A DNA stretch of 64,000 nucleotides from Altererythrobacter sp. TH136. Lineage in GTDB: Bacteria > Pseudomonadota > Alphaproteobacteria > Sphingomonadales > Sphingomonadaceae. Of the stretch, positions 1 to 64,000 are shown piece by piece. The notes below the pieces were generated by a model, which saw nothing but the letters and a program-made list of their open reading frames with translations, was not told where the DNA came from and searched no databases. A program made the position numbers and the translations under genes. Where the stretch lies: positions 744,001-808,000 of the forward strand of contig NZ_CP041409.1 of the NCBI RefSeq assembly GCF_007065885.1. Reading direction: 5' to 3'. Within the stretch, counting starts at the first letter, position 1, and every line of letters starts with the position of its first letter.

Positions 1-931
1 TCGACCTGGCGACAAGCATGTCCTTGAACCGGTCGTAGATGCTGTCGTGAATCAGGATCCGCTGCACCCCGATACAGCTCTGGCCCGACTGGTAGAACGC
101 GCCGAACACGATCCGCTCCAGCGCGTGGTCGAGGTCAGCATCCTTGTCGACGATAACCGCGGCGTTGCCGCCAAGTTCAAGGACGACCTTCTTCTTGCCG
201 GCCCTGGCTTTCAAGTCCCAGCCCACGCCCGGGGAACCGGTGAAGGACAGCAGCTTGAGCCGCTTGTCCGTGGTGAACAAGTCCGCCCCGTCGCGGTGCG
301 CCGGGAGGATGGAGAACGCGCCTTCAGGCAGCACGTCGCACTCGGCGAGCACTTCGCCCATGATGATCGCGCCGAGCGGGGTCAGGCTGGCCGGCTTCAT
401 CACGAACGGACAGCCCATCGCAATGGCGGGGGCGATCTTGTGCGCGGCGAGGTTGAGCGGAAAATTGAACGGAGAGATGAAGCTGCACGGCCCGATCGGG
501 ACGCGCCGCCACATGCCCATGTAGCCGCGCGCGCGGGGGCTGATGTCGAGCGGCTGGACCTCGCCGTAAATGCGGGTCGCCTCTTCGCTGGCGATGCGGA
601 AGGTGTCGATCAGGCGGGTGACCTCACCCTCGGCATCCTTGATCGGCTTTCCCGCCTCGACGCAGAGGGCATAGGCGAGCTCGTCGAACCGCTCCTTGAA
701 CCGCGCGACGCAGTGATCGAGCACGCCCTGTTTCTCGTAGCTCGCCAGCCGCGCCATCGGTTTGGCCGCGCGCACCGCGCCCGCGATCGCCTGCTCGATC
801 ACGTCGGGGGTGGCCAGCGCGGTGCGGAATGCGACCTCGCCGGTGAACTTGTCCGTCACCGCCAGATCGGTGTTCGGCTGCGCTGCTTTGTTATTGAGGT
901 AAAGCGGGTAGGTATCTTTGAGCAGTCCCAT
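1..931 (-). CDS. NAD(P)-dependent aldehyde dehydrogenase (C-terminus off the left edge)
   Basis: The minus strand encodes about 310 residues of an aldehyde dehydrogenase, which oxidises an aldehyde to an acid with NAD(P)+. Visible marks: the PFNFPLNL substrate/cofactor motif, the MKPAS coenzyme loop, FTGSPGVG of the Rossmann fold, LELGG with the general-base Glu, and GQSCIG with the catalytic Cys near residue 293. The last ~150 residues lie outside the window. The start chosen is the ATG at 931, 12 bases after the stop of the upstream dehydrogenase gene, so the two are probably co-transcribed. Substrate is unknown; pairing with a D-2-hydroxyacid dehydrogenase suggests small hydroxy-aldehyde or glyoxylate-type metabolism, but that is inference. 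Confidence 0.9.
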   Translation of the reverse strand, partial: MGLLKDTYPLYLNNKAAQPNTDLAVTDKFTGEVAFRTALATPDVIEQAIAGAVRAAKPMARLASYEKQGVLDHCVARFKERFDELAYALCVEAGKPIKDAEGEVTRLIDTFRIASEEATRIYGEVQPLDISPRARGYMGMWRRVPIGPCSFISPFNFPLNLAAHKIAPAIAMGCPFVMKPASLTPLGAIIMGEVLAECDVLPEGAFSILPAHRDGADLFTTDKRLKLLSFTGSPGVGWDLKARAGKKKVVLELGGNAAVIVDKDADLDHALERIVFGAFYQSGQSCIGVQRILIHDSIYDRFKDMLVARS

Positions 932-943
932 CGCGGTCGCGCG

Positions 944-1882
944 TCAATAACCGCGCGCGGGATCGAAGATGGGCGAGAGCGCATCGCCGGCCACGAATCG
1001 GCGACAGTTCTCGACGAACCGTTCGGCCGACCGCACAAACATCTTCGACTGCGCGCGGCCCGACAGGTGCATGGTGATCTGGGCGTTCTCCAGGTTCCAC
1101 AGGGGATCATCCGACGGCAGCGGTTCCGGCGTGGTCACGTCGAGCAACGCACCGCCGATGCGCTTGGCCTGCAGCGCTTCGACCAGGGCGTTCTGGTCAA
1201 CCACCGCGCCGCGCGCGATATTCACCAACACCGCGCTGTCCTTCATCGCCGCCAGTTCCGCCGCGCCGATCATGCTGTCGGTTTCGGGAGTAGCCGGGAC
1301 CGCCAGGATCACCCAGTCGAATTCACCCAGCCGCGCGTGCCACTCGTGCGGTCCGAGAGCCCCGGCCGCGGGGGTTCGGCGCACCGGGACGACCTCCACA
1401 TCGAACGCTTGCAGCCGCGTCATGATCAGTCCGCCGATGGCGCCGAGGCCCAGCAGCAGCGCACGGGTACCCGCCAGTTCCAGCTTGCCGGGGGAATCCA
1501 TCAGCCACTCGTGCCGATCCTGCGCCCGGACCACGTCCCGGTAACCCTTGGCGTGAGTCAGCATCAGCATGACGACATATTCGGCGATCGTGATCGCGTT
1601 GATCCCTGCTCCGTTGGTCACCGTCACCCGGCGCTCCGCCAAGAGGTCGAGAGGGAGGAAGTCGAGCCCGGCGTAGATCGAGTTCAGCCATGTCAGCTTG
1701 CCCGCGCGCCGCACCGCCTCGGCCATCGGCTCCTTCTTGTCGAGATCGAACCACCCGATCTCCGCCTCGGGCGCCAGGGCGAGCAGCTCTTCGACCGAGG
1801 TATACCAGCGCGGCTCGATCTCGGCCGGCAGGCGCGCTTCGATCAGCGGGCGAACCAGCCCGGACAGCACGGCAACCGTCAT
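944..1882 (-). CDS. D-isomer-specific 2-hydroxyacid dehydrogenase
   Basis: 312-residue cytosolic NAD(P)-dependent reductase/dehydrogenase of the D-2-hydroxyacid family. It has the GLGAIGG Rossmann motif near the middle, NIARGAVVD carrying the catalytic Arg, a Glu in the VTTPEPLP segment, and a His in MHLSGR at the position of the catalytic acid, so the catalytic trio looks intact. The ATG at 1882 overlaps the cysS stop by four bases (ATGA), giving translational coupling; a five-residue-longer reading exists but would need to start inside cysS. The substrate (glyoxylate, hydroxypyruvate or another 2-keto acid) cannot be told from sequence alone. Confidence 0.9.
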   Translation of the reverse strand: MTVAVLSGLVRPLIEARLPAEIEPRWYTSVEELLALAPEAEIGWFDLDKKEPMAEAVRRAGKLTWLNSIYAGLDFLPLDLLAERRVTVTNGAGINAITIAEYVVMLMLTHAKGYRDVVRAQDRHEWLMDSPGKLELAGTRALLLGLGAIGGLIMTRLQAFDVEVVPVRRTPAAGALGPHEWHARLGEFDWVILAVPATPETDSMIGAAELAAMKDSAVLVNIARGAVVDQNALVEALQAKRIGGALLDVTTPEPLPSDDPLWNLENAQITMHLSGRAQSKMFVRSAERFVENCRRFVAGDALSPIFDPARGY

Positions 1883-3324
1883 AGTTTCCACTCCCACCCC
1901 AAAGGATCGCCATCCATCACCTCCACGCCCTGCGCTGCGAGCGCATCGCGGATGGCATCAGAGGTGCTAAAATCCTTCGCCGCGCGGGCTTCCTGGCGCT
2001 GTGCGATCAGCCTTTCGATGCCAGCCACATCAATCGCTGCATCGACCGGGTTCAGGCGCAAGTCCTCGCGTGTCAGGCCAAGCAGGTCCAGCCCGAGCAG
2101 GTCATCGGCCAACCGGACCGACTGGATGCGCTTGGCGGCCGGCATCTTCTTGTTCGACAGGATCGCCTCGACCGTGGTCAGGACCTCAGGCGTGTTGAGG
2201 TCGCTCGAAATCGCCTCGTCAAATGCGCCTCGCTCCTGCTCGCTCAGGGGGAAGCTGCCTTCGGGCTGCTTGCTGGCTGCAAGGTCGGCCTTCAGCTTGG
2301 CGATCGCCATGACCATCCGCTTCAGCCGCGTAAGTGCTGCGGTGAGCCCATCCCAGGTAAACTCAAGCTCGCTGCGGTAATGCGCCTGCAGGCAGAGGAG
2401 GCGATAGGCGAGCGGGTGGTAGCCGCGGTCGACCAGCGCCTGCAGGGTCAGGAAATCGCCGGTCGACTTGCTCATCTTGCCCAGGTCGCCCGATTTCCGG
2501 CGATCGACCAGGAAGTTGTTGTGCATCCAGATCCGTGCCCCGGTGTCCGGGCCGCAGGCATGCGCCTGGTTCTGGGCGATTTCGTTGGGGTGATGGATCT
2601 CGCGGTGGTCGATCCCGCCGGTGTGGATATCGAACGGGTGGCCGAGCAGTTCGGCGCTCATCACCGAGCATTCGATATGCCACCCGGGCGCCCCGCGGCC
2701 CCACGGCGAATCCCACTCCATCTGCCGGTTTTCGCCTGCAGGCGTGGTGCGCCAGATCGCGAAGTCGGCGGCGTGGCGCTTGCCTTCGACGGTATCGATG
2801 CGGCTTTCGCCCTCATCCGTCGAAGCGCGGGCGAGACGTCCGTAATCGGGCACCGTGGTCACGTCGAAATAGAGCCCGCTGTCGAGCCGATAGCAGTGCT
2901 TGTCCTCAATCGCCTTGCCCCACGCGATCATCGCCTCGACATAATCGGTCGCGCGCGGATGCTGCGGCTTGCGGATGTTGAGGCGTGCCAGATCCTCCTC
3001 GAATACCGACTGGTAATGCCGCGCGATATCCCAGGCGGACTTGCCCTGGCTCGCCGCGGCCTTTTCCATCTTGTCATCGCCCGCATCGGCGTCGCTGGTC
3101 AGGTGACCCACGTCGGTGATGTTGATGACGTGTCGCAGGTCATAGCCCTTGAAGCTCAGCACCCGCCCCAGCGTGTCGGCGAACACATAAGCGCGCATGT
3201 TGCCCACGTGCTGGTAATTGTAGACCGTCGGGCCGCACGAATAGACTCGGGCCTCGCCGGGGTGGATCGGCTGGAATGTCTCCAGGCTGCGGGTCAGCGA
3301 ATTGAACAGCTTGAGATCGGTCAT
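1879..3324 (-). CDS. cysS: Cysteinyl-tRNA synthetase
   Basis: 481-residue class I aminoacyl-tRNA synthetase that charges tRNA-Cys. The N-terminus has the SCGPTVYN zinc/cysteine-binding segment (Cys30) followed directly by HVGN, the HIGH signature variant typical of CysRS; GWHIECS supplies further zinc/substrate ligands and GKMSKS is the ATP-binding loop. Length fits the family. I chose the ATG at 3324 (MTDLKLF) over a start six codons upstream because it aligns with the usual N-terminus. It lies 31 bases downstream of the nitroreductase gene and overlaps the next gene by ATGA, so it sits inside the long minus-strand operon. Confidence 0.97.
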   Translation of the reverse strand: MTDLKLFNSLTRSLETFQPIHPGEARVYSCGPTVYNYQHVGNMRAYVFADTLGRVLSFKGYDLRHVINITDVGHLTSDADAGDDKMEKAAASQGKSAWDIARHYQSVFEEDLARLNIRKPQHPRATDYVEAMIAWGKAIEDKHCYRLDSGLYFDVTTVPDYGRLARASTDEGESRIDTVEGKRHAADFAIWRTTPAGENRQMEWDSPWGRGAPGWHIECSVMSAELLGHPFDIHTGGIDHREIHHPNEIAQNQAHACGPDTGARIWMHNNFLVDRRKSGDLGKMSKSTGDFLTLQALVDRGYHPLAYRLLCLQAHYRSELEFTWDGLTAALTRLKRMVMAIAKLKADLAASKQPEGSFPLSEQERGAFDEAISSDLNTPEVLTTVEAILSNKKMPAAKRIQSVRLADDLLGLDLLGLTREDLRLNPVDAAIDVAGIERLIAQRQEARAAKDFSTSDAIRDALAAQGVEVMDGDPLGWEWKL

Positions 3325-3355
3325 CGCGCGTGGGTTAGCCAAGCGCCGGGCCGGG

Positions 3356-4030
3356 TCAATCCCAACCCTCCCACCGCACCGCCTCGTCCAGCGGAGCGCG
3401 GGCGACGGAAAACTGGTTTACCGGCGCACCCGGATCGCGATAGCCGATTGCCACGCCGCAGAAGAACGTGTGATCCTGCGGGACCGCCACCACCTCGCGA
3501 ATCTGCGGGGAGTACACCGCCCAAGCCTCTTGCGGGCAGCTGTCGAGCCCCTCCTCGCGGAGCAGCAGCATGACAGTCTGCAACCACATGCCGATGTCCG
3601 ACCACTGCGGTGGGCCCATGTATTTCGGCGTATGCACCAGCATCAGCACTGGTGCGCCGAACGCCTGGAAGTTTCGCGCGAACCACTCCAGCCGCGCAGC
3701 CTTGTCCTCGCGCGTAATCGCCAGCGCGCCGTACATGTCCTCGCCAACCCCGCGCCGGCGCGTTTCGTAGGCGCCGTCCAGCTCGGGCGGATAGACGTGA
3801 TATTCGGGCGCATGCGCGGCGCGGCCCTTGGGCAGTTCCTCGGCAACGCGGGTGATGAGGCGGGAGAGCGGCTCGCCAGCAAGGACCACCCCGTGCCACG
3901 GCTGCGTATTACCGCCGGACGGCGACCGCTGCGCTTTTTCCAGCACGCGCTCCAGCAGGGCTCGGTCGACGGGTTCGTCCAGGAACGCGCGAATGGACCG
4001 CCGGCTTTCGACCGCTTCCGATACGTCCAT
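3356..4030 (-). CDS. Nitroreductase family FMN oxidoreductase
   Basis: 224-residue flavoenzyme of the nitroreductase fold. The N-terminal SRRSIRAF and SPSGGNTQPW segments are the FMN-phosphate and isoalloxazine contacts of this family; the C-terminal third carries a second FMN-binding glycine region. It would reduce nitro-aromatics, quinones or a flavin-linked substrate with NAD(P)H. Its ATG shares one base with the cobT stop (TGATG), so it is coupled to cobT. That neighbour raises the idea of BluB, which has the same fold, but the motifs here look like ordinary nitroreductases and I do not call it BluB. Confidence 0.88.
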   Translation of the reverse strand: MDVSEAVESRRSIRAFLDEPVDRALLERVLEKAQRSPSGGNTQPWHGVVLAGEPLSRLITRVAEELPKGRAAHAPEYHVYPPELDGAYETRRRGVGEDMYGALAITREDKAARLEWFARNFQAFGAPVLMLVHTPKYMGPPQWSDIGMWLQTVMLLLREEGLDSCPQEAWAVYSPQIREVVAVPQDHTFFCGVAIGYRDPGAPVNQFSVARAPLDEAVRWEGWD

Positions 4031-5850
4031 CAATCCACCTCGAACAGTTCGGCGAGCTGCTCGGTGATCGTGCCGCCAAGCTGCTCCACGTCCATGATCG
4101 TCACCGCCCGCCGGTAATACCGCGTCACGTCATGACCGATGCCGATCGCGACCAGCTGGACTGGCGATTGCTTCTCGATCCAGTCGATCACCTTGCGCAG
4201 GTGCTGTTCAAGGTACCCCGCGCTGTTCACGCTCAGCGTGGAGTCGTCGACCGGCGCGCCATCGGAGATGACCATCAGGATGCGGCGATCCTCGGGCCGG
4301 GCGAGCAGGCGGTCATGCGCCCACAGCAGCGCCTCGCCGTCGATGTTCTCTTTCAGCAGCCCCTCGCGCATCATCAGGCCCAGATTGCGGCGTGCCCGGC
4401 GCCACGGTTCGTCCGCCTTCTTGTAGATGATGTGGCGCAGGTCGTTGAGGCGGCCGGGCTGTGCGGGCTTGCCGTCGGCCAGCCACGCCTCGCGGCTCTG
4501 CCCGCCCTTCCACGCGCGGGTGGTGAAGCCGAGCACTTCGGTCTTCACACCCACGCGCTCCAGCGTGCGCCCCAGGATGTCGGCGCTGATCGCCGCGATC
4601 GAGATCGGCCGCCCCCGCATCGAGCCGGAATTGTCGATCAGCAGCGTGACGACGGTGTCCTTGAACTCCTGCTCGCGCTCGACCTTGTAGCTGAGCGAAT
4701 GGCCGGGGCTAATCACCACGCGGGCGAGGCGCGCGGCATCGAGCAGACCTTCCTCCTGGTCGAAGTCCCACGACCGATTCTGTTGTGCCATCAGCCGCCG
4801 CTGCAGCCGGTTGGCGAGCCGCGTGACCACGCCCTGCAGGCCGGTCAGCTGGCTGTCGAGGTACTGCCGCAGCCGGTCGAGTTCGTCGGCATCGCACAGT
4901 TCGGTCGCTTCGACGACTTCATCGAAGCGGGTCGTCCACGCCTTATAGTCGAAGCCTTCGGGAATATCGGTCCACGGACGGTTCGGCCGGACGGGCATCA
5001 TCCCCTCCTCGCCTTCGTCGCCCGGCTCACCTTCGGCGGTATCCTGCTCCGAGGTCATCTCGGTGTCGGATACCCCGTCGTCGTCACCTTCCGACATTTC
5101 GCCGGCCATTTCGGTGGACTGCGGGGTGCCCTCGCCCTGGTTCTCGTCTTCGCCCTCGTCCTGGTCCTCTCCTTCGGGCTCCTCGCCATCATCGCTATCA
5201 TCGGAAGGCTGATCGGTGTCGTCGGGCAGCGTCAGGTCGAGGTGACGCAAGAGGTCCAGCGCCAGACCCTGGAACGCCTTTTGATCGTCGAGCGACAGCG
5301 CCAGAGCCTCGAAATCCGCGCCCGCCTGCTCCTCGATCCATCCGCGGACCATATCCACGCCGGCGGCGGCGCGCCGGGGAATTGCTTCGCCGGTCAACTT
5401 CTCGCGCAGGATCAGTCCCAGCGCGCTGGCGACGGGCACGTCTTCGGTCCGTGTCGCGCGAGAAATGGGATCGGAGTTGGTCCGCAGTTCGGTCGCCGCG
5501 CCAAGGTTATCGCGGATGCCGCTGAAGCTATTCGCCCCCAACGCCTCGTAGCGGACGCGCTCCACCACATCGAAGCACTCCCGCGCGGTCGGCTCGGGCG
5601 GCATGGCTCGGGCGTGCATCGCCTCGTCATGATGGCGCAGTTTGAGCGAGAAGCTGTCGGCGAAGCCCCGTGCCTCCCGCGCCTGATCGACCGGCACGGA
5701 GCGGCCCGGGAGCGGCACGCGGAAATGCTTGCCGCGAGCGGTGGGTGCATCCGCGCTCCACGCAACCTCCACCTCGGGTTCGTGCGCCAACGCGCGGCTG
5801 GCGCCGGTCAGCGCGTGCTTGAAGCGATCGAGAGGGGTTTCGTCGGCCAT
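4030..5850 (-). CDS. cobT: Cobaltochelatase subunit CobT (VWA-domain)
   Basis: 606-residue protein with the three-part CobT plan: an N-terminal helical domain, a very acidic Asp/Glu-rich linker at roughly residues 205-285, and a C-terminal von Willebrand A domain whose MIDAS motif reads DNSGSM. In aerobic B12 synthesis CobT and the AAA+ CobS form the chaperone-like motor that inserts Co2+ with CobN. Neither cobS nor cobN lies in this window, so the partner is unlinked here. The gene is 3 bases after the transaldolase stop and overlaps the nitroreductase start. A more general AAA+/VWA metal-insertion role is also possible. Confidence 0.93.
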
Positions 5851-5853
5851 CGC

Positions 5854-6510
5854 TTACTTGATGATGCTCTGCCCGGTCTTGGCCCAATCGGCCATGAACC
5901 CCTCGATGCCTTTGTCGGTCAGCACGTGATTGGCGAGACTCTTGATGACCGCCGGCGGCGCCGTCATCACGTCAGCGCCGATGCGCGCCGCTTCCAGCAC
6001 ATGGATCACGTGGCGCACGCTCGCGACCAGGATTTCGGTGCGGAAATCGTAGTTGTCATAGATCAGGCGGATGTCGCTGATCAGCTCCATGCCGTCGAAG
6101 CCATTATCATCGTGCCGGCCGACGAACGGGCTGACAAACGTGGCCCCGGCTTTCGCCGCGAGCAGCGCCTGATTGGCCGAGAAGCACAGCGTCACGTTGA
6201 CCATCGTGCCTTCCCCGGTGAGCGCGCGGCAGGTCTTCAGGCCGTCGATCGTCAGCGGCACCTTGATGCACACATTGTCGGCGACCTTCCGCAGCACTTC
6301 CGCCTCACGCATCATGGTCGCGTGATCGAGCGCGACCACCTCGGCACTGACCGGGCCGTCGACGAGGTCGCAAATCTCCTTAGTCACTTCCATGAAGTCG
6401 CGGCCCGACTTGTGGATCAGCGACGGATTGGTGGTGACCCCGTCCAGCAGGCCTGCCTCTGCGAGTTCGCGGATCGCGTCGATCTCTGCGGTGTCGGCGA
6501 AGAACTTCAT
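5854..6510 (-). CDS. Transaldolase / fructose-6-phosphate aldolase-like (TalC subfamily)
   Basis: 218-residue short-form transaldolase. [10 protein letters not shown] at the N-terminus, TTNPSL, and VCIKVPLT with the Schiff-base Lys (near residue 86) are the standard signatures of the small TalC/FSA subfamily. Activity would be transfer of a dihydroxyacetone unit in the pentose phosphate pathway, or fructose-6-phosphate cleavage; sequence alone does not separate the two. The ATG at 6510 was chosen over an in-frame start 11 codons upstream because it starts exactly at the conserved MKFF. It is followed after 3 bases by cobT. Confidence 0.93.
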
Positions 6511-6521
6511 GGTGGCGGCGC

Positions 6522-6541
6522 TCCCGGGAATGATTCCCGGC
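6522..6541. repeat. Short perfect inverted repeat in the transaldolase leader
   Basis: CCGGGAAT and ATTCCCGG flank a single base, 12 to 30 bases upstream of the transaldolase ATG and downstream of the DUF4197 stop. There is no U-run on the minus-strand side, so it is not a typical intrinsic terminator. It could be an operator or an mRNA hairpin. Confidence 0.45.
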
Positions 6542-6569
6542 AAGCCTTAGCCACCACTGCGCAGGCAGG

Positions 6570-7277
6570 CTAGAGCCGCGCGCCCACGCCGAACGTGCCG
6601 ATGATCAGCGGATCGCGCGTCGCCTGCGGATTAGCGCGGATCGCCTGTTCCTCGTTGCCGATTTCGTTCCAGATGACATCGTCCACCCGGGCCGAGAAGT
6701 TGCGCGCGACCTGAGGGATATCGACCCCGCTCAGCGCCGCTAGTGCCTGCCCGACCAACGGGTCGTTCGCCAGGCGCAGACCGCTGCCGACGCCGGGCAG
6801 CATCGCATCGATCAGGGCAGTGCCCATGTTCTGGCGCAAGAAACCCGTGGCGGCCCTCGGTCCGCCGCGGATCAGGTCAATCGCGTTGGCGTAGCCGATG
6901 GTGCGCACCGTATCAGCGACAACCGGCGCCGCCCGCTGTGCAGCATCAAACGCAATTGGCGCGAGTGCGTCGGCCAGTCGGTCCTTGAACAAAGCGGAGG
7001 TGAGGATGCGATTGAGGACTCCGCCCCGCGCGCCGAGGAACTGGTCGAAGCCGATTGCGGCAACCTGCTGATCCCAAAACCCGCCCTGCGAGGTCATGCG
7101 ATCGAACGCGCGGCCGGTGGAAAGATACAGCAACCGGGCGATCGCGTCGGTGAAGCTGAAGCCGCCGCCGAAGCCGGTGGTGCAGGCTGGCAGCATCAGC
7201 GCACCCGCAGAAACGCCCAGGCCCGCGATGAACTTGCGCCGGTGCAGAACGGTCGGCGAATCAATCCAATCGGTCAT
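6570..7277 (-). CDS. DUF4197 family lipoprotein
   Basis: 235-residue exported protein matching the DUF4197 family in my recognition; function unknown. The N-terminus has a twin-arginine-like RRKFIAG, a hydrophobic stretch and LPAC, a lipobox, so it is probably a Tat- or Sec-exported lipoprotein anchored through that Cys. The rest is helical with a conserved C-terminal part rich in Ala, Asn and Gln. The ATG at 7277 is chosen because AGGAGAGGAA sits just upstream as a strong ribosome binding site; a longer in-frame reading would run into priA upstream. It is the first gene of the minus-strand run and is divergent from priA. Confidence 0.82.
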   Translation of the reverse strand: MTDWIDSPTVLHRRKFIAGLGVSAGALMLPACTTGFGGGFSFTDAIARLLYLSTGRAFDRMTSQGGFWDQQVAAIGFDQFLGARGGVLNRILTSALFKDRLADALAPIAFDAAQRAAPVVADTVRTIGYANAIDLIRGGPRAATGFLRQNMGTALIDAMLPGVGSGLRLANDPLVGQALAALSGVDIPQVARNFSARVDDVIWNEIGNEEQAIRANPQATRDPLIIGTFGVGARL

Positions 7278-7335
7278 TGCAAGGTTCCTCTCCTTGCCGC
7301 CCCACCCCGGCGGTGCCCATATGGGCCGAACTGAT

Positions 7336-9501
7336 ATGAACCGCGCCCGACTGCTGATCTTCAACGCCGCGCTTGGCCCGCTTGACTACCGCGTTCCGGA
7401 AGGGATGAGCGTCGAGCCGGGCTCGGTCGTCGTGGCACCGCTCGGTCCCCGGCAGATCGTCGGGATAGTCTGGGAAGCGGAACGGCTGCCCGGGAGCGAG
7501 GTTCCGGAGGCCAAGCTACGGCCCTTGCTGGCGGTCCTTCCGGTCCCCCCGCTGAAGGCGGAACTGCGCCGCCTGCTGGAATGGTCGGCGGAATACTACT
7601 GCGCGCCGCTCGCCTCGGTCGCGCGCATGGTGCTGGCAAGCGGCGGCGCGCTGCGCGGACCTGCAACCATGACCGAATACCGCCTGTCGGGCGGGGTGCC
7701 CGAACGGATGACCCCGCAGCGTCAGTCGGCGATCGACGCGCTGGAGGGAGAGCAGGCCACGATCCGCGAACTTGCCGGCATCGCCGGGGTGAGCGAGGGT
7801 GTGCTGCGCGGACTCGTCAGCCAAGGGGTGCTGGAGCCGATCCAGGTCGACTGCGACCGCCCCTATCCAAAAGCACGCGCGGATTTCGCGGCACCGGAAC
7901 TGTCGCACGCTCAGGCCGAAGTGGCCGAGCGGTTCGTCGCTGCAGTCAAGGCGCACGCGTTCGCGCCGTTCCTGCTCGATGGAGTGACCGGATCGGGCAA
8001 GACGGAGTGTTATCTGGAGGCGGTCGCCCAGGCCTTGGAAGCCGGCCAGCAAACGCTGGTCCTGTTGCCCGAGATCGCGCTAACCGAGGCATTTCTGCGC
8101 CGGTTCGAGGATCGCTTCGGCGCGCCGCCGGTGGTGTGGCACTCCAGCCTCAAGTCGACCGAGCGCCGCCGCGCATGGCGGGCCATCGCCGCCGGCACCG
8201 CGCAAGTCGTGGTCGGCGCCCGCTCCGCGCTGTTCCTGCCGTATGCCAACCTCGGCCTGATCGTGGTGGATGAGGCGCACGAGGTGAGCTTCAAGCAGGA
8301 TGAAGGTGTGCGCTACAACGCGCGCGACGTGGCGGTGATGCGCGCGCGGTTCGAACAGCTGCCGGTCATCCTCGCCAGCGCCACGCCGGCTCTGGAAAGC
8401 CTGCAGATGGCGGAGAGCGGCGTGTACGAGCGCCTGGTGCTCGAAGATCGTTTCGGCGGGGCGCGGTTGCCCGATATCGATACGCTGGACCTGACAGTGG
8501 AAAAGCCTGCCCGGGGCCGGTGGCTTGCCCCGCGGCTGGTGGAGGCGATGGAGGAGCGGCTCGCCCGCGGTGAGCAGTCGCTGCTGTTCCTCAACCGCCG
8601 CGGCTATGCTCCGTTGACGCTGTGCCGCAACTGCGGGTTTCGCTTCCAGTGTCCGAACTGCAGCGCCTGGCTGGTGGAGCATCGCCTGTCGCGGCGCCTC
8701 GCTTGCCACCACTGCGGGCATGAAACTCCCCCGCCCCCCGCCTGCCCCGAATGCGGCGAGCTCGATTGCCTGGTCGCGTGCGGCCCGGGCGTAGAGCGGA
8801 TCGCCGACGAAGTTGCCGAGATCATGCCCGATGCCCGCGTGGCGGTCGTCACCTCCGACACGGTCAACTCGCCCGAACGAGCAGCGGAGTTCGTCGCCCA
8901 GGCCGAGGCGGGCGCGATCGACGTGATCGTCGGCACCCAGCTGGTGACCAAAGGATTCCACTTTCCCGAACTGACCTTGGTCGGAGTGGTCGATGCCGAT
9001 CTCGGCCTTGAAGGCGGTGACCTGCGGGCGGCCGAGCGCACATACCAGCAAGTCGCGCAAGTCGCCGGGCGGGCCGGACGCGGGGCCAAGCCGGGCGAAG
9101 TCCTCATCCAGACCCGCCATCCGGACGCACCGGTCATCGCAGCCTTGGCCGGGGGCGACCGCGAGGCGTTCTACGAAGCCGAAACCGAGGCCCGCCGCCA
9201 CGCCGGTGCCCCGCCCTTCGGCCGCTGGGCGGCGATCATCGTTTCGAGCGAGGACGAGGCCGAAGCCAAGGAAGCTGCGCGAATGATCGGGGGCACCCAG
9301 CCAAATGCCCCGGACGTCGCAATTCTCGGCCCTGCGCCCGCGCCATTGAGCCTGCTTCGCGGCCGTTACCGCTACCGCCTGTTGATCAACGCGCGGCGCA
9401 GCGCGCAGGTTCAGGACGTGATCCGCGACTGGCTGGCCCCGCTGCGATTTCCCCAAGGCGTCCGCGTGTCGATCGACATCGATCCCTACAGTTTCGTGTA
9501 A
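7336..9501 (+). CDS. priA: Primosomal protein N' (replication restart helicase)
   Basis: 721-residue superfamily 2 DNA helicase that reloads the replisome at stalled forks. Domain order: N-terminal 3'-DNA-end binding region, winged helix, helicase core with Walker A GVTGSGKTE near residue 215 and DEAH near 312, a zinc-binding insert of eight cysteines between about 430 and 475 (CRNCGF, CPNC, CHHCGH, CPECGE), then the second helicase lobe and C-terminal domain. Length fits the family. Another in-frame ATG lies five codons upstream at 7321; I favour 7336. It is divergent from the DUF4197 gene. Confidence 0.97.
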   Translation: MNRARLLIFNAALGPLDYRVPEGMSVEPGSVVVAPLGPRQIVGIVWEAERLPGSEVPEAKLRPLLAVLPVPPLKAELRRLLEWSAEYYCAPLASVARMVLASGGALRGPATMTEYRLSGGVPERMTPQRQSAIDALEGEQATIRELAGIAGVSEGVLRGLVSQGVLEPIQVDCDRPYPKARADFAAPELSHAQAEVAERFVAAVKAHAFAPFLLDGVTGSGKTECYLEAVAQALEAGQQTLVLLPEIALTEAFLRRFEDRFGAPPVVWHSSLKSTERRRAWRAIAAGTAQVVVGARSALFLPYANLGLIVVDEAHEVSFKQDEGVRYNARDVAVMRARFEQLPVILASATPALESLQMAESGVYERLVLEDRFGGARLPDIDTLDLTVEKPARGRWLAPRLVEAMEERLARGEQSLLFLNRRGYAPLTLCRNCGFRFQCPNCSAWLVEHRLSRRLACHHCGHETPPPPACPECGELDCLVACGPGVERIADEVAEIMPDARVAVVTSDTVNSPERAAEFVAQAEAGAIDVIVGTQLVTKGFHFPELTLVGVVDADLGLEGGDLRAAERTYQQVAQVAGRAGRGAKPGEVLIQTRHPDAPVIAALAGGDREAFYEAETEARRHAGAPPFGRWAAIIVSSEDEAEAKEAARMIGGTQPNAPDVAILGPAPAPLSLLRGRYRYRLLINARRSAQVQDVIRDWLAPLRFPQGVRVSIDIDPYSFV

Positions 9502-9575
9502 GTGCGAGCTGTGCCTTTTCACCGCCGACTGGCTGTGTAACAATGGTGATCCCAGGGGACAGGGATCGCACTCCT

Positions 9576-11120
9576 ATGATGAAATATCTTATCGGCGCCG
9601 GCGTCGGCCTGCTTGCAGCCGTGCCCGCAACAGCCGCGGACAAGTGGATCGAGGCGAAGAGCGACCACTTCATCGTCTATTCGGAAGGGACCGAAGCGGA
9701 CGCGCGCACGCTTGCCACCAATCTGGAACGGCTGGACGGCGCGCTGCGGATGATCCGGGGCATGTCGACCGTCAGCAAGGAGGTGCCGGACGCCATCAAG
9801 CTCACGGTGTACCAGTTCGGCGCGACGTCCGACATCGGCATGCTGGCCGGACAGCGCGGTGTCGCGGGGTTCTTCATCCCGCGCGCCGGACGTTCGGTGG
9901 CATTCGTGCCCTTGAAGCAAGACCGCGACACGGGCCTTGGCACGCGAACCGATGGGCGCGACATCGACCCGGCGAAGGTACTGTTCCATGAATATGCGCA
10001 CTATTTCATGTACCAGCATTCTGCCGCGGCTTACCCCTTCTGGTACAGCGAAGGGTTCGCCGAGCTGTTCGGCACGCTTCAACTGACGGACAACGGCTTC
10101 AATCTCGGCGAACCGCCCGAGCACCGCGTGAGCACGCTGAAATCCTCACTAGTGGACGTGCGCAAGCTGTTCGATCCGCCCAAGGAAGGCGATTACTCGC
10201 TGGTACAGCGGCAGTACGCGCAAGGCTGGCTCGCATCGAGCTATCTGACGTTCGAGCCGAGCCGCAAAGGCCAACTGGCCGATTATCTGCGACGGCTGAT
10301 CGCGGGGGAAGCCAACCTCACCGCGGCCGAACAGGCATTCGGCGACCTCGACAAGCTGCAGACCGAACTGAATGCCTATATGAAGGGCCGGGTGCGGGCG
10401 ATGGGCGTCACCTATACCAATTTCGTGCCGCCCAAAGTGGCCGTGCGCGAGGTGACGCCGGGCGAAGCGGCGCAGATGCGCATGCACATCCGCAGCAGCC
10501 GCGGCGTCACGCGCGGGACCGCTCGCGGGATGGTCGGTCAGGCGCGGGCCCTGGCCGCCCAGTACCCCACCAGCTTGCCGGTTCTGCTGGCGGCGACCGA
10601 GGCGGAATTCGACGCCGAGAACTACCCCGAGGCGGAGGCCATGGCCAAGCGGGCGCTGGCGGTGGACCCGAAGTCGGAGAAAGCGCAGCTCTATGTGGCG
10701 GGCGTGCATCTTGAACGGGCGAAAACGGATCCCGCCGCGTTCGGCGCTGCGCGCGCGGCGTATGTGGCGGCCAACAACGCGAATCCGAACCATCCGGAAG
10801 CGCTGGCAGGCTATTATCGGACGTTCGTGCTGGCGGGGGAGACGCCTCCTGAAGACGCTCTGATCGCTTTGGAGAAGTCGTTCGAACTCGCTCCGTTCGA
10901 CAGCCAAACGCGGATGACCCTGGCGCACCGGCTGTTGCTTGAAAATCGCGACAAGGAGGCGCTTATCCTGCTTGCCCCCATCACCAACGATCCGCACAGC
11001 GGCAAGCGCGCCGAGCGGTACCGCGCGCTGGTCGACAAGTTGAAAGCGGGCGAACGCGAGCCGTTGATCGCCAAACTCACGCCCAAGAACGGCGCTGAGG
11101 ACGAAAAAGACGACGGCTGA
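9576..11120 (+). CDS. Secreted HExxH (gluzincin-like) protein with TPR repeats
   Basis: 514-residue exported protein. An N-terminal signal peptide (about 21 residues ending AATA-like before ADKW) is followed by a region with HEYAH near residue 138 and WYSEGFAE about 20 residues later: HExxH plus a downstream Glu is the gluzincin zinc-site arrangement seen in DUF1570-type peptidase domains. The C-terminal half contains helical repeats with Ala/Tyr/Leu spacing of tetratricopeptide repeats. Likely periplasmic and cell-wall or protein processing, but no substrate can be named. The start was chosen at the ATG followed by the signal peptide, preceded by a purine-rich CAGGGGACAGGG. Confidence 0.8.
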   Translation: MMKYLIGAGVGLLAAVPATAADKWIEAKSDHFIVYSEGTEADARTLATNLERLDGALRMIRGMSTVSKEVPDAIKLTVYQFGATSDIGMLAGQRGVAGFFIPRAGRSVAFVPLKQDRDTGLGTRTDGRDIDPAKVLFHEYAHYFMYQHSAAAYPFWYSEGFAELFGTLQLTDNGFNLGEPPEHRVSTLKSSLVDVRKLFDPPKEGDYSLVQRQYAQGWLASSYLTFEPSRKGQLADYLRRLIAGEANLTAAEQAFGDLDKLQTELNAYMKGRVRAMGVTYTNFVPPKVAVREVTPGEAAQMRMHIRSSRGVTRGTARGMVGQARALAAQYPTSLPVLLAATEAEFDAENYPEAEAMAKRALAVDPKSEKAQLYVAGVHLERAKTDPAAFGAARAAYVAANNANPNHPEALAGYYRTFVLAGETPPEDALIALEKSFELAPFDSQTRMTLAHRLLLENRDKEALILLAPITNDPHSGKRAERYRALVDKLKAGEREPLIAKLTPKNGAEDEKDDG

Positions 11121-11143
11121 CCCAGGCCCGGCAGGAGAACGAA

Positions 11144-11773
11144 ATGCTGACCGTCCACCACCTGCGGATCTCGCAATCCGAACGCATCGTCTGGTTGTGC
11201 GAGGAACTGGGCCTCGAATACGATCTGAAGCTGTACACGCGGCGGAGCGACAACAACCTCGCCCCCGACGACTACAAGGCGCTTCACCCGATGGGCATCG
11301 CCCCGGTGATCACCGACGGCGATTTCGTGCTCGGTGAGAGCGGCGCGATCTGCGAATACATCGACCGCAAGCACGGGGGCGCGCGGTTGTCTCCGGGACC
11401 GGATCATCCGGACTTCGCCGGGCACCTGTTCTGGTTTCATTTTTCCAATGCGACGTTCATGACCAACGGCATGATGGCGCTGGTCGCCGGGCGGATGGGC
11501 GGCGAAACGCCGGAGTTCGTCGCGGGCCGGGTCGCGAAAGCCTGGGCTCTGGCGGAAGCTCGCCTGGCAGATGCGGACTTCTTCGGCGGCTCCCAGCTGA
11601 CCACGGCGGACATCATGATGGGGTTCAACCTCACTACCTCGCGCATGTTCGGCGGGGCGGACCTGGCGTCGTTTCCCAACATTGCGGCCTATTTGAAGCG
11701 GATCGGCGAGCGCCCCGCCTATCGTCGCGCAATGGAAAAATGCGAGCCGGGGATGACGCCGAAGCTCGACTAG
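11144..11773 (+). CDS. Glutathione S-transferase family protein
   Basis: 209-residue cytosolic GST-type protein. N-terminal thioredoxin-fold half carries the cis-Pro segment MGIAPVI and the glutathione-binding GESGAI; the C-terminal half is the all-helical domain. It would conjugate or reduce electrophiles using glutathione; class assignment is uncertain. It lies 23 bases after the HExxH gene with GGCAGGAGAACGAA as ribosome binding site. It converges with the CPBP gene, the two stop codons overlapping in CTAG. Confidence 0.9.
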   Translation: MLTVHHLRISQSERIVWLCEELGLEYDLKLYTRRSDNNLAPDDYKALHPMGIAPVITDGDFVLGESGAICEYIDRKHGGARLSPGPDHPDFAGHLFWFHFSNATFMTNGMMALVAGRMGGETPEFVAGRVAKAWALAEARLADADFFGGSQLTTADIMMGFNLTTSRMFGGADLASFPNIAAYLKRIGERPAYRRAMEKCEPGMTPKLD

Positions 11774-12702
11774 CTTTCGCTGGTCTGCATCTGGTTCTGC
11801 CGCGCCAGGCGCCGGCGCACCCACCACGGTTGGACCAGGTTACCCGCTCGCACCGCCCGATAGACGAACCACATACCCAGCGGTGTCGCCAGCGCCAGCG
11901 CGATGACCGATGCTTCCAGCCCGAAGGGGCCGCCCGAAAGCAAGACCGGACCGGCAGGGTACGATTCGACCAGCCCATCGACTTGGAAGCCTGAGACCGG
12001 CACGTCCCAGATATACCCCTGGGCAAAGTTCCATCCGAAGTGCAGTCCGATCGCCAGCCACAGGTTGCGCGTCAGCATGTACGCGCCGCCCAGCATGACC
12101 CCGGCCTCCACCGCGATCGAAAGTGAGGAGAACACCGTCGCGTTGTCGTTTCCGAGGTGCCCCAGCCCGAACAACGCCGAGCTCAACGCCAGCGCGAACC
12201 AGCTGCCGCCGAACTGCTCGAGGAAGCGGAACAACACTCCGCGTGCGAGAATCTCTTCGAAAATGCCAGCCTGCAAGCCGGCCGCGAACAGCAGCATCGG
12301 CAAGCTGGTGCTACCGCCCCACCCTTCCAGCCTGTATGCGCCCATCAACGCGGCGACGCCCACGATGAGGCTCATGAGCAGCGCGGCAATCAGGGCTCCG
12401 CGTGGCGCGTCGAGCCACTGGCGATCGAAGGGCAGTTCGTCCACAGGCTGCTCACCCAACCGGGCGATCACCAGCTTGTACGCCGCGATGGCCACTGCCA
12501 CCGTGCACAGCGCGATGAGCGGCGCGTCGACCCACGAGGGCAATGTTTCGAGTGGTAGCACCTGCAGTATCGGCGCCAGCAGCGCGATGGGAACCAACAA
12601 CACCAGCATGGCCAGAACCAGCGCAACGAGCGGAAAATCGATGACGCGCCGCCATAGCGGCTTGGTCGACGCTGCAACGCTGGTGACTGGTTGGCTATCC
12701 AT
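11770..12702 (-). CDS. CPBP family intramembrane glutamic endopeptidase
   Basis: 310-residue polytopic inner-membrane protein of the CAAX protease/bacteriocin-processing (CPBP, Abi) family. About eight hydrophobic segments are visible; the catalytic motifs are EEILARG (EExxxR) near the middle, GHLGN and HFGWNFAQG near the C-terminal third, as required for an Rce1-like glutamate protease. Physiological substrate unknown. Its stop overlaps the convergent GST stop. No partner gene identifies a role. Confidence 0.9.
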   Translation of the reverse strand: MDSQPVTSVAASTKPLWRRVIDFPLVALVLAMLVLLVPIALLAPILQVLPLETLPSWVDAPLIALCTVAVAIAAYKLVIARLGEQPVDELPFDRQWLDAPRGALIAALLMSLIVGVAALMGAYRLEGWGGSTSLPMLLFAAGLQAGIFEEILARGVLFRFLEQFGGSWFALALSSALFGLGHLGNDNATVFSSLSIAVEAGVMLGGAYMLTRNLWLAIGLHFGWNFAQGYIWDVPVSGFQVDGLVESYPAGPVLLSGGPFGLEASVIALALATPLGMWFVYRAVRAGNLVQPWWVRRRLARQNQMQTSES

Positions 12703-12747
12703 TGTTGGTTCCCCCGCCCAGCAGCACGCACGCAGGTTGGCGCCGAG

Positions 12748-13509
12748 TCAACCGGCGTAAGGCGGGTTTCCGTCGGCGAACACGGCGGTCGCCTGTTGCT
12801 CTAGCCAGGTCATCGCCGCCGCCCACGGCCCATGACCGAAGCTGATCCGCGCGACCCCCAATGCGCCGAGCTCAGCGGTCGTACCGCGGCCGGGCGCCCA
12901 CAGGATGTTCACCGGCAGGGGTGACCGTTCGCAGATCCGCGCGATGGTCGCATGGTCGCCAAGGAACGGCACGAACAGGCTGCCGGCACCGGCATCGGAA
13001 AAGGCGCTCGCCCGCTCCACCACCGCATCGATCAGGGCGGGCGTGTAGTCATGGGCCTTCTTGCCGAAGTAAACATCGGTTCGCGCATTGACGTGGATGC
13101 CCGCCGCTGCGGCTGCCGCGACCCGCGCCGCCGCGGTATGCACCGGCAAAAGCTCGCCGGCGCCCGGCATGCGATCCTCCAGGTTGATCCCTGCCGCGCC
13201 CGCTTCGCGCGCCAGTTGCACCGAGCGGGCAACCTCTTCGGTGCTGTCGCCGTATCCCGCTTCCATGTCGATGGTCACGGGCAGATCGGTGACCGTCACA
13301 ATGCGCCGCAGGTTTTCTAGCGCCACTTCAAGCGGCAAGGTCTCGCCGTCCTTGAATCCGTTGGTCTCGGCGACCGCATAGCTGCCAGTCGCAATGGCTT
13401 TGGCGCCCGCGCCTGCCACGACCTTTGCCGAGCCAGCGTCCCAGATGTTGAACAGAACCAGCGGATCGCCCGGAACGTGCAGCGCCCGGAATTGATCGAC
13501 CTTGTTCAT
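12748..13509 (-). CDS. Isocitrate lyase / PEP mutase family enzyme
   Basis: 253-residue (beta/alpha)8 enzyme of the isocitrate lyase/phosphoenolpyruvate mutase superfamily. Visible motifs are NIWDAGSA, IDMEAGYG (Mg2+-binding acid), GINLEDRM and VNARTD. The isocitrate lyase signature KKCGH is absent, so it is not a true isocitrate lyase; it could cleave or rearrange a 2-methylisocitrate-like, oxaloacetate-like or phosphonate substrate. Its ATG overlaps the ada stop as ATGA, so translation is coupled to ada. The large in-frame extension upstream is ada read in another frame. Confidence 0.88.
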   Translation of the reverse strand: MNKVDQFRALHVPGDPLVLFNIWDAGSAKVVAGAGAKAIATGSYAVAETNGFKDGETLPLEVALENLRRIVTVTDLPVTIDMEAGYGDSTEEVARSVQLAREAGAAGINLEDRMPGAGELLPVHTAAARVAAAAAAGIHVNARTDVYFGKKAHDYTPALIDAVVERASAFSDAGAGSLFVPFLGDHATIARICERSPLPVNILWAPGRGTTAELGALGVARISFGHGPWAAAMTWLEQQATAVFADGNPPYAG

Positions 13510-14540
13510 GAATCCGCTCCTTCTCGTTTCAGCAACTCGCGCTTGCGCGTGAGCCCGTAGGCGTAGCCGCCCAGATCGCCGCCGGTGCGGATCACGCGGT
13601 GACACGGGATCAACACGGCCACGTTGTTGCGGGCATTGGCGCTGCCCGCCGCGCGGATCGCTCTGGGATTGCCCGCAGCAGCAGCAATCTGCGCATAGGT
13701 GCGCGTCTCGCCGGACGGGATCTCGCGCAGCGCCTTCCAGCATGCCTCCTGAAACGCGGTGCCCCTGACATCGAGGGGGATGTGCGCTGAGTCGCCGGGC
13801 GTCTCCACCGCCGCGATGACTTGGCTGAGCAGAGCCTGGAATGCCTCTCCCCCTTCCACCAAGTCGGCGCGGGGGAACCGGCGCGCCAGCGCGTCCGCTC
13901 CTTCCTCGAACGACAGGCGGCAAACCCCCCGCTCCGTCGCGGCGACCAGCATCTGGCCCAGCGTCGTGCCGACGATCGCCCAATGGATCGTCACGCCGCG
14001 CCCGCCGTTGGCCCATGCGCTCGGCTGCATTCCCAGCCGGGCGTTGTCGTAGAAGCGGCTGGGGCTCTCGTAGCCTGCCTGATAGATCGCCGCCGTGACG
14101 CTGCCTTCGCTGGTCAGCGCCGAACGGGCGCGCTCCTCGCGCAATGCGCGGGCATAGGCGGCGGGGGACAAGCCGGTAGCGCGGGTGAACACGCGCTGGA
14201 AATGGCTTGGCGAGTAGCCGGTCAGCGCCGCCAGCTCGTCGAGCTTCGGCAGGCCCGAACTGGCCTTGATCTCGTCGATCGCGGCCACCACCGCCGCCTC
14301 GTCCCGCGCAACCGCGTTCGGCAGGCAGCGTTTGCAGGCCCGCAAGCCCGCCGCCTCGGCCTCCGCCGCCGTCGCATAGAAGCGCACGTTCTCGCGCCTG
14401 GGCGCCCGCGCGGGGCAGCTGGGCCGGCAATAGATGCGGGTCGAATGAACCCCGGTGACGAAGCGGCCATCGTAGCGCCGGTCCTTGGCCATGGCGATGG
14501 CCCATTGCTGCTCGTCGGTGAGTGCTTCGTCATGATCCAT
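13506..14540 (-). CDS. ada: Bifunctional Ada: methylphosphotriester/O6-methylguanine repair and transcription activator
   Basis: 344-residue DNA repair regulator with the full Ada architecture. Cys38, Cys42, Cys69 and Cys72 form the N-terminal zinc site (numbering coincides with the E. coli protein), Cys38 being the methylphosphotriester acceptor. An AraC-type helix-turn-helix follows at roughly residues 85-180, and the C-terminal methyltransferase has IPCHRV with acceptor Cys313. Methylation of Cys38 would turn it into an activator of its own operon. It is first in a two-gene unit with the PEP-mutase-like gene. Start at ATG 14540 fixes Cys38 at the conventional position. Confidence 0.96.
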   Translation of the reverse strand: MDHDEALTDEQQWAIAMAKDRRYDGRFVTGVHSTRIYCRPSCPARAPRRENVRFYATAAEAEAAGLRACKRCLPNAVARDEAAVVAAIDEIKASSGLPKLDELAALTGYSPSHFQRVFTRATGLSPAAYARALREERARSALTSEGSVTAAIYQAGYESPSRFYDNARLGMQPSAWANGGRGVTIHWAIVGTTLGQMLVAATERGVCRLSFEEGADALARRFPRADLVEGGEAFQALLSQVIAAVETPGDSAHIPLDVRGTAFQEACWKALREIPSGETRTYAQIAAAAGNPRAIRAAGSANARNNVAVLIPCHRVIRTGGDLGGYAYGLTRKRELLKREGADS

Positions 14541-14649
14541 CGCTGTCTCCACGGTGCCAGACTTGGCTGCGGCTGAACAGGTAGCGTGCCACGATGGGCT
14601 GCGCTTCCCGCCGCTTGCGGTCAATGTCGCAGCCCTTCACAAGCCGCCC

Positions 14650-16197
14650 ATGCATCGCCTGTTTGCCGCCGTCTTCGCGCTGGTCCTTCTCTCGATCCCC
14701 GGCGCAGGCCGGGCGGACCCCGCCGACATCGCCGCCGCCGCGCGGGGTGTGGTGCGGGTGGTGATCATGAATACCGAGGGCGATCAGGTCTCCCCTATCA
14801 GCCATGGCACCGGGTTCGCGGTGGGACCCAACCGAATCGTCACCAATGCCCATGTCGTGCTCGACGCGATGCAGGACGATACCCTGCGGATCGCCATCGT
14901 CCCGCCGGATGGCGATGCCGCCGATTACGCGACGGTCATCGCCGCGTCCGCCGCCAAGGACCTCGCCCTGCTGGAGACTACCGGGACGCTGCGCCTGCCC
15001 AGGTTGACGATCAGCGGCACCGCCGCCAGCGATGGTGAAGAGGTGACGGCGGTCGGTTACCCGATGAACGTCGACCGGGCGCAGGGGCTCGACCTGCCCG
15101 ACCTGTTCCGTCCCCAGCCTCCGGTGAAGAGCCGCGGTTTCATTTCGGGCGCACGGCCCTCCCGCGATGTGGACACCCTGCTCCACACAGCACCGATCGC
15201 TCGGGGAAATTCAGGTGGGCCGCTGCTGGACAGTTGCGGGCGCGTGCTGGGGGTCAACAGCTTCGGAACCACGTCCGAAGACGGGTCGGACGCCGAGTTC
15301 TCCTTTGCCGCGTCCGACCGGGAGTTGCTGCCGTTCCTCAAGGCCGCGGGCGTGGAGCCGGCGATCAACGCGCTGCCCTGTCGCTCGATGGCGCAGCTCG
15401 ATGAGGAAGAACGCGCCCGCCTTGCCGAGCAACAGGCCACCGCCCGCGCCCGGTTGGCTGACCGGGCCGAGGCCAGCCGCGAAGAGCGGGAGCGCGCCCA
15501 GCTCGAGGCGGAGATGTCGGTCCTTAACGATCGCGAGAACGCGATGGCGATCGCCGCAGTGCTGTTGCTGGTGGCTGCCGGCGCGGGGTTCTCCGCCTTC
15601 AACCTGCGGACGCGCGAGGATGGCGGCAAGGGCATGCGTATCGCCGGGGCCATCTCGGCTGCCGCACTGGTCGCGGCGCTGGCGGTGTGGTTCACCCGGC
15701 CCGGCCTCGACGCGATCGATCGACGGGTCAGCGATCTCCTCGCACAAGAGGTTCAACCTGCTTCCGATGGCGACGGAAAGACAGACCCTGCGGCGACCGA
15801 ACTGACCTGCACCCTCCAGCCGGACCGCAGCCGGATCGTCAGCGAGCCGCCGGCCGACCTGGACTTCGCGTGGAACCCGAACGGCTGCGTCAACCGGCGC
15901 ACCCAATATGGGTTTGCCGGCGGCCAGTGGAGCCGGCTGTTCGTGCCGAACGACGAGGATGCGATTTCGGTCAACAGCTTCGACCCCGAAGCCCGAACGT
16001 TTCGCACCGATCGGTTCGCGCTGAGCCGGTCGGCCATGGTCAAGGCTCGCGAGGCTCGTGCGAAGTACCAGGCGCCGGCCTGCGGGAGCGACGACGCGGC
16101 GAGCAAGCTGGGCGAGATGCAATCGAGCGTCGCCGCGCTGCTTCCGGCACAGGCGAACGAGCGGCTGGTCTACAGCTGCCGGGCCCGGAAAGACTGA
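14650..16197 (+). CDS. Trypsin-like serine protease with two membrane segments
   Basis: 515-residue envelope protein. A signal peptide (MHRLFAAV, ending near RADP) precedes a chymotrypsin-fold domain with catalytic His about 68 (TNAHVV), Asp about 104 (KDLALLE) and Ser about 188 (GNSGGPL). After a charged Glu/Arg/Ala-rich coiled-coil-like stretch (about 245-295) come two hydrophobic helices (about 298-317 and 333-352), then a roughly 150-residue Cys-containing domain I do not recognise. No PDZ domain is seen, so this is not a classical DegP. Divergent from ada. The ATG at 14650 begins the signal peptide. Confidence 0.82.
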   Translation: MHRLFAAVFALVLLSIPGAGRADPADIAAAARGVVRVVIMNTEGDQVSPISHGTGFAVGPNRIVTNAHVVLDAMQDDTLRIAIVPPDGDAADYATVIAASAAKDLALLETTGTLRLPRLTISGTAASDGEEVTAVGYPMNVDRAQGLDLPDLFRPQPPVKSRGFISGARPSRDVDTLLHTAPIARGNSGGPLLDSCGRVLGVNSFGTTSEDGSDAEFSFAASDRELLPFLKAAGVEPAINALPCRSMAQLDEEERARLAEQQATARARLADRAEASREERERAQLEAEMSVLNDRENAMAIAAVLLLVAAGAGFSAFNLRTREDGGKGMRIAGAISAAALVAALAVWFTRPGLDAIDRRVSDLLAQEVQPASDGDGKTDPAATELTCTLQPDRSRIVSEPPADLDFAWNPNGCVNRRTQYGFAGGQWSRLFVPNDEDAISVNSFDPEARTFRTDRFALSRSAMVKAREARAKYQAPACGSDDAASKLGEMQSSVAALLPAQANERLVYSCRARKD

Positions 16198-16208
16198 GCG
16201 AGGCGGGA

Positions 16209-17036
16209 CTAGGCGGCCAGCGCCTCTCCGGTCAGGGTGATGCGGTGCATTTCGCGGGCGTGGCCGTGGTAATCGTTCATCGCGTAGTGCCACGTGGTCC
16301 GATTGTCCCAGATTGCCACGGTGCCATCCCGCCATTCGACCCGGCCCTGCAACTCCTCGCGCATGGCGTGGGCCCACAGGCGCTGGAGCAGCGGCAGGCT
16401 GTCCGCCCGGCTCCGGCCGACGGTGTTGAGGGTGAACGACGGGTTCACATAGAGCAGCCGGCGCCCGGTGCGCGGGTGGCGCACCACCAGCGGATGGACG
16501 GCGCCGGTCTTGAGGTCCTGCCCGCGCAAGGTCGCGCCCTGATCGGTCTGGGCATAGACGCCGTCCGGCGAATAGATGTGGTCGGCGGTGTGGAAGGCGC
16601 TCAACCCTTCGATCTCCGCCTTGGTGCCGTCGTCCAGCGAATCGTATGCCTCGCCCATGTGGATGAACAGCGTGTCCCCGCCTTTCGGAGGCAGGGTGCG
16701 CGCTACCAGGATAGAGCCCATCGCCGGCACCTGATCGTACGAATGATCGGTGTGCCACCCGCCGCCGATGTTGGTGGTCTGTTCGGGCGTCTTGCCGACG
16801 ATGGCGATCTCCGGATGCTCGCCCTCCAGCGGGAAGTAGTTGTTGATGTCGATCCCGCCCCAGCGGTTGGCGAGCGCGATGTGATCTTCCGGAGTCAGCG
16901 TCTGGTCGCGCAGCACCGCCACGCCCTTGTCCCACACCAGCGCCTTGAGGTCGTCGAGCGCTGCCCCGGCCACGGTCGCAAGGTCCACCCCGCGCACTTC
17001 GGCGCCCACCCGGTCCGCCAGCGGAAACCATTCCAT
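16209..17036 (-). CDS. TauD/TfdA family Fe(II)/2-oxoglutarate dioxygenase
   Basis: 275-residue non-heme iron oxygenase. WHTD near residues 92-95 gives the first two iron ligands, the distal His lies in TTWHYA near 248, and Arg in HRITL near 264 binds 2-oxoglutarate. Family members hydroxylate taurine, 2,4-D, alkyl sulfates or related acids; the substrate here is unknown and no sulfonate transporter is linked. The ATG at 17036 aligns with the usual MEWFPL-like N-terminus; a much longer in-frame reading runs antisense into atpH and is rejected. Divergent from the ATP synthase operon. Confidence 0.92.
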   Translation of the reverse strand: MEWFPLADRVGAEVRGVDLATVAGAALDDLKALVWDKGVAVLRDQTLTPEDHIALANRWGGIDINNYFPLEGEHPEIAIVGKTPEQTTNIGGGWHTDHSYDQVPAMGSILVARTLPPKGGDTLFIHMGEAYDSLDDGTKAEIEGLSAFHTADHIYSPDGVYAQTDQGATLRGQDLKTGAVHPLVVRHPRTGRRLLYVNPSFTLNTVGRSRADSLPLLQRLWAHAMREELQGRVEWRDGTVAIWDNRTTWHYAMNDYHGHAREMHRITLTGEALAA

Positions 17037-17064
17037 CGTCTCTCTCCCATTCGCCCGTGCTGCA

Positions 17065-17093
17065 GGTTTACTCCACCTCGGGCGCGCGCGCAA
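17065..17093 (-). promoter_or_regulatory. Candidate promoter of the TauD-family gene
   Basis: Read on the minus strand: TTGCGC, 17-base spacer, TAAACC. It ends 29 bases before the ATG at 17036. It is one member of the recurring promoter form in this window. Confidence 0.5.
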
Positions 17094-17115
17094 AACCTTC
17101 GGGGCCCGCGCCCGG

Positions 17116-17144
17116 TTGCGTTGTTGGAGACCCGGTGATAGGGG
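17116..17144 (+). promoter_or_regulatory. Candidate promoter of the F1 ATP synthase operon
   Basis: TTGCGT, 17-base spacer, TAGGGG, giving a leader of about 85 bases before atpH. Its -35 box lies only 22 bases from the -35 box of the divergent TauD-gene promoter. Confidence 0.5.
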
Positions 17145-17234
17145 CGCGCCAGCCATCCCCGGGCAGCCTTGCGGTTGCTCCCTCGCGGGCTCGGCTGAAC
17201 CGACCTTTTTCCGGATCCAAGAGGACCAACGCGC

Positions 17235-17789
17235 GTGGATGTTTCCGCCGGTATTCAGGCTAGCCTCGCAGGGCGCTATGCCTCCGCGCTGTTCGAACTG
17301 GCAAGCGAGGCCGGCACGGTCACCGCGGTCGAGGCAGACCTCGAACACCTGGGCCAGGCGCTCAGCGAATCGGCTGACCTGCGCAATCTCACCACCAACC
17401 CCGAGATCGGCCGCCGCGCGCAAGGCGCCGCGATCGAAGGGGTGGCGGGGATTCTCGGCACCAGCGAACTGACCCGCCGCTTCCTCGGCGTGCTGGCGGA
17501 GAACCGCCGCCTGTCGCAGCTCGGCAAGATCGTTCAGGCTTTCCGCGCGATCGCTGCCGCCCAGCGCGGTGAAGTGACCGCCGAAGTCACCAGCGCCCAC
17601 GCGCTGACCGACGCGCAGGTCGACCAGCTTCGTCAGAAGCTGACGACGCGCGAAGGCCGCACGGTGAAGCTTTCGACCAGCGTGAACCCCGATCTGCTCG
17701 GCGGTCTGGTGGTCACCATCGGATCAAAGCGGATCGACGGTTCGATCCGCACTCGCCTCAATTCACTTGCCCAGGCCATGAAGGCCTAA
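17235..17789 (+). CDS. atpH: ATP synthase F1 delta subunit
   Basis: 184-residue stator subunit (OSCP homologue) linking the F1 head to the b subunits of F0. The N-terminal helical bundle begins [11 protein letters not shown] and the C-terminal part has the conserved [16 protein letters not shown] region. Length fits. The start is GTG at 17235 with AAGAGGA 9 bases upstream; no better ATG lies in frame. First gene of atpHAGDC, the standard alphaproteobacterial F1 operon, followed by atpA after 36 bases that contain a small GGTCGT/ACGACC hairpin. Confidence 0.96.
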
Positions 17790-17810
17790 GGTCGTCCACG
17801 ACCGCCCTAA

Positions 17811-19355
<1,545 letters not shown>

Positions 19356-19383
19356 GCCCGAAGAGAATAGTTAGGGAGCCGAA

Positions 19384-21743
<2,360 letters not shown>

Positions 21744-21748
21744 GGCAC

Positions 21749-22009
21749 ATGCCACTGCACTTCGAACTCGTGACCCCGGCCAAGCTCGTCCTGTCGGAAG
21801 ACGTCCACATGGTGGTCGTCCCCGGCACCGAAGGCGACTTCGGCGTGCTGGAAGGCCACGCGCCGGTGATGAGCACCATCCGTGACGGCGCGCTGCAGGT
21901 GTATCGCACCGCCGGCGCGGCGCCCGAAAGCATCGAGGTGCGCGGCGGCTTCGCCGAAGTGGGCGATGCCGGGCTCACCGTCCTCGCCGAGCAGGTCGTC
22001 GAGGGCTGA
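21749..22009 (+). CDS. atpC: ATP synthase F1 epsilon subunit, short form
   Basis: 86-residue epsilon subunit that contains only the N-terminal beta-sandwich domain ([15 protein letters not shown] is the conserved core) and ends right after it. The usual C-terminal helical hairpin of about 45 residues, which inhibits ATP hydrolysis in many bacteria, is missing; the TGA is in a clean context and there is no downstream continuation in another frame that looks like it. So rotary coupling is retained but epsilon-type auto-inhibition is not expected. Five bases after atpD. Confidence 0.95.
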
Positions 22010-22020
22010 TCATCTTTCGG

Positions 22021-22374
22021 ATGTTTGAAATCGCGCGCGCGCAGCGATGGCTGCGGCGCGCGTTTTTCTTGGCCGCTGCATTCGCGTTCGTGATGGCGCT
22101 GCTGCCCCAGCCCCCGCAGATACCGGGTCAGCCGGGCGACAAGATCCAGCACATGCTGGCGTTCTTCACCCTCGGCGCGCTCGCGGCGGCTGGATGGCGC
22201 GACCGGTCGATCCTGACGCTATTCGCACCGCTGGCGATCCTGGGAGGCGCGATCGAGCTGTTCCAGGCGATTCCCGCGCTCCACCGGGACGCCGAGTGGC
22301 TCGACTGGCTGGCGGATATGGGAGCGACCCTGGTGGCGCTGATCGTGACCCGCGGGGTCCTCAACCGCGGCTAG
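22021..22374 (+). CDS. VanZ-like small membrane protein
   Basis: 117-residue inner-membrane protein with about four hydrophobic segments. The GDKIQHMLAFFTLG stretch and the EL.Q...HRDAEWLDWLAD segment match the VanZ-like fold (HKxxHxxxF / D..D.LAN pattern). Biochemical role unknown in this family. It begins 11 bases after atpC and is probably read through from the ATP synthase operon, without being a synthase subunit. Confidence 0.75.
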   Translation: MFEIARAQRWLRRAFFLAAAFAFVMALLPQPPQIPGQPGDKIQHMLAFFTLGALAAAGWRDRSILTLFAPLAILGGAIELFQAIPALHRDAEWLDWLADMGATLVALIVTRGVLNRG

Positions 22375-22498
22375 CCACAACTCGTCGCACCGCTGCCTCC
22401 ACTGGGATGCTTAACCCGTTGCTAGGCATTCGGGGAAAGTCCGAATTAACTCTCTCCGTCCACTTTCGTCCTCGAGGGGGCGGAGGAGTTTTGAGATT

Positions 22499-22726
22499 AT
22501 GGCCTACGCCTATGACAGTACCGTATCCGAAGCGATCAAGCGCGCCGGACTGCCCAAGTCGCACAGAGTTCACTGGTCGCCGGCCCGCAAGGCCGAGGTG
22601 GTCCGGGCCGTGCGCGACGAACTGATCACATTCGATGAGGCCCGCGGGCGCTATTTGCTGAGCCGCAGCGAATTTCGTGAGTGGGAAGAAAAGGTCGATC
22701 GTGAATCGCAGCGCGAGAACGCCTGA
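22499..22726 (+). CDS. sciP: DUF1153 family DNA-binding protein, SciP-like
   Basis: 75-residue protein of the DUF1153 family. RVHWSPARKAEVVRAV followed by FDEARGRYLLS.SEFREW is the conserved helix-turn-helix core; the Caulobacter member SciP inhibits CtrA-dependent transcription during S phase. Full length except for a slightly shorter C-terminus than SciP (about 90 residues). AGGAG lies 9 bases before the ATG. The 124-base leader contains two TTAAC motifs 30 bases apart. Orthology to SciP is likely but not proven; the family has other members. Confidence 0.8.
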   Translation: MAYAYDSTVSEAIKRAGLPKSHRVHWSPARKAEVVRAVRDELITFDEARGRYLLSRSEFREWEEKVDRESQRENA

Positions 22727-22733
22727 CCGGGCG

Positions 22734-23216
22734 TTACGCCAGGAAGGCGGGATCGATCATCACGCGGTGCTCGTCCCATTCGGGCACCGCGTCGGCGGTC
22801 ATCGGGACCATCGCCCGGCGACCGTCGGGCGCCTCGATTTCCAACACATCGCCCGCGCCGAAATTCTCGATCGCGACAACCACGCCCAGCGGTTCGCCAT
22901 CAGCATCGACCGCGGCCAGCCCGAGCAAGTCGGCGTGGTAATACTCACCCTCGGCCAGCGGCGGCATCGCTGACCGCGGCGCCGTCAGCGCGGTGCCGCG
23001 CAACTGTTCCGCCGCGGTCCGGTCAGCGATCTCGGCAAAGCGTGCGACCGCCCCGCCCTTGTTGTCGCTGCGGATTTTGCTGAGCGTCAGCGCGCCATCG
23101 TTGAAGCTGGCGTAGCGCTTCAGCGCGTCCACCCCTTCCCCGAACAGCTTGAGGCGGACTTCGCCCGTCACCCCGTGCGCGCCGGTGACGGCGGCGAGAG
23201 TGACGGGCTTGTCCAT
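22734..23216 (-). CDS. rimM: Ribosome maturation factor RimM
   Basis: 160-residue 30S-subunit maturation factor with an N-terminal RimM beta-barrel (AAVTGAHGVTGEVRLKLF) and a C-terminal PRC-barrel (YYHADLLGL...). It binds ribosomal protein S19 and helps mature the 16S 3' domain. It lies 9 bases after rpsP. It is the last gene of this cluster: the convergent SciP-like gene ends only 7 bases away, so trmD and rplS, the usual next genes, are not here. Confidence 0.95.
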   Translation of the reverse strand: MDKPVTLAAVTGAHGVTGEVRLKLFGEGVDALKRYASFNDGALTLSKIRSDNKGGAVARFAEIADRTAAEQLRGTALTAPRSAMPPLAEGEYYHADLLGLAAVDADGEPLGVVVAIENFGAGDVLEIEAPDGRRAMVPMTADAVPEWDEHRVMIDPAFLA

Positions 23217-23225
23217 CGGCGTGGC

Positions 23226-23768
23226 TTAGCCTTCGGCCTTGTCCGCGCTGCCTTCGGCAGGCTCATCGGACGAGGCGCCGGTTGCGGCATCGTCACCGGT
23301 CGCGGGCGCTTCGCTGCCTTCGGCCGGCTCGTCAGAGCTGGTCGCGGCGGCGGGAGCTTCCTCGGCAGCCGGGGTTTCCTCGGCTTCGGGTGCCGGAGCG
23401 GCGGCGGCGGCGGCAGCCGCCTCGGCAGCTTCGGCTTCCTTGGCGGCCCGCTCTTCAGCGCGCTCGGTCGCGGCTTCGCCCGGCTTGCCCTTGTTCGGGT
23501 TGTTGCGCGGCGCACGCTCACGGATGCCGGCGGCATCGAGGAAACGGGCGACACGGTCCGACGGCTGCGCGCCGACCGAGAGCCAGTGCTTCGCTCGGTC
23601 GTCGTTCAGCTTGACGCGCTCTTCGGAGTCCTTGGGCAGCAGCGGGTTATAGGTGCCGATCTGCTCGAGGTACTTGCCATCACGCGCCGAGCGGCTGTCC
23701 GCCACCACGATGCGATAATAAGGCCGCTTCTTCGCGCCACCGCGCGACAGCCGGATTGCAATTGCCAT
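23226..23768 (-). CDS. rpsP: 30S ribosomal protein S16 with long low-complexity tail
   Basis: 180 residues. The first ~80 are a standard S16 ([28 protein letters not shown]). The remaining ~95 are an Ala/Glu/Pro-rich acidic tail containing two near-identical SSDEPAEGS segments and a run of Ala. The core assembles into the 30S body; the tail has no known function and is predicted disordered. Located between ffh and rimM as in most bacteria. Confidence 0.96.
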
Positions 23769-23801
23769 TGTCTCTTACCTTTCCAGTCTAAACTATTCGA
23801 A

Positions 23802-25304
23802 TTACTTCTTTTTCATCAAATCCTGCAGGTTGGCCGGCAACGCGCCGCTGCCCAGCCCGGGAAGCGCTGGAGGAGCGGAGCCGCTTCCCCCACCAAATCC
23901 GCCCTGGCCGCCCATGCCGCCCATGCCCATTCCACCAAGCGCACCGCCCAGCCCGCCCTTGCCAAATGCGGCGGCCAGTCCCTTGAAACCGCCCATCTTG
24001 CGGATCTGCTTCATCGCGCGGGCCATTTCCTGATGCATCTTGAGCAGCTTGTTGACGTCCTGCACGTCAAGTCCGGCCCCGGCCGCCACGCGCTTCTTGC
24101 GCTTGGCGTTCATCAGTTCGGGCTTCTCGCGCTCCCTCGGCGTCATCGAGCCGATGATCGCGTCCATGTGGACCAGCATCTTGTCGTCGGCACCCGACTG
24201 CGCCATCGCCTGCTTGGCTTTCTTCAAGCCGGGCATCATGCCGGCCAGCATCCCCAGCCCGCCCATGTTCTGCATCTGCTTCAGCTGCATGCGCAGGTCA
24301 TTGAGGTCGAACTGACCCTTGGCCATGCGCTTGGCCAGCGCCTCGGCGTCTTCTTCCTTGATCGTCTGCGCGGCGCGCTCGACCAGGCTGACGACGTCGC
24401 CCATGCCAAGGATGCGGTCGGCTACCCGGCCGGGGTGAAACGCCTCCAGCGCATCGAGCTTCTCGCCCGTGCCGGCGAACTTGATCGGCTTGCCAGTGAC
24501 GTGCCGCATCGACAGCGCCGCGCCGCCGCGGGCATCGCCGTCCATCCGGGTGAGCACCACGCCGGTGAGCGGCACTTCGCCGCTGAACGACTGCGCGACG
24601 TTGACCGCATCCTGCCCGGTCAGCGCGTCGACCACCAGCAGCACTTCGGTCGGGGCCGAGACGCTGGCAACCGCCTTCATCTCGTCCATCAGCGCCTGAT
24701 CGACGTGCAGGCGGCCCGCAGTGTCGAGCAGCAGGACGTCGATGTTCTGCAGGCGCGCGCTTTCCAGCGCGCGGCGGGCGATGTCGACCGGCTGCTGGCC
24801 CTTGACGATCGGCAGGGTGGCGACATCCACCTGCGTGCCCAGCACCGCGAGCTGTTCCTGCGCCGCGGGGCGGGCCACGTCGAGCGAGGCCATCAGCGCC
24901 TTGCGGCCGTGCTTTTCCCGGATGTACTTCGCCAGCTTGGCGGTGGTGGTGGTCTTGCCCGATCCCTGCAGACCGACCATCATCACCACGACCGGCGGCT
25001 TGGCGTTGAGGTTCAGCGGTTCGGCCTGCGCGCCGTCTCCGCCGCCGAGCATCTCGACCAGCTCGTCGTGGACGATCTTGACGACCTGCTGACCCGGCGT
25101 GACCGAGCGCAGCACGTCCTGTCCGACCGCTTTCTCGGTCACCGCATCGATGAACCGGCGCGCGACTGGCAACGCCACGTCCGCCTCGAGCAGCGCGATG
25201 CGCACCTCGCGCATCGCCTCGCGCACGTCCGCCTCGTTCAGCGCGCCGCGACCGCGCAGGCGGTCGAAGACGTTACCGAGGCGGTCGGACAGATTGTCGA
25301 ACAT
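23802..25304 (-). CDS. ffh: Signal recognition particle GTPase Ffh
   Basis: 500-residue SRP54-type protein that binds 4.5S RNA and signal sequences and docks with FtsY. N domain, then G domain with GLQGSGKTTTT near residue 107 and LLDTAGR, then the Met-rich M domain; the C-terminus is a Gly/Met-rich flexible tail ending LMKKK. Heads the ffh-rpsP-rimM cluster. The 148-base leader separates it from the upstream tRNA-Ala on the same strand. Confidence 0.98.
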   Translation of the reverse strand: MFDNLSDRLGNVFDRLRGRGALNEADVREAMREVRIALLEADVALPVARRFIDAVTEKAVGQDVLRSVTPGQQVVKIVHDELVEMLGGGDGAQAEPLNLNAKPPVVVMMVGLQGSGKTTTTAKLAKYIREKHGRKALMASLDVARPAAQEQLAVLGTQVDVATLPIVKGQQPVDIARRALESARLQNIDVLLLDTAGRLHVDQALMDEMKAVASVSAPTEVLLVVDALTGQDAVNVAQSFSGEVPLTGVVLTRMDGDARGGAALSMRHVTGKPIKFAGTGEKLDALEAFHPGRVADRILGMGDVVSLVERAAQTIKEEDAEALAKRMAKGQFDLNDLRMQLKQMQNMGGLGMLAGMMPGLKKAKQAMAQSGADDKMLVHMDAIIGSMTPREREKPELMNAKRKKRVAAGAGLDVQDVNKLLKMHQEMARAMKQIRKMGGFKGLAAAFGKGGLGGALGGMGMGGMGGQGGFGGGSGSAPPALPGLGSGALPANLQDLMKKK

Positions 25305-25350
25305 GCGCTACCTCAAAACACGACCGACCCTCCCGGGTCCGCCAAATGCG

Positions 25351-25380
25351 AAAAACGCCGGCGGACGAAACCTCGTCGGC
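25351..25380 (-). terminator. Possible intrinsic terminator of tRNA-Ala
   Basis: Read on the minus strand, an imperfect GC-rich hairpin (GACGA/TCGTC, followed by CGCCGGCG) runs into five T residues, 73 bases after the tRNA 3' end and before ffh. The stem is not clean. Confidence 0.3.
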
Positions 25381-25452
25381 CAGCGTGCGAGCTCCACCAG
25401 GAAACCCGACTTTGTCTGTATCGCAGCCATTGGACCGAATTCGGCGGTCCAA

Positions 25453-25528
25453 TGGTGGAGCCTAGCGGGATCGAACCGCTGACCTCCTGCATGCCATGCA
25501 GGCGCTCTCCCAGCTGAGCTAAGGCCCC
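25453..25528 (-). tRNA. tRNA-Ala (GGC anticodon)
   Basis: 76 bases including encoded CCA. Acceptor arms GGGGCCT and AGGCTCC pair with the G3:U70 wobble that identifies alanine tRNA. D stem GCTC/GAGC, anticodon stem CCTGC/GCAGG with loop ATGGCAT (anticodon GGC, reads GCC), and T arm with TTCGATC are all present. A candidate promoter lies 49 bases upstream. Confidence 0.98.
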
Positions 25529-25576
25529 GTACCACTGCGTTCCTGCCAAACCTGCGAGAGGTGCGGCAGGCCGCGC

Positions 25577-25605
25577 CCTTTATGGACGCGGGCCGCGGTT
25601 GGCAA
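25577..25605 (-). promoter_or_regulatory. Candidate promoter of tRNA-Ala
   Basis: On the minus strand TTGCCA, 17-base spacer, TAAAGG. It lies in the gap directly after the stop of the FYDLN gene, giving an expected tRNA 5' leader of about 42 bases. Confidence 0.5.
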
Positions 25606-25613
25606 GTATCGAT

Positions 25614-25937
25614 TTAACTGTCGTCGTCGTCGTCGTTGCCGCCGGTGGCCACGCCCAGATCGTCGTCACCGCCGAGATCGACGTCGTTGTCCGGCGAATC
25701 CTCGTCGTCATCGACGTCGATGTCTTCCAGATCGTCACCGCCCAGATCGCTATCGGGCTCGACGTCCTTCTTCTTTTCTTCCTCGAACGGGATCGGCTGC
25801 TTGGACTTCAGCACCGGTTCGGGCGACCACGTGTCGCCGCATTCGATGCAGGCGACCGGATCGTCCTTGCCCAGATCGTAGAAGCGCTCACCGCACTTCG
25901 GGCACTGACGCTTGGTGCCCCATTCAGGCTTGACCAT
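25614..25937 (-). CDS. FYDLN acid domain protein (TIGR02300 family)
   Basis: 107-residue cytosolic protein, typical of Alphaproteobacteria. The N-terminus has a zinc ribbon (CPKCGERFYDLG ... CIECGD, four Cys) containing the FYDL motif that names the family; the C-terminal half is extremely acidic (long Asp/Glu runs ending in five Asp). No function has been established to my knowledge. GAGGAA precedes the ATG. Upstream of tRNA-Ala on the same strand and divergent from aroA. Confidence 0.93.
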   Translation of the reverse strand: MVKPEWGTKRQCPKCGERFYDLGKDDPVACIECGDTWSPEPVLKSKQPIPFEEEKKKDVEPDSDLGGDDLEDIDVDDDEDSPDNDVDLGGDDDLGVATGGNDDDDDS

Positions 25938-25993
25938 TGCAATTCCTCGGCTGGCCCGCCCGAAAGCTGCGGACGGGCGATAGATATGGGAAA

Positions 25994-26023
25994 CTTGATG
26001 GGTACCGGCGCACCGGAATCAAG
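25994..26023. repeat. Inverted repeat in the aroA upstream region
   Basis: CTTGAT and ATCAAG are separated by 18 bases that themselves contain CCGG-CGCA-CCGG. It sits 25 to 54 bases upstream of the favoured aroA start and could be an operator or a leader hairpin. Confidence 0.35.
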
Positions 26024-26047
26024 AGCGGGCGCGCCTTGCCACAGGGC

Positions 26048-27442
26048 ATGGGCACTGTCAAAAGCCGCGCGTCCGGGTCGACCCGGCAAGTCTTGCCGGA
26101 CCGATCGCCCTTGGACGCCTCCCCCGCCCCCCGCACCTTCATGCCAGCCGGTCCGCTGCGCGGGACGATCCGCGTACCGGGCGACAAATCGATCAGCCAC
26201 CGGGCGGTGATGCTGGGCGCGCTGGCGATCGGGGAGACTCGGGTGACGGGCCTGCTTGAGGGCGAGGACGTGATGGCGACCGCCGCCGCCATGCGCCAGA
26301 TGGGCGCCGGGGCCGCGAAGCATGCGGACGAGTGGCGCATCCACGGCGTGGGGGTTGGCGGATTGCTGCAACCAGCCATGGCGCTGGAGATGGGCAATTC
26401 GGGCACCTCCACCCGGCTGCTGATGGGCCTGCTCGCCAGCCACGCGATCACCGCCGCGTTCACCGGCGATGCCAGCCTTTCGCGCCGGCCGATGGGCCGG
26501 GTGATCGACCCGCTGAGCCGGATCGGCGCCAGCTTCACGCCCTCGCCCGGCGGCACGCTGCCGCTGATGATGACCGGGGCTCCGGTCCCCGTGCCGATCG
26601 AATATCGCCTCCCCGTGGCGAGCGCCCAGGTAAAAAGCGCCGTGCTACTCGCGGGCCTCAACACCGCGGGCATCACCACGGTGATCGAACCGGTCGCCAC
26701 CCGCGACCATTCCGAACGGATGTTGCGCGGGTTCGGCGCGGAGCTGGAGGTGGAGGAACTGGACGGCGAGCGCGTCATCCGCGTGCGGGGCGAGGCCGAC
26801 CTGACGCCGCAGACGATCGAAGTGCCCGGCGATCCCAGCTCCGCCGCGTTCTTCATCGTGGCCGCCACGCTGATCGAGGGCAGCGACCTCACCATCGAGA
26901 ACGTCGGCCTCAACCCCACCCGCGCCGGGCTGATCGGTGTGCTGCGGCAAATGGGCGCTTCGATCGAGGAGTTGAACGCCCGCGAGGTGGGCGGTGAGCC
27001 GGTCGCCGACTTGCGGGTTCGCCACGCCGCGTTGTCGGGCATCGCGGTCGATCCGGCCCTCGCCCCCAGCATGATCGACGAGTTTCCGGTGCTGTTCGTC
27101 GCCGCCGCGCTCGCGCAGGGCCGCACGGTCACGCGCGGGCTGGACGAACTGCGGGTCAAGGAGAGCGACCGCCTCGCCGTCATGGCTGCGGCGCTCACCG
27201 CAGCAGGGGCGCGGGTCGAGGAAAGGGCCGACGGCCTGATCATCGAAGGCACGGGGGGCGAACCCTTGCGCGGCACCGCCAACGCCCGGGTCAAGACGCA
27301 CCTCGACCACCGTATCGCGATGAGCCTGGCCATTGCCGGGCTCGCCAGCCAGGCCGGGGTGGAAATTGACGACACCCGCCCGATCGACACCAGCTTTCCC
27401 GGTTTCATCCCGCTCATCGAAGGCCTCAGGCACTCATCATGA
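26048..27442 (+). CDS. aroA: 3-phosphoshikimate 1-carboxyvinyltransferase (EPSP synthase)
   Basis: 464-residue shikimate-pathway enzyme joining shikimate-3-phosphate and PEP. Motifs: [19 protein letters not shown] (Gly at the glyphosate-sensitivity position, unlike the Ala of class II CP4-type enzymes), RPMGR and the C-terminal [11 protein letters not shown]. The start at 26048 gives a 31-residue N-terminal extension before the conserved core; an ATG at 26141 would leave only seven residues before it and is a real alternative. First gene of a coupled aroA-membrane protein-cmk unit. Confidence 0.95.
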
Positions 27443-27699
27443 CACCCATCTCTCCGTTCGCTGCCGACCTGATCGGATTTGCCGGAAGCTTCTGCATCGT
27501 CGCCGCCTACGCCTACAGCAACGTCGCCAAGACGATGAACATGGTGCTGTTCAACCTGACGAACTTCGTCGGCGCCGCGCTGTTGACCGTGTCACTTACC
27601 GTCAACTTCAACCTGCCCACGCTGGTGCTGGAGATCGTCTGGATGGCGATTGCCCTGTTCGGCCTGGCGCGGGCGCTGATGGCCCGGCGGGCGCCGTGA
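27439..27699 (+). CDS. Small membrane protein, CBU_0592-like
   Basis: 86-residue protein of three hydrophobic helices with short loops ([17 protein letters not shown], then two more), resembling the CBU_0592 family of conserved small membrane proteins of unknown function. Its ATG overlaps the aroA stop by ATGA, and its TGA overlaps the GTG start of cmk by GTGA, so it is translationally coupled on both sides. Inner-membrane location expected; no catalytic residue stands out. Confidence 0.8.
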
Positions 27700-28316
27700 T
27701 CGTCGCGGTCGACGGTCCCACCGCGAGCGGCAAAGGCACCATCGCCCGCGCGCTGGCGGAGCATTACGGCCTGCCGCATCTCGACACCGGGCTGCTCTAT
27801 CGCGCGGTTGGCCGGCAGGTGTTCCTCGACGGCGGCGATCCCGACAACGGCGGTGATGCCCTCGCCGCGACCGCCTTTCCCGATGGTTTGCTGCTGGACC
27901 CCCATCTGCGCAGCGAGGAGACCGGCGGCCTCGCCAGCCGGGTGTCGGTTCACCCTTCAGTCCGCCAAGCGCTGTATGAACGCCAGCGCGCCTTCGCCAC
28001 GCAGGCTGGCGGCGCGGTGCTGGACGGGCGCGACATCGGAACGGTGATCGCCCCCGACGCCGACGTGAAGCTGTTCGTCACCGCGAGCGTCGATGCGCGC
28101 GCGCAGCGCCGCTGGAAGGAGATGCGCGAGGCCGGGCGTGACGTGACCCTGCCCGCGATCGCGGCCGACATCCGCGCCCGCGATGCGCGCGACAGCGGCC
28201 GCGCCGACGCCCCGCTGCGGGTGGCCGAGGGTGCGTTCGTCATCGACACCTCGGCCCTCAACCGCGAGCAGGCCATTGCCGCCGCGATCGAGGCGGTGGA
28301 GACCGCGCGGCGCTGA
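27696..28316 (+). CDS. cmk: Cytidylate kinase
   Basis: 206-residue (d)CMP kinase. Walker [10 protein letters not shown] near residue 8, [11 protein letters not shown] and DGRDIGT are the diagnostic motifs. The start is GTG at 27696, overlapping the stop of the small membrane gene; the P-loop right after it confirms the frame. It precedes rpsA, the classic cmk-rpsA order. Confidence 0.96.
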
Positions 28317-28327
28317 TCCGCTTATCC

Positions 28328-28356
28328 TTGCTTTTTGCCGCATCCGCGACTAAGGG
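28328..28356 (+). promoter_or_regulatory. Candidate promoter of rpsA
   Basis: TTGCTT, 17-base spacer, TAAGGG. It would give a leader of about 175 bases before the rpsA ATG. The 221-base cmk-rpsA gap shows nothing else I can support beyond GC-rich dyads. Confidence 0.45.
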
Positions 28357-28537
28357 GCCACCCGTCCCCACAGCTTTGGCCAAACAGCTTCGCTCGACAG
28401 GACCTTCGCACGGCATGCCGGCCGCGCGAGGAAACGGCCCTCTTGCCCCGGATGATCGCGCAATGGTGCGTGGTCGGCGGGAAAGACCCCGGTAAAACCG
28501 GTGGCCGGTAGCAAACGTGAACAGGAACCCTGATCCT

Positions 28538-30271
28538 ATGGCATCATCTGCCACCCCCACTCGCGCCGATTTCGAGGCGCTGCTCAATGAACAGCTCGGC
28601 GGCGCCGGCGAAGACGGCTTCGAAGGCCGCGTCGTCAAGGGCACCGTGACCGCGATCGAAAACGGCATGGCCGTGATCGACGTCGGTCTGAAGAGCGAAG
28701 GGCGCGTGGCGCTCAAGGAATTCACTCGCGGCGAAGGCGGCGAGGACATGGAGCACGGCCTTTCGGTCGGTTCCGAAGTCGAAGTGTTCGTCGACCGGGT
28801 CGAGAACGCCGACGGCGAAGCGATGCTCAGCCGCGACCGCGCCCGCCGCGAAGCCGCGTGGGACAAGCTGGAAAGCGAATTCGGCGAAGGCAAGCGCGTC
28901 GACGGCCGCATCTTCGGCCGCGTCAAGGGCGGTTTCACCGTCGATCTCGATGGCGCCGTGGCCTTCCTTCCCGGCAGCCAGGTCGATATCCGCCCGGTGC
29001 GTGACGTCGGCCCGCTGATGGACATGCCGCAGCCGTTCCAGATCCTGAAGATGGATCGCCGCCGCGGCAACATCGTCGTGTCGCGCCGCGCGGTGCTGGA
29101 AGAAACCCGCGCCGAACAGCGCAGCGAGCTGATCGACAAGCTGACCGAAGGTCAGGTCATGGACGGCGTGGTCAAGAACATCACCGATTACGGTGCGTTC
29201 GTCGACCTCGGCGGCATCGACGGCCTGCTGCACGTCACCGACATGAGCTACAAGCGGGTCAACCACCCGTCGGAAGTGATCAACATCGGCGACACGGTGA
29301 AGGTGCAGATCGTCCGCATCAATCCCGAAACCCAGCGCATCAGCCTCGGCATGAAACAGCTGGAAAGCGATCCGTGGGATGGCGTTGCCGCCAAGTACCC
29401 GGTCGGCATGAAGATGAAGGGCACGGTGACCAACATCACCGAATACGGCGCCTTCGTCGAGATCGAGCCCGGCATCGAAGGCCTGGTCCACGTTTCGGAA
29501 ATGAGCTGGACCAAGAAGAACGTCCACCCCGGCAAGATCGTCTCGACCTCGCAGGAAGTCGACGTGGTGGTGCTGGAAGTCGACAGCGACAAGCGCCGCA
29601 TCAGCCTTGGCCTCAAGCAGGCGCAGGGCAACCCGTGGGACGATTTCGCCGACAAGTACCCGGTGGGTGCGATCGTCGAGGGCGAAGTCAAGAACGCCAC
29701 CGAGTTCGGCCTGTTCATCGGCCTGCCCGGCGACGTCGACGGCATGGTCCACATGTCCGACATCGCCTGGGGCATCTCGGGCGAGGACGCGCTGGCGCTT
29801 CACCGCAAGGGTGAAGAGGTCAAGGCGGTCGTGCTCGACGTCGATGTCGAGAAGGAACGCATCAGCCTCGGCATGAAGCAGCTTGAAAAGGGTGCGCCCG
29901 CTGCTGGCGGCGGTGCCGCTTCCGCAGGCGGCGGTGCCGGTTCGGTCAAGAAGAACGACGTCGTCACCGTCACCGTGCTGGAAGTGCGCGACGGCGGCCT
30001 GGAAGTGCAGGTCGGCGACGACGGCGCGACCGGCTTCATCAAGCGCAGCGACCTTGGCCGCGACCGCGACGAGCAGCGTCCTGACCGCTTCCAGGTCGGT
30101 GCCAAGCTCGATGCCATGGTCATCGGTTTCGACCGATCCAAGAAGCCCAACTTCTCGGTCAAGGCGCGTCAGATCGCCGAAGAGAAGCAGGCCGTCGAAC
30201 AGTACGGTTCGTCCGACTCGGGTGCGTCGCTGGGCGACATCCTCGGCGAAGCGCTGAAGGCGAAGCAGTAA
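28538..30271 (+). CDS. rpsA: 30S ribosomal protein S1
   Basis: 577-residue mRNA-binding ribosomal protein with six S1 (OB-fold) domains; repeated signatures such as GAFVDLGGIDGLLH and GAFVEIEPGIEGLVH and the recurrent RISLG.KQ between them show domains 3-5 clearly. Required for translation initiation on structured mRNAs. I chose the ATG at 28538; a GTG seven codons upstream is possible. A Gly/Ala-rich linker (about 455-470) precedes the last domain. Followed by a structured 3' region. Confidence 0.98.
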   Translation: MASSATPTRADFEALLNEQLGGAGEDGFEGRVVKGTVTAIENGMAVIDVGLKSEGRVALKEFTRGEGGEDMEHGLSVGSEVEVFVDRVENADGEAMLSRDRARREAAWDKLESEFGEGKRVDGRIFGRVKGGFTVDLDGAVAFLPGSQVDIRPVRDVGPLMDMPQPFQILKMDRRRGNIVVSRRAVLEETRAEQRSELIDKLTEGQVMDGVVKNITDYGAFVDLGGIDGLLHVTDMSYKRVNHPSEVINIGDTVKVQIVRINPETQRISLGMKQLESDPWDGVAAKYPVGMKMKGTVTNITEYGAFVEIEPGIEGLVHVSEMSWTKKNVHPGKIVSTSQEVDVVVLEVDSDKRRISLGLKQAQGNPWDDFADKYPVGAIVEGEVKNATEFGLFIGLPGDVDGMVHMSDIAWGISGEDALALHRKGEEVKAVVLDVDVEKERISLGMKQLEKGAPAAGGGAASAGGGAGSVKKNDVVTVTVLEVRDGGLEVQVGDDGATGFIKRSDLGRDRDEQRPDRFQVGAKLDAMVIGFDRSKKPNFSVKARQIAEEKQAVEQYGSSDSGASLGDILGEALKAKQ

Positions 30272-30279
30272 GCCGTCGA

Positions 30280-30354
30280 GGCCAGCGGGCTTAGCCCGTC
30301 TGGAACTAAAGGCTGGCCGGAGGCCACATCACGGGCTCCGCTCCCGTGACGGCC
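30280..30354 (+). repeat. Two consecutive hairpins downstream of rpsA
   Basis: GGCCAGC/GCTGGCC (30280-30286 with 30312-30318) and TCACGGG/CCCGTGA (30329-30335 with 30343-30349, flanked by GGCC on both sides) form stable stems right after the rpsA stop and before the terminator. Confidence 0.55.
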
Positions 30355-30371
30355 CCGCCGAAGTAAAGAAG

Positions 30372-30405
30372 GGCCCGCCCGCTCCTTTGAGCTGGCGGGC
30401 CTTTC
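30372..30405 (+). terminator. Intrinsic terminator of rpsA
   Basis: GGCCCGCC and GGCGGGCC form an 8-bp stem extended by GCT/AGC across one mismatch around a six-base loop, preceded by an A-rich stretch and followed by TTTCC. It lies 100 bases after the rpsA stop and 33 before gloB. Confidence 0.75.
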
Positions 30406-30437
30406 CTCATTGGGGCGCAGGCGTTACCCTGCCCCTC

Positions 30438-31193
30438 ATGCTCGAGATCCACCAGTTTCCCTGCCTGTCGGACAACTACGGCTTCCTGGTCCACGACCCG
30501 GACAGCCAGGAAACCGTCTGCATCGACACGCCCGAGGCCGATGCCTACCTGCGCGAAGCGGCGGTAAAAGGCTGGCAGATCACCCAGATCTGGAACACGC
30601 ACTGGCACCCGGATCATGCGGGCGGCAACGCGGCCATCAAGGCGGCCACCGGCTGCACCGTCAGCGGGCCTGCGGAAGTCGAGCGGATCGGTCCACTCGA
30701 CCGGGTGCTGACGCCGGGTGACACCGTGACCATCGGCGAGCACCAAGGCACCGTGTTCGACGTGGGCGGGCACACCAACGGCCATATCGCCATCCACCTG
30801 CCCGACGACGAGGTGGCTTTCGTCGGCGACAGCGTGTTCGCGCTCGGCTGTGGGCGCATGTTCGAAGGGACGGCGGAGCAGTTCTGGGCCAGCCTCCAGC
30901 GGATCAAGGCGCTGCCGCCGGCGACGATGCTGTACTGCGCGCACGAATACACCCAGTCGAACGCCCGCTTCGCGCTTCACGCCGACCCCGACAATGCGGA
31001 GCTGCAGGACTATGTCGCGGAGATCGACCAGCGCCGCTCCCGGCAGGAACCCACGGTTCCGACCAAGCTGGAGCGCGAGCTTGCGACCAACCCGTTCCTG
31101 CGCGCCGATACGGACGACTTGCGCGCCCGGTGGGGCGGCGGCCCGGCGCACGAGACCTTTGCCGCCCTGCGCGCTGCCAAGGACAGCTTCTAG
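30438..31193 (+). CDS. gloB: Hydroxyacylglutathione hydrolase (glyoxalase II)
   Basis: 251-residue metallo-beta-lactamase-fold hydrolase that releases D-lactate and glutathione from S-lactoylglutathione. NTHWHPDHAGG (THxHxDH), GGHTNGH and FVGDSVF supply the binuclear metal ligands; the C-terminal HEYTQSNARFA and R..NPFLR segments are the glutathione-binding part. Full length. Starts a coupled trio with the two genes below. Confidence 0.95.
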   Translation: MLEIHQFPCLSDNYGFLVHDPDSQETVCIDTPEADAYLREAAVKGWQITQIWNTHWHPDHAGGNAAIKAATGCTVSGPAEVERIGPLDRVLTPGDTVTIGEHQGTVFDVGGHTNGHIAIHLPDDEVAFVGDSVFALGCGRMFEGTAEQFWASLQRIKALPPATMLYCAHEYTQSNARFALHADPDNAELQDYVAEIDQRRSRQEPTVPTKLERELATNPFLRADTDDLRARWGGGPAHETFAALRAAKDSF

Positions 31194-31196
31194 GCC

Positions 31197-31523
31197 GTGG
31201 CGATCCGCGGCTACCACGCGCACATCTATTTCGATCCGCACGAGGTCGATCATGCCCGCGCCGTGGCTGCAGCAGCGCAGGTGGAGTTAGACTGCCCGGT
31301 CGGACACTTCCACACGGCACCGATGGGGCCGCATCCGCGCGGATCGGTGCAGCTTTCCCTGCGGCCCGAGCAGTTCGCGCGGTTTGCCCACTGGGCTTCG
31401 GAAGGACGCGAGGGGCTGACCATTTTTGCGCATGGCCTCAGCGGCGAAGATCTGGCCGATCACACCCGCTACGTCATCTGGTTCGGCCATTCGAAGCCGC
31501 TCGACCTGACGATCTTCGCCTGA
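31197..31523 (+). CDS. DOPA 4,5-dioxygenase family protein
   Basis: 108-residue protein. The YHAHIYFD start, the GHFHTAPMGPHP segment and the C-terminal DHTRYVIWFG are the conserved His-containing pieces of the DOPA 4,5-dioxygenase-like family (extradiol ring cleavage in fungi, role in bacteria unclear). It starts with GTG three bases after the gloB stop, and its TGA shares one base with the next ATG. Activity cannot be assumed. Confidence 0.85.
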   Translation: MAIRGYHAHIYFDPHEVDHARAVAAAAQVELDCPVGHFHTAPMGPHPRGSVQLSLRPEQFARFAHWASEGREGLTIFAHGLSGEDLADHTRYVIWFGHSKPLDLTIFA

Positions 31524-32497
31524 TGAAGGCGCTGCGGGTCGAGGCGCTGTCTGACGATCTGTCCGGCGTGCGACTGGCGGACCTGCCGGATCCCGTCCCC
31601 GCACCCGGCGAGGTGCTGGTGCGGGTCCATGCGGCATCGATCAACTATCCCGATCTGCTGATGACCAGGGGCGGCTACCAGTTCAAGCCACCAGTGCCGT
31701 TCACCGCAGGCATGGAACTGGCAGGCGAAGTGCTGGAAGCGCAAGCGGACAGCGGGTTCGCGGCTGGCGACCGAGTGATGGGCGGCGCCAAGACCGGTGC
31801 GTTCGCGGAGTTTGCCGCAGTGCCGGTGCGTTCGCTCAGACCCATACCCGCCGCGCTCGACTATTCCGCAGCCGCGGCGTTGGGGGCCGCCTACACCACC
31901 GCTTACACGGCCTTGGTAGAGCTTGGCGGGTTGCAGGCCGGCCAGTGGGTTCTCATCCATGGCGCGAGCGGCGGAGTGGGTTTGGCCGCGTGCGACCTGG
32001 CGCGCGCGCTGGGCGCCCGGGTGATCGCCGCCACACATGATCCATGCAAGACCGAGCGCATCCGGGCGGCGGTCTCGCCCGATGCGGTGATCGTCAACCA
32101 CGGGCGCTTTCGGGAGGAGGTCGCGGAACTGACCGGCGGCGCCCTGTGCGATCTGGTCTACGACCCCGTCGGCGGGGACGTATTCGACGAGAGCACCCGC
32201 TGCGTGGCGTTCGGCGGGAAGCTGCTGGTGATCGGCTTCGTCGCCGGCCGCATCCCCGAGATCGCCGTCAACATCCCGCTCATCAAGGGCTTCTCGATCG
32301 TCGGCGTGCGGGCAGGCGAATACGCACGGCGCTTTCCGGAGCGGGGCGCGCGGATAGCCGCCGAAGTCTCACGCCTGGCCAACGACCGCGCCATCGCGCC
32401 GGTCATCGACCGGGAACTGCCGCTGGCCCGCTGGAAAGAGGGCTTCGACGCGATGGCCGCCGGCGCGCTAGTCGGAAAGCTGATCTTCCGCCCCTGA
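31523..32497 (+). CDS. NADPH:quinone oxidoreductase, zinc-independent MDR family
   Basis: 324-residue medium-chain reductase. N-terminal GroES-like domain (INYPDLL..GGYQ), Rossmann domain with HGASGGVGLAACDLARALGA, and no structural or catalytic zinc cysteines, as in QOR-type enzymes. It would reduce quinones or enoyl/alkenal compounds with NADPH. The ATG at 31523 overlaps the preceding stop (TGATG); long in-frame sequence upstream of it is a shadow of gloB. Convergent with the flavodoxin-like gene 3 bases away. Confidence 0.92.
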   Translation: MKALRVEALSDDLSGVRLADLPDPVPAPGEVLVRVHAASINYPDLLMTRGGYQFKPPVPFTAGMELAGEVLEAQADSGFAAGDRVMGGAKTGAFAEFAAVPVRSLRPIPAALDYSAAAALGAAYTTAYTALVELGGLQAGQWVLIHGASGGVGLAACDLARALGARVIAATHDPCKTERIRAAVSPDAVIVNHGRFREEVAELTGGALCDLVYDPVGGDVFDESTRCVAFGGKLLVIGFVAGRIPEIAVNIPLIKGFSIVGVRAGEYARRFPERGARIAAEVSRLANDRAIAPVIDRELPLARWKEGFDAMAAGALVGKLIFRP

Positions 32498-32500
32498 TCG

Positions 32501-33115
32501 TCAGGCAGGGCCCGGGTAGGCATCCGCCTTCAGCAACTTCGCCAGATGCGCCGCATTGCTGGCGACCAGCTTGGCGGTCTCGGTGACCTTGTCAGGCGTC
32601 TTGTCCAGATCCTTGAAGTCGGTCGAACCCATCGCTTCGCCCACCCAGTAACAGGCGGCGGTGGCGGGGATCGTCCAGCCGGTGTCGTTGAGGCTCTGGA
32701 ACAATTGCGCTGAGGCCCAGTGGGCCCCGTCCTCGTTCCCGACAATGGCGGCGACGGCGACTTTGGAGAAGCTCGGCATCCGTCCCTGATCGTCGGTTTC
32801 GGACAGGAATGCGTCCATCCGCTCGAGCACCCGTTTGGCGATCGAGCCGATCTGGCCCATCCAGATGGGCCCGCCAAAGATCAGGATGTCGTGACTGAGG
32901 ATTTTTTCCCGCAGGGCCGGCCAGTCATCGCCGTCCCCTTCATCCGACGTGACGCCCGGCAACACGTTGTGGTCGGCTATCCGGATGGTTTCACTGATCT
33001 CGACGTCAGCGGCCGCAAAGTGCTCCCGCAACACCTCGATCATGGCGTCGGTCGAGCTGTCCTCGCCCGAGCTTTTCTTGAGCGAACAGTTGATGGCGAT
33101 CGCGGTAACCGGCAC
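32501..33115 (-). CDS. Flavodoxin-like NAD(P)H-dependent FMN reductase
   Basis: 204-residue flavodoxin-fold protein. N-terminal AINCSLKKSSG is the phosphate-binding loop, GGPIWMGQIG the isoalloxazine contact, and VAAIVGNEDGAHW the third FMN loop of the NADPH-dependent FMN reductase family. Role probably quinone or flavin reduction. It lies 70 bases downstream of atpF on the same strand; that gap contains a GC hairpin but no U-run, so read-through from the F0 operon is possible. Confidence 0.87.
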   Translation of the reverse strand: MPVTAIAINCSLKKSSGEDSSTDAMIEVLREHFAAADVEISETIRIADHNVLPGVTSDEGDGDDWPALREKILSHDILIFGGPIWMGQIGSIAKRVLERMDAFLSETDDQGRMPSFSKVAVAAIVGNEDGAHWASAQLFQSLNDTGWTIPATAACYWVGEAMGSTDFKDLDKTPDKVTETAKLVASNAAHLAKLLKADAYPGPA

Positions 33116-33185
33116 GTGCTTCTCCTTGCTGTAACAAGGACGAAGCGAGCGGGTCCGGCGGCAGTTCCGCCGCGCCTGATAAATA

Positions 33186-33737
33186 TCAGATTGTGCTGAT
33201 CAGCTGATCGGCCAGGCGACGATCGGCGTCCTCGCCGTGCTGCGCAGCGATGAGGCGCGCGGCAGCCTGCGAGGCCATCGCGGCAGCCTCGCGCCGTAGC
33301 TCGTCGACGGCGGCCCGTTCGGCAGCGCCAATCTTCGATTCAGCGGCCGCCGCGCGGCGCTCGAGCAGCAGGGCGGTATCCGCTTCGGCCTGTTCCACGA
33401 TCTTGGCAGCATCGGCACGAGCATGATCGAGCAGCGCGGCAGCTTCCTGCGCGCTCTGGGCATGCTCTGCCTTGGCCTGGTCGAGCAGCGCCTGCGCCTC
33501 TGCACGGATGCGCGCCGCTTCGTCGAGGTTACGGCGCTTCTCCGCGATTTGCGCGTCCAGCGCGGCAGCGATCTTCTGCGGCGCCTTGGCAACGAAGATC
33601 GCCAGCAGGAAGAAGATCGTCAGGCTGACGTAGACCCAGCCCTCAGCGCCCAGGCCGAGGAGGGTTTCCTCGACATGCCCGTTCACCTCGGTGTGCCCGG
33701 CAGGCTGTTCTTCGACCAATGCGGGAAGTGCGCTCAT
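33186..33737 (-). CDS. atpF: ATP synthase F0 b subunit
   Basis: 183-residue peripheral-stalk subunit. One N-terminal membrane helix (about residues 33-52, WVYVSLTIFFLLAIFVA) is followed by a long charged Ala/Glu/Arg coiled coil reaching F1. The N-terminal 30 residues before the helix are longer than in E. coli b, as usual for alphaproteobacterial b. Last gene of the F0 operon, 14 bases after b'. Confidence 0.94.
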   Translation of the reverse strand: MSALPALVEEQPAGHTEVNGHVEETLLGLGAEGWVYVSLTIFFLLAIFVAKAPQKIAAALDAQIAEKRRNLDEAARIRAEAQALLDQAKAEHAQSAQEAAALLDHARADAAKIVEQAEADTALLLERRAAAAESKIGAAERAAVDELRREAAAMASQAAARLIAAQHGEDADRRLADQLISTI

Positions 33738-33751
33738 CGTTCTGGATCCTG

Positions 33752-34243
33752 TCAGCCGCGCGCCAGGGCGGCATCGACGGCACTGGCCGCAGCGTCCCGC
33801 GAAGGCTCGCTGCCGGTCAGCTTGGCGACGATCGCCTGGGCGTTTTCGGCGGCCACATCGCGCAAGGCGACACGGGCCGCTTCGCGCGCGCCGGCGATCC
33901 GCTGTTCCGCGGCCGCCGTGTGAGCATCGGTCGAGGCCTTGGCGGCAGCGACCCGCTGCTCGCGCGCGGCGGCGGCGGCGGCGTTGGCTTCCGCCAGCGC
34001 CTCACGCGCACGGGCGTGGTTGGCTTCACGCTCGACCCGGTTCTGTTCGACGAGTTCGTCAGCCGCGTCCTTGGCCGACTGCGCGACCGCCAGATCGCCG
34101 TCGATCTTCGACGTGCGCTCGTCCATCACCTTGCCCAGGCGCGGCAGCGTCAGGCGGACGATGCCGAAATAAAGCACGACGAAGAACACCGCCAGCCAGA
34201 ACAGCTGGGGGATGAACACTGTACCGAAATCGAATTGAGGCAT
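33752..34243 (-). CDS. atpF': ATP synthase F0 b' subunit
   Basis: 163-residue second stalk subunit forming a heterodimer with b, as in photosynthetic and other alphaproteobacteria. MPQFDFGTVFIPQLFWLAVFF is the membrane anchor, with PQL.WL typical of b'; the rest is a coiled coil. It lies between c and b, the standard atpI-B-E-F'-F order. Confidence 0.94.
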   Translation of the reverse strand: MPQFDFGTVFIPQLFWLAVFFVVLYFGIVRLTLPRLGKVMDERTSKIDGDLAVAQSAKDAADELVEQNRVEREANHARAREALAEANAAAAAAREQRVAAAKASTDAHTAAAEQRIAGAREAARVALRDVAAENAQAIVAKLTGSEPSRDAAASAVDAALARG

Positions 34244-34270
34244 CGAAGCCGCCCGTCACCCGGAATGTTG

Positions 34271-34307
34271 ATCGCCGGGCCCCACGCGCTGCGTCTGGCC
34301 CGGCGAT
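34271..34307 (-). promoter_or_regulatory. Intercistronic hairpin after the c-subunit gene
   Basis: ATCGCCGGGCC and GGCCCGGCGAT form a perfect 11-bp stem around a 15-base loop between atpE and the b' gene. There is no U-run behind it, so it is more likely an mRNA processing or 3'-end-stabilising element than a full terminator; it would favour c-subunit over b/b' production. Confidence 0.6.
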
Positions 34308-34314
34308 AAGGAAA

Positions 34315-34539
34315 TCAGCTGAAGGCGAGTGCCAGCGCGACGACGGCGGCGATCAGGCCGAGGGCCTCGGTCACCGCGAAGCCGAAGATCAGGCGGCCAC
34401 CCATCTGCGCGTCGGCGCTGGGGTTGCGCAGCGCGCCCTGCAGATAGTTGCCGAAGATCGCGCCCACGCCGATGGCGGCGAGACCCGCACCGATCGCAGC
34501 CAGACCCGCACCGATAACGCGTGCCGATTCAACGTCCAT
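34315..34539 (-). CDS. atpE: ATP synthase F0 c subunit
   Basis: 74-residue proteolipid of two membrane helices forming the rotor ring. Helix 1 has the GAGLAAIGAGLAAIGVG small-residue packing motif, the loop contains RNP, and helix 2 carries the proton-binding Glu58 (VTEALGL). No extra Na+ ligands are evident, so H+ coupling is expected. A strong AAGGAAAGG site lies 9 bases before the ATG, fitting the high copy number needed. Confidence 0.98.
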   Translation of the reverse strand: MDVESARVIGAGLAAIGAGLAAIGVGAIFGNYLQGALRNPSADAQMGGRLIFGFAVTEALGLIAAVVALALAFS

Positions 34540-34587
34540 GTCGAAAACCTTTCCTTGAGATTACCAGTCGGTGGGCCAACGCGGCCC

Positions 34588-35337
34588 TTAGTGGAGATTC
34601 ACCGCATCGTTGAGGTACAACGATGCCAGAAGAGCGAAAACATATGCCTGGACGACCGCGATCAGCACTTCGAGCGCGGTCAGCGCGACGTTCACTGCCA
34701 GAGGCAGGATGCCGAACACATACGGCACCGCGTTGAACGAGCCGAGCGCCACGACGAACGTGCCGAACACCTTGAGCAGCACGTGGCCCGCGGTCATGTT
34801 GGCGAACAGCCGGATCGCCAGCGTGAACGGCCGCGAGAGGAAGCTCAGCACCTCGATCACGAACACGAATGCGCCGAGAAAGATGTTGGCGTCCTTGGGC
34901 CAGAACAGGCTGAAGAAGTGCAGCCCGTGGCGCCAGAACCCGACGATGCAGACGATGATGAACACCAGGAACGCAAGGCCGATAGTCACCGAGATGTGGC
35001 TGGTCGGGGTAAACGCGCCGACCCACGGCAGCAGGCCGAGGAGGTTGCACACCAGCACGAACATGAACACCGCGAAGATCAGCGGGGCGTAGCGCTTGCC
35101 TTCGGGCCCGACGTTTTCCGCCAGCATGTTGCGCACGAAGTCGTAGACGTATTCGACCGCCGCCTGCCAGCGTCCCGGGACGAGCTGCGGCTTCGCCGTG
35201 CCGACGAACATGAACACCGCGATCACGCCGATCGCGATCGCCATCCACAGCGAACTGTTGGTGAACGACAGGTCGTAGCCACCCGCTTCCAGCGGTTGCA
35301 GCTGAACGACCTCGAACTGCTCCATCGGACTTGCCAT
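34588..35337 (-). CDS. atpB: ATP synthase F0 a subunit
   Basis: 249-residue polytopic membrane stator subunit with the proton half-channels. The essential Arg is in LAIRLFANMTAGH; the final helix has Gln/Tyr and ends in LYLNDAVNLH. Starts 11 bases after atpI. A small GGGCC/GGCCC hairpin follows its stop. Confidence 0.97.
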   Translation of the reverse strand: MASPMEQFEVVQLQPLEAGGYDLSFTNSSLWMAIAIGVIAVFMFVGTAKPQLVPGRWQAAVEYVYDFVRNMLAENVGPEGKRYAPLIFAVFMFVLVCNLLGLLPWVGAFTPTSHISVTIGLAFLVFIIVCIVGFWRHGLHFFSLFWPKDANIFLGAFVFVIEVLSFLSRPFTLAIRLFANMTAGHVLLKVFGTFVVALGSFNAVPYVFGILPLAVNVALTALEVLIAVVQAYVFALLASLYLNDAVNLH

Positions 35338-35348
35338 GAAACTTGATC

Positions 35349-35666
35349 CTACCTGCGGTCGTCGTTGTCAGGATGGCTGTCGAACTGCGCGGAGGTCTTC
35401 ATCGCGCGGCGCGTGCCCGCGGCGAAGCCCAGCACGAGCATCACGATCATGCCCCACGGCGCGCTGTCGAAGCCGGCCCAATTATCGAACGCCCAGCCGA
35501 TGAAACCCGATACCAGCACGGCGCCGATGAATTCGATGCCCACAGCCCAGCCGCGCGTTTCCGCCTGCCCCTGGGCGTTGGTGACGCCCTGGTGCTGCCG
35601 CGCCTGCGCGTCGGCTATACGGCGATCGAGGTCGTCGCCGGGATTGTGGTCGTTCTGATCGGCCAA
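35349..35666 (-). CDS. atpI: ATP synthase assembly protein AtpI/AtpZ family
   Basis: 105-residue protein with a hydrophilic N-terminus and two membrane helices (about 41-59 and 69-85), of the AtpI/AtpZ group that accompanies F0 operons and is linked to c-ring assembly or Mg2+ supply. First gene of the F0 operon. Preceded by a perfect TATAAT at 35719-35724. Confidence 0.85.
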   Translation of the reverse strand: MADQNDHNPGDDLDRRIADAQARQHQGVTNAQGQAETRGWAVGIEFIGAVLVSGFIGWAFDNWAGFDSAPWGMIVMLVLGFAAGTRRAMKTSAQFDSHPDNDDRR

Positions 35667-35718
35667 AGCGAGCTGTCCGTTAGCGCGGGCCAGCCCCCGC
35701 GGACGGACGACTGGTTCG

Positions 35719-35724
35719 ATTATA
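35719..35724 (-). promoter_or_regulatory. Candidate -10 box of the F0 ATP synthase operon
   Basis: A perfect TATAAT read on the minus strand, 53 bases before the atpI ATG. No TTG-type -35 box is seen 16 to 18 bases upstream, unlike the other candidate promoters in this window. Confidence 0.45.
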
Positions 35725-35824
35725 GACGGAACCGGCCCCGGCCGCGAGTGGGCCAGAACCGGTGCGCCGCCCCCTTAGGCAGGGGTCTAAGCCGAGTCAA
35801 CCGGCCCCGGCACGACCGCCGCAG

Positions 35825-36232
35825 TTACTGCCCGATCTTGGCCTGGAGCGCGGGGCAGCGGCTGTCCCGCTGCGGCGGAGCGCTGGTGCGCGTCTGCCAG
35901 CTGCCGTCAGGCGCCTGGTATTTTTCCCCCGGCGTGGTCCGCGCGATCGCGATGCACCCGGCGGTCAGCGCGTATTCCTCCAGCGTCACCGGCGGATTGG
36001 CCGCTTGCGCGCGCTGCGAATAAAGCGCCCGGCGCTTGATATTGATGTCCGATACGATCCGCTGCAGGCCTGCCCCGCCGCTGACGATGCCGAGATAGCC
36101 ATCCATCTTCTCACCCACCTGGCCCGAAGCGCGTGCCGCTTCGTAGGCCGGGTCACGCTGCGCCATCGCGGGTGCGGCCACGACCATGCCGGCGAGGCTG
36201 GCTGCCGCGAAAAACTTTGCCACAGTGTTCAT
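35825..36232 (-). CDS. ydbL: YdbL family (DUF1318) periplasmic protein
   Basis: 135-residue exported protein. Signal peptide ends at APAMAQ; the mature part contains ARASGQVGEKMDGYLGI, the DUF1318 core, where a tandem of exposed residues is thought to act like a chaperone for YnbE. The C-terminal third (from about residue 95) carries two Cys and is an extension over the E. coli protein. Its ATG shares one base with the ynbE stop. Third gene of the ydbH-ynbE-ydbL unit. Confidence 0.9.
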   Translation of the reverse strand: MNTVAKFFAAASLAGMVVAAPAMAQRDPAYEAARASGQVGEKMDGYLGIVSGGAGLQRIVSDINIKRRALYSQRAQAANPPVTLEEYALTAGCIAIARTTPGEKYQAPDGSWQTRTSAPPQRDSRCPALQAKIGQ

Positions 36233-36489
36233 CAGAAGATGTCCTCGTTTTCGTCGATCGTGCTCTCCGCGTCCGCGGCGAGCCGATAGATCACTTCCTG
36301 CCGGATGTTGACGTTGAGTTCGATCACGATCGGCTTGTCAGGGGCAGTCACATTGACGCACCCACCCACCATCGCGATCCCCAGCATCGCCAGCGGCAAT
36401 ACCCCCACCTTCGAACCTGCGCGCCTGATCCCGCTCATCGGCGGGATTGTCGCAAGGCCGCGGGCGCGGGTCAATTCGCAAGGGGTCAT
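36232..36489 (-). CDS. ynbE: YnbE family outer-membrane lipoprotein
   Basis: 85 residues from the ATG at 36489, which overlaps the ydbH stop (ATGA) with a GGAAAGCGAGA purine tract upstream; a start at 36438 gives 68 residues and a more usual short signal peptide. Either way the signal ends in a VGGC lipobox, so it is a lipoprotein. In E. coli YnbE multimerises by beta-strand stacking with YdbH to form an inner- to outer-membrane phospholipid bridge. The NVTAPDKPIVIELNVNI segment is the conserved part. Confidence 0.85.
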   Translation of the reverse strand: MTPCELTRARGLATIPPMSGIRRAGSKVGVLPLAMLGIAMVGGCVNVTAPDKPIVIELNVNIRQEVIYRLAADAESTIDENEDIF

Positions 36490-39400
36490 GGCAGTATCTC
36501 GCTTTCCGAGGTCTGAACGGGAGGGCTGTCGGGGATGAGGTCGTCGGGCGTGATCGCAGGCGGCGGCGGAGTGACCTCGCGGCGGAGGACGTTGCCTTCG
36601 TCGTCCAGCAGCCCCACGTCGCGCGGATCGCGAGTCGACGCCGGATCGTACATCGCCTTCAGTGACGTGATCAGCGAATAGAACGGCGCGCGGATGTTGA
36701 TGTTGAACCGGATCGGCAGGTTCTGGAACCGTCTGGTGATGAAGTTGCGCCTGGCGTTCGCGCCTTGCTTCACTCCGTCGAACCGTACCCGGGTGACGAT
36801 CTCGCCCGTCAGGTTGCCGTCCATCGCGACGCTCATCTGCTGGTAATCGAGCGACTTCAGCGCCTCGAACGCGAAGTTCGCCATCGTGCCGAGATCTTCG
36901 CGTGTGAGTTCCCCGACATACGACACATTACCCCCGGGCGCCCGCGCGATCAGCAGGCCGCCTTCGATCCGGCCGTTCCCCTGCTGGTCGAAGATGATCG
37001 GCAGGGTGCCGTCGAACGTGCCGGTGGCCGAAATGTTGGGCAGTTCCATCCGCTGGACGAACTCCGCCGCCTGGAGCCCTTCGATCTCGAAGACATAGCG
37101 CCGTTCCTCGCTGACGCCGAGGTTGAGGTTGGTCGAGCGCAGGGTCAGCGTGCCGCCCATGAACGGCCAGGTCGCGCCCCCGACGCCCAGGACCTGGCCG
37201 TTGCGCAGCGAGAACACGAGTTCGCCGTCAGTCACCTCGATACCCGGGTTGACCGACCCGATGCGGAGACGTTGGTCGGGCGCCGTGGTCAGCCCGATCA
37301 GGTCGATGAATTCGACCGTCCCGCTCGCGCCTTTCACCGGACCGAAAGCGGCGGCGAAATCGAGCGCATCGCTGGAAAAGCGGCCGGAACTGGTGGTGCC
37401 GCGCTCATCCCAGTCGATCCGCCCGGTCCCGCGCACGGTGCCGAATACGTTGGCGACCACGCCCTTGGCGCGCGGGGTCAGGGTGGCGGGCTGCAGGCCG
37501 CGGTCAAACACCAGGCCACCAACCGCCAGGTCCGCATGGCCCACCCCGGTTTGCAGGTTGTGCAGGATCGCCACGTCGGTCACCTCGCGCCCGCTGGCGG
37601 GTTCCTGCAGGGTGGCGTTCGCCCGGATGATGTTGTCCCGCAAGGTCAGCGTCCCGCCTTGCGCGATCAGCGGATTGAAGCGCGGTGCGGCCTCCCGGTC
37701 GATCAGGCGGAACTTGCCGTCCGCCAGGCTGAGCACGCCGCCGGCGTAACGCCAGGTGCCCGACGCCTCCATCAGGTTCATCGGCACGGAGAACAGTCGG
37801 ATGTCGGCATCGGCGAATCTGCCCGCGATCTCTCGCCCGAAGGTCGCAGTGAGGTTGGAGATGCGGAACGTGCTGGCGGTCGCCGGCGGGCCGAGCGCGA
37901 CATCCACCGCCTGCGCGCTCAGCGCACCGGGATAGGCGAAGCCCACCGCTCCCGTGCGCAGGCGAATGGGCGTGCTCGCCAGCCGGCCCGACAGGTCGAG
38001 AGAGGGCGCCCCCGCGGCGATGCGCAGACCCTGCGCGGAGTGCCGCACGATCGGCTGGCCGCGGACGGGGCACAAGGTGAGCGACCTGCGCTCCAGCGTG
38101 AGCGAAGCGACCGCCAGTTGATCGAAGCCAATCTGCGTGCAGCGGTTCCACAGCGCGAGCCCGCCCCGCCGGGACCAGTTTCCGCTGAGGGGCAGCAGGA
38201 GGTTGCGGGTCGATCCGCCCGGCAGCGCGCCGCTCGCCCGCGCGCGCCCGGAAAAACCCAGCGCGCCGTTAGGGGATTGGGCGAGGACCAGCTCGGGGAT
38301 TTCCAGAACGCTGCTGCCAGCGCGGTATTCGGCCATGCGCAGCCGCAGGACCGACCGGCCGGCGGGCGTGCGCTCCATCCGCCCGGCGATCCGGGGCAAG
38401 CCCGCGCCGCCCGTGGCCAGATTGCCGGCAAAGCGCGGCGTGCCCTGCCCGGTGATGCTCAATTGCCCTCGCGACAGCGCCAGCAGAGTGGCGCCGCTGC
38501 CCCCCCGCAAGTTGGCCTGGGGGATGACGAGGGTGGTGACGCCGCCGGTGCGGCGGGCGGTCAGTTCCGCGGTCAGCGTGCTGGCCCTGCCCTCACGCGC
38601 CAGCGCCGAGCGCGTCTGGGACAGCAGTGGTGCCAGCAGGGTGCCCTGCGCCGATCGTGCCGCGTCCGCCAGCAACCCGTCGAGCCCCGCACCGACGCGC
38701 AGGCCGTTACCCGCGATCGCGGATTGCACCTCCAGCGTGCGCAGGCTGTCCCGCGCACGCACCGTGCCATCGGCCGTCACCAGCGCGGCGTTCGCCTGCG
38801 GGTGCGCGAGCCCACGCGCGGCAAGCGAGTACCGGGCCGTGAGCGCACCTGAGCGCCAGGTGGCATTGGCCGTCCCCGCCAGGCCGTTGGCGCGTGCGCC
38901 GGCGACCCGGGCCGGGCCCGTTTCCAGGCGCCCCCGCCCCTCAACTCCGGCGAAGTCCGCATCGATCGCGGCATCGACCGTCAGTGCCGCCCTGGCGAGC
39001 GCCAGACCCTGGCCCGGACACGACAGGCTGGCGAACCGCGCGGGTCCTTCGATCCGCGCCTTCCCGCTGGCCGTGGCCACCTTGCCATAGAGCGATGCGC
39101 CGCGCGCCGCACAGCCGCCGCCGTCCAGCGTGGGCGCGGCGACCGCGAGCATGCCTGTGAACCCGTTGTCGATCCGGCCTTGACCCTCCGCCTTGATGCC
39201 CAGGGGGCCGTAGTCGCTTTCGATCAGAGCGCGTCCATCGATCAGCCGCAGGTCGATCCGCGGCAGGCCCGGCGGCTGGCCGGTGTCGCGGAACAACGCC
39301 TTGTCGAGCGTGCCAAAGCTCAACCTGCCGCCGCGCGCCGTCCCGAACAGGCGCGGACGGACCAGCGTGATCTGCCCGAACGTGGGCGCACCAAGGCGCA

Positions 39401-39704
39401 GCTTGATCGGCACTTCGGCGCGTTCGATGGTCAGGTCGGGCCGACGGGGATCGCCGACGACGATGTTGGTGAGGATCTGCCGGTCGGGGCCAATCCGCTC
39501 GATCGTGTAGGTCGCGGGAATGTCATACTTTTCGAGCTGGTCCTCGATCAGGTTGCCGGCGATCCGCTCTCGCGAAAGCCATCCGGCCAGCACCACCGCA
39601 AGAAGCACGAGGATGAAGGCGAACAGGACGCGCAGCCAGACCCGGCGGCGGCGCGGCTCACCGTCAGCTACAGCTTCGTCAACGTCGCCGTCCGCGCTCG
39701 TCAT
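36486..39704 (-). CDS. ydbH: YdbH family AsmA-like intermembrane phospholipid transport protein
   Basis: 1072-residue envelope protein anchored by one N-terminal helix (about residues 21-41, after an RRRR-containing cytosolic stretch) with a long periplasmic part of beta-rich repeats, ending in a DUF748/YdbH-type C-terminus that continues into a Pro-rich tail. Together with TamB and YhdP, YdbH in E. coli moves phospholipids to the outer membrane. Longer than the E. coli protein (about 880). The start at 39704 excludes an upstream shadow that runs antisense through radC and purB. Confidence 0.88.
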   Translation of the reverse strand: MTSADGDVDEAVADGEPRRRRVWLRVLFAFILVLLAVVLAGWLSRERIAGNLIEDQLEKYDIPATYTIERIGPDRQILTNIVVGDPRRPDLTIERAEVPIKLRLGAPTFGQITLVRPRLFGTARGGRLSFGTLDKALFRDTGQPPGLPRIDLRLIDGRALIESDYGPLGIKAEGQGRIDNGFTGMLAVAAPTLDGGGCAARGASLYGKVATASGKARIEGPARFASLSCPGQGLALARAALTVDAAIDADFAGVEGRGRLETGPARVAGARANGLAGTANATWRSGALTARYSLAARGLAHPQANAALVTADGTVRARDSLRTLEVQSAIAGNGLRVGAGLDGLLADAARSAQGTLLAPLLSQTRSALAREGRASTLTAELTARRTGGVTTLVIPQANLRGGSGATLLALSRGQLSITGQGTPRFAGNLATGGAGLPRIAGRMERTPAGRSVLRLRMAEYRAGSSVLEIPELVLAQSPNGALGFSGRARASGALPGGSTRNLLLPLSGNWSRRGGLALWNRCTQIGFDQLAVASLTLERRSLTLCPVRGQPIVRHSAQGLRIAAGAPSLDLSGRLASTPIRLRTGAVGFAYPGALSAQAVDVALGPPATASTFRISNLTATFGREIAGRFADADIRLFSVPMNLMEASGTWRYAGGVLSLADGKFRLIDREAAPRFNPLIAQGGTLTLRDNIIRANATLQEPASGREVTDVAILHNLQTGVGHADLAVGGLVFDRGLQPATLTPRAKGVVANVFGTVRGTGRIDWDERGTTSSGRFSSDALDFAAAFGPVKGASGTVEFIDLIGLTTAPDQRLRIGSVNPGIEVTDGELVFSLRNGQVLGVGGATWPFMGGTLTLRSTNLNLGVSEERRYVFEIEGLQAAEFVQRMELPNISATGTFDGTLPIIFDQQGNGRIEGGLLIARAPGGNVSYVGELTREDLGTMANFAFEALKSLDYQQMSVAMDGNLTGEIVTRVRFDGVKQGANARRNFITRRFQNLPIRFNINIRAPFYSLITSLKAMYDPASTRDPRDVGLLDDEGNVLRREVTPPPPAITPDDLIPDSPPVQTSESEILP

Positions 39705-39758
39705 CGGCCCCCACTTGCGCGCGCTGCCCACCAAAGGCAATGCGCCGGTGTGAACGAG

Positions 39759-40478
39759 ATGCCGGGGGAAAGGTTGCCACCACCTGAAGCCGAAACGCCC
39801 GGTGCCGCGAACGGCGCTGCCGGCCACCGGGCGCGGCTGCGCAAACGGCTGCTGACCGGCGGGGCGGAGGCGCTGGCCGACTACGAAGTGCTGGAATACC
39901 TGCTGTTCGCCGCCAATCCGCGCGGCGATACCAAGCCGCTCGCCAAGGCGCTGCTGGCGCGCTTCGGCACACTCAACGCGGTCCTGAATGCCGAGCCGGG
40001 CGCCCTGACGCAGGTGACCGGCATGGGCGAAACCGGGGCCGCCGCGCTCAAGGCCGTGGCCCTGGCGGCCCGCCGGATGGCAAGGGGCGAGGTGCAGGCC
40101 AAGCCCGTGCTTGGCAGCTGGCAGGCGCTGATCGATTACCTGACGATCGACATGGCGCACCTGACGGTCGAGCGGGTGCGGGTGCTCTATCTCGATACCC
40201 GCAATCGCCTGATCGCCGATCACCACGTTGGCGACGGATCGATCGATGAAGCGGCGATCCACCCGCGCGAGGTGGTGCGGAAAGCGCTCGATGTCGGGTC
40301 GACCGCGCTGATCCTGGTGCACAACCACCCGAGCGGCAATCCCGAGCCGAGCCGTGCCGACATCGACATCACCCGCCGCATCGCGGAGGCCGGACGCCTG
40401 CTGGGCATCGTGGTCCACGATCACGTGATCGTCGGCCGCGAAGGCCACGTGAGCCTCAGGGCCAAGGGGTTGATATAG
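39759..40478 (+). CDS. radC: RadC family JAB/MPN-domain protein
   Basis: 239-residue protein with an N-terminal helix-hairpin-helix region (VTGMGETGAAAL) and a C-terminal JAMM metalloprotease-like domain; LVHNHPSGNPEPSRADID holds the HxH...D zinc ligands. Despite the name its role in DNA repair is doubtful; DNA-associated function is usually assumed. ATG at 39759 preferred; a GTG three codons earlier is possible. Divergent from ydbH with 54 bases between starts. Confidence 0.93.
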   Translation: MPGERLPPPEAETPGAANGAAGHRARLRKRLLTGGAEALADYEVLEYLLFAANPRGDTKPLAKALLARFGTLNAVLNAEPGALTQVTGMGETGAAALKAVALAARRMARGEVQAKPVLGSWQALIDYLTIDMAHLTVERVRVLYLDTRNRLIADHHVGDGSIDEAAIHPREVVRKALDVGSTALILVHNHPSGNPEPSRADIDITRRIAEAGRLLGIVVHDHVIVGREGHVSLRAKGLI

Positions 40479-40498
40479 CCGGGCGCGGCCCCTAGCCG
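40470..40498 (+). promoter_or_regulatory. Candidate promoter of purB
   Basis: TTGATA, 17-base spacer, TAGCCG. The -35 box overlaps the last codons of radC and the expected start site is about 21 bases before the purB ATG. Confidence 0.45.
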
Positions 40499-40526
40499 CT
40501 GGCGCGCAGCCAACCGGAGTCACGAC

Positions 40527-41840
40527 ATGGTCCCCCGCTATTCCCGCCCCGCGATGACCGCCATCTGGGAGCCGGAGGCGCGCTATCGCATCTGGTTCGA
40601 GATCGAGGCGCACGCGACCGAGAAGCTGGGCGAGTTGGGGGTCGTGCCGGAAAGCGCGGCTAAGGCGTTGTGGAAGTGGTGGGCGACCGAGCCGACCATC
40701 GACGTCGCCGCGATCGACGCGATCGAGGCAGTGACCAAGCACGACGTGATCGCATTCCTCACCTGGGTGTCCGAGCAAGTGGGTGAAGAAGCCCGCTTCA
40801 TGCATCAGGGCATGACCAGTTCCGACGTGCTCGACACGACGCTGTCGGTCCAGCTTGCGCGCGCGAGCGACATCCTGCTCGATGATCTCGACCAGCTGCT
40901 CGCCGCGCTGAAGCGCCGGGCGGAGGAACACAAGTACACCCCGACCATTGGCCGCAGCCACGGGATCCATGCCGAGCCGGTGACCTTCGGCCTCAAGCTG
41001 GCGCAAGCCCATGCCGAGTTCGCCCGCTGCCGCGAGCGGCTGGTGGCGGCGCGGGCCGAGATCGCGACCTGCGCGATCAGCGGCGCGGTGGGCACGTTCG
41101 CCAACATCGATCCGGCGGTCGAGGCGCATGTCGCTGATCAGCTCGGCCTCGCGATCGAGCCGATCAGCACGCAAGTGATCCCGCGCGACCGGCACGCGAC
41201 GTACTTCGCCGTGCTGGGAGTGATCGCCAGTTCGATCGAGCGGTTGGCGATCGAAGTCCGCCACCTCCAGCGGACCGAGGTGCTGGAGGCAGAGGAGTAT
41301 TTCTCGCCCGGTCAGAAAGGCAGCTCGGCGATGCCGCACAAGCGCAATCCGGTGCTGACGGAAAACCTCACCGGGCTGGCGAGGATGGTTCGCAGCGCGG
41401 TGGTGCCGGCGATGGAGAACGTCGCGCTGTGGCACGAGCGCGACATCAGTCATTCGTCGGTGGAACGATTCATCGGACCCGATGCGACGATCACGCTCGA
41501 CTTCGCGTTGGCGCGGCTCACCGGCGTGATCGACAAGCTGCTGGTCTATCCGGAGCGAATGCAGAAGAACCTCGACCGGATGGGCGGCCTGGTCCACTCG
41601 CAGCGCGTGCTGCTGGCGCTGACCCAGGCGGGCGTCAGCCGCGAGGATGCCTATCGGCTGGTCCAGCGCAACGCGATGAAGGTGTGGGAAAGCGACGGCG
41701 CGCTATCGCTGCTCGACCTGCTGAAAGCGGACTCCGAAGTGACCGCCGCGCTTTCGCCGGCCGAGATCGAGGACAAGTTCGACCTCGATTACCACTTCGC
41801 CCAGGTCGACACGATCTTCGACCGGGTGTTCGGCCGGTAA
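40527..41840 (+). CDS. purB: Adenylosuccinate lyase
   Basis: 437-residue homotetrameric lyase of purine synthesis acting on SAICAR and adenylosuccinate. Motifs: HDVIAFL, GMTSSDVLDT, GRSHGIHAEP and the superfamily signature GSSAMPHKRNP with the catalytic Ser loop. Full length. Starts 48 bases after radC. Confidence 0.97.
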   Translation: MVPRYSRPAMTAIWEPEARYRIWFEIEAHATEKLGELGVVPESAAKALWKWWATEPTIDVAAIDAIEAVTKHDVIAFLTWVSEQVGEEARFMHQGMTSSDVLDTTLSVQLARASDILLDDLDQLLAALKRRAEEHKYTPTIGRSHGIHAEPVTFGLKLAQAHAEFARCRERLVAARAEIATCAISGAVGTFANIDPAVEAHVADQLGLAIEPISTQVIPRDRHATYFAVLGVIASSIERLAIEVRHLQRTEVLEAEEYFSPGQKGSSAMPHKRNPVLTENLTGLARMVRSAVVPAMENVALWHERDISHSSVERFIGPDATITLDFALARLTGVIDKLLVYPERMQKNLDRMGGLVHSQRVLLALTQAGVSREDAYRLVQRNAMKVWESDGALSLLDLLKADSEVTAALSPAEIEDKFDLDYHFAQVDTIFDRVFGR

Positions 41841-41919
41841 CCCCACGCCTGTCCCCCGCCCTTCCCTTCGCCCCGGCTTCATCCTAGACCGGCGGCAAGG
41901 CTTACAGGAGTTCAAGCGC

Positions 41920-42300
41920 ATGCAGATCGTCCGCACAATTCTTTGGGTCGCGCTGCTGGTCCTCCTGCTCGCGTTCAGCTTCTTCAACTGGCGCCCCGTC
42001 GAAGTGCAGATCTGGGATAACCTGGTGCTGGAAACCAAGATTCCGGCACTGGTGGTGACGTCGTTCCTGCTGGGCCTGATCCCGATGTGGCTGGTCCACC
42101 GGGGCAGCAAGTGGCGGCTGCAGCGGCGTATCACCACGCTGGAGACCTCCGTGCGCGCCAACGCCGTGACCCCGGCTGCCCCCGCAGCGTCCTCGGCGTC
42201 GCCCGCGCCCGCGCCCGCGCACGCCCATCCGGCCGCCGAACCGCTGGCACCCGCGCCGGTCGACGGTGCACCGGTGCGGCGGGACGACATCCTGGGATGA
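41920..42300 (+). CDS. LapA-domain (DUF1049) membrane protein
   Basis: 126-residue inner-membrane protein with two helices (about 7-22 and 43-60) in the LapA/DUF1049 arrangement, RRITTLETSV short coiled coil, then a Pro/Ala-rich disordered tail ending DDILG. In E. coli LapA works with LapB in lipopolysaccharide control; here no lapB is adjacent. Its TGA overlaps the pyrF ATG (ATGA). Confidence 0.8.
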   Translation: MQIVRTILWVALLVLLLAFSFFNWRPVEVQIWDNLVLETKIPALVVTSFLLGLIPMWLVHRGSKWRLQRRITTLETSVRANAVTPAAPAASSASPAPAPAHAHPAAEPLAPAPVDGAPVRRDDILG

Positions 42301-42971
42301 GCAATCCGGTCTACCTTGCGCTCGATCTGCCGCGGCTGGATGACGCGAGGGCGCTCGCCAGCAGGGTCAAGGGCCATGTCGGCGGCCTCAAGCTGGGGCT
42401 CGAATTCTTCTGCGCCCATGGCCATCACGGGGTGCACGAGATCGCGCGGGTCGGCCTGCCGATCTTCCTCGACCTCAAGTTGCACGACATCCCCAACACG
42501 GTCGCCGGGGCTATGCAAGCGATCCACGTGCTGGAACCGGCGATCGTGACCGTCCACGCCAGCGGCGGGCGGGCGATGATGGAAGATGCCAAGGCGGCGG
42601 CGGGCAATGGAACCCGGGTCGTCGCGGTGACGATGCTCACCAGCCTCGACGAGCGCGACCTGCAGCGCACCGGCGTGAACGGCTGCGCGCACGACCAGGT
42701 GATGCGGCTTGCCGACCTCGCCCAATCGGCCGGGCTCGATGGCATCGTCTGCTCTGGACACGAGGTTAAGGCGGTGCACGGCCAGTGGAAGGATGGCTTT
42801 TTCGTCGTCCCCGGCCTGCGGCTGGCGGACCACGTGGTCGGTGATCAGAAGCGCGTGGTCACCCCGCGTGCCGCGCGTGACGACGGCGCCAGCGTGCTGG
42901 TGGTCGGGCGGCCGATCAGCCGGGCCGAGGACCCGCTCGCCGCCGCGCGCGCCATCGAGGCGACGCTTTGA
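42297..42971 (+). CDS. pyrF: Orotidine 5'-phosphate decarboxylase
   Basis: 224-residue (beta/alpha)8 enzyme making UMP. ALDLP at the N-terminus, FLDLKLHDIPNTV with the catalytic Lys-Asp pair, and the C-terminal VVGRPI phosphate loop are intact. Coupled to the upstream LapA gene and to the downstream GNAT gene by four-base overlaps. Confidence 0.96.
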   Translation: MSNPVYLALDLPRLDDARALASRVKGHVGGLKLGLEFFCAHGHHGVHEIARVGLPIFLDLKLHDIPNTVAGAMQAIHVLEPAIVTVHASGGRAMMEDAKAAAGNGTRVVAVTMLTSLDERDLQRTGVNGCAHDQVMRLADLAQSAGLDGIVCSGHEVKAVHGQWKDGFFVVPGLRLADHVVGDQKRVVTPRAARDDGASVLVVGRPISRAEDPLAAARAIEATL

Positions 42972-43474
42972 GCGCAATCGAGCGCGCAGCGCCCGGTGAT
43001 GCCCCTGCCCTCAAGCGCCTGCTCGAGGCGGCGTATCGCGGCGATTCGGCGCGGCGCGGGTGGAACCATGAGGCCGACATCCTCGACGATGAGCGGGTCA
43101 CTGCTGAAGAGCTCGCCGGCGTGCTGGCCGATCCTCACACGGCGATGCTGGTGGCGCGCGAAGGCGACGCTCTGGTCGGCTGCGTCGCGGTCACCCGCAA
43201 GGGGGCGCACCTCGCCTACCTGGGGATGCTCTGCGTCGAGCCTGCTCTCCAGTCGTCGGGTCTCGGCCGCCGCCTGCTCGATGCCGCAGAGGAGCGCGCG
43301 CGCCAGGATGGCGTCGCCGCGATGGAGATGACCGTGATCGACAGCCGTGATGTCCTGATCGCCTGGTACGAGCGGCGCGGTTACCGAAGGACGGGTGAGA
43401 CCCGCCCGTTCCCCGTGCGGCGCGATCCGCCGATCACCTTTGCGGTGCTGGAAAAGCGGCTCACCACAGCCTAG
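42968..43474 (+). CDS. GNAT family N-acetyltransferase
   Basis: 168-residue acetyl-CoA-dependent acetyltransferase. LGMLCVEPALQSSGLGRRLL contains the QxxGLG acetyl-CoA pyrophosphate-binding loop. Substrate unknown. The only start compatible with the N-terminus is TTG at 42968, overlapping the pyrF stop as TTGA; no in-frame ATG or GTG precedes the conserved region. Weak initiation coupled to pyrF translation is expected. Confidence 0.87.
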   Translation: MSAIERAAPGDAPALKRLLEAAYRGDSARRGWNHEADILDDERVTAEELAGVLADPHTAMLVAREGDALVGCVAVTRKGAHLAYLGMLCVEPALQSSGLGRRLLDAAEERARQDGVAAMEMTVIDSRDVLIAWYERRGYRRTGETRPFPVRRDPPITFAVLEKRLTTA

Positions 43475-43483
43475 GTGCGGGTC

Positions 43484-44122
43484 ATGACAGCGCCCCTGAT
43501 CAAGATTTGCGGAATCAGCGACGCCGCCGCGCTCGATATCGCGATCGCGGAGCGCGCCGACTACGCCGGCCTGGTGTTCTTCGCGCCCAGCCCGCGTAAC
43601 CTGAGCTTCCCTGATGCCGCGGCGCTCGCCCAGCGATCCGGAGCGGCGATCAGCCGGGTGGGGGTGTTCGTCGATCCGGCTGACGACCTGCTGCGCGAAG
43701 CGGTCGAGGCGGGGCGACTGGGCGCCCTGCAGGTTCACCGCGTCACCGCAGCGCGGCGAGCGGAAATCCGCGCCCGCTTCGGCTTGCCCGTGTGGGCGGT
43801 GGTGGAGGTCAGCCAGCCCGCCGATCTCACCGCGCGCGCCCATCTCGAGGCGGCGGACCGCGTGATCTATGACGCCAAGACGCCAGCGGGCAGCGCGCTG
43901 CCGGGCGGCATGGGGTTGGCGTTCGACTGGACGATGCTGTCGGGCATGTCGCAGCCCGCGCCATGGGGACTGGCCGGCGGATTGAGCCCCGCCAACGTGG
44001 CCGAAGCGGTGCGCATCACCGGTGCGCCGCTGGTCGACGCGTCCAGCGGGCTCGAAAGCGCGCCCGGCGTAAAGGACCCCGACAGGATCCGGGCGTTCAT
44101 CGCCGCTGCGCGCGGTGCCTGA
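43484..44122 (+). CDS. trpF: Phosphoribosylanthranilate isomerase
   Basis: 212-residue TIM-barrel enzyme of tryptophan synthesis. LIKICGIS (catalytic Cys), LVFF.PSPR and the C-terminal GGLSPANV phosphate site are clear, and [14 protein letters not shown] ends the fold. ATG at 43484 with AGGTG upstream; a GTG at 43475 is possible. Standard trpF-trpB-trpA order, but with an extra gene between B and A. Confidence 0.96.
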
Positions 44123-44174
44123 CGAGCGCAATCCCTACTCGACTTCGCCGGGTAGCGCCGCCAAGGGATACGCC

Positions 44175-45386
44175 ATGAACACCGCTCCCAACTCCTACCG
44201 TAACATGCCGGACGAACGCGGGCACTTCGGCGATTACGGAGGCCGTTACGTCGCCGAAACGCTGATGCCGCTGATCCTGGAGTTGGAGACCGCGTATCGC
44301 TCCGCGCAGGCGGACCCGGCTTTTCAGGCGCAATTCGACGATTTGATGGCCCACTACGTCGGCCGCCCCTCCCCGCTCTATTTCGCCGAGAGACTGACTG
44401 AGGCGCTGGGCGGCGCGCAAGTGTGGTTCAAGCGCGACGAGCTCAACCACACCGGCGCGCACAAGATCAACAATTGCATCGGCCAGATCCTGCTCGCGAT
44501 CCGCATGGGCAAGCGCAAGATCATCGCCGAAACCGGCGCGGGCCAGCACGGTGTCGCCACCGCCACCGTCTGTGCGCGGTTCGGCCTGCCGTGCACGATC
44601 TTCATGGGCGCGACGGACGTTAGCCGCCAGCAGCCCAACGTGTTTCGCATGAAGCTGCTCGGCGCCGAGGTGATCCCCGTCACCAGCGGCGCGGCGACAC
44701 TGAAGGACGCGATGAACGAGGCGATGCGCCATTGGGTCGCGAACGTGGAAGACACGTTCTACATCATCGGCACCGCCGCGGGCCCGCACCCGTACCCGGA
44801 GATGGTGCGCGATTTCCAAAGCGTGATCGGCACCGAAGCGCGGGCGCAACTGCTCGAACGCACCGGCCGCCTGCCCGACCTGCTGGTCGCCGCGATCGGC
44901 GGCGGCAGCAACGCGATCGGTCTGTTCCATCCCTTCCTCGACGATGCGGAGGTCAAGATGCTTGGCGTCGAGGCGGCGGGGCATGGGCTCGACAAGGAAC
45001 ACGCCGCGTCGCTCGCGGGTGGATCGCCCGGCGTGCTTCACGGCAACAAGACCTACCTGCTGCAGGACGACGACGGCCAGATCACCGAAGCACACTCGAT
45101 CAGCGCGGGGCTCGACTATCCCGGCATCGGCCCCGAGCACGCCTGGCTCAAGGACACCGGCCGGGTCGAATACACCGCCATCACCGATGACGAGGCGCTG
45201 GACGCGTTCCAGATGCTGTGCCGCACCGAGGGCATCATCCCCGCGCTCGAACCCAGCCACGCCATCGCCGCCGTCGCCAAGCGCGCGAAGGAGATGGACC
45301 GCGACGCGATCATTTTGGCAAACCTGTGCGGGCGCGGGGACAAGGACATCTTCACGGTGGCGGAGCATCTCGGAGTCCAGATGTGA
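44175..45386 (+). CDS. trpB: Tryptophan synthase beta subunit
   Basis: 403-residue PLP enzyme joining indole and serine. [12 protein letters not shown], the PLP-binding Lys in [18 protein letters not shown] and GGGSNAIG are all present. I chose the ATG at 44175 with AAGGGAT upstream; a GTG at 44115 overlapping trpF would add 20 residues containing a second MPDER motif, which is less likely. Its TGA overlaps the start of the small membrane gene. Confidence 0.97.
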
Positions 45387-45577
45387 AGGTGCCGACGCTG
45401 GCCGAAGCCGGCCGCTTTATCCTTATTGTCTTTGGCGTCCTGTTGATCTGCCTGATCGCGCGAATCCTGGTGTTCGACGGTCCGCGCGAAAGCATCGGCG
45501 CGGGTGACATCGTCGTCGCCATTACTGCCGCCGTGCTGATCATGGGTGGCTGGCTGAGCAAGAGCGAGCAACCATGA
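45383..45577 (+). CDS. Unknown 64-residue membrane protein between trpB and trpA
   Basis: Two hydrophobic helices (about residues 10-28 and 41-58) joined by a short [11 protein letters not shown] loop, with a charged C-terminus. Starts at GTG overlapping the trpB stop (GTGA) and ends overlapping the trpA ATG (ATGA). I do not recognise the family. The double overlap and clean reading frame argue it is a real gene whose translation links trpB to trpA. Confidence 0.7.
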
Positions 45578-46362
45578 CACGCCTTGCCTCCGCATTCACC
45601 AAGGGCCACTCCGCTCTCGTCTGCTTCATCACCGCAGGCGATGGCGACACCGCGGCCAACCTTGACGCGCTGGTCGCGGGCGGCGCGGACGTGATCGAAC
45701 TGGGGATGCCGTTCACCGATCCGATGGCCGACGGGCCGGCGATCCAGGCGGCGAACCTGCGCAGCCTTGGCGCGGGCACGACCACCCGTGACGTGCTGAT
45801 GATCGCCAACGAGTTCCGCGACCGTCACCCCGATGTGCCGCTCGTCCTGATGGGCTATGCCAACCCGATGATCCGCCGCGGACCCGAATGGTTCGCCGCC
45901 GAGGCCAGTGGTTGCGGTGTCGACGGGGTGATCTGCGTCGACATCCCGCCCGAGGAGGATGACGCGCTCGGCCCCGCGCTGCGTGCCGAAGGGATCGACC
46001 TGATCCGCCTCGCCACCCCGACCACCGACACCGCGCGGCTGCCGGCGGTGCTCGAAGGTTCGTCCGGCTTCGTCTATTACGTCTCGGTCGCCGGGATCAC
46101 CGGGCTGCAGCAGGCCGCCCCCGCCTCGATCGAGAGCGCGGTCGCCCGGCTGAAGACCGCGACCAACCTTCCGGTCGCTGTCGGCTTCGGCGTGCGGACA
46201 CCGGAGCAAGCCAGCGCGATCGCCCGGGTTGCGGATGGCGTGGTCGTCGGCTCCGCGCTGGTAGAGCTGTGCGCCCAGCCGAACGCCCCTGAACGCTTGC
46301 AAGCGCTGACCGCTTCGCTAGCGGAAGCCGTCCACACAGCACGGAAAGACGTCCATGTATAA
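45574..46362 (+). CDS. trpA: Tryptophan synthase alpha subunit
   Basis: 262-residue TIM-barrel subunit cleaving indole-3-glycerol phosphate. FITAGDGD, IELGMPFTDPMADGPAIQ with catalytic Glu and the GVDGVI segment with catalytic Asp are intact; GFGVRTPEQ is the phosphate loop. Forms the alpha2-beta2 channel complex with TrpB. Twelve bases before accD. Confidence 0.97.
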   Translation: MTRLASAFTKGHSALVCFITAGDGDTAANLDALVAGGADVIELGMPFTDPMADGPAIQAANLRSLGAGTTTRDVLMIANEFRDRHPDVPLVLMGYANPMIRRGPEWFAAEASGCGVDGVICVDIPPEEDDALGPALRAEGIDLIRLATPTTDTARLPAVLEGSSGFVYYVSVAGITGLQQAAPASIESAVARLKTATNLPVAVGFGVRTPEQASAIARVADGVVVGSALVELCAQPNAPERLQALTASLAEAVHTARKDVHV

Positions 46363-46374
46363 GGAACCCCGGGC

Positions 46375-47223
46375 ATGAGCTGGCTCAGCCGCGTCCGCAA
46401 CTCGCTCCCGTTCGTCGCCAAGCGCGAGACGTCCGATAACCTGTGGATCAAGTGCCCGGGTTGTCAGGAGATGCTGTTCATCAAGGAGTTCGAGGACAAC
46501 CTGGAAGTCTGCCCCCGGTGCAACTTCCACGGTCGGATCGGCGCCGACAAGCGGCTTGGCCAACTGCTCGACGCCGGATTCGACGTCCTCCCGCAGCCGA
46601 GCGTAAAGGAAGATCCGCTCAAGTTCCGCGACACGAAGAAGTACACCGACCGCCTGAAGCAGGCGCGCGCCAAGAACCCGCATAGCGATGCCTTCAGCGT
46701 CGGCTCTGGCGCGATCGAGGGACGGCCGGCGGTGGTCGGGGTGCAAGACTTCGGCTTCATGGGCGGCAGCATGGGAATGGCCGTCGGCACTGCGTTCGTG
46801 GCGGGAGCGGAACGGGCGCTGGAGCGGCGCTGCCCCTACATCGTGGTGACCGCAGCGGGCGGCGCGCGGATGCAGGAAGGCATCCTCAGCCTGATGCAGA
46901 TGCCCAAGGCGACCGTGATGACCCGCCGGCTGAAGGAGGCCGGCCTCCCCTATATCGTCGTGCTGACTGACCCGACCACGGGCGGCGTCACCGCGAGTTA
47001 TGCCATGCTGGGCGATATTCACATCGCGGAACCTGGCGCATTGATCGGCTTTGCCGGCCAGCGCGTGATCCAGGACACCATCCGGGAGCAGCTGCCCGAG
47101 GGGTTCCAGCGCGCCGAATACCTGCACAAGCACGGCATGGTCGACATGGTGGTCGAGCGGAAGGACCTGAAGGATACGCTGGCGACCCTGATCGAATACC
47201 TCGCGCCGGCGCGGGCGGCGTAG
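46375..47223 (+). CDS. accD: Acetyl-CoA carboxylase carboxyltransferase beta subunit
   Basis: 282-residue subunit of the carboxyltransferase that makes malonyl-CoA. The N-terminal zinc ribbon has four Cys (CPGCQ and CPRC) and the C-terminal crotonase-fold domain carries GGARMQEG, the acetyl-CoA/carboxybiotin site. The usual trpA-accD-folC order is present. Confidence 0.97.
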
Positions 47224-47250
47224 CTCTTTTCCCGCACGCGGAGGGCGCGG

Positions 47251-48543
47251 ATGAAAGACTTTGCCACATCGTCCGACCCCGCGGTGCAGGCGCAGCTCGA
47301 TCGGCTGGCGAAGCTGACGCTGCCACAGGGACGGTTCGGGCTCGAAACGATCCGCGCGCTGCTGGAAAGGCTCGGTAACCCGCAGGACCGGCTGCCGCCC
47401 GCGTTCCACGTTGCCGGCACCAATGGCAAGGGGTCGACCTGCGCCTACCTGCGCGCGATGCTGGAGGCCGGCGGGCTGACCGTCCACGCCGCCACCAAGC
47501 CGCACCTCGTCCGCTATAACGAACGCATCCGCATCGCGGGCGAGCTGATCTCGGACGATGAGCTTGCCGCGCGCCTGAAGGACGTGCTGGATGCTGGCGA
47601 GGACCTCGGCCCCAGCTTTTTCGAGGTCACCACTGCCGCTACCTTCCTCGCTTTCGCGGAGGCGGAGGCCGACGCGTGCATCATCGAGGTCGGCCTGGGC
47701 GGCAGGTTCGACGCGACCAACGTGCTTCCGCACCCCGCCGCCTGCGGGATCGCCAGCCTCGGTATCGATCACGAAGCATTCCTGCTCGCACCCGAAGAGG
47801 GCACGCCCGATGATCCGATCGCCCGCATCGCGTTCGAGAAAGCGGGGATCGTCCGCCCGGGCCGTCCACTGGTGACGATGAGCTATTCCGAAGCCGCCGA
47901 GCTCGAAATCGAGCGCGCCGCGCTGGCCGCCGGGGCACCGTTGCACTTGCGCGGGCGCGACTGGTCGGCACACGTGGGAGAGCGCATCGAATACGAGGAC
48001 CGGCACGGCCGCCTTGCGCTGCCCCTTCCCGCACTCGCCGGCGCGCATCAGGCGGATAATGCGGCACTCGCGGTGGCGATGCTGCGGCACCAGGATTTCG
48101 TGGCGGTCGACCCGCTGGCGATTAACGAAGGCATCCGCAGCGCCCGCTGGCCCGCCCGGCTGCAACTGCTGGGCGACGGACCTCTGACCGCTTTGGTCGC
48201 GGGGCGCGAGCTATGGCTTGATGGGGGCCACAACCCCGACGCCGGGGCGGCCATCGCTCGTCATTTTGACAAGCCCGTGCACCTCGTCATCGGAATGTTG
48301 GCGAGCAAGAACCCGCGCGCGATCGTCGATCCGCTGGAGGGTCGGATCGCCAGCCTTTCGGCGGTGCCCATTGCCGGGAGCGATTGCCACGACGCGCCGG
48401 CTTTCGGCCCTGGCTGCCGTGCCTTCGCCAGCGTCGAGGACGCGCTGCGCGCGATCGAGCCGGACGGGCGGCCGATCCTGATCGCCGGTTCACTTTACCT
48501 TGCAGGCGAGGTCCTGCGAGCGAACGACCAGATCCCCCGCTGA
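47251..48543 (+). CDS. folC: Bifunctional folylpolyglutamate / dihydrofolate synthase
   Basis: 430-residue Mur-ligase-fold enzyme adding glutamate to folates. AGTNGKGST P-loop, HLVRYNERI, and VGLGGRFDATN are the family marks; GHNPDAG in the C-terminal domain is the glutamate-binding region. Last gene of the trp-accD-folC block, convergent with ampG after 13 bases. Confidence 0.95.
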   Translation: MKDFATSSDPAVQAQLDRLAKLTLPQGRFGLETIRALLERLGNPQDRLPPAFHVAGTNGKGSTCAYLRAMLEAGGLTVHAATKPHLVRYNERIRIAGELISDDELAARLKDVLDAGEDLGPSFFEVTTAATFLAFAEAEADACIIEVGLGGRFDATNVLPHPAACGIASLGIDHEAFLLAPEEGTPDDPIARIAFEKAGIVRPGRPLVTMSYSEAAELEIERAALAAGAPLHLRGRDWSAHVGERIEYEDRHGRLALPLPALAGAHQADNAALAVAMLRHQDFVAVDPLAINEGIRSARWPARLQLLGDGPLTALVAGRELWLDGGHNPDAGAAIARHFDKPVHLVIGMLASKNPRAIVDPLEGRIASLSAVPIAGSDCHDAPAFGPGCRAFASVEDALRAIEPDGRPILIAGSLYLAGEVLRANDQIPR

Positions 48544-48556
48544 TCGCCGCAATCGG

Positions 48557-50248
48557 TCAGGCCGGCTCTGGCGCGACCACCCCGGCTTGGGCGGTGCGGC
48601 TCTGCCGGTACCATTCCGCGAGGCACAGGACGACGGCAATGCCGCCGATGGCGGTGGTGAACAGGAAGACGTTGTAATAACCGCGCTCCTCGATCGCCTG
48701 ACCGAGCGCGCCTCGCCCCAAGGTCCCGACCAGCAATGTCAGTGACGACAACAGCGCATATTGCACCGCGCTGTATCCCTTTGCGACGATCGACGAGAGC
48801 CACGCGACATAGGCCGCCCCGGCGATGCCGACGGCCAGATTCTCCGCGCCGATGGCCAGCATCAGCTTGGCCATTTCAGGCCTTGCGCCGAAGCTCTGCA
48901 CCAGGTTGGTGAACCCGATCGCATCGGCGAACGCCTGCATCGTGATGCCTCCCCGGGCAAGGTCGGCGTAAAGCAGATTGGTGAGCGCGGCCAGCACCGC
49001 CCCCAGGGTCAACGTAGCCATGCGGCCGATGGCGGTGAGCAGCGTCCCGCCGATCGCGAGGCCGAGCACGATGGCCCCCACTCCGAAGAACTTGGAGGCG
49101 ACCGCGACCTCGTCGTTCGAATACTTCAGCTCGCCCAGGTAAAACGGATAGGCGAAGGTGCCCCAGATCGCGTCGCAGATGCGGTACGTGAGCACCAGCG
49201 CGAGGATCAGCACCAGCGACCAGCCCAGCCGGCCGACGAATTCCACCAGCGGCAGCACCAGCGCACGATAGAGATGGTCGGCCACCACGGCTCCGCCGGT
49301 GGCGACCGGCACGTCTTCCTGCAACAGCAGGGCTGGATTGCGCTGCTTGCCCACCAGCCATCCCGCGATAAGGGCGGGCAGCACGATGGTGGCGATGACG
49401 ATCAGCGGACCTGCGGTGGCCGTAAAGGCGGTGGGATCGGGCCGCTCGTCGGGCGCGGCGGTCATCGACATGACCATGAACACGATCACCGTCAGCAGCG
49501 CCGCGCCCCACAGCGCCCCGATCGCCAGCAGCGCCTGCATCCGCAGTTTGGGGGAAAGCTGTCCGGCGCGGCGCAGTACGAGCATCGCGTCCTGCTGCTC
49601 GGCGGTCGGCGCGACGACATCGGCGTCAGGCGCGAACAGCCCGACCACGCCGATCGCCAGCAGAATCCCGCCCATCAGCAGGTACGTCTGCGGCCAGCCG
49701 ATCCGCGCCGCCAGGATCAGCGCCAGCGCGCCGCCCACCAGCGAAGACAGGCGGAAACCCATCTGGTAGACGGTCGAGAGGATATCGAGCGTCGCGTCTT
49801 CGTCGGCGATGTCGATGCGCCAGGCGTTGATCGCGATGTCCTGCGTCGCGCTGGCAAACGCGCCGATCGCGGCCAGCAGGCTGAACATGCCGAGCGAGCT
49901 GCCCGGATCGAGCGCGCTCATGATCACCAGCACCGCGCCCAGCACCAGTTGGGCCGGCACGATCCACTGCTTGCGCTTGCCCAGCTTGCGGAACAGCGGA
50001 ATGTCGATCCGGTCCACCAACGGCGACCAGAGGAACTGGAAGGCGTAGGCCAGCCCGATCAGGCTGAACACGCCCATCGTTTCAAGGTCGACCTCGGCCT
50101 CGGTCAGCCAGGCGTAAAGGGTGCCCAGGAACAGCGCGAAGGGCAGCCCACTGGCAAACCCGAACAGCGCCATGAAACCGGTCTTGCGATTGCGCATCGC
50201 GCGCATCAGCGTGCGGAACCCCGGCTTCTTCGCTGCGGCTGCGGCCAT
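48557..50248 (-). CDS. ampG: AmpG family muropeptide MFS transporter
   Basis: 563-residue inner-membrane permease with about 14 hydrophobic segments. FGFASGLPFALFLGTLYAWL and SATQDIAINAWRID are AmpG signatures; it imports GlcNAc-anhydroMurNAc peptides for recycling and can feed beta-lactamase induction. Slightly longer than E. coli AmpG because of a long central loop near residue 300-330. A TTGGGT-N15-TAGGGA sequence precedes it as a weak promoter candidate. Confidence 0.9.
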   Translation of the reverse strand: MAAAAAKKPGFRTLMRAMRNRKTGFMALFGFASGLPFALFLGTLYAWLTEAEVDLETMGVFSLIGLAYAFQFLWSPLVDRIDIPLFRKLGKRKQWIVPAQLVLGAVLVIMSALDPGSSLGMFSLLAAIGAFASATQDIAINAWRIDIADEDATLDILSTVYQMGFRLSSLVGGALALILAARIGWPQTYLLMGGILLAIGVVGLFAPDADVVAPTAEQQDAMLVLRRAGQLSPKLRMQALLAIGALWGAALLTVIVFMVMSMTAAPDERPDPTAFTATAGPLIVIATIVLPALIAGWLVGKQRNPALLLQEDVPVATGGAVVADHLYRALVLPLVEFVGRLGWSLVLILALVLTYRICDAIWGTFAYPFYLGELKYSNDEVAVASKFFGVGAIVLGLAIGGTLLTAIGRMATLTLGAVLAALTNLLYADLARGGITMQAFADAIGFTNLVQSFGARPEMAKLMLAIGAENLAVGIAGAAYVAWLSSIVAKGYSAVQYALLSSLTLLVGTLGRGALGQAIEERGYYNVFLFTTAIGGIAVVLCLAEWYRQSRTAQAGVVAPEPA

Positions 50249-50321
50249 TCCCTAGCGTCCTTCCCGAATACCCAATTCCGTGCGACATTTAGCGCTGGGA
50301 CAGGAATAAGGAAGCTTCGCC

Positions 50322-51479
50322 ATGAACGAGGCCATAATCGCGCCGGGGAAAAGACCGACTGCCGGGCAGCTTGCGCTGGCCGAAGCACTGGCACGCGGCG
50401 AGACGCGCCCCGCGGGGGGCATCACCACGGTGCCCGCCTCCGTCTACACCGATCCTGAGCATTTCGCGCGCGAGAAGGCCGCGCTGTTCGACCGTCTGCC
50501 GCAAGTGCTGATGCCCAGTGCGCTGATCCCCGATCCGGGAATGGCGGTACCGCACGATCTCACTGGCAAGCCGCTGCTGGTGACCCGCGACAAGTCGGGC
50601 GTCTGCCACGTGTTCCTGAACGTCTGCCGCCATCGCGGCACCCGGCTGGTAGAAGGCAACGAGGCGGAGTGTGCCGCGCGGCTGGTATGCCCGTATCACG
50701 CGTGGACGTACCGCCTCGACGGCGCGCTCCTCGCCCTGCCCCGCCCCGACAGCTTCCCCGGCCTCGACAAGGGTGACTTTCACCTCGTCGAATTGCCGAG
50801 CTGCGAGGCGGGCGGCCTGATCTGGTATTCGCCAGTCGAGGGGGCGGATTTCACCCTCGCCCGCACGCTGGGCGACGACATGGACGCCTTCGGTGCCGCC
50901 GATCATTTCCTGTTTCGCCGCAAGACGCACGAGGTGCGCGGCAACTGGAAGCTGATCATGGACGCGTTCCTGGAAAGCTATCACGTCACCCGGCTGCACG
51001 CGAAGACCATCGGCCCGTTCTTCAAGGACGGCGTGACCGCCGGCGATTCCATCGGCTGCCATGCCCGCAGCGCGGTCGGCCGGGTGGACGAGCTGGGCGA
51101 CATCGACCTCACCGACATGGCCGCGCTGCGGCGGCGGGTGACGTTCGCCTATCAGCTGCTCCCGGCAACGGTCATCATCCCCAGTCCCGACTACATCAAC
51201 GTGATGGCGTTGTGGCCGACTGCGCACGACCACACCCTGGTGGAAGACTTCATGCTGATCCCGGAGGAACCCCACAGCGACAAGGCGCGCGATCACTGGG
51301 AGCGCAGCTGGGCCCTCCTCGATGGCGGGGTGTTCGCATCCGAAGATTTCCGCGCAGCGGAGCTGGGCCAACAAGGTCTGTCTACCGGCGTGGTGCCGGA
51401 ACTGACGCTCGGTACGCTCGAAGGGGGCATCCGCCGGTTTCATGACACGGTGAGCGAGGCGTTGCGCGCGGCGAACTGA
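50322..51479 (+). CDS. Rieske non-heme iron oxygenase alpha subunit
   Basis: 385-residue ring-hydroxylating-type oxygenase. Rieske cluster ligands lie in CRHRG (about residue 103) and CPYHAW (about 123); the mononuclear iron site is in MDAFLESYHVTRLH (two His) with a later Asp. No reductase or beta-subunit gene is adjacent, so electron supply must come from elsewhere. Substrate could be aromatic, a quaternary amine (choline monooxygenase-like) or a carnitine-type compound. Confidence 0.9.
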   Translation: MNEAIIAPGKRPTAGQLALAEALARGETRPAGGITTVPASVYTDPEHFAREKAALFDRLPQVLMPSALIPDPGMAVPHDLTGKPLLVTRDKSGVCHVFLNVCRHRGTRLVEGNEAECAARLVCPYHAWTYRLDGALLALPRPDSFPGLDKGDFHLVELPSCEAGGLIWYSPVEGADFTLARTLGDDMDAFGAADHFLFRRKTHEVRGNWKLIMDAFLESYHVTRLHAKTIGPFFKDGVTAGDSIGCHARSAVGRVDELGDIDLTDMAALRRRVTFAYQLLPATVIIPSPDYINVMALWPTAHDHTLVEDFMLIPEEPHSDKARDHWERSWALLDGGVFASEDFRAAELGQQGLSTGVVPELTLGTLEGGIRRFHDTVSEALRAAN

Positions 51480-51497
51480 GCGCCTAGTCGCGCGGAC

Positions 51498-52253
51498 ATG
51501 CCACAAAGCTCTGACCGACCCGACGGCGAACGCATCGCCAAGCTGCTCGCGCGCGCCGGAGTCGCCAGCCGGCGCGAAGTGGAGCGGATGATTGCGGAAG
51601 GCCGGGTGGCCATCGGCGGCAAGGTGCTCGATACCCCGGCGACGATCATCCCCAACCTGCAGGGCGTCACGGTCGACGGCAAGGCGGTGGAGCGAGCAGA
51701 ACCGGCCCGCGTGTTCGCCTTTCACAAGCCATCCGGCCTGCTTACTGCCGAGCGCGATCCCAAGGGCCGCCCGACGATCTACACCGCGCTGCGCAACGCG
51801 CTGCCGCGCAACGCACCCCGGGTGATGCCGGTCGGCCGGCTGGACATGAACACCGAAGGGCTGCTGCTGCTGACCAACGACGGCGCGCTCAAGCGGTCGC
51901 TTGAACTGCCCGCCTCCAACGTGCCGCGCACTTACCGCGTGCGCGCGTTCGGCGACATCACGCAGAGCCGGCTCGACGACCTGATCGAGGGGATCGAGAT
52001 CGAAGGCGTCCGCTATGGCAAGATCGAGGCCGACCTGGAGCGCGGCGCGGGGCGCAATCGCTGGATCGTGATGACGCTGACCGAAGGCAAGAACCGCGAG
52101 GTGCGCCGCGTGCTGGAGCATCTCGGCCTGCAGGTCAGCCGGTTGCTTCGCGTCGGGTATGGCCCCTTCAACCTGGGCGATCTGCCGCGCGGCGCGGTGG
52201 CGGAAATCCCGCAGGTCGAAGTGGAGCGGCTGCGCAAGAGCCTGAAGGCGTGA
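51498..52253 (+). CDS. RluB/RsuA-type rRNA pseudouridine synthase
   Basis: 251-residue enzyme with an N-terminal S4 RNA-binding domain (RIAKLLARAGVASRREVERMI) and a catalytic domain containing VGRLDMNTEGLLLLTNDG with the catalytic Asp. It isomerises a uridine in 23S (RluB) or 16S (RsuA/RluE-like) rRNA; closest general look is RluB. Ten bases before rsmD and probably co-transcribed. Confidence 0.92.
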   Translation: MPQSSDRPDGERIAKLLARAGVASRREVERMIAEGRVAIGGKVLDTPATIIPNLQGVTVDGKAVERAEPARVFAFHKPSGLLTAERDPKGRPTIYTALRNALPRNAPRVMPVGRLDMNTEGLLLLTNDGALKRSLELPASNVPRTYRVRAFGDITQSRLDDLIEGIEIEGVRYGKIEADLERGAGRNRWIVMTLTEGKNREVRRVLEHLGLQVSRLLRVGYGPFNLGDLPRGAVAEIPQVEVERLRKSLKA

Positions 52254-52263
52254 GGCCGAAGCG

Positions 52264-52809
52264 ATGAGAATTGTCGCGGGCGAATGGCGCGGCCGCAAGC
52301 TGGTCGCCCCGAAGGGAGAAGCCACCCGGCCGACCGCCGACCGCACCCGCGAAACGTTGTTCAACATGCTCACCAGCAGGATCGGCCCTTTTGACGGGCT
52401 GACGGTCGCCGACCTGTTCGCGGGGTCCGGCGCGCTGGGGCTGGAGGCCTTGTCGCGCGGTGCACGATCATCGCTGTTTGTCGAGCAGGACCCTGCCGCA
52501 GTCGATGCGATCCGCGCCAACATCGCGGCGCTGGGTGCGAGGGAACGCAGCGAGGTGCGGCGCGGTTCGGTGATGGAGCTCGCCCCGGTGCAGGCGCCGT
52601 ACGACCTTATGCTGCTCGACCCGCCATACGGCACCGGTGCCGCGGGCGTAGCGCTCGACCGGCTGGCGCGGCTCGGCTGGATCGGACCCGCCACCTGGAT
52701 CGCGGCGGAGACCGGGGCAGACGAACAACTCACTGTGAAGGGTTTGGCGACGCAGGTCGAGCGCAAGGTAGGCAAAGCACGGCTCTGGCTCCTGCGCGCC
52801 GAAGGTTGA
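52264..52809 (+). CDS. rsmD: 16S rRNA (guanine966-N2)-methyltransferase
   Basis: 181-residue SAM-dependent methyltransferase. MRIVAGEWRGRKL and RPT.DRTRETLFNML at the start, DLFAGSGALGLEALSRGA as the SAM site and LLDPPYGTG as the catalytic N-methyltransferase motif. Ends just before a bidirectional terminator. Confidence 0.96.
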   Translation: MRIVAGEWRGRKLVAPKGEATRPTADRTRETLFNMLTSRIGPFDGLTVADLFAGSGALGLEALSRGARSSLFVEQDPAAVDAIRANIAALGARERSEVRRGSVMELAPVQAPYDLMLLDPPYGTGAAGVALDRLARLGWIGPATWIAAETGADEQLTVKGLATQVERKVGKARLWLLRAEG

Positions 52810-52813
52810 TGCG

Positions 52814-52850
52814 CAAAGGGCACCTCCCGTCACGGAAGGTGCCCTTCTCT
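52814..52850 (+). terminator. Terminator after rsmD, possibly bidirectional
   Basis: AAAGGGCACCT and AGGTGCCCTT pair around a GC-rich loop, with A residues before and TTCTCT after. It lies between the convergent rsmD and repeat-protein genes and could stop both transcripts. Confidence 0.75.
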
Positions 52851-52864
52851 CGACCGACGATGGA

Positions 52865-53455
52865 TCAGTTCTGCTTCTTCGGACCCGGTATCTCGCTGGC
52901 GGGTCGACCAGGCCAGCGGTTGAGCGGGCGGTTGCCGTAATTGAGCCCTGCTTCGCGCGGATTGATGCACTGATCCTGCACGGTGCCACGGCACGGGGGG
53001 TAGGTGCCGCTGTTAGTCGCGGCAGGCACGGTCTGCGTCACTTCCCCGCTCACGAAACGGGGGCCGCCAGTGCTCGCGCCCATGGCGGCGGTGGTAGCGG
53101 TCTGCGCGGTGGTCGACGCATTGGCCGACGGCGTGCCCGCCATCTGCCCCTCGATCGAGGTCCACGCAGCGGTGCGCTGCTCAGGCGTCATCGCATAGAC
53201 GCGAGCGCGTTGATCGTCGGTCAGGGCCCACCAGCCGGTCTGCTGTGCCGGGGTCAGCGTCCAGAAATACGTCTGATAGGTGCTCGGCCACGCGGTGTAG
53301 GTCGTCTGCCGATCCGGCGGCCATGCGTCATAGGTGGACTGCTGGGTCGTGGTCATGGTGTAGACATTGCCGCTGGCGTCCACCGCCATGTCCTGTGCCA
53401 CTGCAGGCATTGCAAAGACCAGCGCCGCAGCGCCGGCGAGCATCAACTTGTTCAT
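52865..53455 (-). CDS. Unknown secreted protein with six 11-residue tandem repeats
   Basis: 196 residues. Signal peptide cleaved after about PAVA-Q21. Residues 34-99 form six exact 11-residue units: Q/R at 39, 50, 61, 72, 83 and 94; a bulky residue at 34, 45, 56, 67, 78 and 89; T or P at the next position; aromatics at unit position 9 or 10. Some units read LTP.QQ or MTPEQR, recalling DUF3106-type helical repeats. A Thr/Ala-rich linker and a C-terminal part with two Cys (PPCRGTVQDQCIN) follow. GAGGAGAG precedes the ATG at 53455. Function unknown; periplasmic or surface location expected. Confidence 0.75.
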   Translation of the reverse strand: MNKLMLAGAAALVFAMPAVAQDMAVDASGNVYTMTTTQQSTYDAWPPDRQTTYTAWPSTYQTYFWTLTPAQQTGWWALTDDQRARVYAMTPEQRTAAWTSIEGQMAGTPSANASTTAQTATTAAMGASTGGPRFVSGEVTQTVPAATNSGTYPPCRGTVQDQCINPREAGLNYGNRPLNRWPGRPASEIPGPKKQN

Positions 53456-53521
53456 CGGATCTCTCCTCAACATTTGTGAACTCGCTACGCTCACCGTCGG
53501 CACTCGGTTCCGCCCCGCCCC

Positions 53522-53550
53522 TTGCGCGGCACACCTATGTTCCCTAGCTG
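53522..53550 (+). promoter_or_regulatory. Candidate promoter of uvrD, overlapping a potential longer start
   Basis: TTGCGC, 17-base spacer, TAGCTG. Expected transcription start is only about 4 bases before the ATG at 53561, and the ATG at 53537 lies inside the promoter, which supports the shorter start and a nearly leaderless mRNA. Confidence 0.45.
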
Positions 53551-53560
53551 TTCGCAATCG

Positions 53561-55867
53561 ATGGATGCCGATCCCGCCCTTCCCGCCGCGCCTGGCGCTG
53601 GCGAAGTTCCCGCCTATGCGCAGGGACTTAACGTCCCGCAGCAACAGGCGGTGCTGACCACGGAAGGACCGGTGCTGATGCTAGCCGGCGCGGGCACCGG
53701 CAAGACGGCTGCGCTCACCGCACGTTTGGCTCATCTCGTCGCAACCCGCCGCGCCTGGCCGAGCGAGATCCTTTGCGTCACCTTCACCAACAAGGCCGCG
53801 CGCGAGATGAGGGAGCGGGTCGGCCGCCATATCGGCGAGGCGGTTGAGGGGATGCCGTGGCTCGGCACCTTCCACTCGATCGGCGCCAAGATGCTGCGCC
53901 GCCATGCCGAGTTGGTCGGACTGCAGTCGAACTACACGATCATCGACACGGACGATCAGATCCGTCTGCTCAAGACGCTGATCACCGAAAACGGTCTCGA
54001 CGAGAAGCGCTGGCCCGCACGCCAGCTTGCCGGCCTGATCGACCGGTGGAAGAACCGCGGTCTGAACCCGGCCGATCTGGATGCGGTCGAGAACGAAGCG
54101 TACGCCAACGGGCGCGGGCAGGAGTTCTATGGCCTGTATCAGGCGCGGCTGAAGGCGCTGAACGCATGCGATTTCGGCGACCTGCTGTTGCACATCCTCA
54201 ACGTGTTCCGCAGCCACCGCGAGGTGCTCCAGCAATATCAGCAGCGCTTCAAGTACATCCTGGTGGACGAGTACCAGGACACCAACCAGGTCCAGTACCT
54301 GTGGCTCCGCCTGCTCGCGCAAGAGCGCAAGAACATCTGCGTGGTGGGGGACGACGACCAGTCAATCTATTCCTGGCGCGGCGCGGAAGTGGCCAACATC
54401 CTGAAGTTCGAGAAGGACTTCCCCGGGGCGGCGGTAATCAAGCTGGAGCAGAATTATCGCTCTACCCCGCACATCCTGGCCGCCGCATCCGGCCTGATCA
54501 ACGCCAATAGCGACCGCCTGGGCAAGACGCTGTGGACCGAAATCCCTGCGGGCGAGAAGGTCCGCGTGATCGGCGTGTGGGACGGTCCCGAGGAAGCCCG
54601 CCGCATCGGCGAGGAGATCGAGCGGCTGGAGCGCGAGGGCGCAGGGCTCGACCAGGTCGCGATCCTGGTCCGTGCCCAGTACCAGACGCGCGAGTTCGAA
54701 GACCGGTTCATCCAGATCGGGATGAACTACCGCATCATCGGCGGTTTCCGCTTCTACGAGCGGGCGGAAATTCGCGATGCGCTCGCCTACCTGCGGGTGA
54801 TCGCCAGTCCGGCCGATGATCTGGCGTTCGAACGGATCTACAACCAGCCCAAGCGTGGTCTGGGTGCGAAGACGCTTGAACTGATGCACCGCCACGCCCG
54901 GGCGACCGGCCTGCCGCTCGCCGCCGCGTCGCTCCAGTTGGCGGACTCGGACGAATTGCCCGCCCGTGCGCGCGGCACCATCGCGAACCTGATGGGGCAA
55001 TTCCTCCGCTGGCGCGAGATGGCCGAGAGCATTCCGCCGGCCGAATTGATCCGCGCCGTGCTGGCCGACAGCGGTTACGACGCGATGCTGCAGGCGGAAA
55101 AGAGCGCCGAAGCAGCCGGTCGCGCCGAAAACCTGTCCGAGCTTGCCCGTGCGATGGAGGAGTACGACACGCTCGGCGATTTCCTCGAGCATGTGGCGCT
55201 GGTGATGGACAACGAACGCGCCGACGATGGGGAAAAGGTCACCATCATGACCATCCACGCGGCCAAGGGGCTGGAGTTCGACCACCTGTTCCTGCCTGGC
55301 TGGGAAGAGGGAGTGTTCCCCTCGCAGCGCGCGCTGGATGAAGGCGGGCTCGCCAGCCTCGAGGAAGAACGGCGCCTCGCCTATGTGGCGATCACCCGCG
55401 CGCGCCGTCGGTGCACGATCATCCACGCTGCCAACCGCCGCATCTACGGGCAGTGGACCAGTTCCATCCCGAGCCGCTTTGTCGGCGAACTGCCGGCCGA
55501 CCAGATCACCGAGGAGACCACCCTCACCGGCGGAGCCTCACTCTGGCGCGCGCAAATGAGTGAGCACGACGATCCGTTCGCTCACGTCGCGCGGGCGCAG
55601 CCCGCTCGCACGCTGACCCGCGGCCCGGGTTGGCAGCGGGCGCTGACCACCGGCTACGACGCCACGCCGCACCGCGTCAGGGAGAATACCCGCAGCGCCG
55701 CCAGCTTTGCCGCCAAGCCGCGCAGCGATGTCGCGGTCGGACAGCGGGTGTTCCACGACAAGTTCGGTTATGGCGAAGTGGTCGATCAGGAAGGCAACAA
55801 GCTGGAGATCGAATTCGAAGCCGCAGGGCGCAAGCGGGTGATCGACAGCTTCGTCACCGTGGCCTGA
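53561..55867 (+). CDS. uvrD: UvrD/PcrA-type DNA helicase
   Basis: 768-residue superfamily 1A helicase for nucleotide-excision and mismatch repair. Walker A GAGTGKT near residue 44, DEYQDTN, GDDDQSIY, WRGA and VTIMTIHAAKGLEFD are the helicase motifs; the C-terminal tail ends in a Tudor-like RNA-polymerase-binding region (VFHDKFGYGEV...). Full length. Start chosen as MDADPALP because of the promoter position; an ATG eight codons upstream is the alternative. Confidence 0.96.
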   Translation: MDADPALPAAPGAGEVPAYAQGLNVPQQQAVLTTEGPVLMLAGAGTGKTAALTARLAHLVATRRAWPSEILCVTFTNKAAREMRERVGRHIGEAVEGMPWLGTFHSIGAKMLRRHAELVGLQSNYTIIDTDDQIRLLKTLITENGLDEKRWPARQLAGLIDRWKNRGLNPADLDAVENEAYANGRGQEFYGLYQARLKALNACDFGDLLLHILNVFRSHREVLQQYQQRFKYILVDEYQDTNQVQYLWLRLLAQERKNICVVGDDDQSIYSWRGAEVANILKFEKDFPGAAVIKLEQNYRSTPHILAAASGLINANSDRLGKTLWTEIPAGEKVRVIGVWDGPEEARRIGEEIERLEREGAGLDQVAILVRAQYQTREFEDRFIQIGMNYRIIGGFRFYERAEIRDALAYLRVIASPADDLAFERIYNQPKRGLGAKTLELMHRHARATGLPLAAASLQLADSDELPARARGTIANLMGQFLRWREMAESIPPAELIRAVLADSGYDAMLQAEKSAEAAGRAENLSELARAMEEYDTLGDFLEHVALVMDNERADDGEKVTIMTIHAAKGLEFDHLFLPGWEEGVFPSQRALDEGGLASLEEERRLAYVAITRARRRCTIIHAANRRIYGQWTSSIPSRFVGELPADQITEETTLTGGASLWRAQMSEHDDPFAHVARAQPARTLTRGPGWQRALTTGYDATPHRVRENTRSAASFAAKPRSDVAVGQRVFHDKFGYGEVVDQEGNKLEIEFEAAGRKRVIDSFVTVA

Positions 55868-55969
55868 CCGCCCGGCGGCAACGTCTTCATGCGTGGGCGC
55901 TGCTCCCGCCCGAAGGCAATCGCCAACAAGGTGCAGCGTATTTCAGAAAGTCAGGCGACGTAGCGCAGC

Positions 55970-57409
55970 CTACAGTGCCGAATGTTCGAGGAAACTCGGC
56001 ACCGGCCCGTTCCACTCGCCCGGCTTGGACGGCGTGTCGTCCCGTTCGTCCCGGCGGGGGCGCTCGTGCTGGCGGGGGCGCTCATCCCGATGGGCGCGGT
56101 CGTCACTGCGAGCTCGCTCGGCCTGCTCGTCGCGCACGCGCGCCGGACGCTCTTCGCGAGCGCGGCGGGGACGGTCCTCCCGCCCGCGGTCGGCAGCTTC
56201 ACGCCGGGGACGCTCTGCGCGACCCTCAGGCTCGGACACTTCAGCAGCGGCTGCGGGGGCGGTGACCGCTGGTGCAACGAGTTCGACCCGGAGGTCTTTC
56301 TTCCCGAACACCGCGATCGGCGCCTGGGTCAGCTTTTCGACATTGCCGATCGCTTCGGCATCTTCCTCCGAGACGAACGTGAACGCCCTGCCCTTGGCCC
56401 CGGCGCGGCCCGTGCGGCCGATGCGGTGCACATAATCATCCGGGTGCCACGGCGTGTCGAAGTTGAACACGTGGCTCACGCCCTTGATGTCCAGCCCGCG
56501 GGCCGCGACGTCAGAGGCGACGAGGATGTTGACCTCGCCATTCTTGAACCGGTCGAGTTCCTTGATCCGGCTCGACTGATCCATGTCGCCGTGGATCTCG
56601 CTTGAGCGGAAGCCATGGCTCTGCAGGCTCTTGTTGATCTCGCGCACCGTGGTCTTGCGGTTGGCAAAGATGATCGCGGTGTCGACCAGATCGTTGCGGA
56701 GCAGCCAGCGCAGGGTATCACGCTTGTCGCGCGCCTTCACCGGCACCTTGAACGCGGTGATGTTCTCGTTGCTGCTGGCCGCGCGATTGACCTCGATCCG
56801 CTTGGGATTGGTGAGGAACTTCTTCGCGAGTTTCTCGATCGGCGGCGGCATGGTGGCCGAAAACAGCATGGTCTGCCGGGTTTCCGGCAGCTTGGAGCAG
56901 ATGAACTCGATGTCGGGGATGAACCCCATGTCGAGCATCCGGTCAGCCTCGTCGATCACCAGCAATTCGCAACCGTTGAGCATGATCTTGCCGCGCTCGA
57001 ACAGGTCCATCAGCCGGCCCGGCGTGGCGATCAGCACATCGACGCCATCGGACAGCGCCTTGATCTGATCGCCCATCTGCACGCCGCCGATCAGCAGCGC
57101 CATCTTGAGGTCGTGGTTGGTGCCGTACTTGACGAAGTTCTCGGCCACCTGTGCGGCCAGTTCGCGGGTGGGCTCAAGGATCAGGCTGCGGGGCATCAGC
57201 GCGCGGCGGCGGCCATGGCTGAGGATGTCGATCATCGGCAGCACGAAGCTGGCCGTCTTGCCGGTCCCGGTCTGGGCGATGCCGATGATGTCCTTCATCA
57301 TCAGCACCGGCGGGATCGCCTGCGCCTGAATAGGCGTCGGCTCGGTGTAGCCGGCGGTTTCCACCGCTTGGAGAAGTTCGGGTGATAGGCCGAGGTCGGC
57401 GAAGGTCAT
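55970..57409 (-). CDS. rhlE: DEAD-box RNA helicase, RhlE type
   Basis: 479-residue ATP-dependent RNA helicase for ribosome assembly or mRNA turnover. Q motif near the start, AQTGTGKT, DEADRMLD, SATMP and HRIGRTGRAG are intact. From about residue 385 the tail is Arg/Glu/Asp-rich and low in complexity, ending PSFLEHSAL. RhlE rather than another DEAD-box type is a judgement from the core. The 152-base upstream gap contains a TTGACT but no convincing -10. Confidence 0.92.
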   Translation of the reverse strand: MTFADLGLSPELLQAVETAGYTEPTPIQAQAIPPVLMMKDIIGIAQTGTGKTASFVLPMIDILSHGRRRALMPRSLILEPTRELAAQVAENFVKYGTNHDLKMALLIGGVQMGDQIKALSDGVDVLIATPGRLMDLFERGKIMLNGCELLVIDEADRMLDMGFIPDIEFICSKLPETRQTMLFSATMPPPIEKLAKKFLTNPKRIEVNRAASSNENITAFKVPVKARDKRDTLRWLLRNDLVDTAIIFANRKTTVREINKSLQSHGFRSSEIHGDMDQSSRIKELDRFKNGEVNILVASDVAARGLDIKGVSHVFNFDTPWHPDDYVHRIGRTGRAGAKGRAFTFVSEEDAEAIGNVEKLTQAPIAVFGKKDLRVELVAPAVTAPAAAAEVSEPEGRAERPRREAADRGREDRPRRAREERPARVRDEQAERARSDDRAHRDERPRQHERPRRDERDDTPSKPGEWNGPVPSFLEHSAL

Positions 57410-57561
57410 GCAGTCTCGATTGAAAGAGGGTTCGGCAGGGCGGCGCGCGCCGTTCATGACGAAGGGCGCGCCGCCCGCCACGATCCGCGTCACGCAGTGC
57501 GCGCGGCGGCGGTGAAAGTCAAGGTTGCGCCACGGCCCCGGTCATGGCCGTTCGCATCAGC

Positions 57562-58089
57562 TCAGTCGTCCTTGGCAACCAGCTGACGTAAGCGGCTCAC
57601 CTCGCAATTTGCGCCAGCGCGCGAATGGAGCCGGTCGCGGTCCACGCACAGCATGCCGTCCCTGGTTCGTTCCAGGTAGAAGCCCGCATAGAAATCGCGC
57701 GCGCTGCACGCTTTTTCCAACGTGGCCGAAACCAGTCGTCGATCGCGCATGAACAGCAGCAGCCTGCCGCTGGAATCGGGCTGAACCGCCGCGATGCCGC
57801 TGACGGGGACGCACTTGCCCATCTTGCGCTCGCTGAGCCGCGGGACAGCGGCAGGAGCGGTTTCGGCGGCGATGCTCTGGCGAATCCGCGGTCCGGGCGG
57901 TGAAATCCGGACGATGACCCGCTGCTCGATCCGCACCTGCCCGGCAGCCGGTTCGTCGGCCGGGCTGACGGCGCGCATCGGCTCCCGGACCGGGGGCGCG
58001 GCGGGCACGGCGTCGCCGGCAGCCCCGCCCACCGTCATGGTGGGCACCAGCAGCGCGATCGGCGCGAAAAAGGTGAGCAACAGGTTCAT
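57562..58089 (-). CDS. Conserved-looking secreted protein of unknown function
   Basis: 175 residues. A signal-like N-terminus (MNLLLTFFAPIALLVP) leads into a Pro/Ala-rich, Arg-containing stretch to about residue 85, then a compact C-terminal domain with four Cys (KCVPV, KACSA, LCVD, NCEV) that could form two disulfides, an FYAGFY aromatic patch and RL.QLV at the end. I do not recognise the family. Same strand as the rhlE gene but 152 bases upstream of it, so probably separate. Confidence 0.65.
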   Translation of the reverse strand: MNLLLTFFAPIALLVPTMTVGGAAGDAVPAAPPVREPMRAVSPADEPAAGQVRIEQRVIVRISPPGPRIRQSIAAETAPAAVPRLSERKMGKCVPVSGIAAVQPDSSGRLLLFMRDRRLVSATLEKACSARDFYAGFYLERTRDGMLCVDRDRLHSRAGANCEVSRLRQLVAKDD

Positions 58090-58202
58090 CAGGTGCGTGT
58101 TCGATGCGGTCCCTAGCTCACGCGGTTGAATAGCGGCTTAATCTTACCGCTGCCCGGTGCAACTCTCGCCTTGCCCGCCAATCCTGTGCCATAGGCGGGG
58201 CC

Positions 58203-59651
58203 ATGCAAGATCGTGGACCCTTCCTGGAGGCGGCAGCGGCTATTCTGGGCCAGCGCGGACTGACAGGCGACCCTGAACTGATGCAGCCTTGGCTGACCGA
58301 CTGGCGCGGCCGGTTCACCGGGCAAGCGCTGGCAATGGCTTCGCCCGCCTCGACCGCTGAGGTGGCGGCGCTGGTCAGATTGTGCGCCGAACACCGCGTG
58401 CCGATCGTCCCGCAGGGCGGGAACAGCGGCATGTCTGGCGGCGCAACCCCCGATGGAAGCGGCAGCGCCCTTCTCCTATCGCTCCGCCGGATGGACCGCA
58501 TCCGCATGTTCGACGCGGCCGCGCGGGAGGCGGTGTGCGAAGCGGGCGTAGTGCTGCAGACTTTGCACACTGCGGCGGAGGCGCAGAACCTGCGCTTTCC
58601 CCTCACCCTGGGCGGCAAGGGTTCGGCCACCGTGGGGGGCCTCGTCTCGACTAACGCCGGCGGCACGCAAGTGCTGCGCCACGGGTCGATGCGCGCGCAG
58701 GTTATGGGGATCGAGGCGGTGCTGGCCGATGGCAGCGTGTTCTCCGCTCTCACCCCTCTCAAGAAGGACAACCGCGGGTTCGATCTGAAGCAGTTGCTCA
58801 TCGGGTCGGAGGGAACCCTCGGGATCATCACGGCCGCCACCCTGCGGCTGGTGCCGGCGCTTGCGGCGCGTGCGGTGTTGTGGGTCGGGGTCCCCACTCT
58901 GGCTGCCGCACGCGAGTTGCTGTTGTTCTGCGAAGAAAATGCTGGCGACGCGCTCGAGGGTTTCGAGGTGCTGGCGCAGGATACCCTGGAGGATGTGCTG
59001 GCGTACCTCCCCGGCGCGCGCGCTCCTCTGTCAGGCGCACATGGCTGGCATGCCCTGATCGAACTGGCCGCCGATCACGCCGCCGCTGACGACCTTTCCG
59101 AGAGGGCCGAATCCCTGTTGTCACGGGCTTTCGAGCGCGACCTGGTGGAAGACGCCACCATCGCTGCGAGTGAAACGCAGGCCGAGGCGTTCTGGGCGAT
59201 TCGCGAGGCCATCGCCCCTGCAGAACGCGCACGCGGTCCGGCGGTGCAGCACGACCTTTCAGTTCCCGTGGACCGGATGCCGGGCTTTGTCGCCGATGCG
59301 GTGGACCAGGTCGAACGGGCGTGGCCGGGTACGCACGCGGTCGCGTTCGGCCATCTGGGTGATGGCAACGTTCACTTTCATGTGATCGCCCCGCCCGGAG
59401 TCGACGCCGACGAGTGGCAAACTGGACCGGGCAAGGCGATCAGCCGCCAGGTCCATGACCTGCTCACCCGATGGGAGGGTTCGATCAGCGCCGAACACGG
59501 CATCGGACAGCTAAAGCGGGATGAACTGAGCCGCCTGGGCGATCCGGTCGCGCTATCGGTCCTGCGCTCGGTCAAGCAGGCGCTCGACCCCTTGGGATTG
59601 CTCAATCCGGGCAAGCTGGTCCCGCTTGCGCCAGCCGGCCACAATCCGTAA
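58203..59651 (+). CDS. FAD-binding oxidoreductase, GlcD/D-2-hydroxyglutarate dehydrogenase type
   Basis: 482-residue flavoenzyme. PQGGNSGMSGGATPDGSG is the vanillyl-alcohol-oxidase-type FAD loop, GGLVSTNAGG the second FAD contact, GHLGDGNVHFH carries metal and substrate His residues, and EHGIGQLKRDEL with LLNPGKL closes the FAD-oxidase C domain. It would oxidise a D-2-hydroxyacid such as lactate or 2-hydroxyglutarate and pass electrons on. A TTGCCC-N15-TAGGCG sequence ends 5 bases before the ATG, implying a leaderless transcript. Confidence 0.92.
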   Translation: MQDRGPFLEAAAAILGQRGLTGDPELMQPWLTDWRGRFTGQALAMASPASTAEVAALVRLCAEHRVPIVPQGGNSGMSGGATPDGSGSALLLSLRRMDRIRMFDAAAREAVCEAGVVLQTLHTAAEAQNLRFPLTLGGKGSATVGGLVSTNAGGTQVLRHGSMRAQVMGIEAVLADGSVFSALTPLKKDNRGFDLKQLLIGSEGTLGIITAATLRLVPALAARAVLWVGVPTLAAARELLLFCEENAGDALEGFEVLAQDTLEDVLAYLPGARAPLSGAHGWHALIELAADHAAADDLSERAESLLSRAFERDLVEDATIAASETQAEAFWAIREAIAPAERARGPAVQHDLSVPVDRMPGFVADAVDQVERAWPGTHAVAFGHLGDGNVHFHVIAPPGVDADEWQTGPGKAISRQVHDLLTRWEGSISAEHGIGQLKRDELSRLGDPVALSVLRSVKQALDPLGLLNPGKLVPLAPAGHNP

Positions 59652-59713
59652 AGCGCCCGCTTTCTTGCGCGGGGCCGGGATCTGCCGCCGCACTTAATCT
59701 TCGGAGACCTGAT

Positions 59714-60508
59714 ATGGCCAGCGCGCCGCAGCCGACCCTGCCGTTGTTCTACCAAGACCTCATGCCGCTCAACAGCCGCGATCATGGCAAGTACAAGATC
59801 AACCCGCCGCAAGGGTTGAAGTGGATGCGCGATCAGCACGCCATCCCGTTGACGGCTGACGAATTCATCCAGGCGCAGCGCAACTTCCCGATCGTGTTCA
59901 GTTCCGGCGAAGGTAGCGTGCCGCTGGCTCTGCTTGGGCTGAACGAAGGCGTGAACACCTTCTTCAACGATGACGGAATGCTGGAAGAGGACGTGTATAT
60001 CCCGGCCTATGCTCGCCGGTATCCGTACTTGCTGGCCCGGCTGACGCCTGATGCGCAGGAGCTGTCTCTGTGCTTCGATCCGACCGCAGAGGCGATCGGC
60101 GAATTCGACGAAGGCCGGCCGCTGTTCGATGACGAGGGCAAGCCGACCGAGTCCGTGGAAGGCGCGCTCAAGTTCTGCGAGCAGTTCGAAGAGGCGGGCG
60201 CCCGCACTCAGGCGTTCGTGGCCGAGTTGGTCAAGGCCGATATGCTGATGGACGGCGAAGTCGCCATCACTCGCAACGAGACGCCGGACCAGCCCTACAT
60301 CTACCGCGGCTTCAAGATGGTGAACGAGGAAAAGCTGCGCGAACTCGACGCCGAGACCGCCAAGCAGTGGACTTCGAACGGGATCATGGCGCTGATCTTC
60401 GCCCACCTGTTCTCGATGGACCTGATGCGCGTGGTCTTCGCGCGGCAGGTATCTCAAGGAAAGATCCAGGCGATCGAAGGTCAGCTGGAGACCCCGGCCG
60501 CCTCCTGA
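59714..60508 (+). CDS. SapC family protein
   Basis: 264-residue protein of the SapC family (named from S-layer regions; function not established). LPLFYQDLMPLNS..HGKY and FPIVFSSGEG.VPLALLGLNEG are the conserved segments, and the C-terminal RGF.MVNE.KL...D is typical. No signal peptide. Downstream lies the small-RNA candidate. Confidence 0.9.
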   Translation: MASAPQPTLPLFYQDLMPLNSRDHGKYKINPPQGLKWMRDQHAIPLTADEFIQAQRNFPIVFSSGEGSVPLALLGLNEGVNTFFNDDGMLEEDVYIPAYARRYPYLLARLTPDAQELSLCFDPTAEAIGEFDEGRPLFDDEGKPTESVEGALKFCEQFEEAGARTQAFVAELVKADMLMDGEVAITRNETPDQPYIYRGFKMVNEEKLRELDAETAKQWTSNGIMALIFAHLFSMDLMRVVFARQVSQGKIQAIEGQLETPAAS

Positions 60509-60539
60509 TCGATCGCGGATAGGCGGGCGCCAAGGCGGG

Positions 60540-60569
60540 GTTGAAACCGCTTTGCTGCGCGCCTATTTC
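60540..60569 (+). promoter_or_regulatory. Candidate RpoH-like promoter of a small RNA
   Basis: GTTGAA, 16 bases, CCTATTT; equivalently TTGAAA-N17-TATTTC. It fits the alphaproteobacterial heat-shock sigma form CTTGAA-N16-CYTATNT except for the first base, and is also the best -35/-10 pair in the window. It lies 32 bases after the sapC stop and no gene follows it on this strand before a strong terminator. Confidence 0.5.
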
Positions 60570-60575
60570 GCTCTT

Positions 60576-60679
60576 GCCCAGTTCGCGCTTCCCTCATGGC
60601 CGGATCGGGTTTGGTGCACCGATGTGCACCTCCTCCCTGAACCTTGGCCACCTCGTGCGTTTGCACGAGGTGGTTTTTT
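60576..60679 (+). ncRNA. Candidate ~104-nt small RNA with a CCUCCUCCC anti-Shine-Dalgarno motif
   Basis: Start inferred from the upstream promoter, end from the terminator. The transcript would contain hairpin GGUGCAC/GUGCACC (60613-60619 with 60624-60630) inside an outer GGGUUU/GAACCU stem; between the two 3' arms lies UCCUCCCU, so CCUCCUCCC (60629-60637) is mostly single-stranded. The terminator stem follows. CCUCCUCCC-type sRNAs are known in other Alphaproteobacteria (for example the CcsR group of Rhodobacter, under RpoH control). No ORF of interest is present. It may instead be the 3' region of sapC mRNA. Confidence 0.5.
60648..60679 (+). terminator. Strong intrinsic terminator
   Basis: CCACCTCGTGC and GCACGAGGTGG form a perfect 11-bp stem with a four-base loop, followed by six T residues: the strongest terminator in the window. 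It acts on plus-strand transcripts, from sapC or from the small-RNA promoter. Confidence 0.92.
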
Positions 60680-60686
60680 CATGGGC

Positions 60687-61625
60687 CTACTCGGCTGCGA
60701 GTGGCGTCGTCCTGGCGCCGCCCAGATTCGCGACTTCGCCGGCCAGCGCCCGGACCAAACCGGCAACCGTGCGGATCACTGCGCCCGCTCGCACGCTCGT
60801 TTCAGCGAACCGCGCGTCGAGATAGCTCGACCGGCATATCTCCAATTGCAGCGCGTGGATGCCCCGCGCTGGTGCAGCGTGGCGGTCGAGCACGTAGCCC
60901 CCAGCGTATGGTCGGTTGTGCGCGGCGACCCGGCTCTGCGCCTCCAGGAAGGTGAAAGCCGCGCTCACCAGTCCGCGGTCGCAGCTCGCGCCGAACCGAT
61001 CACCGATGACGAATTCGGGCGCCGGTTGTCTGCCTCCCGGAGAACCGAGCGGCGGCATCGAATGCAGATCGATCAGCAGCGCCGCGCCCCACTGATCCCG
61101 CAGCCGCTCCAGCGCCCGCGCCAACGCAGCGTGATACGGTGCGTGGATCAACGCGATGCGTGCATCGAACTCATCGCGCGGCATGGTCCCGCGCCAGATC
61201 TCCCCCAGCCCAGCCAGGCGGCGCGGCACCACTCCAAGTCCGCTGCGCGCGCGGCGATTGGCTAGTGAGTGCCGTGCGCCCCCGGCATTGCCGCCGGCGA
61301 TCATCGACCAGTCCATGTCATCGGGCGCCCGATTAAGGTCGACCATTGCCCGCGGTGCCTGCGCGACGAGCAGCGCAGCCCCGGTCGCCTCCGCGATGCC
61401 CCGGGCTAGCGAATCGACGTGCCGGTCCTCCAGTCGCAAGGCCGCATCGGCGGGATGGCGCATCCGGGCAGTCAGGGCTGCGGGATAGACGCGTCCGGCG
61501 TGGGGCGCCGCTATTAGCACCGGGATCGGAGCGCCGATCGGCTGGTGTAACTCGAACGCGGGAAGATCGGTTCCGGGGATCGTGCCCCCTCCCTTGCCCT
61601 CGCCCGGATAGCCCTCGCTCGCCAT
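60687..61625 (-). CDS. N-formylglutamate amidohydrolase family protein
   Basis: 312-residue zinc amidohydrolase-like protein. APHAGRVYP near the N-terminus, DLNRAP and IDLHSMPPLG are signature segments of the family that releases formate from N-formylglutamate in histidine breakdown; no other hut gene is nearby, so a different N-acyl substrate is possible. The ATG at 61625 was chosen; a perfect TTGACA-N16-TACCTC promoter ends 8 bases before it. Convergent with the small-RNA candidate. Confidence 0.88.
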   Translation of the reverse strand: MASEGYPGEGKGGGTIPGTDLPAFELHQPIGAPIPVLIAAPHAGRVYPAALTARMRHPADAALRLEDRHVDSLARGIAEATGAALLVAQAPRAMVDLNRAPDDMDWSMIAGGNAGGARHSLANRRARSGLGVVPRRLAGLGEIWRGTMPRDEFDARIALIHAPYHAALARALERLRDQWGAALLIDLHSMPPLGSPGGRQPAPEFVIGDRFGASCDRGLVSAAFTFLEAQSRVAAHNRPYAGGYVLDRHAAPARGIHALQLEICRSSYLDARFAETSVRAGAVIRTVAGLVRALAGEVANLGGARTTPLAAE

Positions 61626-61632
61626 GGATCTT

Positions 61633-61660
61633 GAGGTAATGCCCTCGGCGCGTGTGTCAA
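61633..61660 (-). promoter_or_regulatory. Candidate promoter of the N-formylglutamate amidohydrolase gene
   Basis: On the minus strand TTGACA (perfect consensus), 16-base spacer, TACCTC. The predicted start site coincides within a base or two with the ATG at 61625, implying a leaderless mRNA. Confidence 0.45.
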
Positions 61661-61719
61661 AGCAGGCCGCCAGCTTCGGCGCGAAAGATTTCTTAAGCGC
61701 CATGGGGTAAGACGCGCGC

Positions 61720-62109
61720 ATGAACGAGCTTCCCCAGACCCGAATCCTCCTCGCCGAAGACGAGGAGGCGATGCGCACGTACCTGTCGCGCGCGCTTGAG
61801 AAAGCAGGCTATTCGGTGGTCGCGGTGGACCGCGGGACCGAAGCCCTGCCGCTGCTGGAGGCGGAGCATTTCGACCTGCTGCTGTCGGACATCGTCATGC
61901 CCGAAATGGACGGGATCGAGCTTGCCCAGCGGTGCAACGAGGTCAGCCCGGCGACGAAGGTGATGTTCATCACCGGTTTCGCCGCGGTGACGCTGAAGGC
62001 CAGCCGGGAACAGCCGCGCGCGAAAGTGCTGTCCAAGCCCTTCCATCTCAAGGATCTGGTGCTCGAGGTCGACCGGGTATTTCGGACCGAAGAAGCCGCC
62101 CGCCTCTGA
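61720..62109 (+). CDS. cpdR: CpdR-type single-domain response regulator
   Basis: 129-residue receiver domain without an output domain. Acidic pocket Glu13-Asp14, phosphoacceptor Asp57 in LLLSDIVMPEMDG, Thr in MFITGFAAVTL and Lys in LSKPFHLKDLV match Caulobacter CpdR closely. Unphosphorylated CpdR brings ClpXP to the pole to degrade CtrA and other substrates; CckA-ChpT phosphorylates it. Monocistronic by layout, 94 bases from the divergent amidohydrolase gene. Confidence 0.92.
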   Translation: MNELPQTRILLAEDEEAMRTYLSRALEKAGYSVVAVDRGTEALPLLEAEHFDLLLSDIVMPEMDGIELAQRCNEVSPATKVMFITGFAAVTLKASREQPRAKVLSKPFHLKDLVLEVDRVFRTEEAARL

Positions 62110-62114
62110 CCCCC

Positions 62115-62143
62115 TTGCAGCGGCGCGCAGCCGCCGCTACATG
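62115..62143 (+). promoter_or_regulatory. Candidate promoter of tRNA-Val
   Basis: TTGCAG, 17-base spacer, TACATG, giving a tRNA 5' leader of about 29 bases. Begins 6 bases after the cpdR stop. Confidence 0.45.
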
Positions 62144-62178
62144 GCCGCCTCGCCACGCAGTTGGCGGCACGATGGTGC

Positions 62179-62253
62179 GGGCGTATAGCTCAGTGGTAGA
62201 GCACTATGTTGACATCGTAGGGGTCGCAAGTTCAATCCTTGCTACGCCCACCA
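62179..62253 (+). tRNA. tRNA-Val (GAC anticodon)
   Basis: 75 bases with encoded CCA. Acceptor GGGCGTA/TACGCCC pairs perfectly; D arm GCTC/GAGC, anticodon stem CTATG/CGTAG with loop TTGACAT (anticodon GAC, reads GUC/GUU) and a T arm with TTCAATC are present. Confidence 0.98.
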
Positions 62254-62266
62254 TCGAACCTTCGAG

Positions 62267-62290
62267 AGGCGTCGCGAAAGCGGCGCCTTT
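62267..62290 (+). terminator. Intrinsic terminator of tRNA-Val
   Basis: AGGCGTCGC and GCGGCGCCT form a 9-bp stem (one G-U pair) capped by a GAAA tetraloop and followed by TT, 14 bases after the tRNA. Confidence 0.65.
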
Positions 62291-62308
62291 CGCGTTTCCG
62301 GGCTGCCC

Positions 62309-62336
62309 TTGCACCCTGCCGGTGCCCTGCTAAAGC
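62309..62336 (+). promoter_or_regulatory. Candidate promoter of icd
   Basis: TTGCAC, 16-base spacer, TAAAGC, directly after the tRNA-Val terminator; leader of about 37 bases before the icd ATG. Confidence 0.4.
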
Positions 62337-62379
62337 CCGCGCAACCTCCCGATACAGCATGACCGACAGCAGGACCGAT

Positions 62380-63606
62380 ATGGCAAAGATCAAGGTAGTG
62401 AACCCCGTCGTCGAGATGGACGGCGATGAGATGACCCGCATCATCTGGCAATGGATCCGCGAGCGGTTGATCCTGCCCTATCTCGATATCGACCTGAAGT
62501 ACTACGACCTCTCGGTCGAGAAGCGCGACGAGACGAACGACCAGATAACGGTCGATTCCGCCGAAGCGACCAAGAAGTACGGCGTCGCCGTCAAATGCGC
62601 GACGATCACGCCCGACGAGGCGCGAGTCGAAGAATTCAACCTCAAGTCGATGTGGAAAAGCCCCAACGGCACCATCCGCAACATCCTGGGCGGCACGATC
62701 TTCCGCGAACCGATCGTCATCCAGAACGTCCCCCGACTGATCCCGGGGTGGACCGACCCTATCGTGGTCGGCCGCCATGCGTTCGGCGATCAGTACCGCG
62801 CGACCGACTTCGTCGTGCCCGGACCCGGCAAGCTGCGCCTGGTATTCGAGGGTGACGATGGCGAAGTGATCGACCGCGAGGTGTTCAACTTCGCAGGCGG
62901 CGGCGTCGCGATGGCGATGTACAACCTCGACGATTCGATCCGCGACTTCGCCCGCGCCAGCTTCAACTATGGCCTTAACCTCGGCTGGCCGGTGTACCTC
63001 AGCACCAAGAACACCATCTTGAAAGCGTATGACGGCCGCTTCAAGGACCTGTTCCAGGAAGTGTTCGACAGCGAAGGCTTCGCCGAGAAGTTCAAGGCTG
63101 CCGGCATCGTCTACGAACACCGCCTGATCGACGACATGGTCGCTAGCGCGCTCAAGTGGTCGGGCAAGTTCGTGTGGGCGTGCAAGAACTACGACGGCGA
63201 CGTGCAGTCGGACCAGGTGGCACAAGGCTTCGGCAGCCTCGGCCTGATGACCTCGGTTCTCCTGACCCCGGACGGCAAGACTGTGGAAGCCGAAGCCGCG
63301 CACGGCACAGTTACCCGCCACTACCGCCAGCACCAGCAGGGCAAGGCGACCAGCACCAACCCGATCGCCAGCATCTTCGCCTGGACCCGCGGCCTCTATT
63401 ATCGCGGCAAGTTCGACGGCACCCCCGAGGTGCAGAAGTTCGCCGAAACGCTGGAGCGGGTGTGCATCGACACCGTCGAAAGCGGCAAGATGACCAAGGA
63501 CCTGGCCCTCCTCATCGGTCCCGAACAGGCTTGGATGACCACGGAGCAGTTCTTCGAAGCGATCGTCGAGAACCTTGAAAAGGAAATGGCCGCCCAGGCG
63601 GGGTGA
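62380..63606 (+). CDS. icd: NADP-dependent isocitrate dehydrogenase
   Basis: 408-residue homodimeric IDH of the eukaryote-like type II group ([21 protein letters not shown] start), converting isocitrate to 2-oxoglutarate in the TCA cycle. NGTIRN, the isopropylmalate/isocitrate dehydrogenase signature [19 protein letters not shown] with metal-binding Asp residues, and [11 protein letters not shown] near the C-terminus for NADP are intact. AGGA lies 7 bases before the ATG at 62380; an ATG seven codons upstream is possible. Confidence 0.97.
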
Positions 63607-63662
63607 AACCATCGCGTCGCTCGGCCATTGATCGAGCGATGTGATCCCTGATGCGAACCTAG

Positions 63663-63697
63663 GGACCGGGTCGGCTGCAGCTGAGCCCGGTCCTTTC
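63663..63697 (+). terminator. Terminator of icd
   Basis: GGACCGGG and CCCGGTCC form an 8-bp stem around a 15-base loop, followed by TTTC. A second stem, TCGCTCG/CGAGCGA, lies just upstream between the icd stop and this element. Confidence 0.65.
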
Positions 63698-63754
63698 GCA
63701 TAAGCAGCCCGCTTTTTCGTGTTCGCACACGCGACGCCACCGATATGGAGTTCC

Positions 63755-64000
63755 ATGGCTGATACCGCCAACAGCAAGCCGCGCTCGATGCCCAGGCGCA
63801 AAGCCAGCGAAAAAGCAGGGAAACGCCGGCTGGAGGTGCGCAACGCCCGCGTGAAGGACATCCCTGGCATCGCAGCGCTGGTGCGGCGCGTATACGACGA
63901 GATGCCCGCCTATACCCACGGCGAGATCCGCGGCCAGATCAACAATTTCCGCGAGGGCTGCTTTGTCGCTCTGCTCGACGACACCATCGTCGGATACTGT
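63755..64000 (+). CDS. GNAT-domain protein, truncated by the right edge
   Basis: The first 82 residues of a longer gene. After a basic N-terminus (KPRSMPRRKASEKAGKRR) comes a GNAT acetyltransferase beginning (LEVRNARVKDIPGIAALVRRVY ... DDTIVGYC). From memory, sphingomonad proteins with this start continue as a GNAT domain fused to a carbon-nitrogen hydrolase; the fusion cannot be seen here. The ATG at 63755 is the first in frame after the icd terminator. Confidence 0.75.
   Translation, partial: MADTANSKPRSMPRRKASEKAGKRRLEVRNARVKDIPGIAALVRRVYDEMPAYTHGEIRGQINNFREGCFVALLDDTIVGYC

Follow-up and report, generated by a model that had tools for sequence, protein, structure and literature searches.

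The gap between sapC and a convergent N-formylglutamate amidohydrolase (FGase) gene in Altererythrobacter sp. TH136 most likely encodes a small RNA that is transcribed independently and acts in trans, a sphingomonad homolog of the FGase-linked αR8 RNAs whose linker would repress mRNAs; we give this reading a probability of roughly 0.8. The gap is part of the window, i.e., the stretch of 64,000 nucleotides analyzed here, which belongs to a genome of 2.61 Mb in a single contig. An initial annotation, which proved mostly right, had described a candidate small RNA with an anti-Shine-Dalgarno motif, a promoter and a terminator. Our results support a small RNA gene here, along with its intrinsic terminator, a promoter-like site that is conserved and an anti-Shine-Dalgarno element that is accessible. 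The gap adjacent to sapC holds a real, conserved and functional-looking small regulatory RNA gene of sphingomonads. A known family largely explains this RNA, and what seems new is that it forms a diverged, so far unannotated branch in which the promoter and the surroundings of the seed are distinctive. Conservation, covariation, linkage and homology have their basis in the sequence, and transcription, Hfq binding, targets and repression are what we infer.

Locus and gene neighborhood

The predicted small RNA is ~105 nt long and runs from 60575 to 60679 on the plus strand, with its 5' end estimated from the -10 element. Upstream on the same strand lies sapC (59714–60508), which encodes a protein of the SapC family (PF07277, Pfam E 3.4e-67), and downstream follows the convergent FGase gene on the minus strand (60687–61703; PF05013, Pfam E 8e-66), the start codon of which is our own choice. 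The gap had been described as free of ORFs; in fact, mechanical ORFs with TTG starts (94, 237 and 103 aa) overlap it and continue into the FGase gene in antisense orientation, and we have taken these as chance occurrences.

Conservation and covariation

A DNA search gave matches at E ≤0.1 in 57 of 98 genomes, our own included, the weakest of which are probably due to chance, and 10 of 10 same-genus relatives matched at E 1.3e-24 or better. When relatives were searched with a covariance model, as the initial annotation had suggested, the model (R1; built from 28 of 86 deduplicated candidates, every one with a CCCTCAT loop) matched 249 of 298 family genomes at E ≤0.01, a count that includes our own genome and some of the training genomes, and gave no match in 49. 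Within the order, 93 of 147 genomes were matched at E ≤0.01, and all E-values from R1 are to be read as rough. The window RNA itself is matched at 60567–60677 with 115.1 bits, its own sequence being one of the 28 rows of R1.

In the alignment used for covariation (A2), which was fitted to the structure and holds 100 of the 110 ortholog loci (duplicates are among those dropped), two-sided changes occur at 25 of 31 pairs against a shuffle mean of 21.6, and 1 of 500 shuffles was as high. The same alignment has 629 cells with two-sided changes compared with 162 in shuffles, and 96.9% of its pair cells are standard pairs compared with 74.7% in shuffles and 33.6–51.6% in slid versions. From a second alignment, made with MAFFT and comprising 28 rows, RNAalifold predicted 33 pairs, 21 of them with two-sided changes. 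Counts of motif and promoter given below refer to 104 of the 110 loci, as those with identical cores or with less than 125 bases upstream were dropped.

Scanning named genomes for the exact core gave at least 120 stretches, of which 80 were listed; two of these are titled only Alphaproteobacteria, one Actinobacteria, and the others bear sphingomonad names. The contig titled Actinobacteria (L123) carries sapC, a window-type RNA and FGase at ~57% protein identity, and is probably a mislabelled bin.

Predicted fold and terminator

The fold of 60576–60679, which had been put forward as a check, is far more stable (-50.5 kcal/mol) than that of shuffled sequences (mean -32.3 kcal/mol, z -5.18), and 60573–60679 gives z -5.74. 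All elements of the fold are on the plus strand. Hairpin 1 (60576–60610) is predicted with a C-rich loop (CCCTCAT at 60591–60597), and its helix has two-sided changes at 9 of 9 pairs and 92.8% of cells paired in the 100-sequence alignment. Among the 104 orthologs, this loop reads CCCTCAT in 63 and CCCCTTT in 34; the other 7 have neither. The predicted hairpin 2 (60613–60630, GGTGCAC/GTGCACC) corresponds to helix 3, with two-sided changes at 7 of 7 pairs and 99.3% of cells paired. In the minimum-energy fold it is followed by an unpaired linker, TCCTCCCTGAACCTT (60631–60645), the presumed seed with the anti-Shine-Dalgarno core.

The terminator described at first is in place. Hairpin 3 with its T6 (60646–60679) forms an intrinsic terminator within the scanned range of 60000–61500, the hairpin at 60646–60675 running directly into T6, and its helix (helix 4) has 99.5% of cells paired. 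An outer GGGUUU/GAACCU stem that had been described around the motif is absent from the predicted fold. GGGU is part of hairpin 1 and GAACCU stays single-stranded, which places the motif in the unpaired linker 60631–60645.

It is extremely improbable that the gap holds a mere terminator used by both convergent genes, in which the motif arose by chance. The two genes are indeed convergent and the terminator hairpin is matched on the minus strand as well (60673–60648), but the region outside the terminator has an invariant linker and two more hairpins that covary, and the RNA is homologous to a known sRNA family (see below). The bare terminator was rejected because helices 1–3 covary.

The seed linker

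The 9-mer CCTCCTCCC is present at 60629–60637, as initially annotated, and occurs once more within the window, on the minus strand. Only its first two C are paired in the predicted fold. The idea that the 9-mer is a conserved unit did not survive the conservation check, as it is exact in only 42 of 104 orthologs; its first three bases vary, and in the window copy two of these three pair within hairpin 2. The conserved element is rather the unpaired linker UCCUCCCUGAACCUU. Across the 28-row alignment, CCTCCCTGAACCTT is invariant, and CCTCCCTGAACC followed by TTGGCC is found in 101 of 104 orthologs, most of which were chosen by that core. Invariance of the core in the 80 named loci is circular because these loci were picked by the exact core pattern. 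The first 30 loci, our own included, were picked by DNA similarity, and 30 of 30 have CCTCCCTGAACC, the 12-base core. Where the αR8 RNAs have the 10-mer UUUCCUCCCU, the window reads CCUCCUCCCU; the last 8 bases are identical, and they are unpaired from 60631. The window lacks the exact αR8 10-mer, which 5 of the 104 orthologs have.

Promoter and origin of the RNA

Both promoter sequences of the initial annotation were recovered on the plus strand, i.e., a -35 element GTTGAA at 60540–60545 and, 17 bases after it, a -10 element CTATTT at 60563–60568. A TTG[AC] -35 followed by a -10 element in which 3 or more of the 4 key bases agree, only spacings of 16–18 being allowed, occurs in 96 of 104 orthologs compared with 9.3% of shuffles; for the stricter TTGA form the figures are 75 of 104 and 3.1%. 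Together with the covarying helices, this bears out the conservation of promoter and hairpins that had been named as a check. The spacing in the 96 orthologs is 17 in 65, 16 in 28 and 18 in 3, and the -35 element reads TTGAA in 70, TTGAC in 1, TTGAT in 4 and TTGC in 21.

RpoH-type control had also been proposed. In favor of it, the TTGAA -35 is like that of hsp20 promoters: at hsp20 loci of relatives the site was found in 16 of 30 (TTGAA 14, TTGAC 2) and no promoter site in 14 of 30, while at groES loci of relatives it was found in 19 of 24, 18 of these with TTGAC. Against it, the bare promoter pattern is not enriched in our own genome, with 6 forward and 0 reverse sites compared with 9 and 9 in the reversed control; the zero on the reverse strand is odd. 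Of the six sites, one is that of the small RNA, one lies ahead of an hsp20 gene (the sole one found in this genome at E ≤1e-8), three lie ahead of ArsR-type, Rrf2 and secE genes, and one is inside an open frame. The site at hsp20 (L239 1501–1527; C1:400383–400409 of our genome) reads CTTGAA-N16-CTAGAT and lies 108 bases before the start codon, and this promoter is nearly identical to that of the small RNA. That the small RNA promoter fits the heat-shock type is suggestive only, and stress induction of the small RNA is plausible.

Alternatively, the small RNA might be cut from the 3' UTR of the sapC mRNA and act after processing, without a promoter of its own and with hairpin 3 serving as the sapC terminator. 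Such an origin is reported for the Rhodobacter CcsR RNAs, which arise by 3' UTR processing (PMC8625941). SapC was found in 99 of the 110 ortholog loci fetched (FGase in 101), and in 72 of 72 named loci with a SapC found by tblastn (72 of the 80) it is upstream on the same strand. Furthermore, a 20-nt inverted repeat (60519–60566, 80%) surrounds the -35 element and is possibly a 3' hairpin of the sapC mRNA that overlaps the promoter. Inverted repeats of at least 8 pairs at the -35 are patchy, occurring in 24 of 96 orthologs compared with 8.5% of control centers, as expected of an mRNA 3' hairpin. However, the promoter-like pair precedes hairpin 1 in nearly all orthologs (96/104), and sapC, which is at most 600 bases from the motif in 54 of the 72 named loci, ends 673–3700 bases before it in 18. 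SapC was also near 0 of the best 30 RF00519 loci from the class outside the family, i.e., the RNA does not need sapC. We regard processing from the sapC mRNA as unlikely, and transcription from a promoter of its own remains the preferred origin of the small RNA.

Other anti-Shine-Dalgarno RNAs

The CCUCCUCCC motif is conserved in hairpin loops of the CcsR/cuckoo RNAs, and the initial annotation likened the small RNA to motif-bearing sRNAs of other Alphaproteobacteria. Membership of the CCUCCUCCC group (CcsR/cuckoo or αr14), with CCUCCUCCC in hairpin loops and control by a heat-shock sigma factor, would agree with the presence of CCTCCTCCC, the C-rich loop of hairpin 1 and the hsp20-like promoter. 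The αr14 model also gives the window 19.1 bits, and 2 of 20 orthologs reach 31.5 and 27 bits with it. CcsR1-4 of Rhodobacter sphaeroides resemble the window RNA in being alphaproteobacterial small RNAs that carry a CCUCCUCCC motif and are linked to stress, the stress link of the window RNA being predicted. However, CcsR1-4 are described as processed from the ccaF1 (DUF1127) mRNA (PMC8625941, PMC10253847), and association with a DUF1127 gene and an RpoHI/RpoHII promoter is reported for the CcsR/cuckoo RNAs (PMC10253847). The window RNA has a TTGAA -35 in common with hsp20 promoters. Its neighbors are SapC and FGase, not a DUF1127 gene, and its 9-mer, exact in 42 of 104 orthologs, is in the linker rather than in a loop. 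As for αr14 (NfeR1, RF02344), unpaired anti-Shine-Dalgarno motifs are common to both RNAs; αr14, though, is described with three hairpins and the motif in every loop (PMC7143759), and the window score is far under its gathering score of 58.8 bits. Among the matches listed, the sole αr14 match in our genome is elsewhere. Motif conservation, linker position, neighbors and scores largely refute membership of the CcsR/cuckoo and αr14 RNAs, which we consider very unlikely.

Homology to the αR8 family

The initial annotation knew of no annotated family member at this locus. Our results do not support the view that no known family is placed here, as the αR8 RNAs (MmgR, SisA) are reported beside the FGase gene in most species (PMC12559287) and FGase neighbors the window RNA. 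The hallmark of αR8 given in that report is an internal single-stranded 10-mer, UUUCCUCCCU, located 3' of a hairpin (PMC12559287). In Rfam, the best match of the window RNA is RF00519 (named suhB, described as mmgR), with 27.5 bits compared with a gathering score of 41 bits. The 20 further orthologs behaved similarly, as 0 of 20 reach the cut-off (best 39.3 bits) and 9 of 20 match at E ≤1. Taken as a test of αR8 membership, the exact 10-mer was likewise negative for the window RNA. Other features of αR8 are present: a Rho-independent terminator follows the motif, the PF05013 neighbor is kept (101 of 110 orthologs), and homology in sequence and structure is seen in the cross-matches of R1 to canonical loci. 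R1, for which sphingomonad sequences alone were used, matches 29 of 30 RF00519 loci from the class at E ≤1 and 23 of 30 at E ≤0.01, one of these matches running through a tandem copy. Of the best 30 RF00519 loci from the class outside the family, 24 have FGase within 3 kb, convergent in 24 of 24.

In sister families of the order, R1 matched 43 genomes, and among 20 loci fetched from these, 18 score above the RF00519 gathering score and 13 have a convergent FGase; intermediate sequences occur here, e.g., CCTCCCTGAACTTTGGCCAC (L322). Within the family, one ortholog (L345 989–1065; G130:C210) has SapC upstream, FGase convergent and the exact 10-mer followed by GAACCTTGGCC. It scores 79 bits with R1 and 43.6 bits with RF00519, and is the only family ortholog over the RF00519 cut-off among the matches listed. 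By its sequence, L345 appears to link the sphingomonad branch to the canonical αR8 family. From FGase linkage, the R1 cross-matches, the sister-family loci and L345 we conclude homology to αR8. Since the window copy falls short of the Rfam score and lacks the exact 10-mer, we call it a divergent αR8 branch and not an RF00519 member.

The window RNA and αR8 (MmgR of Sinorhizobium meliloti, SisA-D of Caulobacter crescentus; RF00519) have in common the convergent FGase, a hairpin, the unpaired CCUCCCU core, a GC-rich terminator hairpin, and sequence past the core (GAAC-UUGGCC in several loci). The window RNA differs in that CCUCCUCCCU replaces UUUCCUCCCU, hairpin 2 abuts the seed, the promoter is of the CTTGAA type, sapC is on the other side, and the score is under the Rfam cut-off. 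In some canonical αR8 loci a 5' hairpin is visible by eye, and hairpin 1 itself is thus probably not new.

A separate RF00519 copy in sphingomonads

A separate RF00519 copy in our own genome (C1:1995745–1995826; L063 1501–1582) scores 47.6 bits and is thereby above the cut-off. At this locus, an ORF that by eye resembles a CoA-transferase subunit starts ~200 bases away. The best sphingomonad RF00519 copies are similar to the window RNA in having a hairpin, a CU-rich linker and a terminator, but their linker reads CCUCUCCC or CCUCUCCU, the copy in our genome having CCUCUCCC. FGase and SapC were found at 0 of the best 30 family RF00519 loci and not at L063 either, and R1 matched 2 of 31 high-scoring sphingomonad RF00519 copies at E ≤1 and 0 of 31 at E ≤0.01. 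As FGase accompanies 24 of 30 RF00519 loci from the class and 0 of 30 from the family, the window RNA holds the αR8 position while the best-scoring copies do not. These copies are a different RNA from the window RNA, probably a paralog, and perhaps correspond to what has been named SuhB in Sphingopyxis granuli TFA. SuhB of Sphingopyxis granuli is reported to bind thnR mRNA with Hfq (PMC6563040).

The FGase-linked αR8 might even have been rebuilt in the family, with the seed changing from UUUCCUCCCU towards CUCCCUGAACCUUGG, the C-rich loop of hairpin 1 becoming fixed and a heat-shock-type promoter in place, while the dispersed RF00519 copy with its other seed took a growth/carbon role. We regard this scenario as tentative and rather doubtful.

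Proposed function

By analogy with SisA, the window RNA likely functions through anti-Shine-Dalgarno repression with Hfq. SisA is described with an unpaired anti-Shine-Dalgarno 10-mer, Hfq-dependent pairing and mRNA repression, and as being controlled by the sponge CrfA (PMC12559287), and MmgR is reported to limit polyhydroxybutyrate (PMC7143759). In the proposed mechanism, the conserved promoter would start transcription just ahead of hairpin 1, and the two hairpins and the terminator would keep the CU-rich linker open. The linker would then pair with the ribosome-binding sites of several mRNAs, like SisA in Caulobacter and probably with Hfq, and this pairing would block translation or promote mRNA decay. 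The branch mostly differs from canonical αR8 in that the start of the ancestral 10-mer is taken up by hairpin 2, that conserved bases extend 3' of the seed and that its promoter is of the CTTGAA type, which may confer a stress response. A search for seed complements in our own genome gave 6 sites, the RNA's own gene included, compared with 7 in the reversed control, and no convincing target. Among the papers found, titles and abstract openings mention the Sphingopyxis granuli SuhB as well as RNAs of Zymomonas, but nothing at the sapC/FGase locus.

Our results indicate a conserved regulator across Sphingomonas, Novosphingobium, Sphingobium, Erythrobacter and others, a large and much-used group, and a covariance model now exists for the small RNA of the sapC/FGase locus. 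Most of the tested copies from this locus escape the Rfam model, which scores a different RNA highly. Whether one cell divides its anti-Shine-Dalgarno regulation between two sibling RNAs thereby becomes testable in laboratory strains that are non-pathogenic. If the FGase-linked αR8 was indeed rebuilt in this family, one ancestral global repressor would have been divided between two siblings, one serving stress and the other growth.
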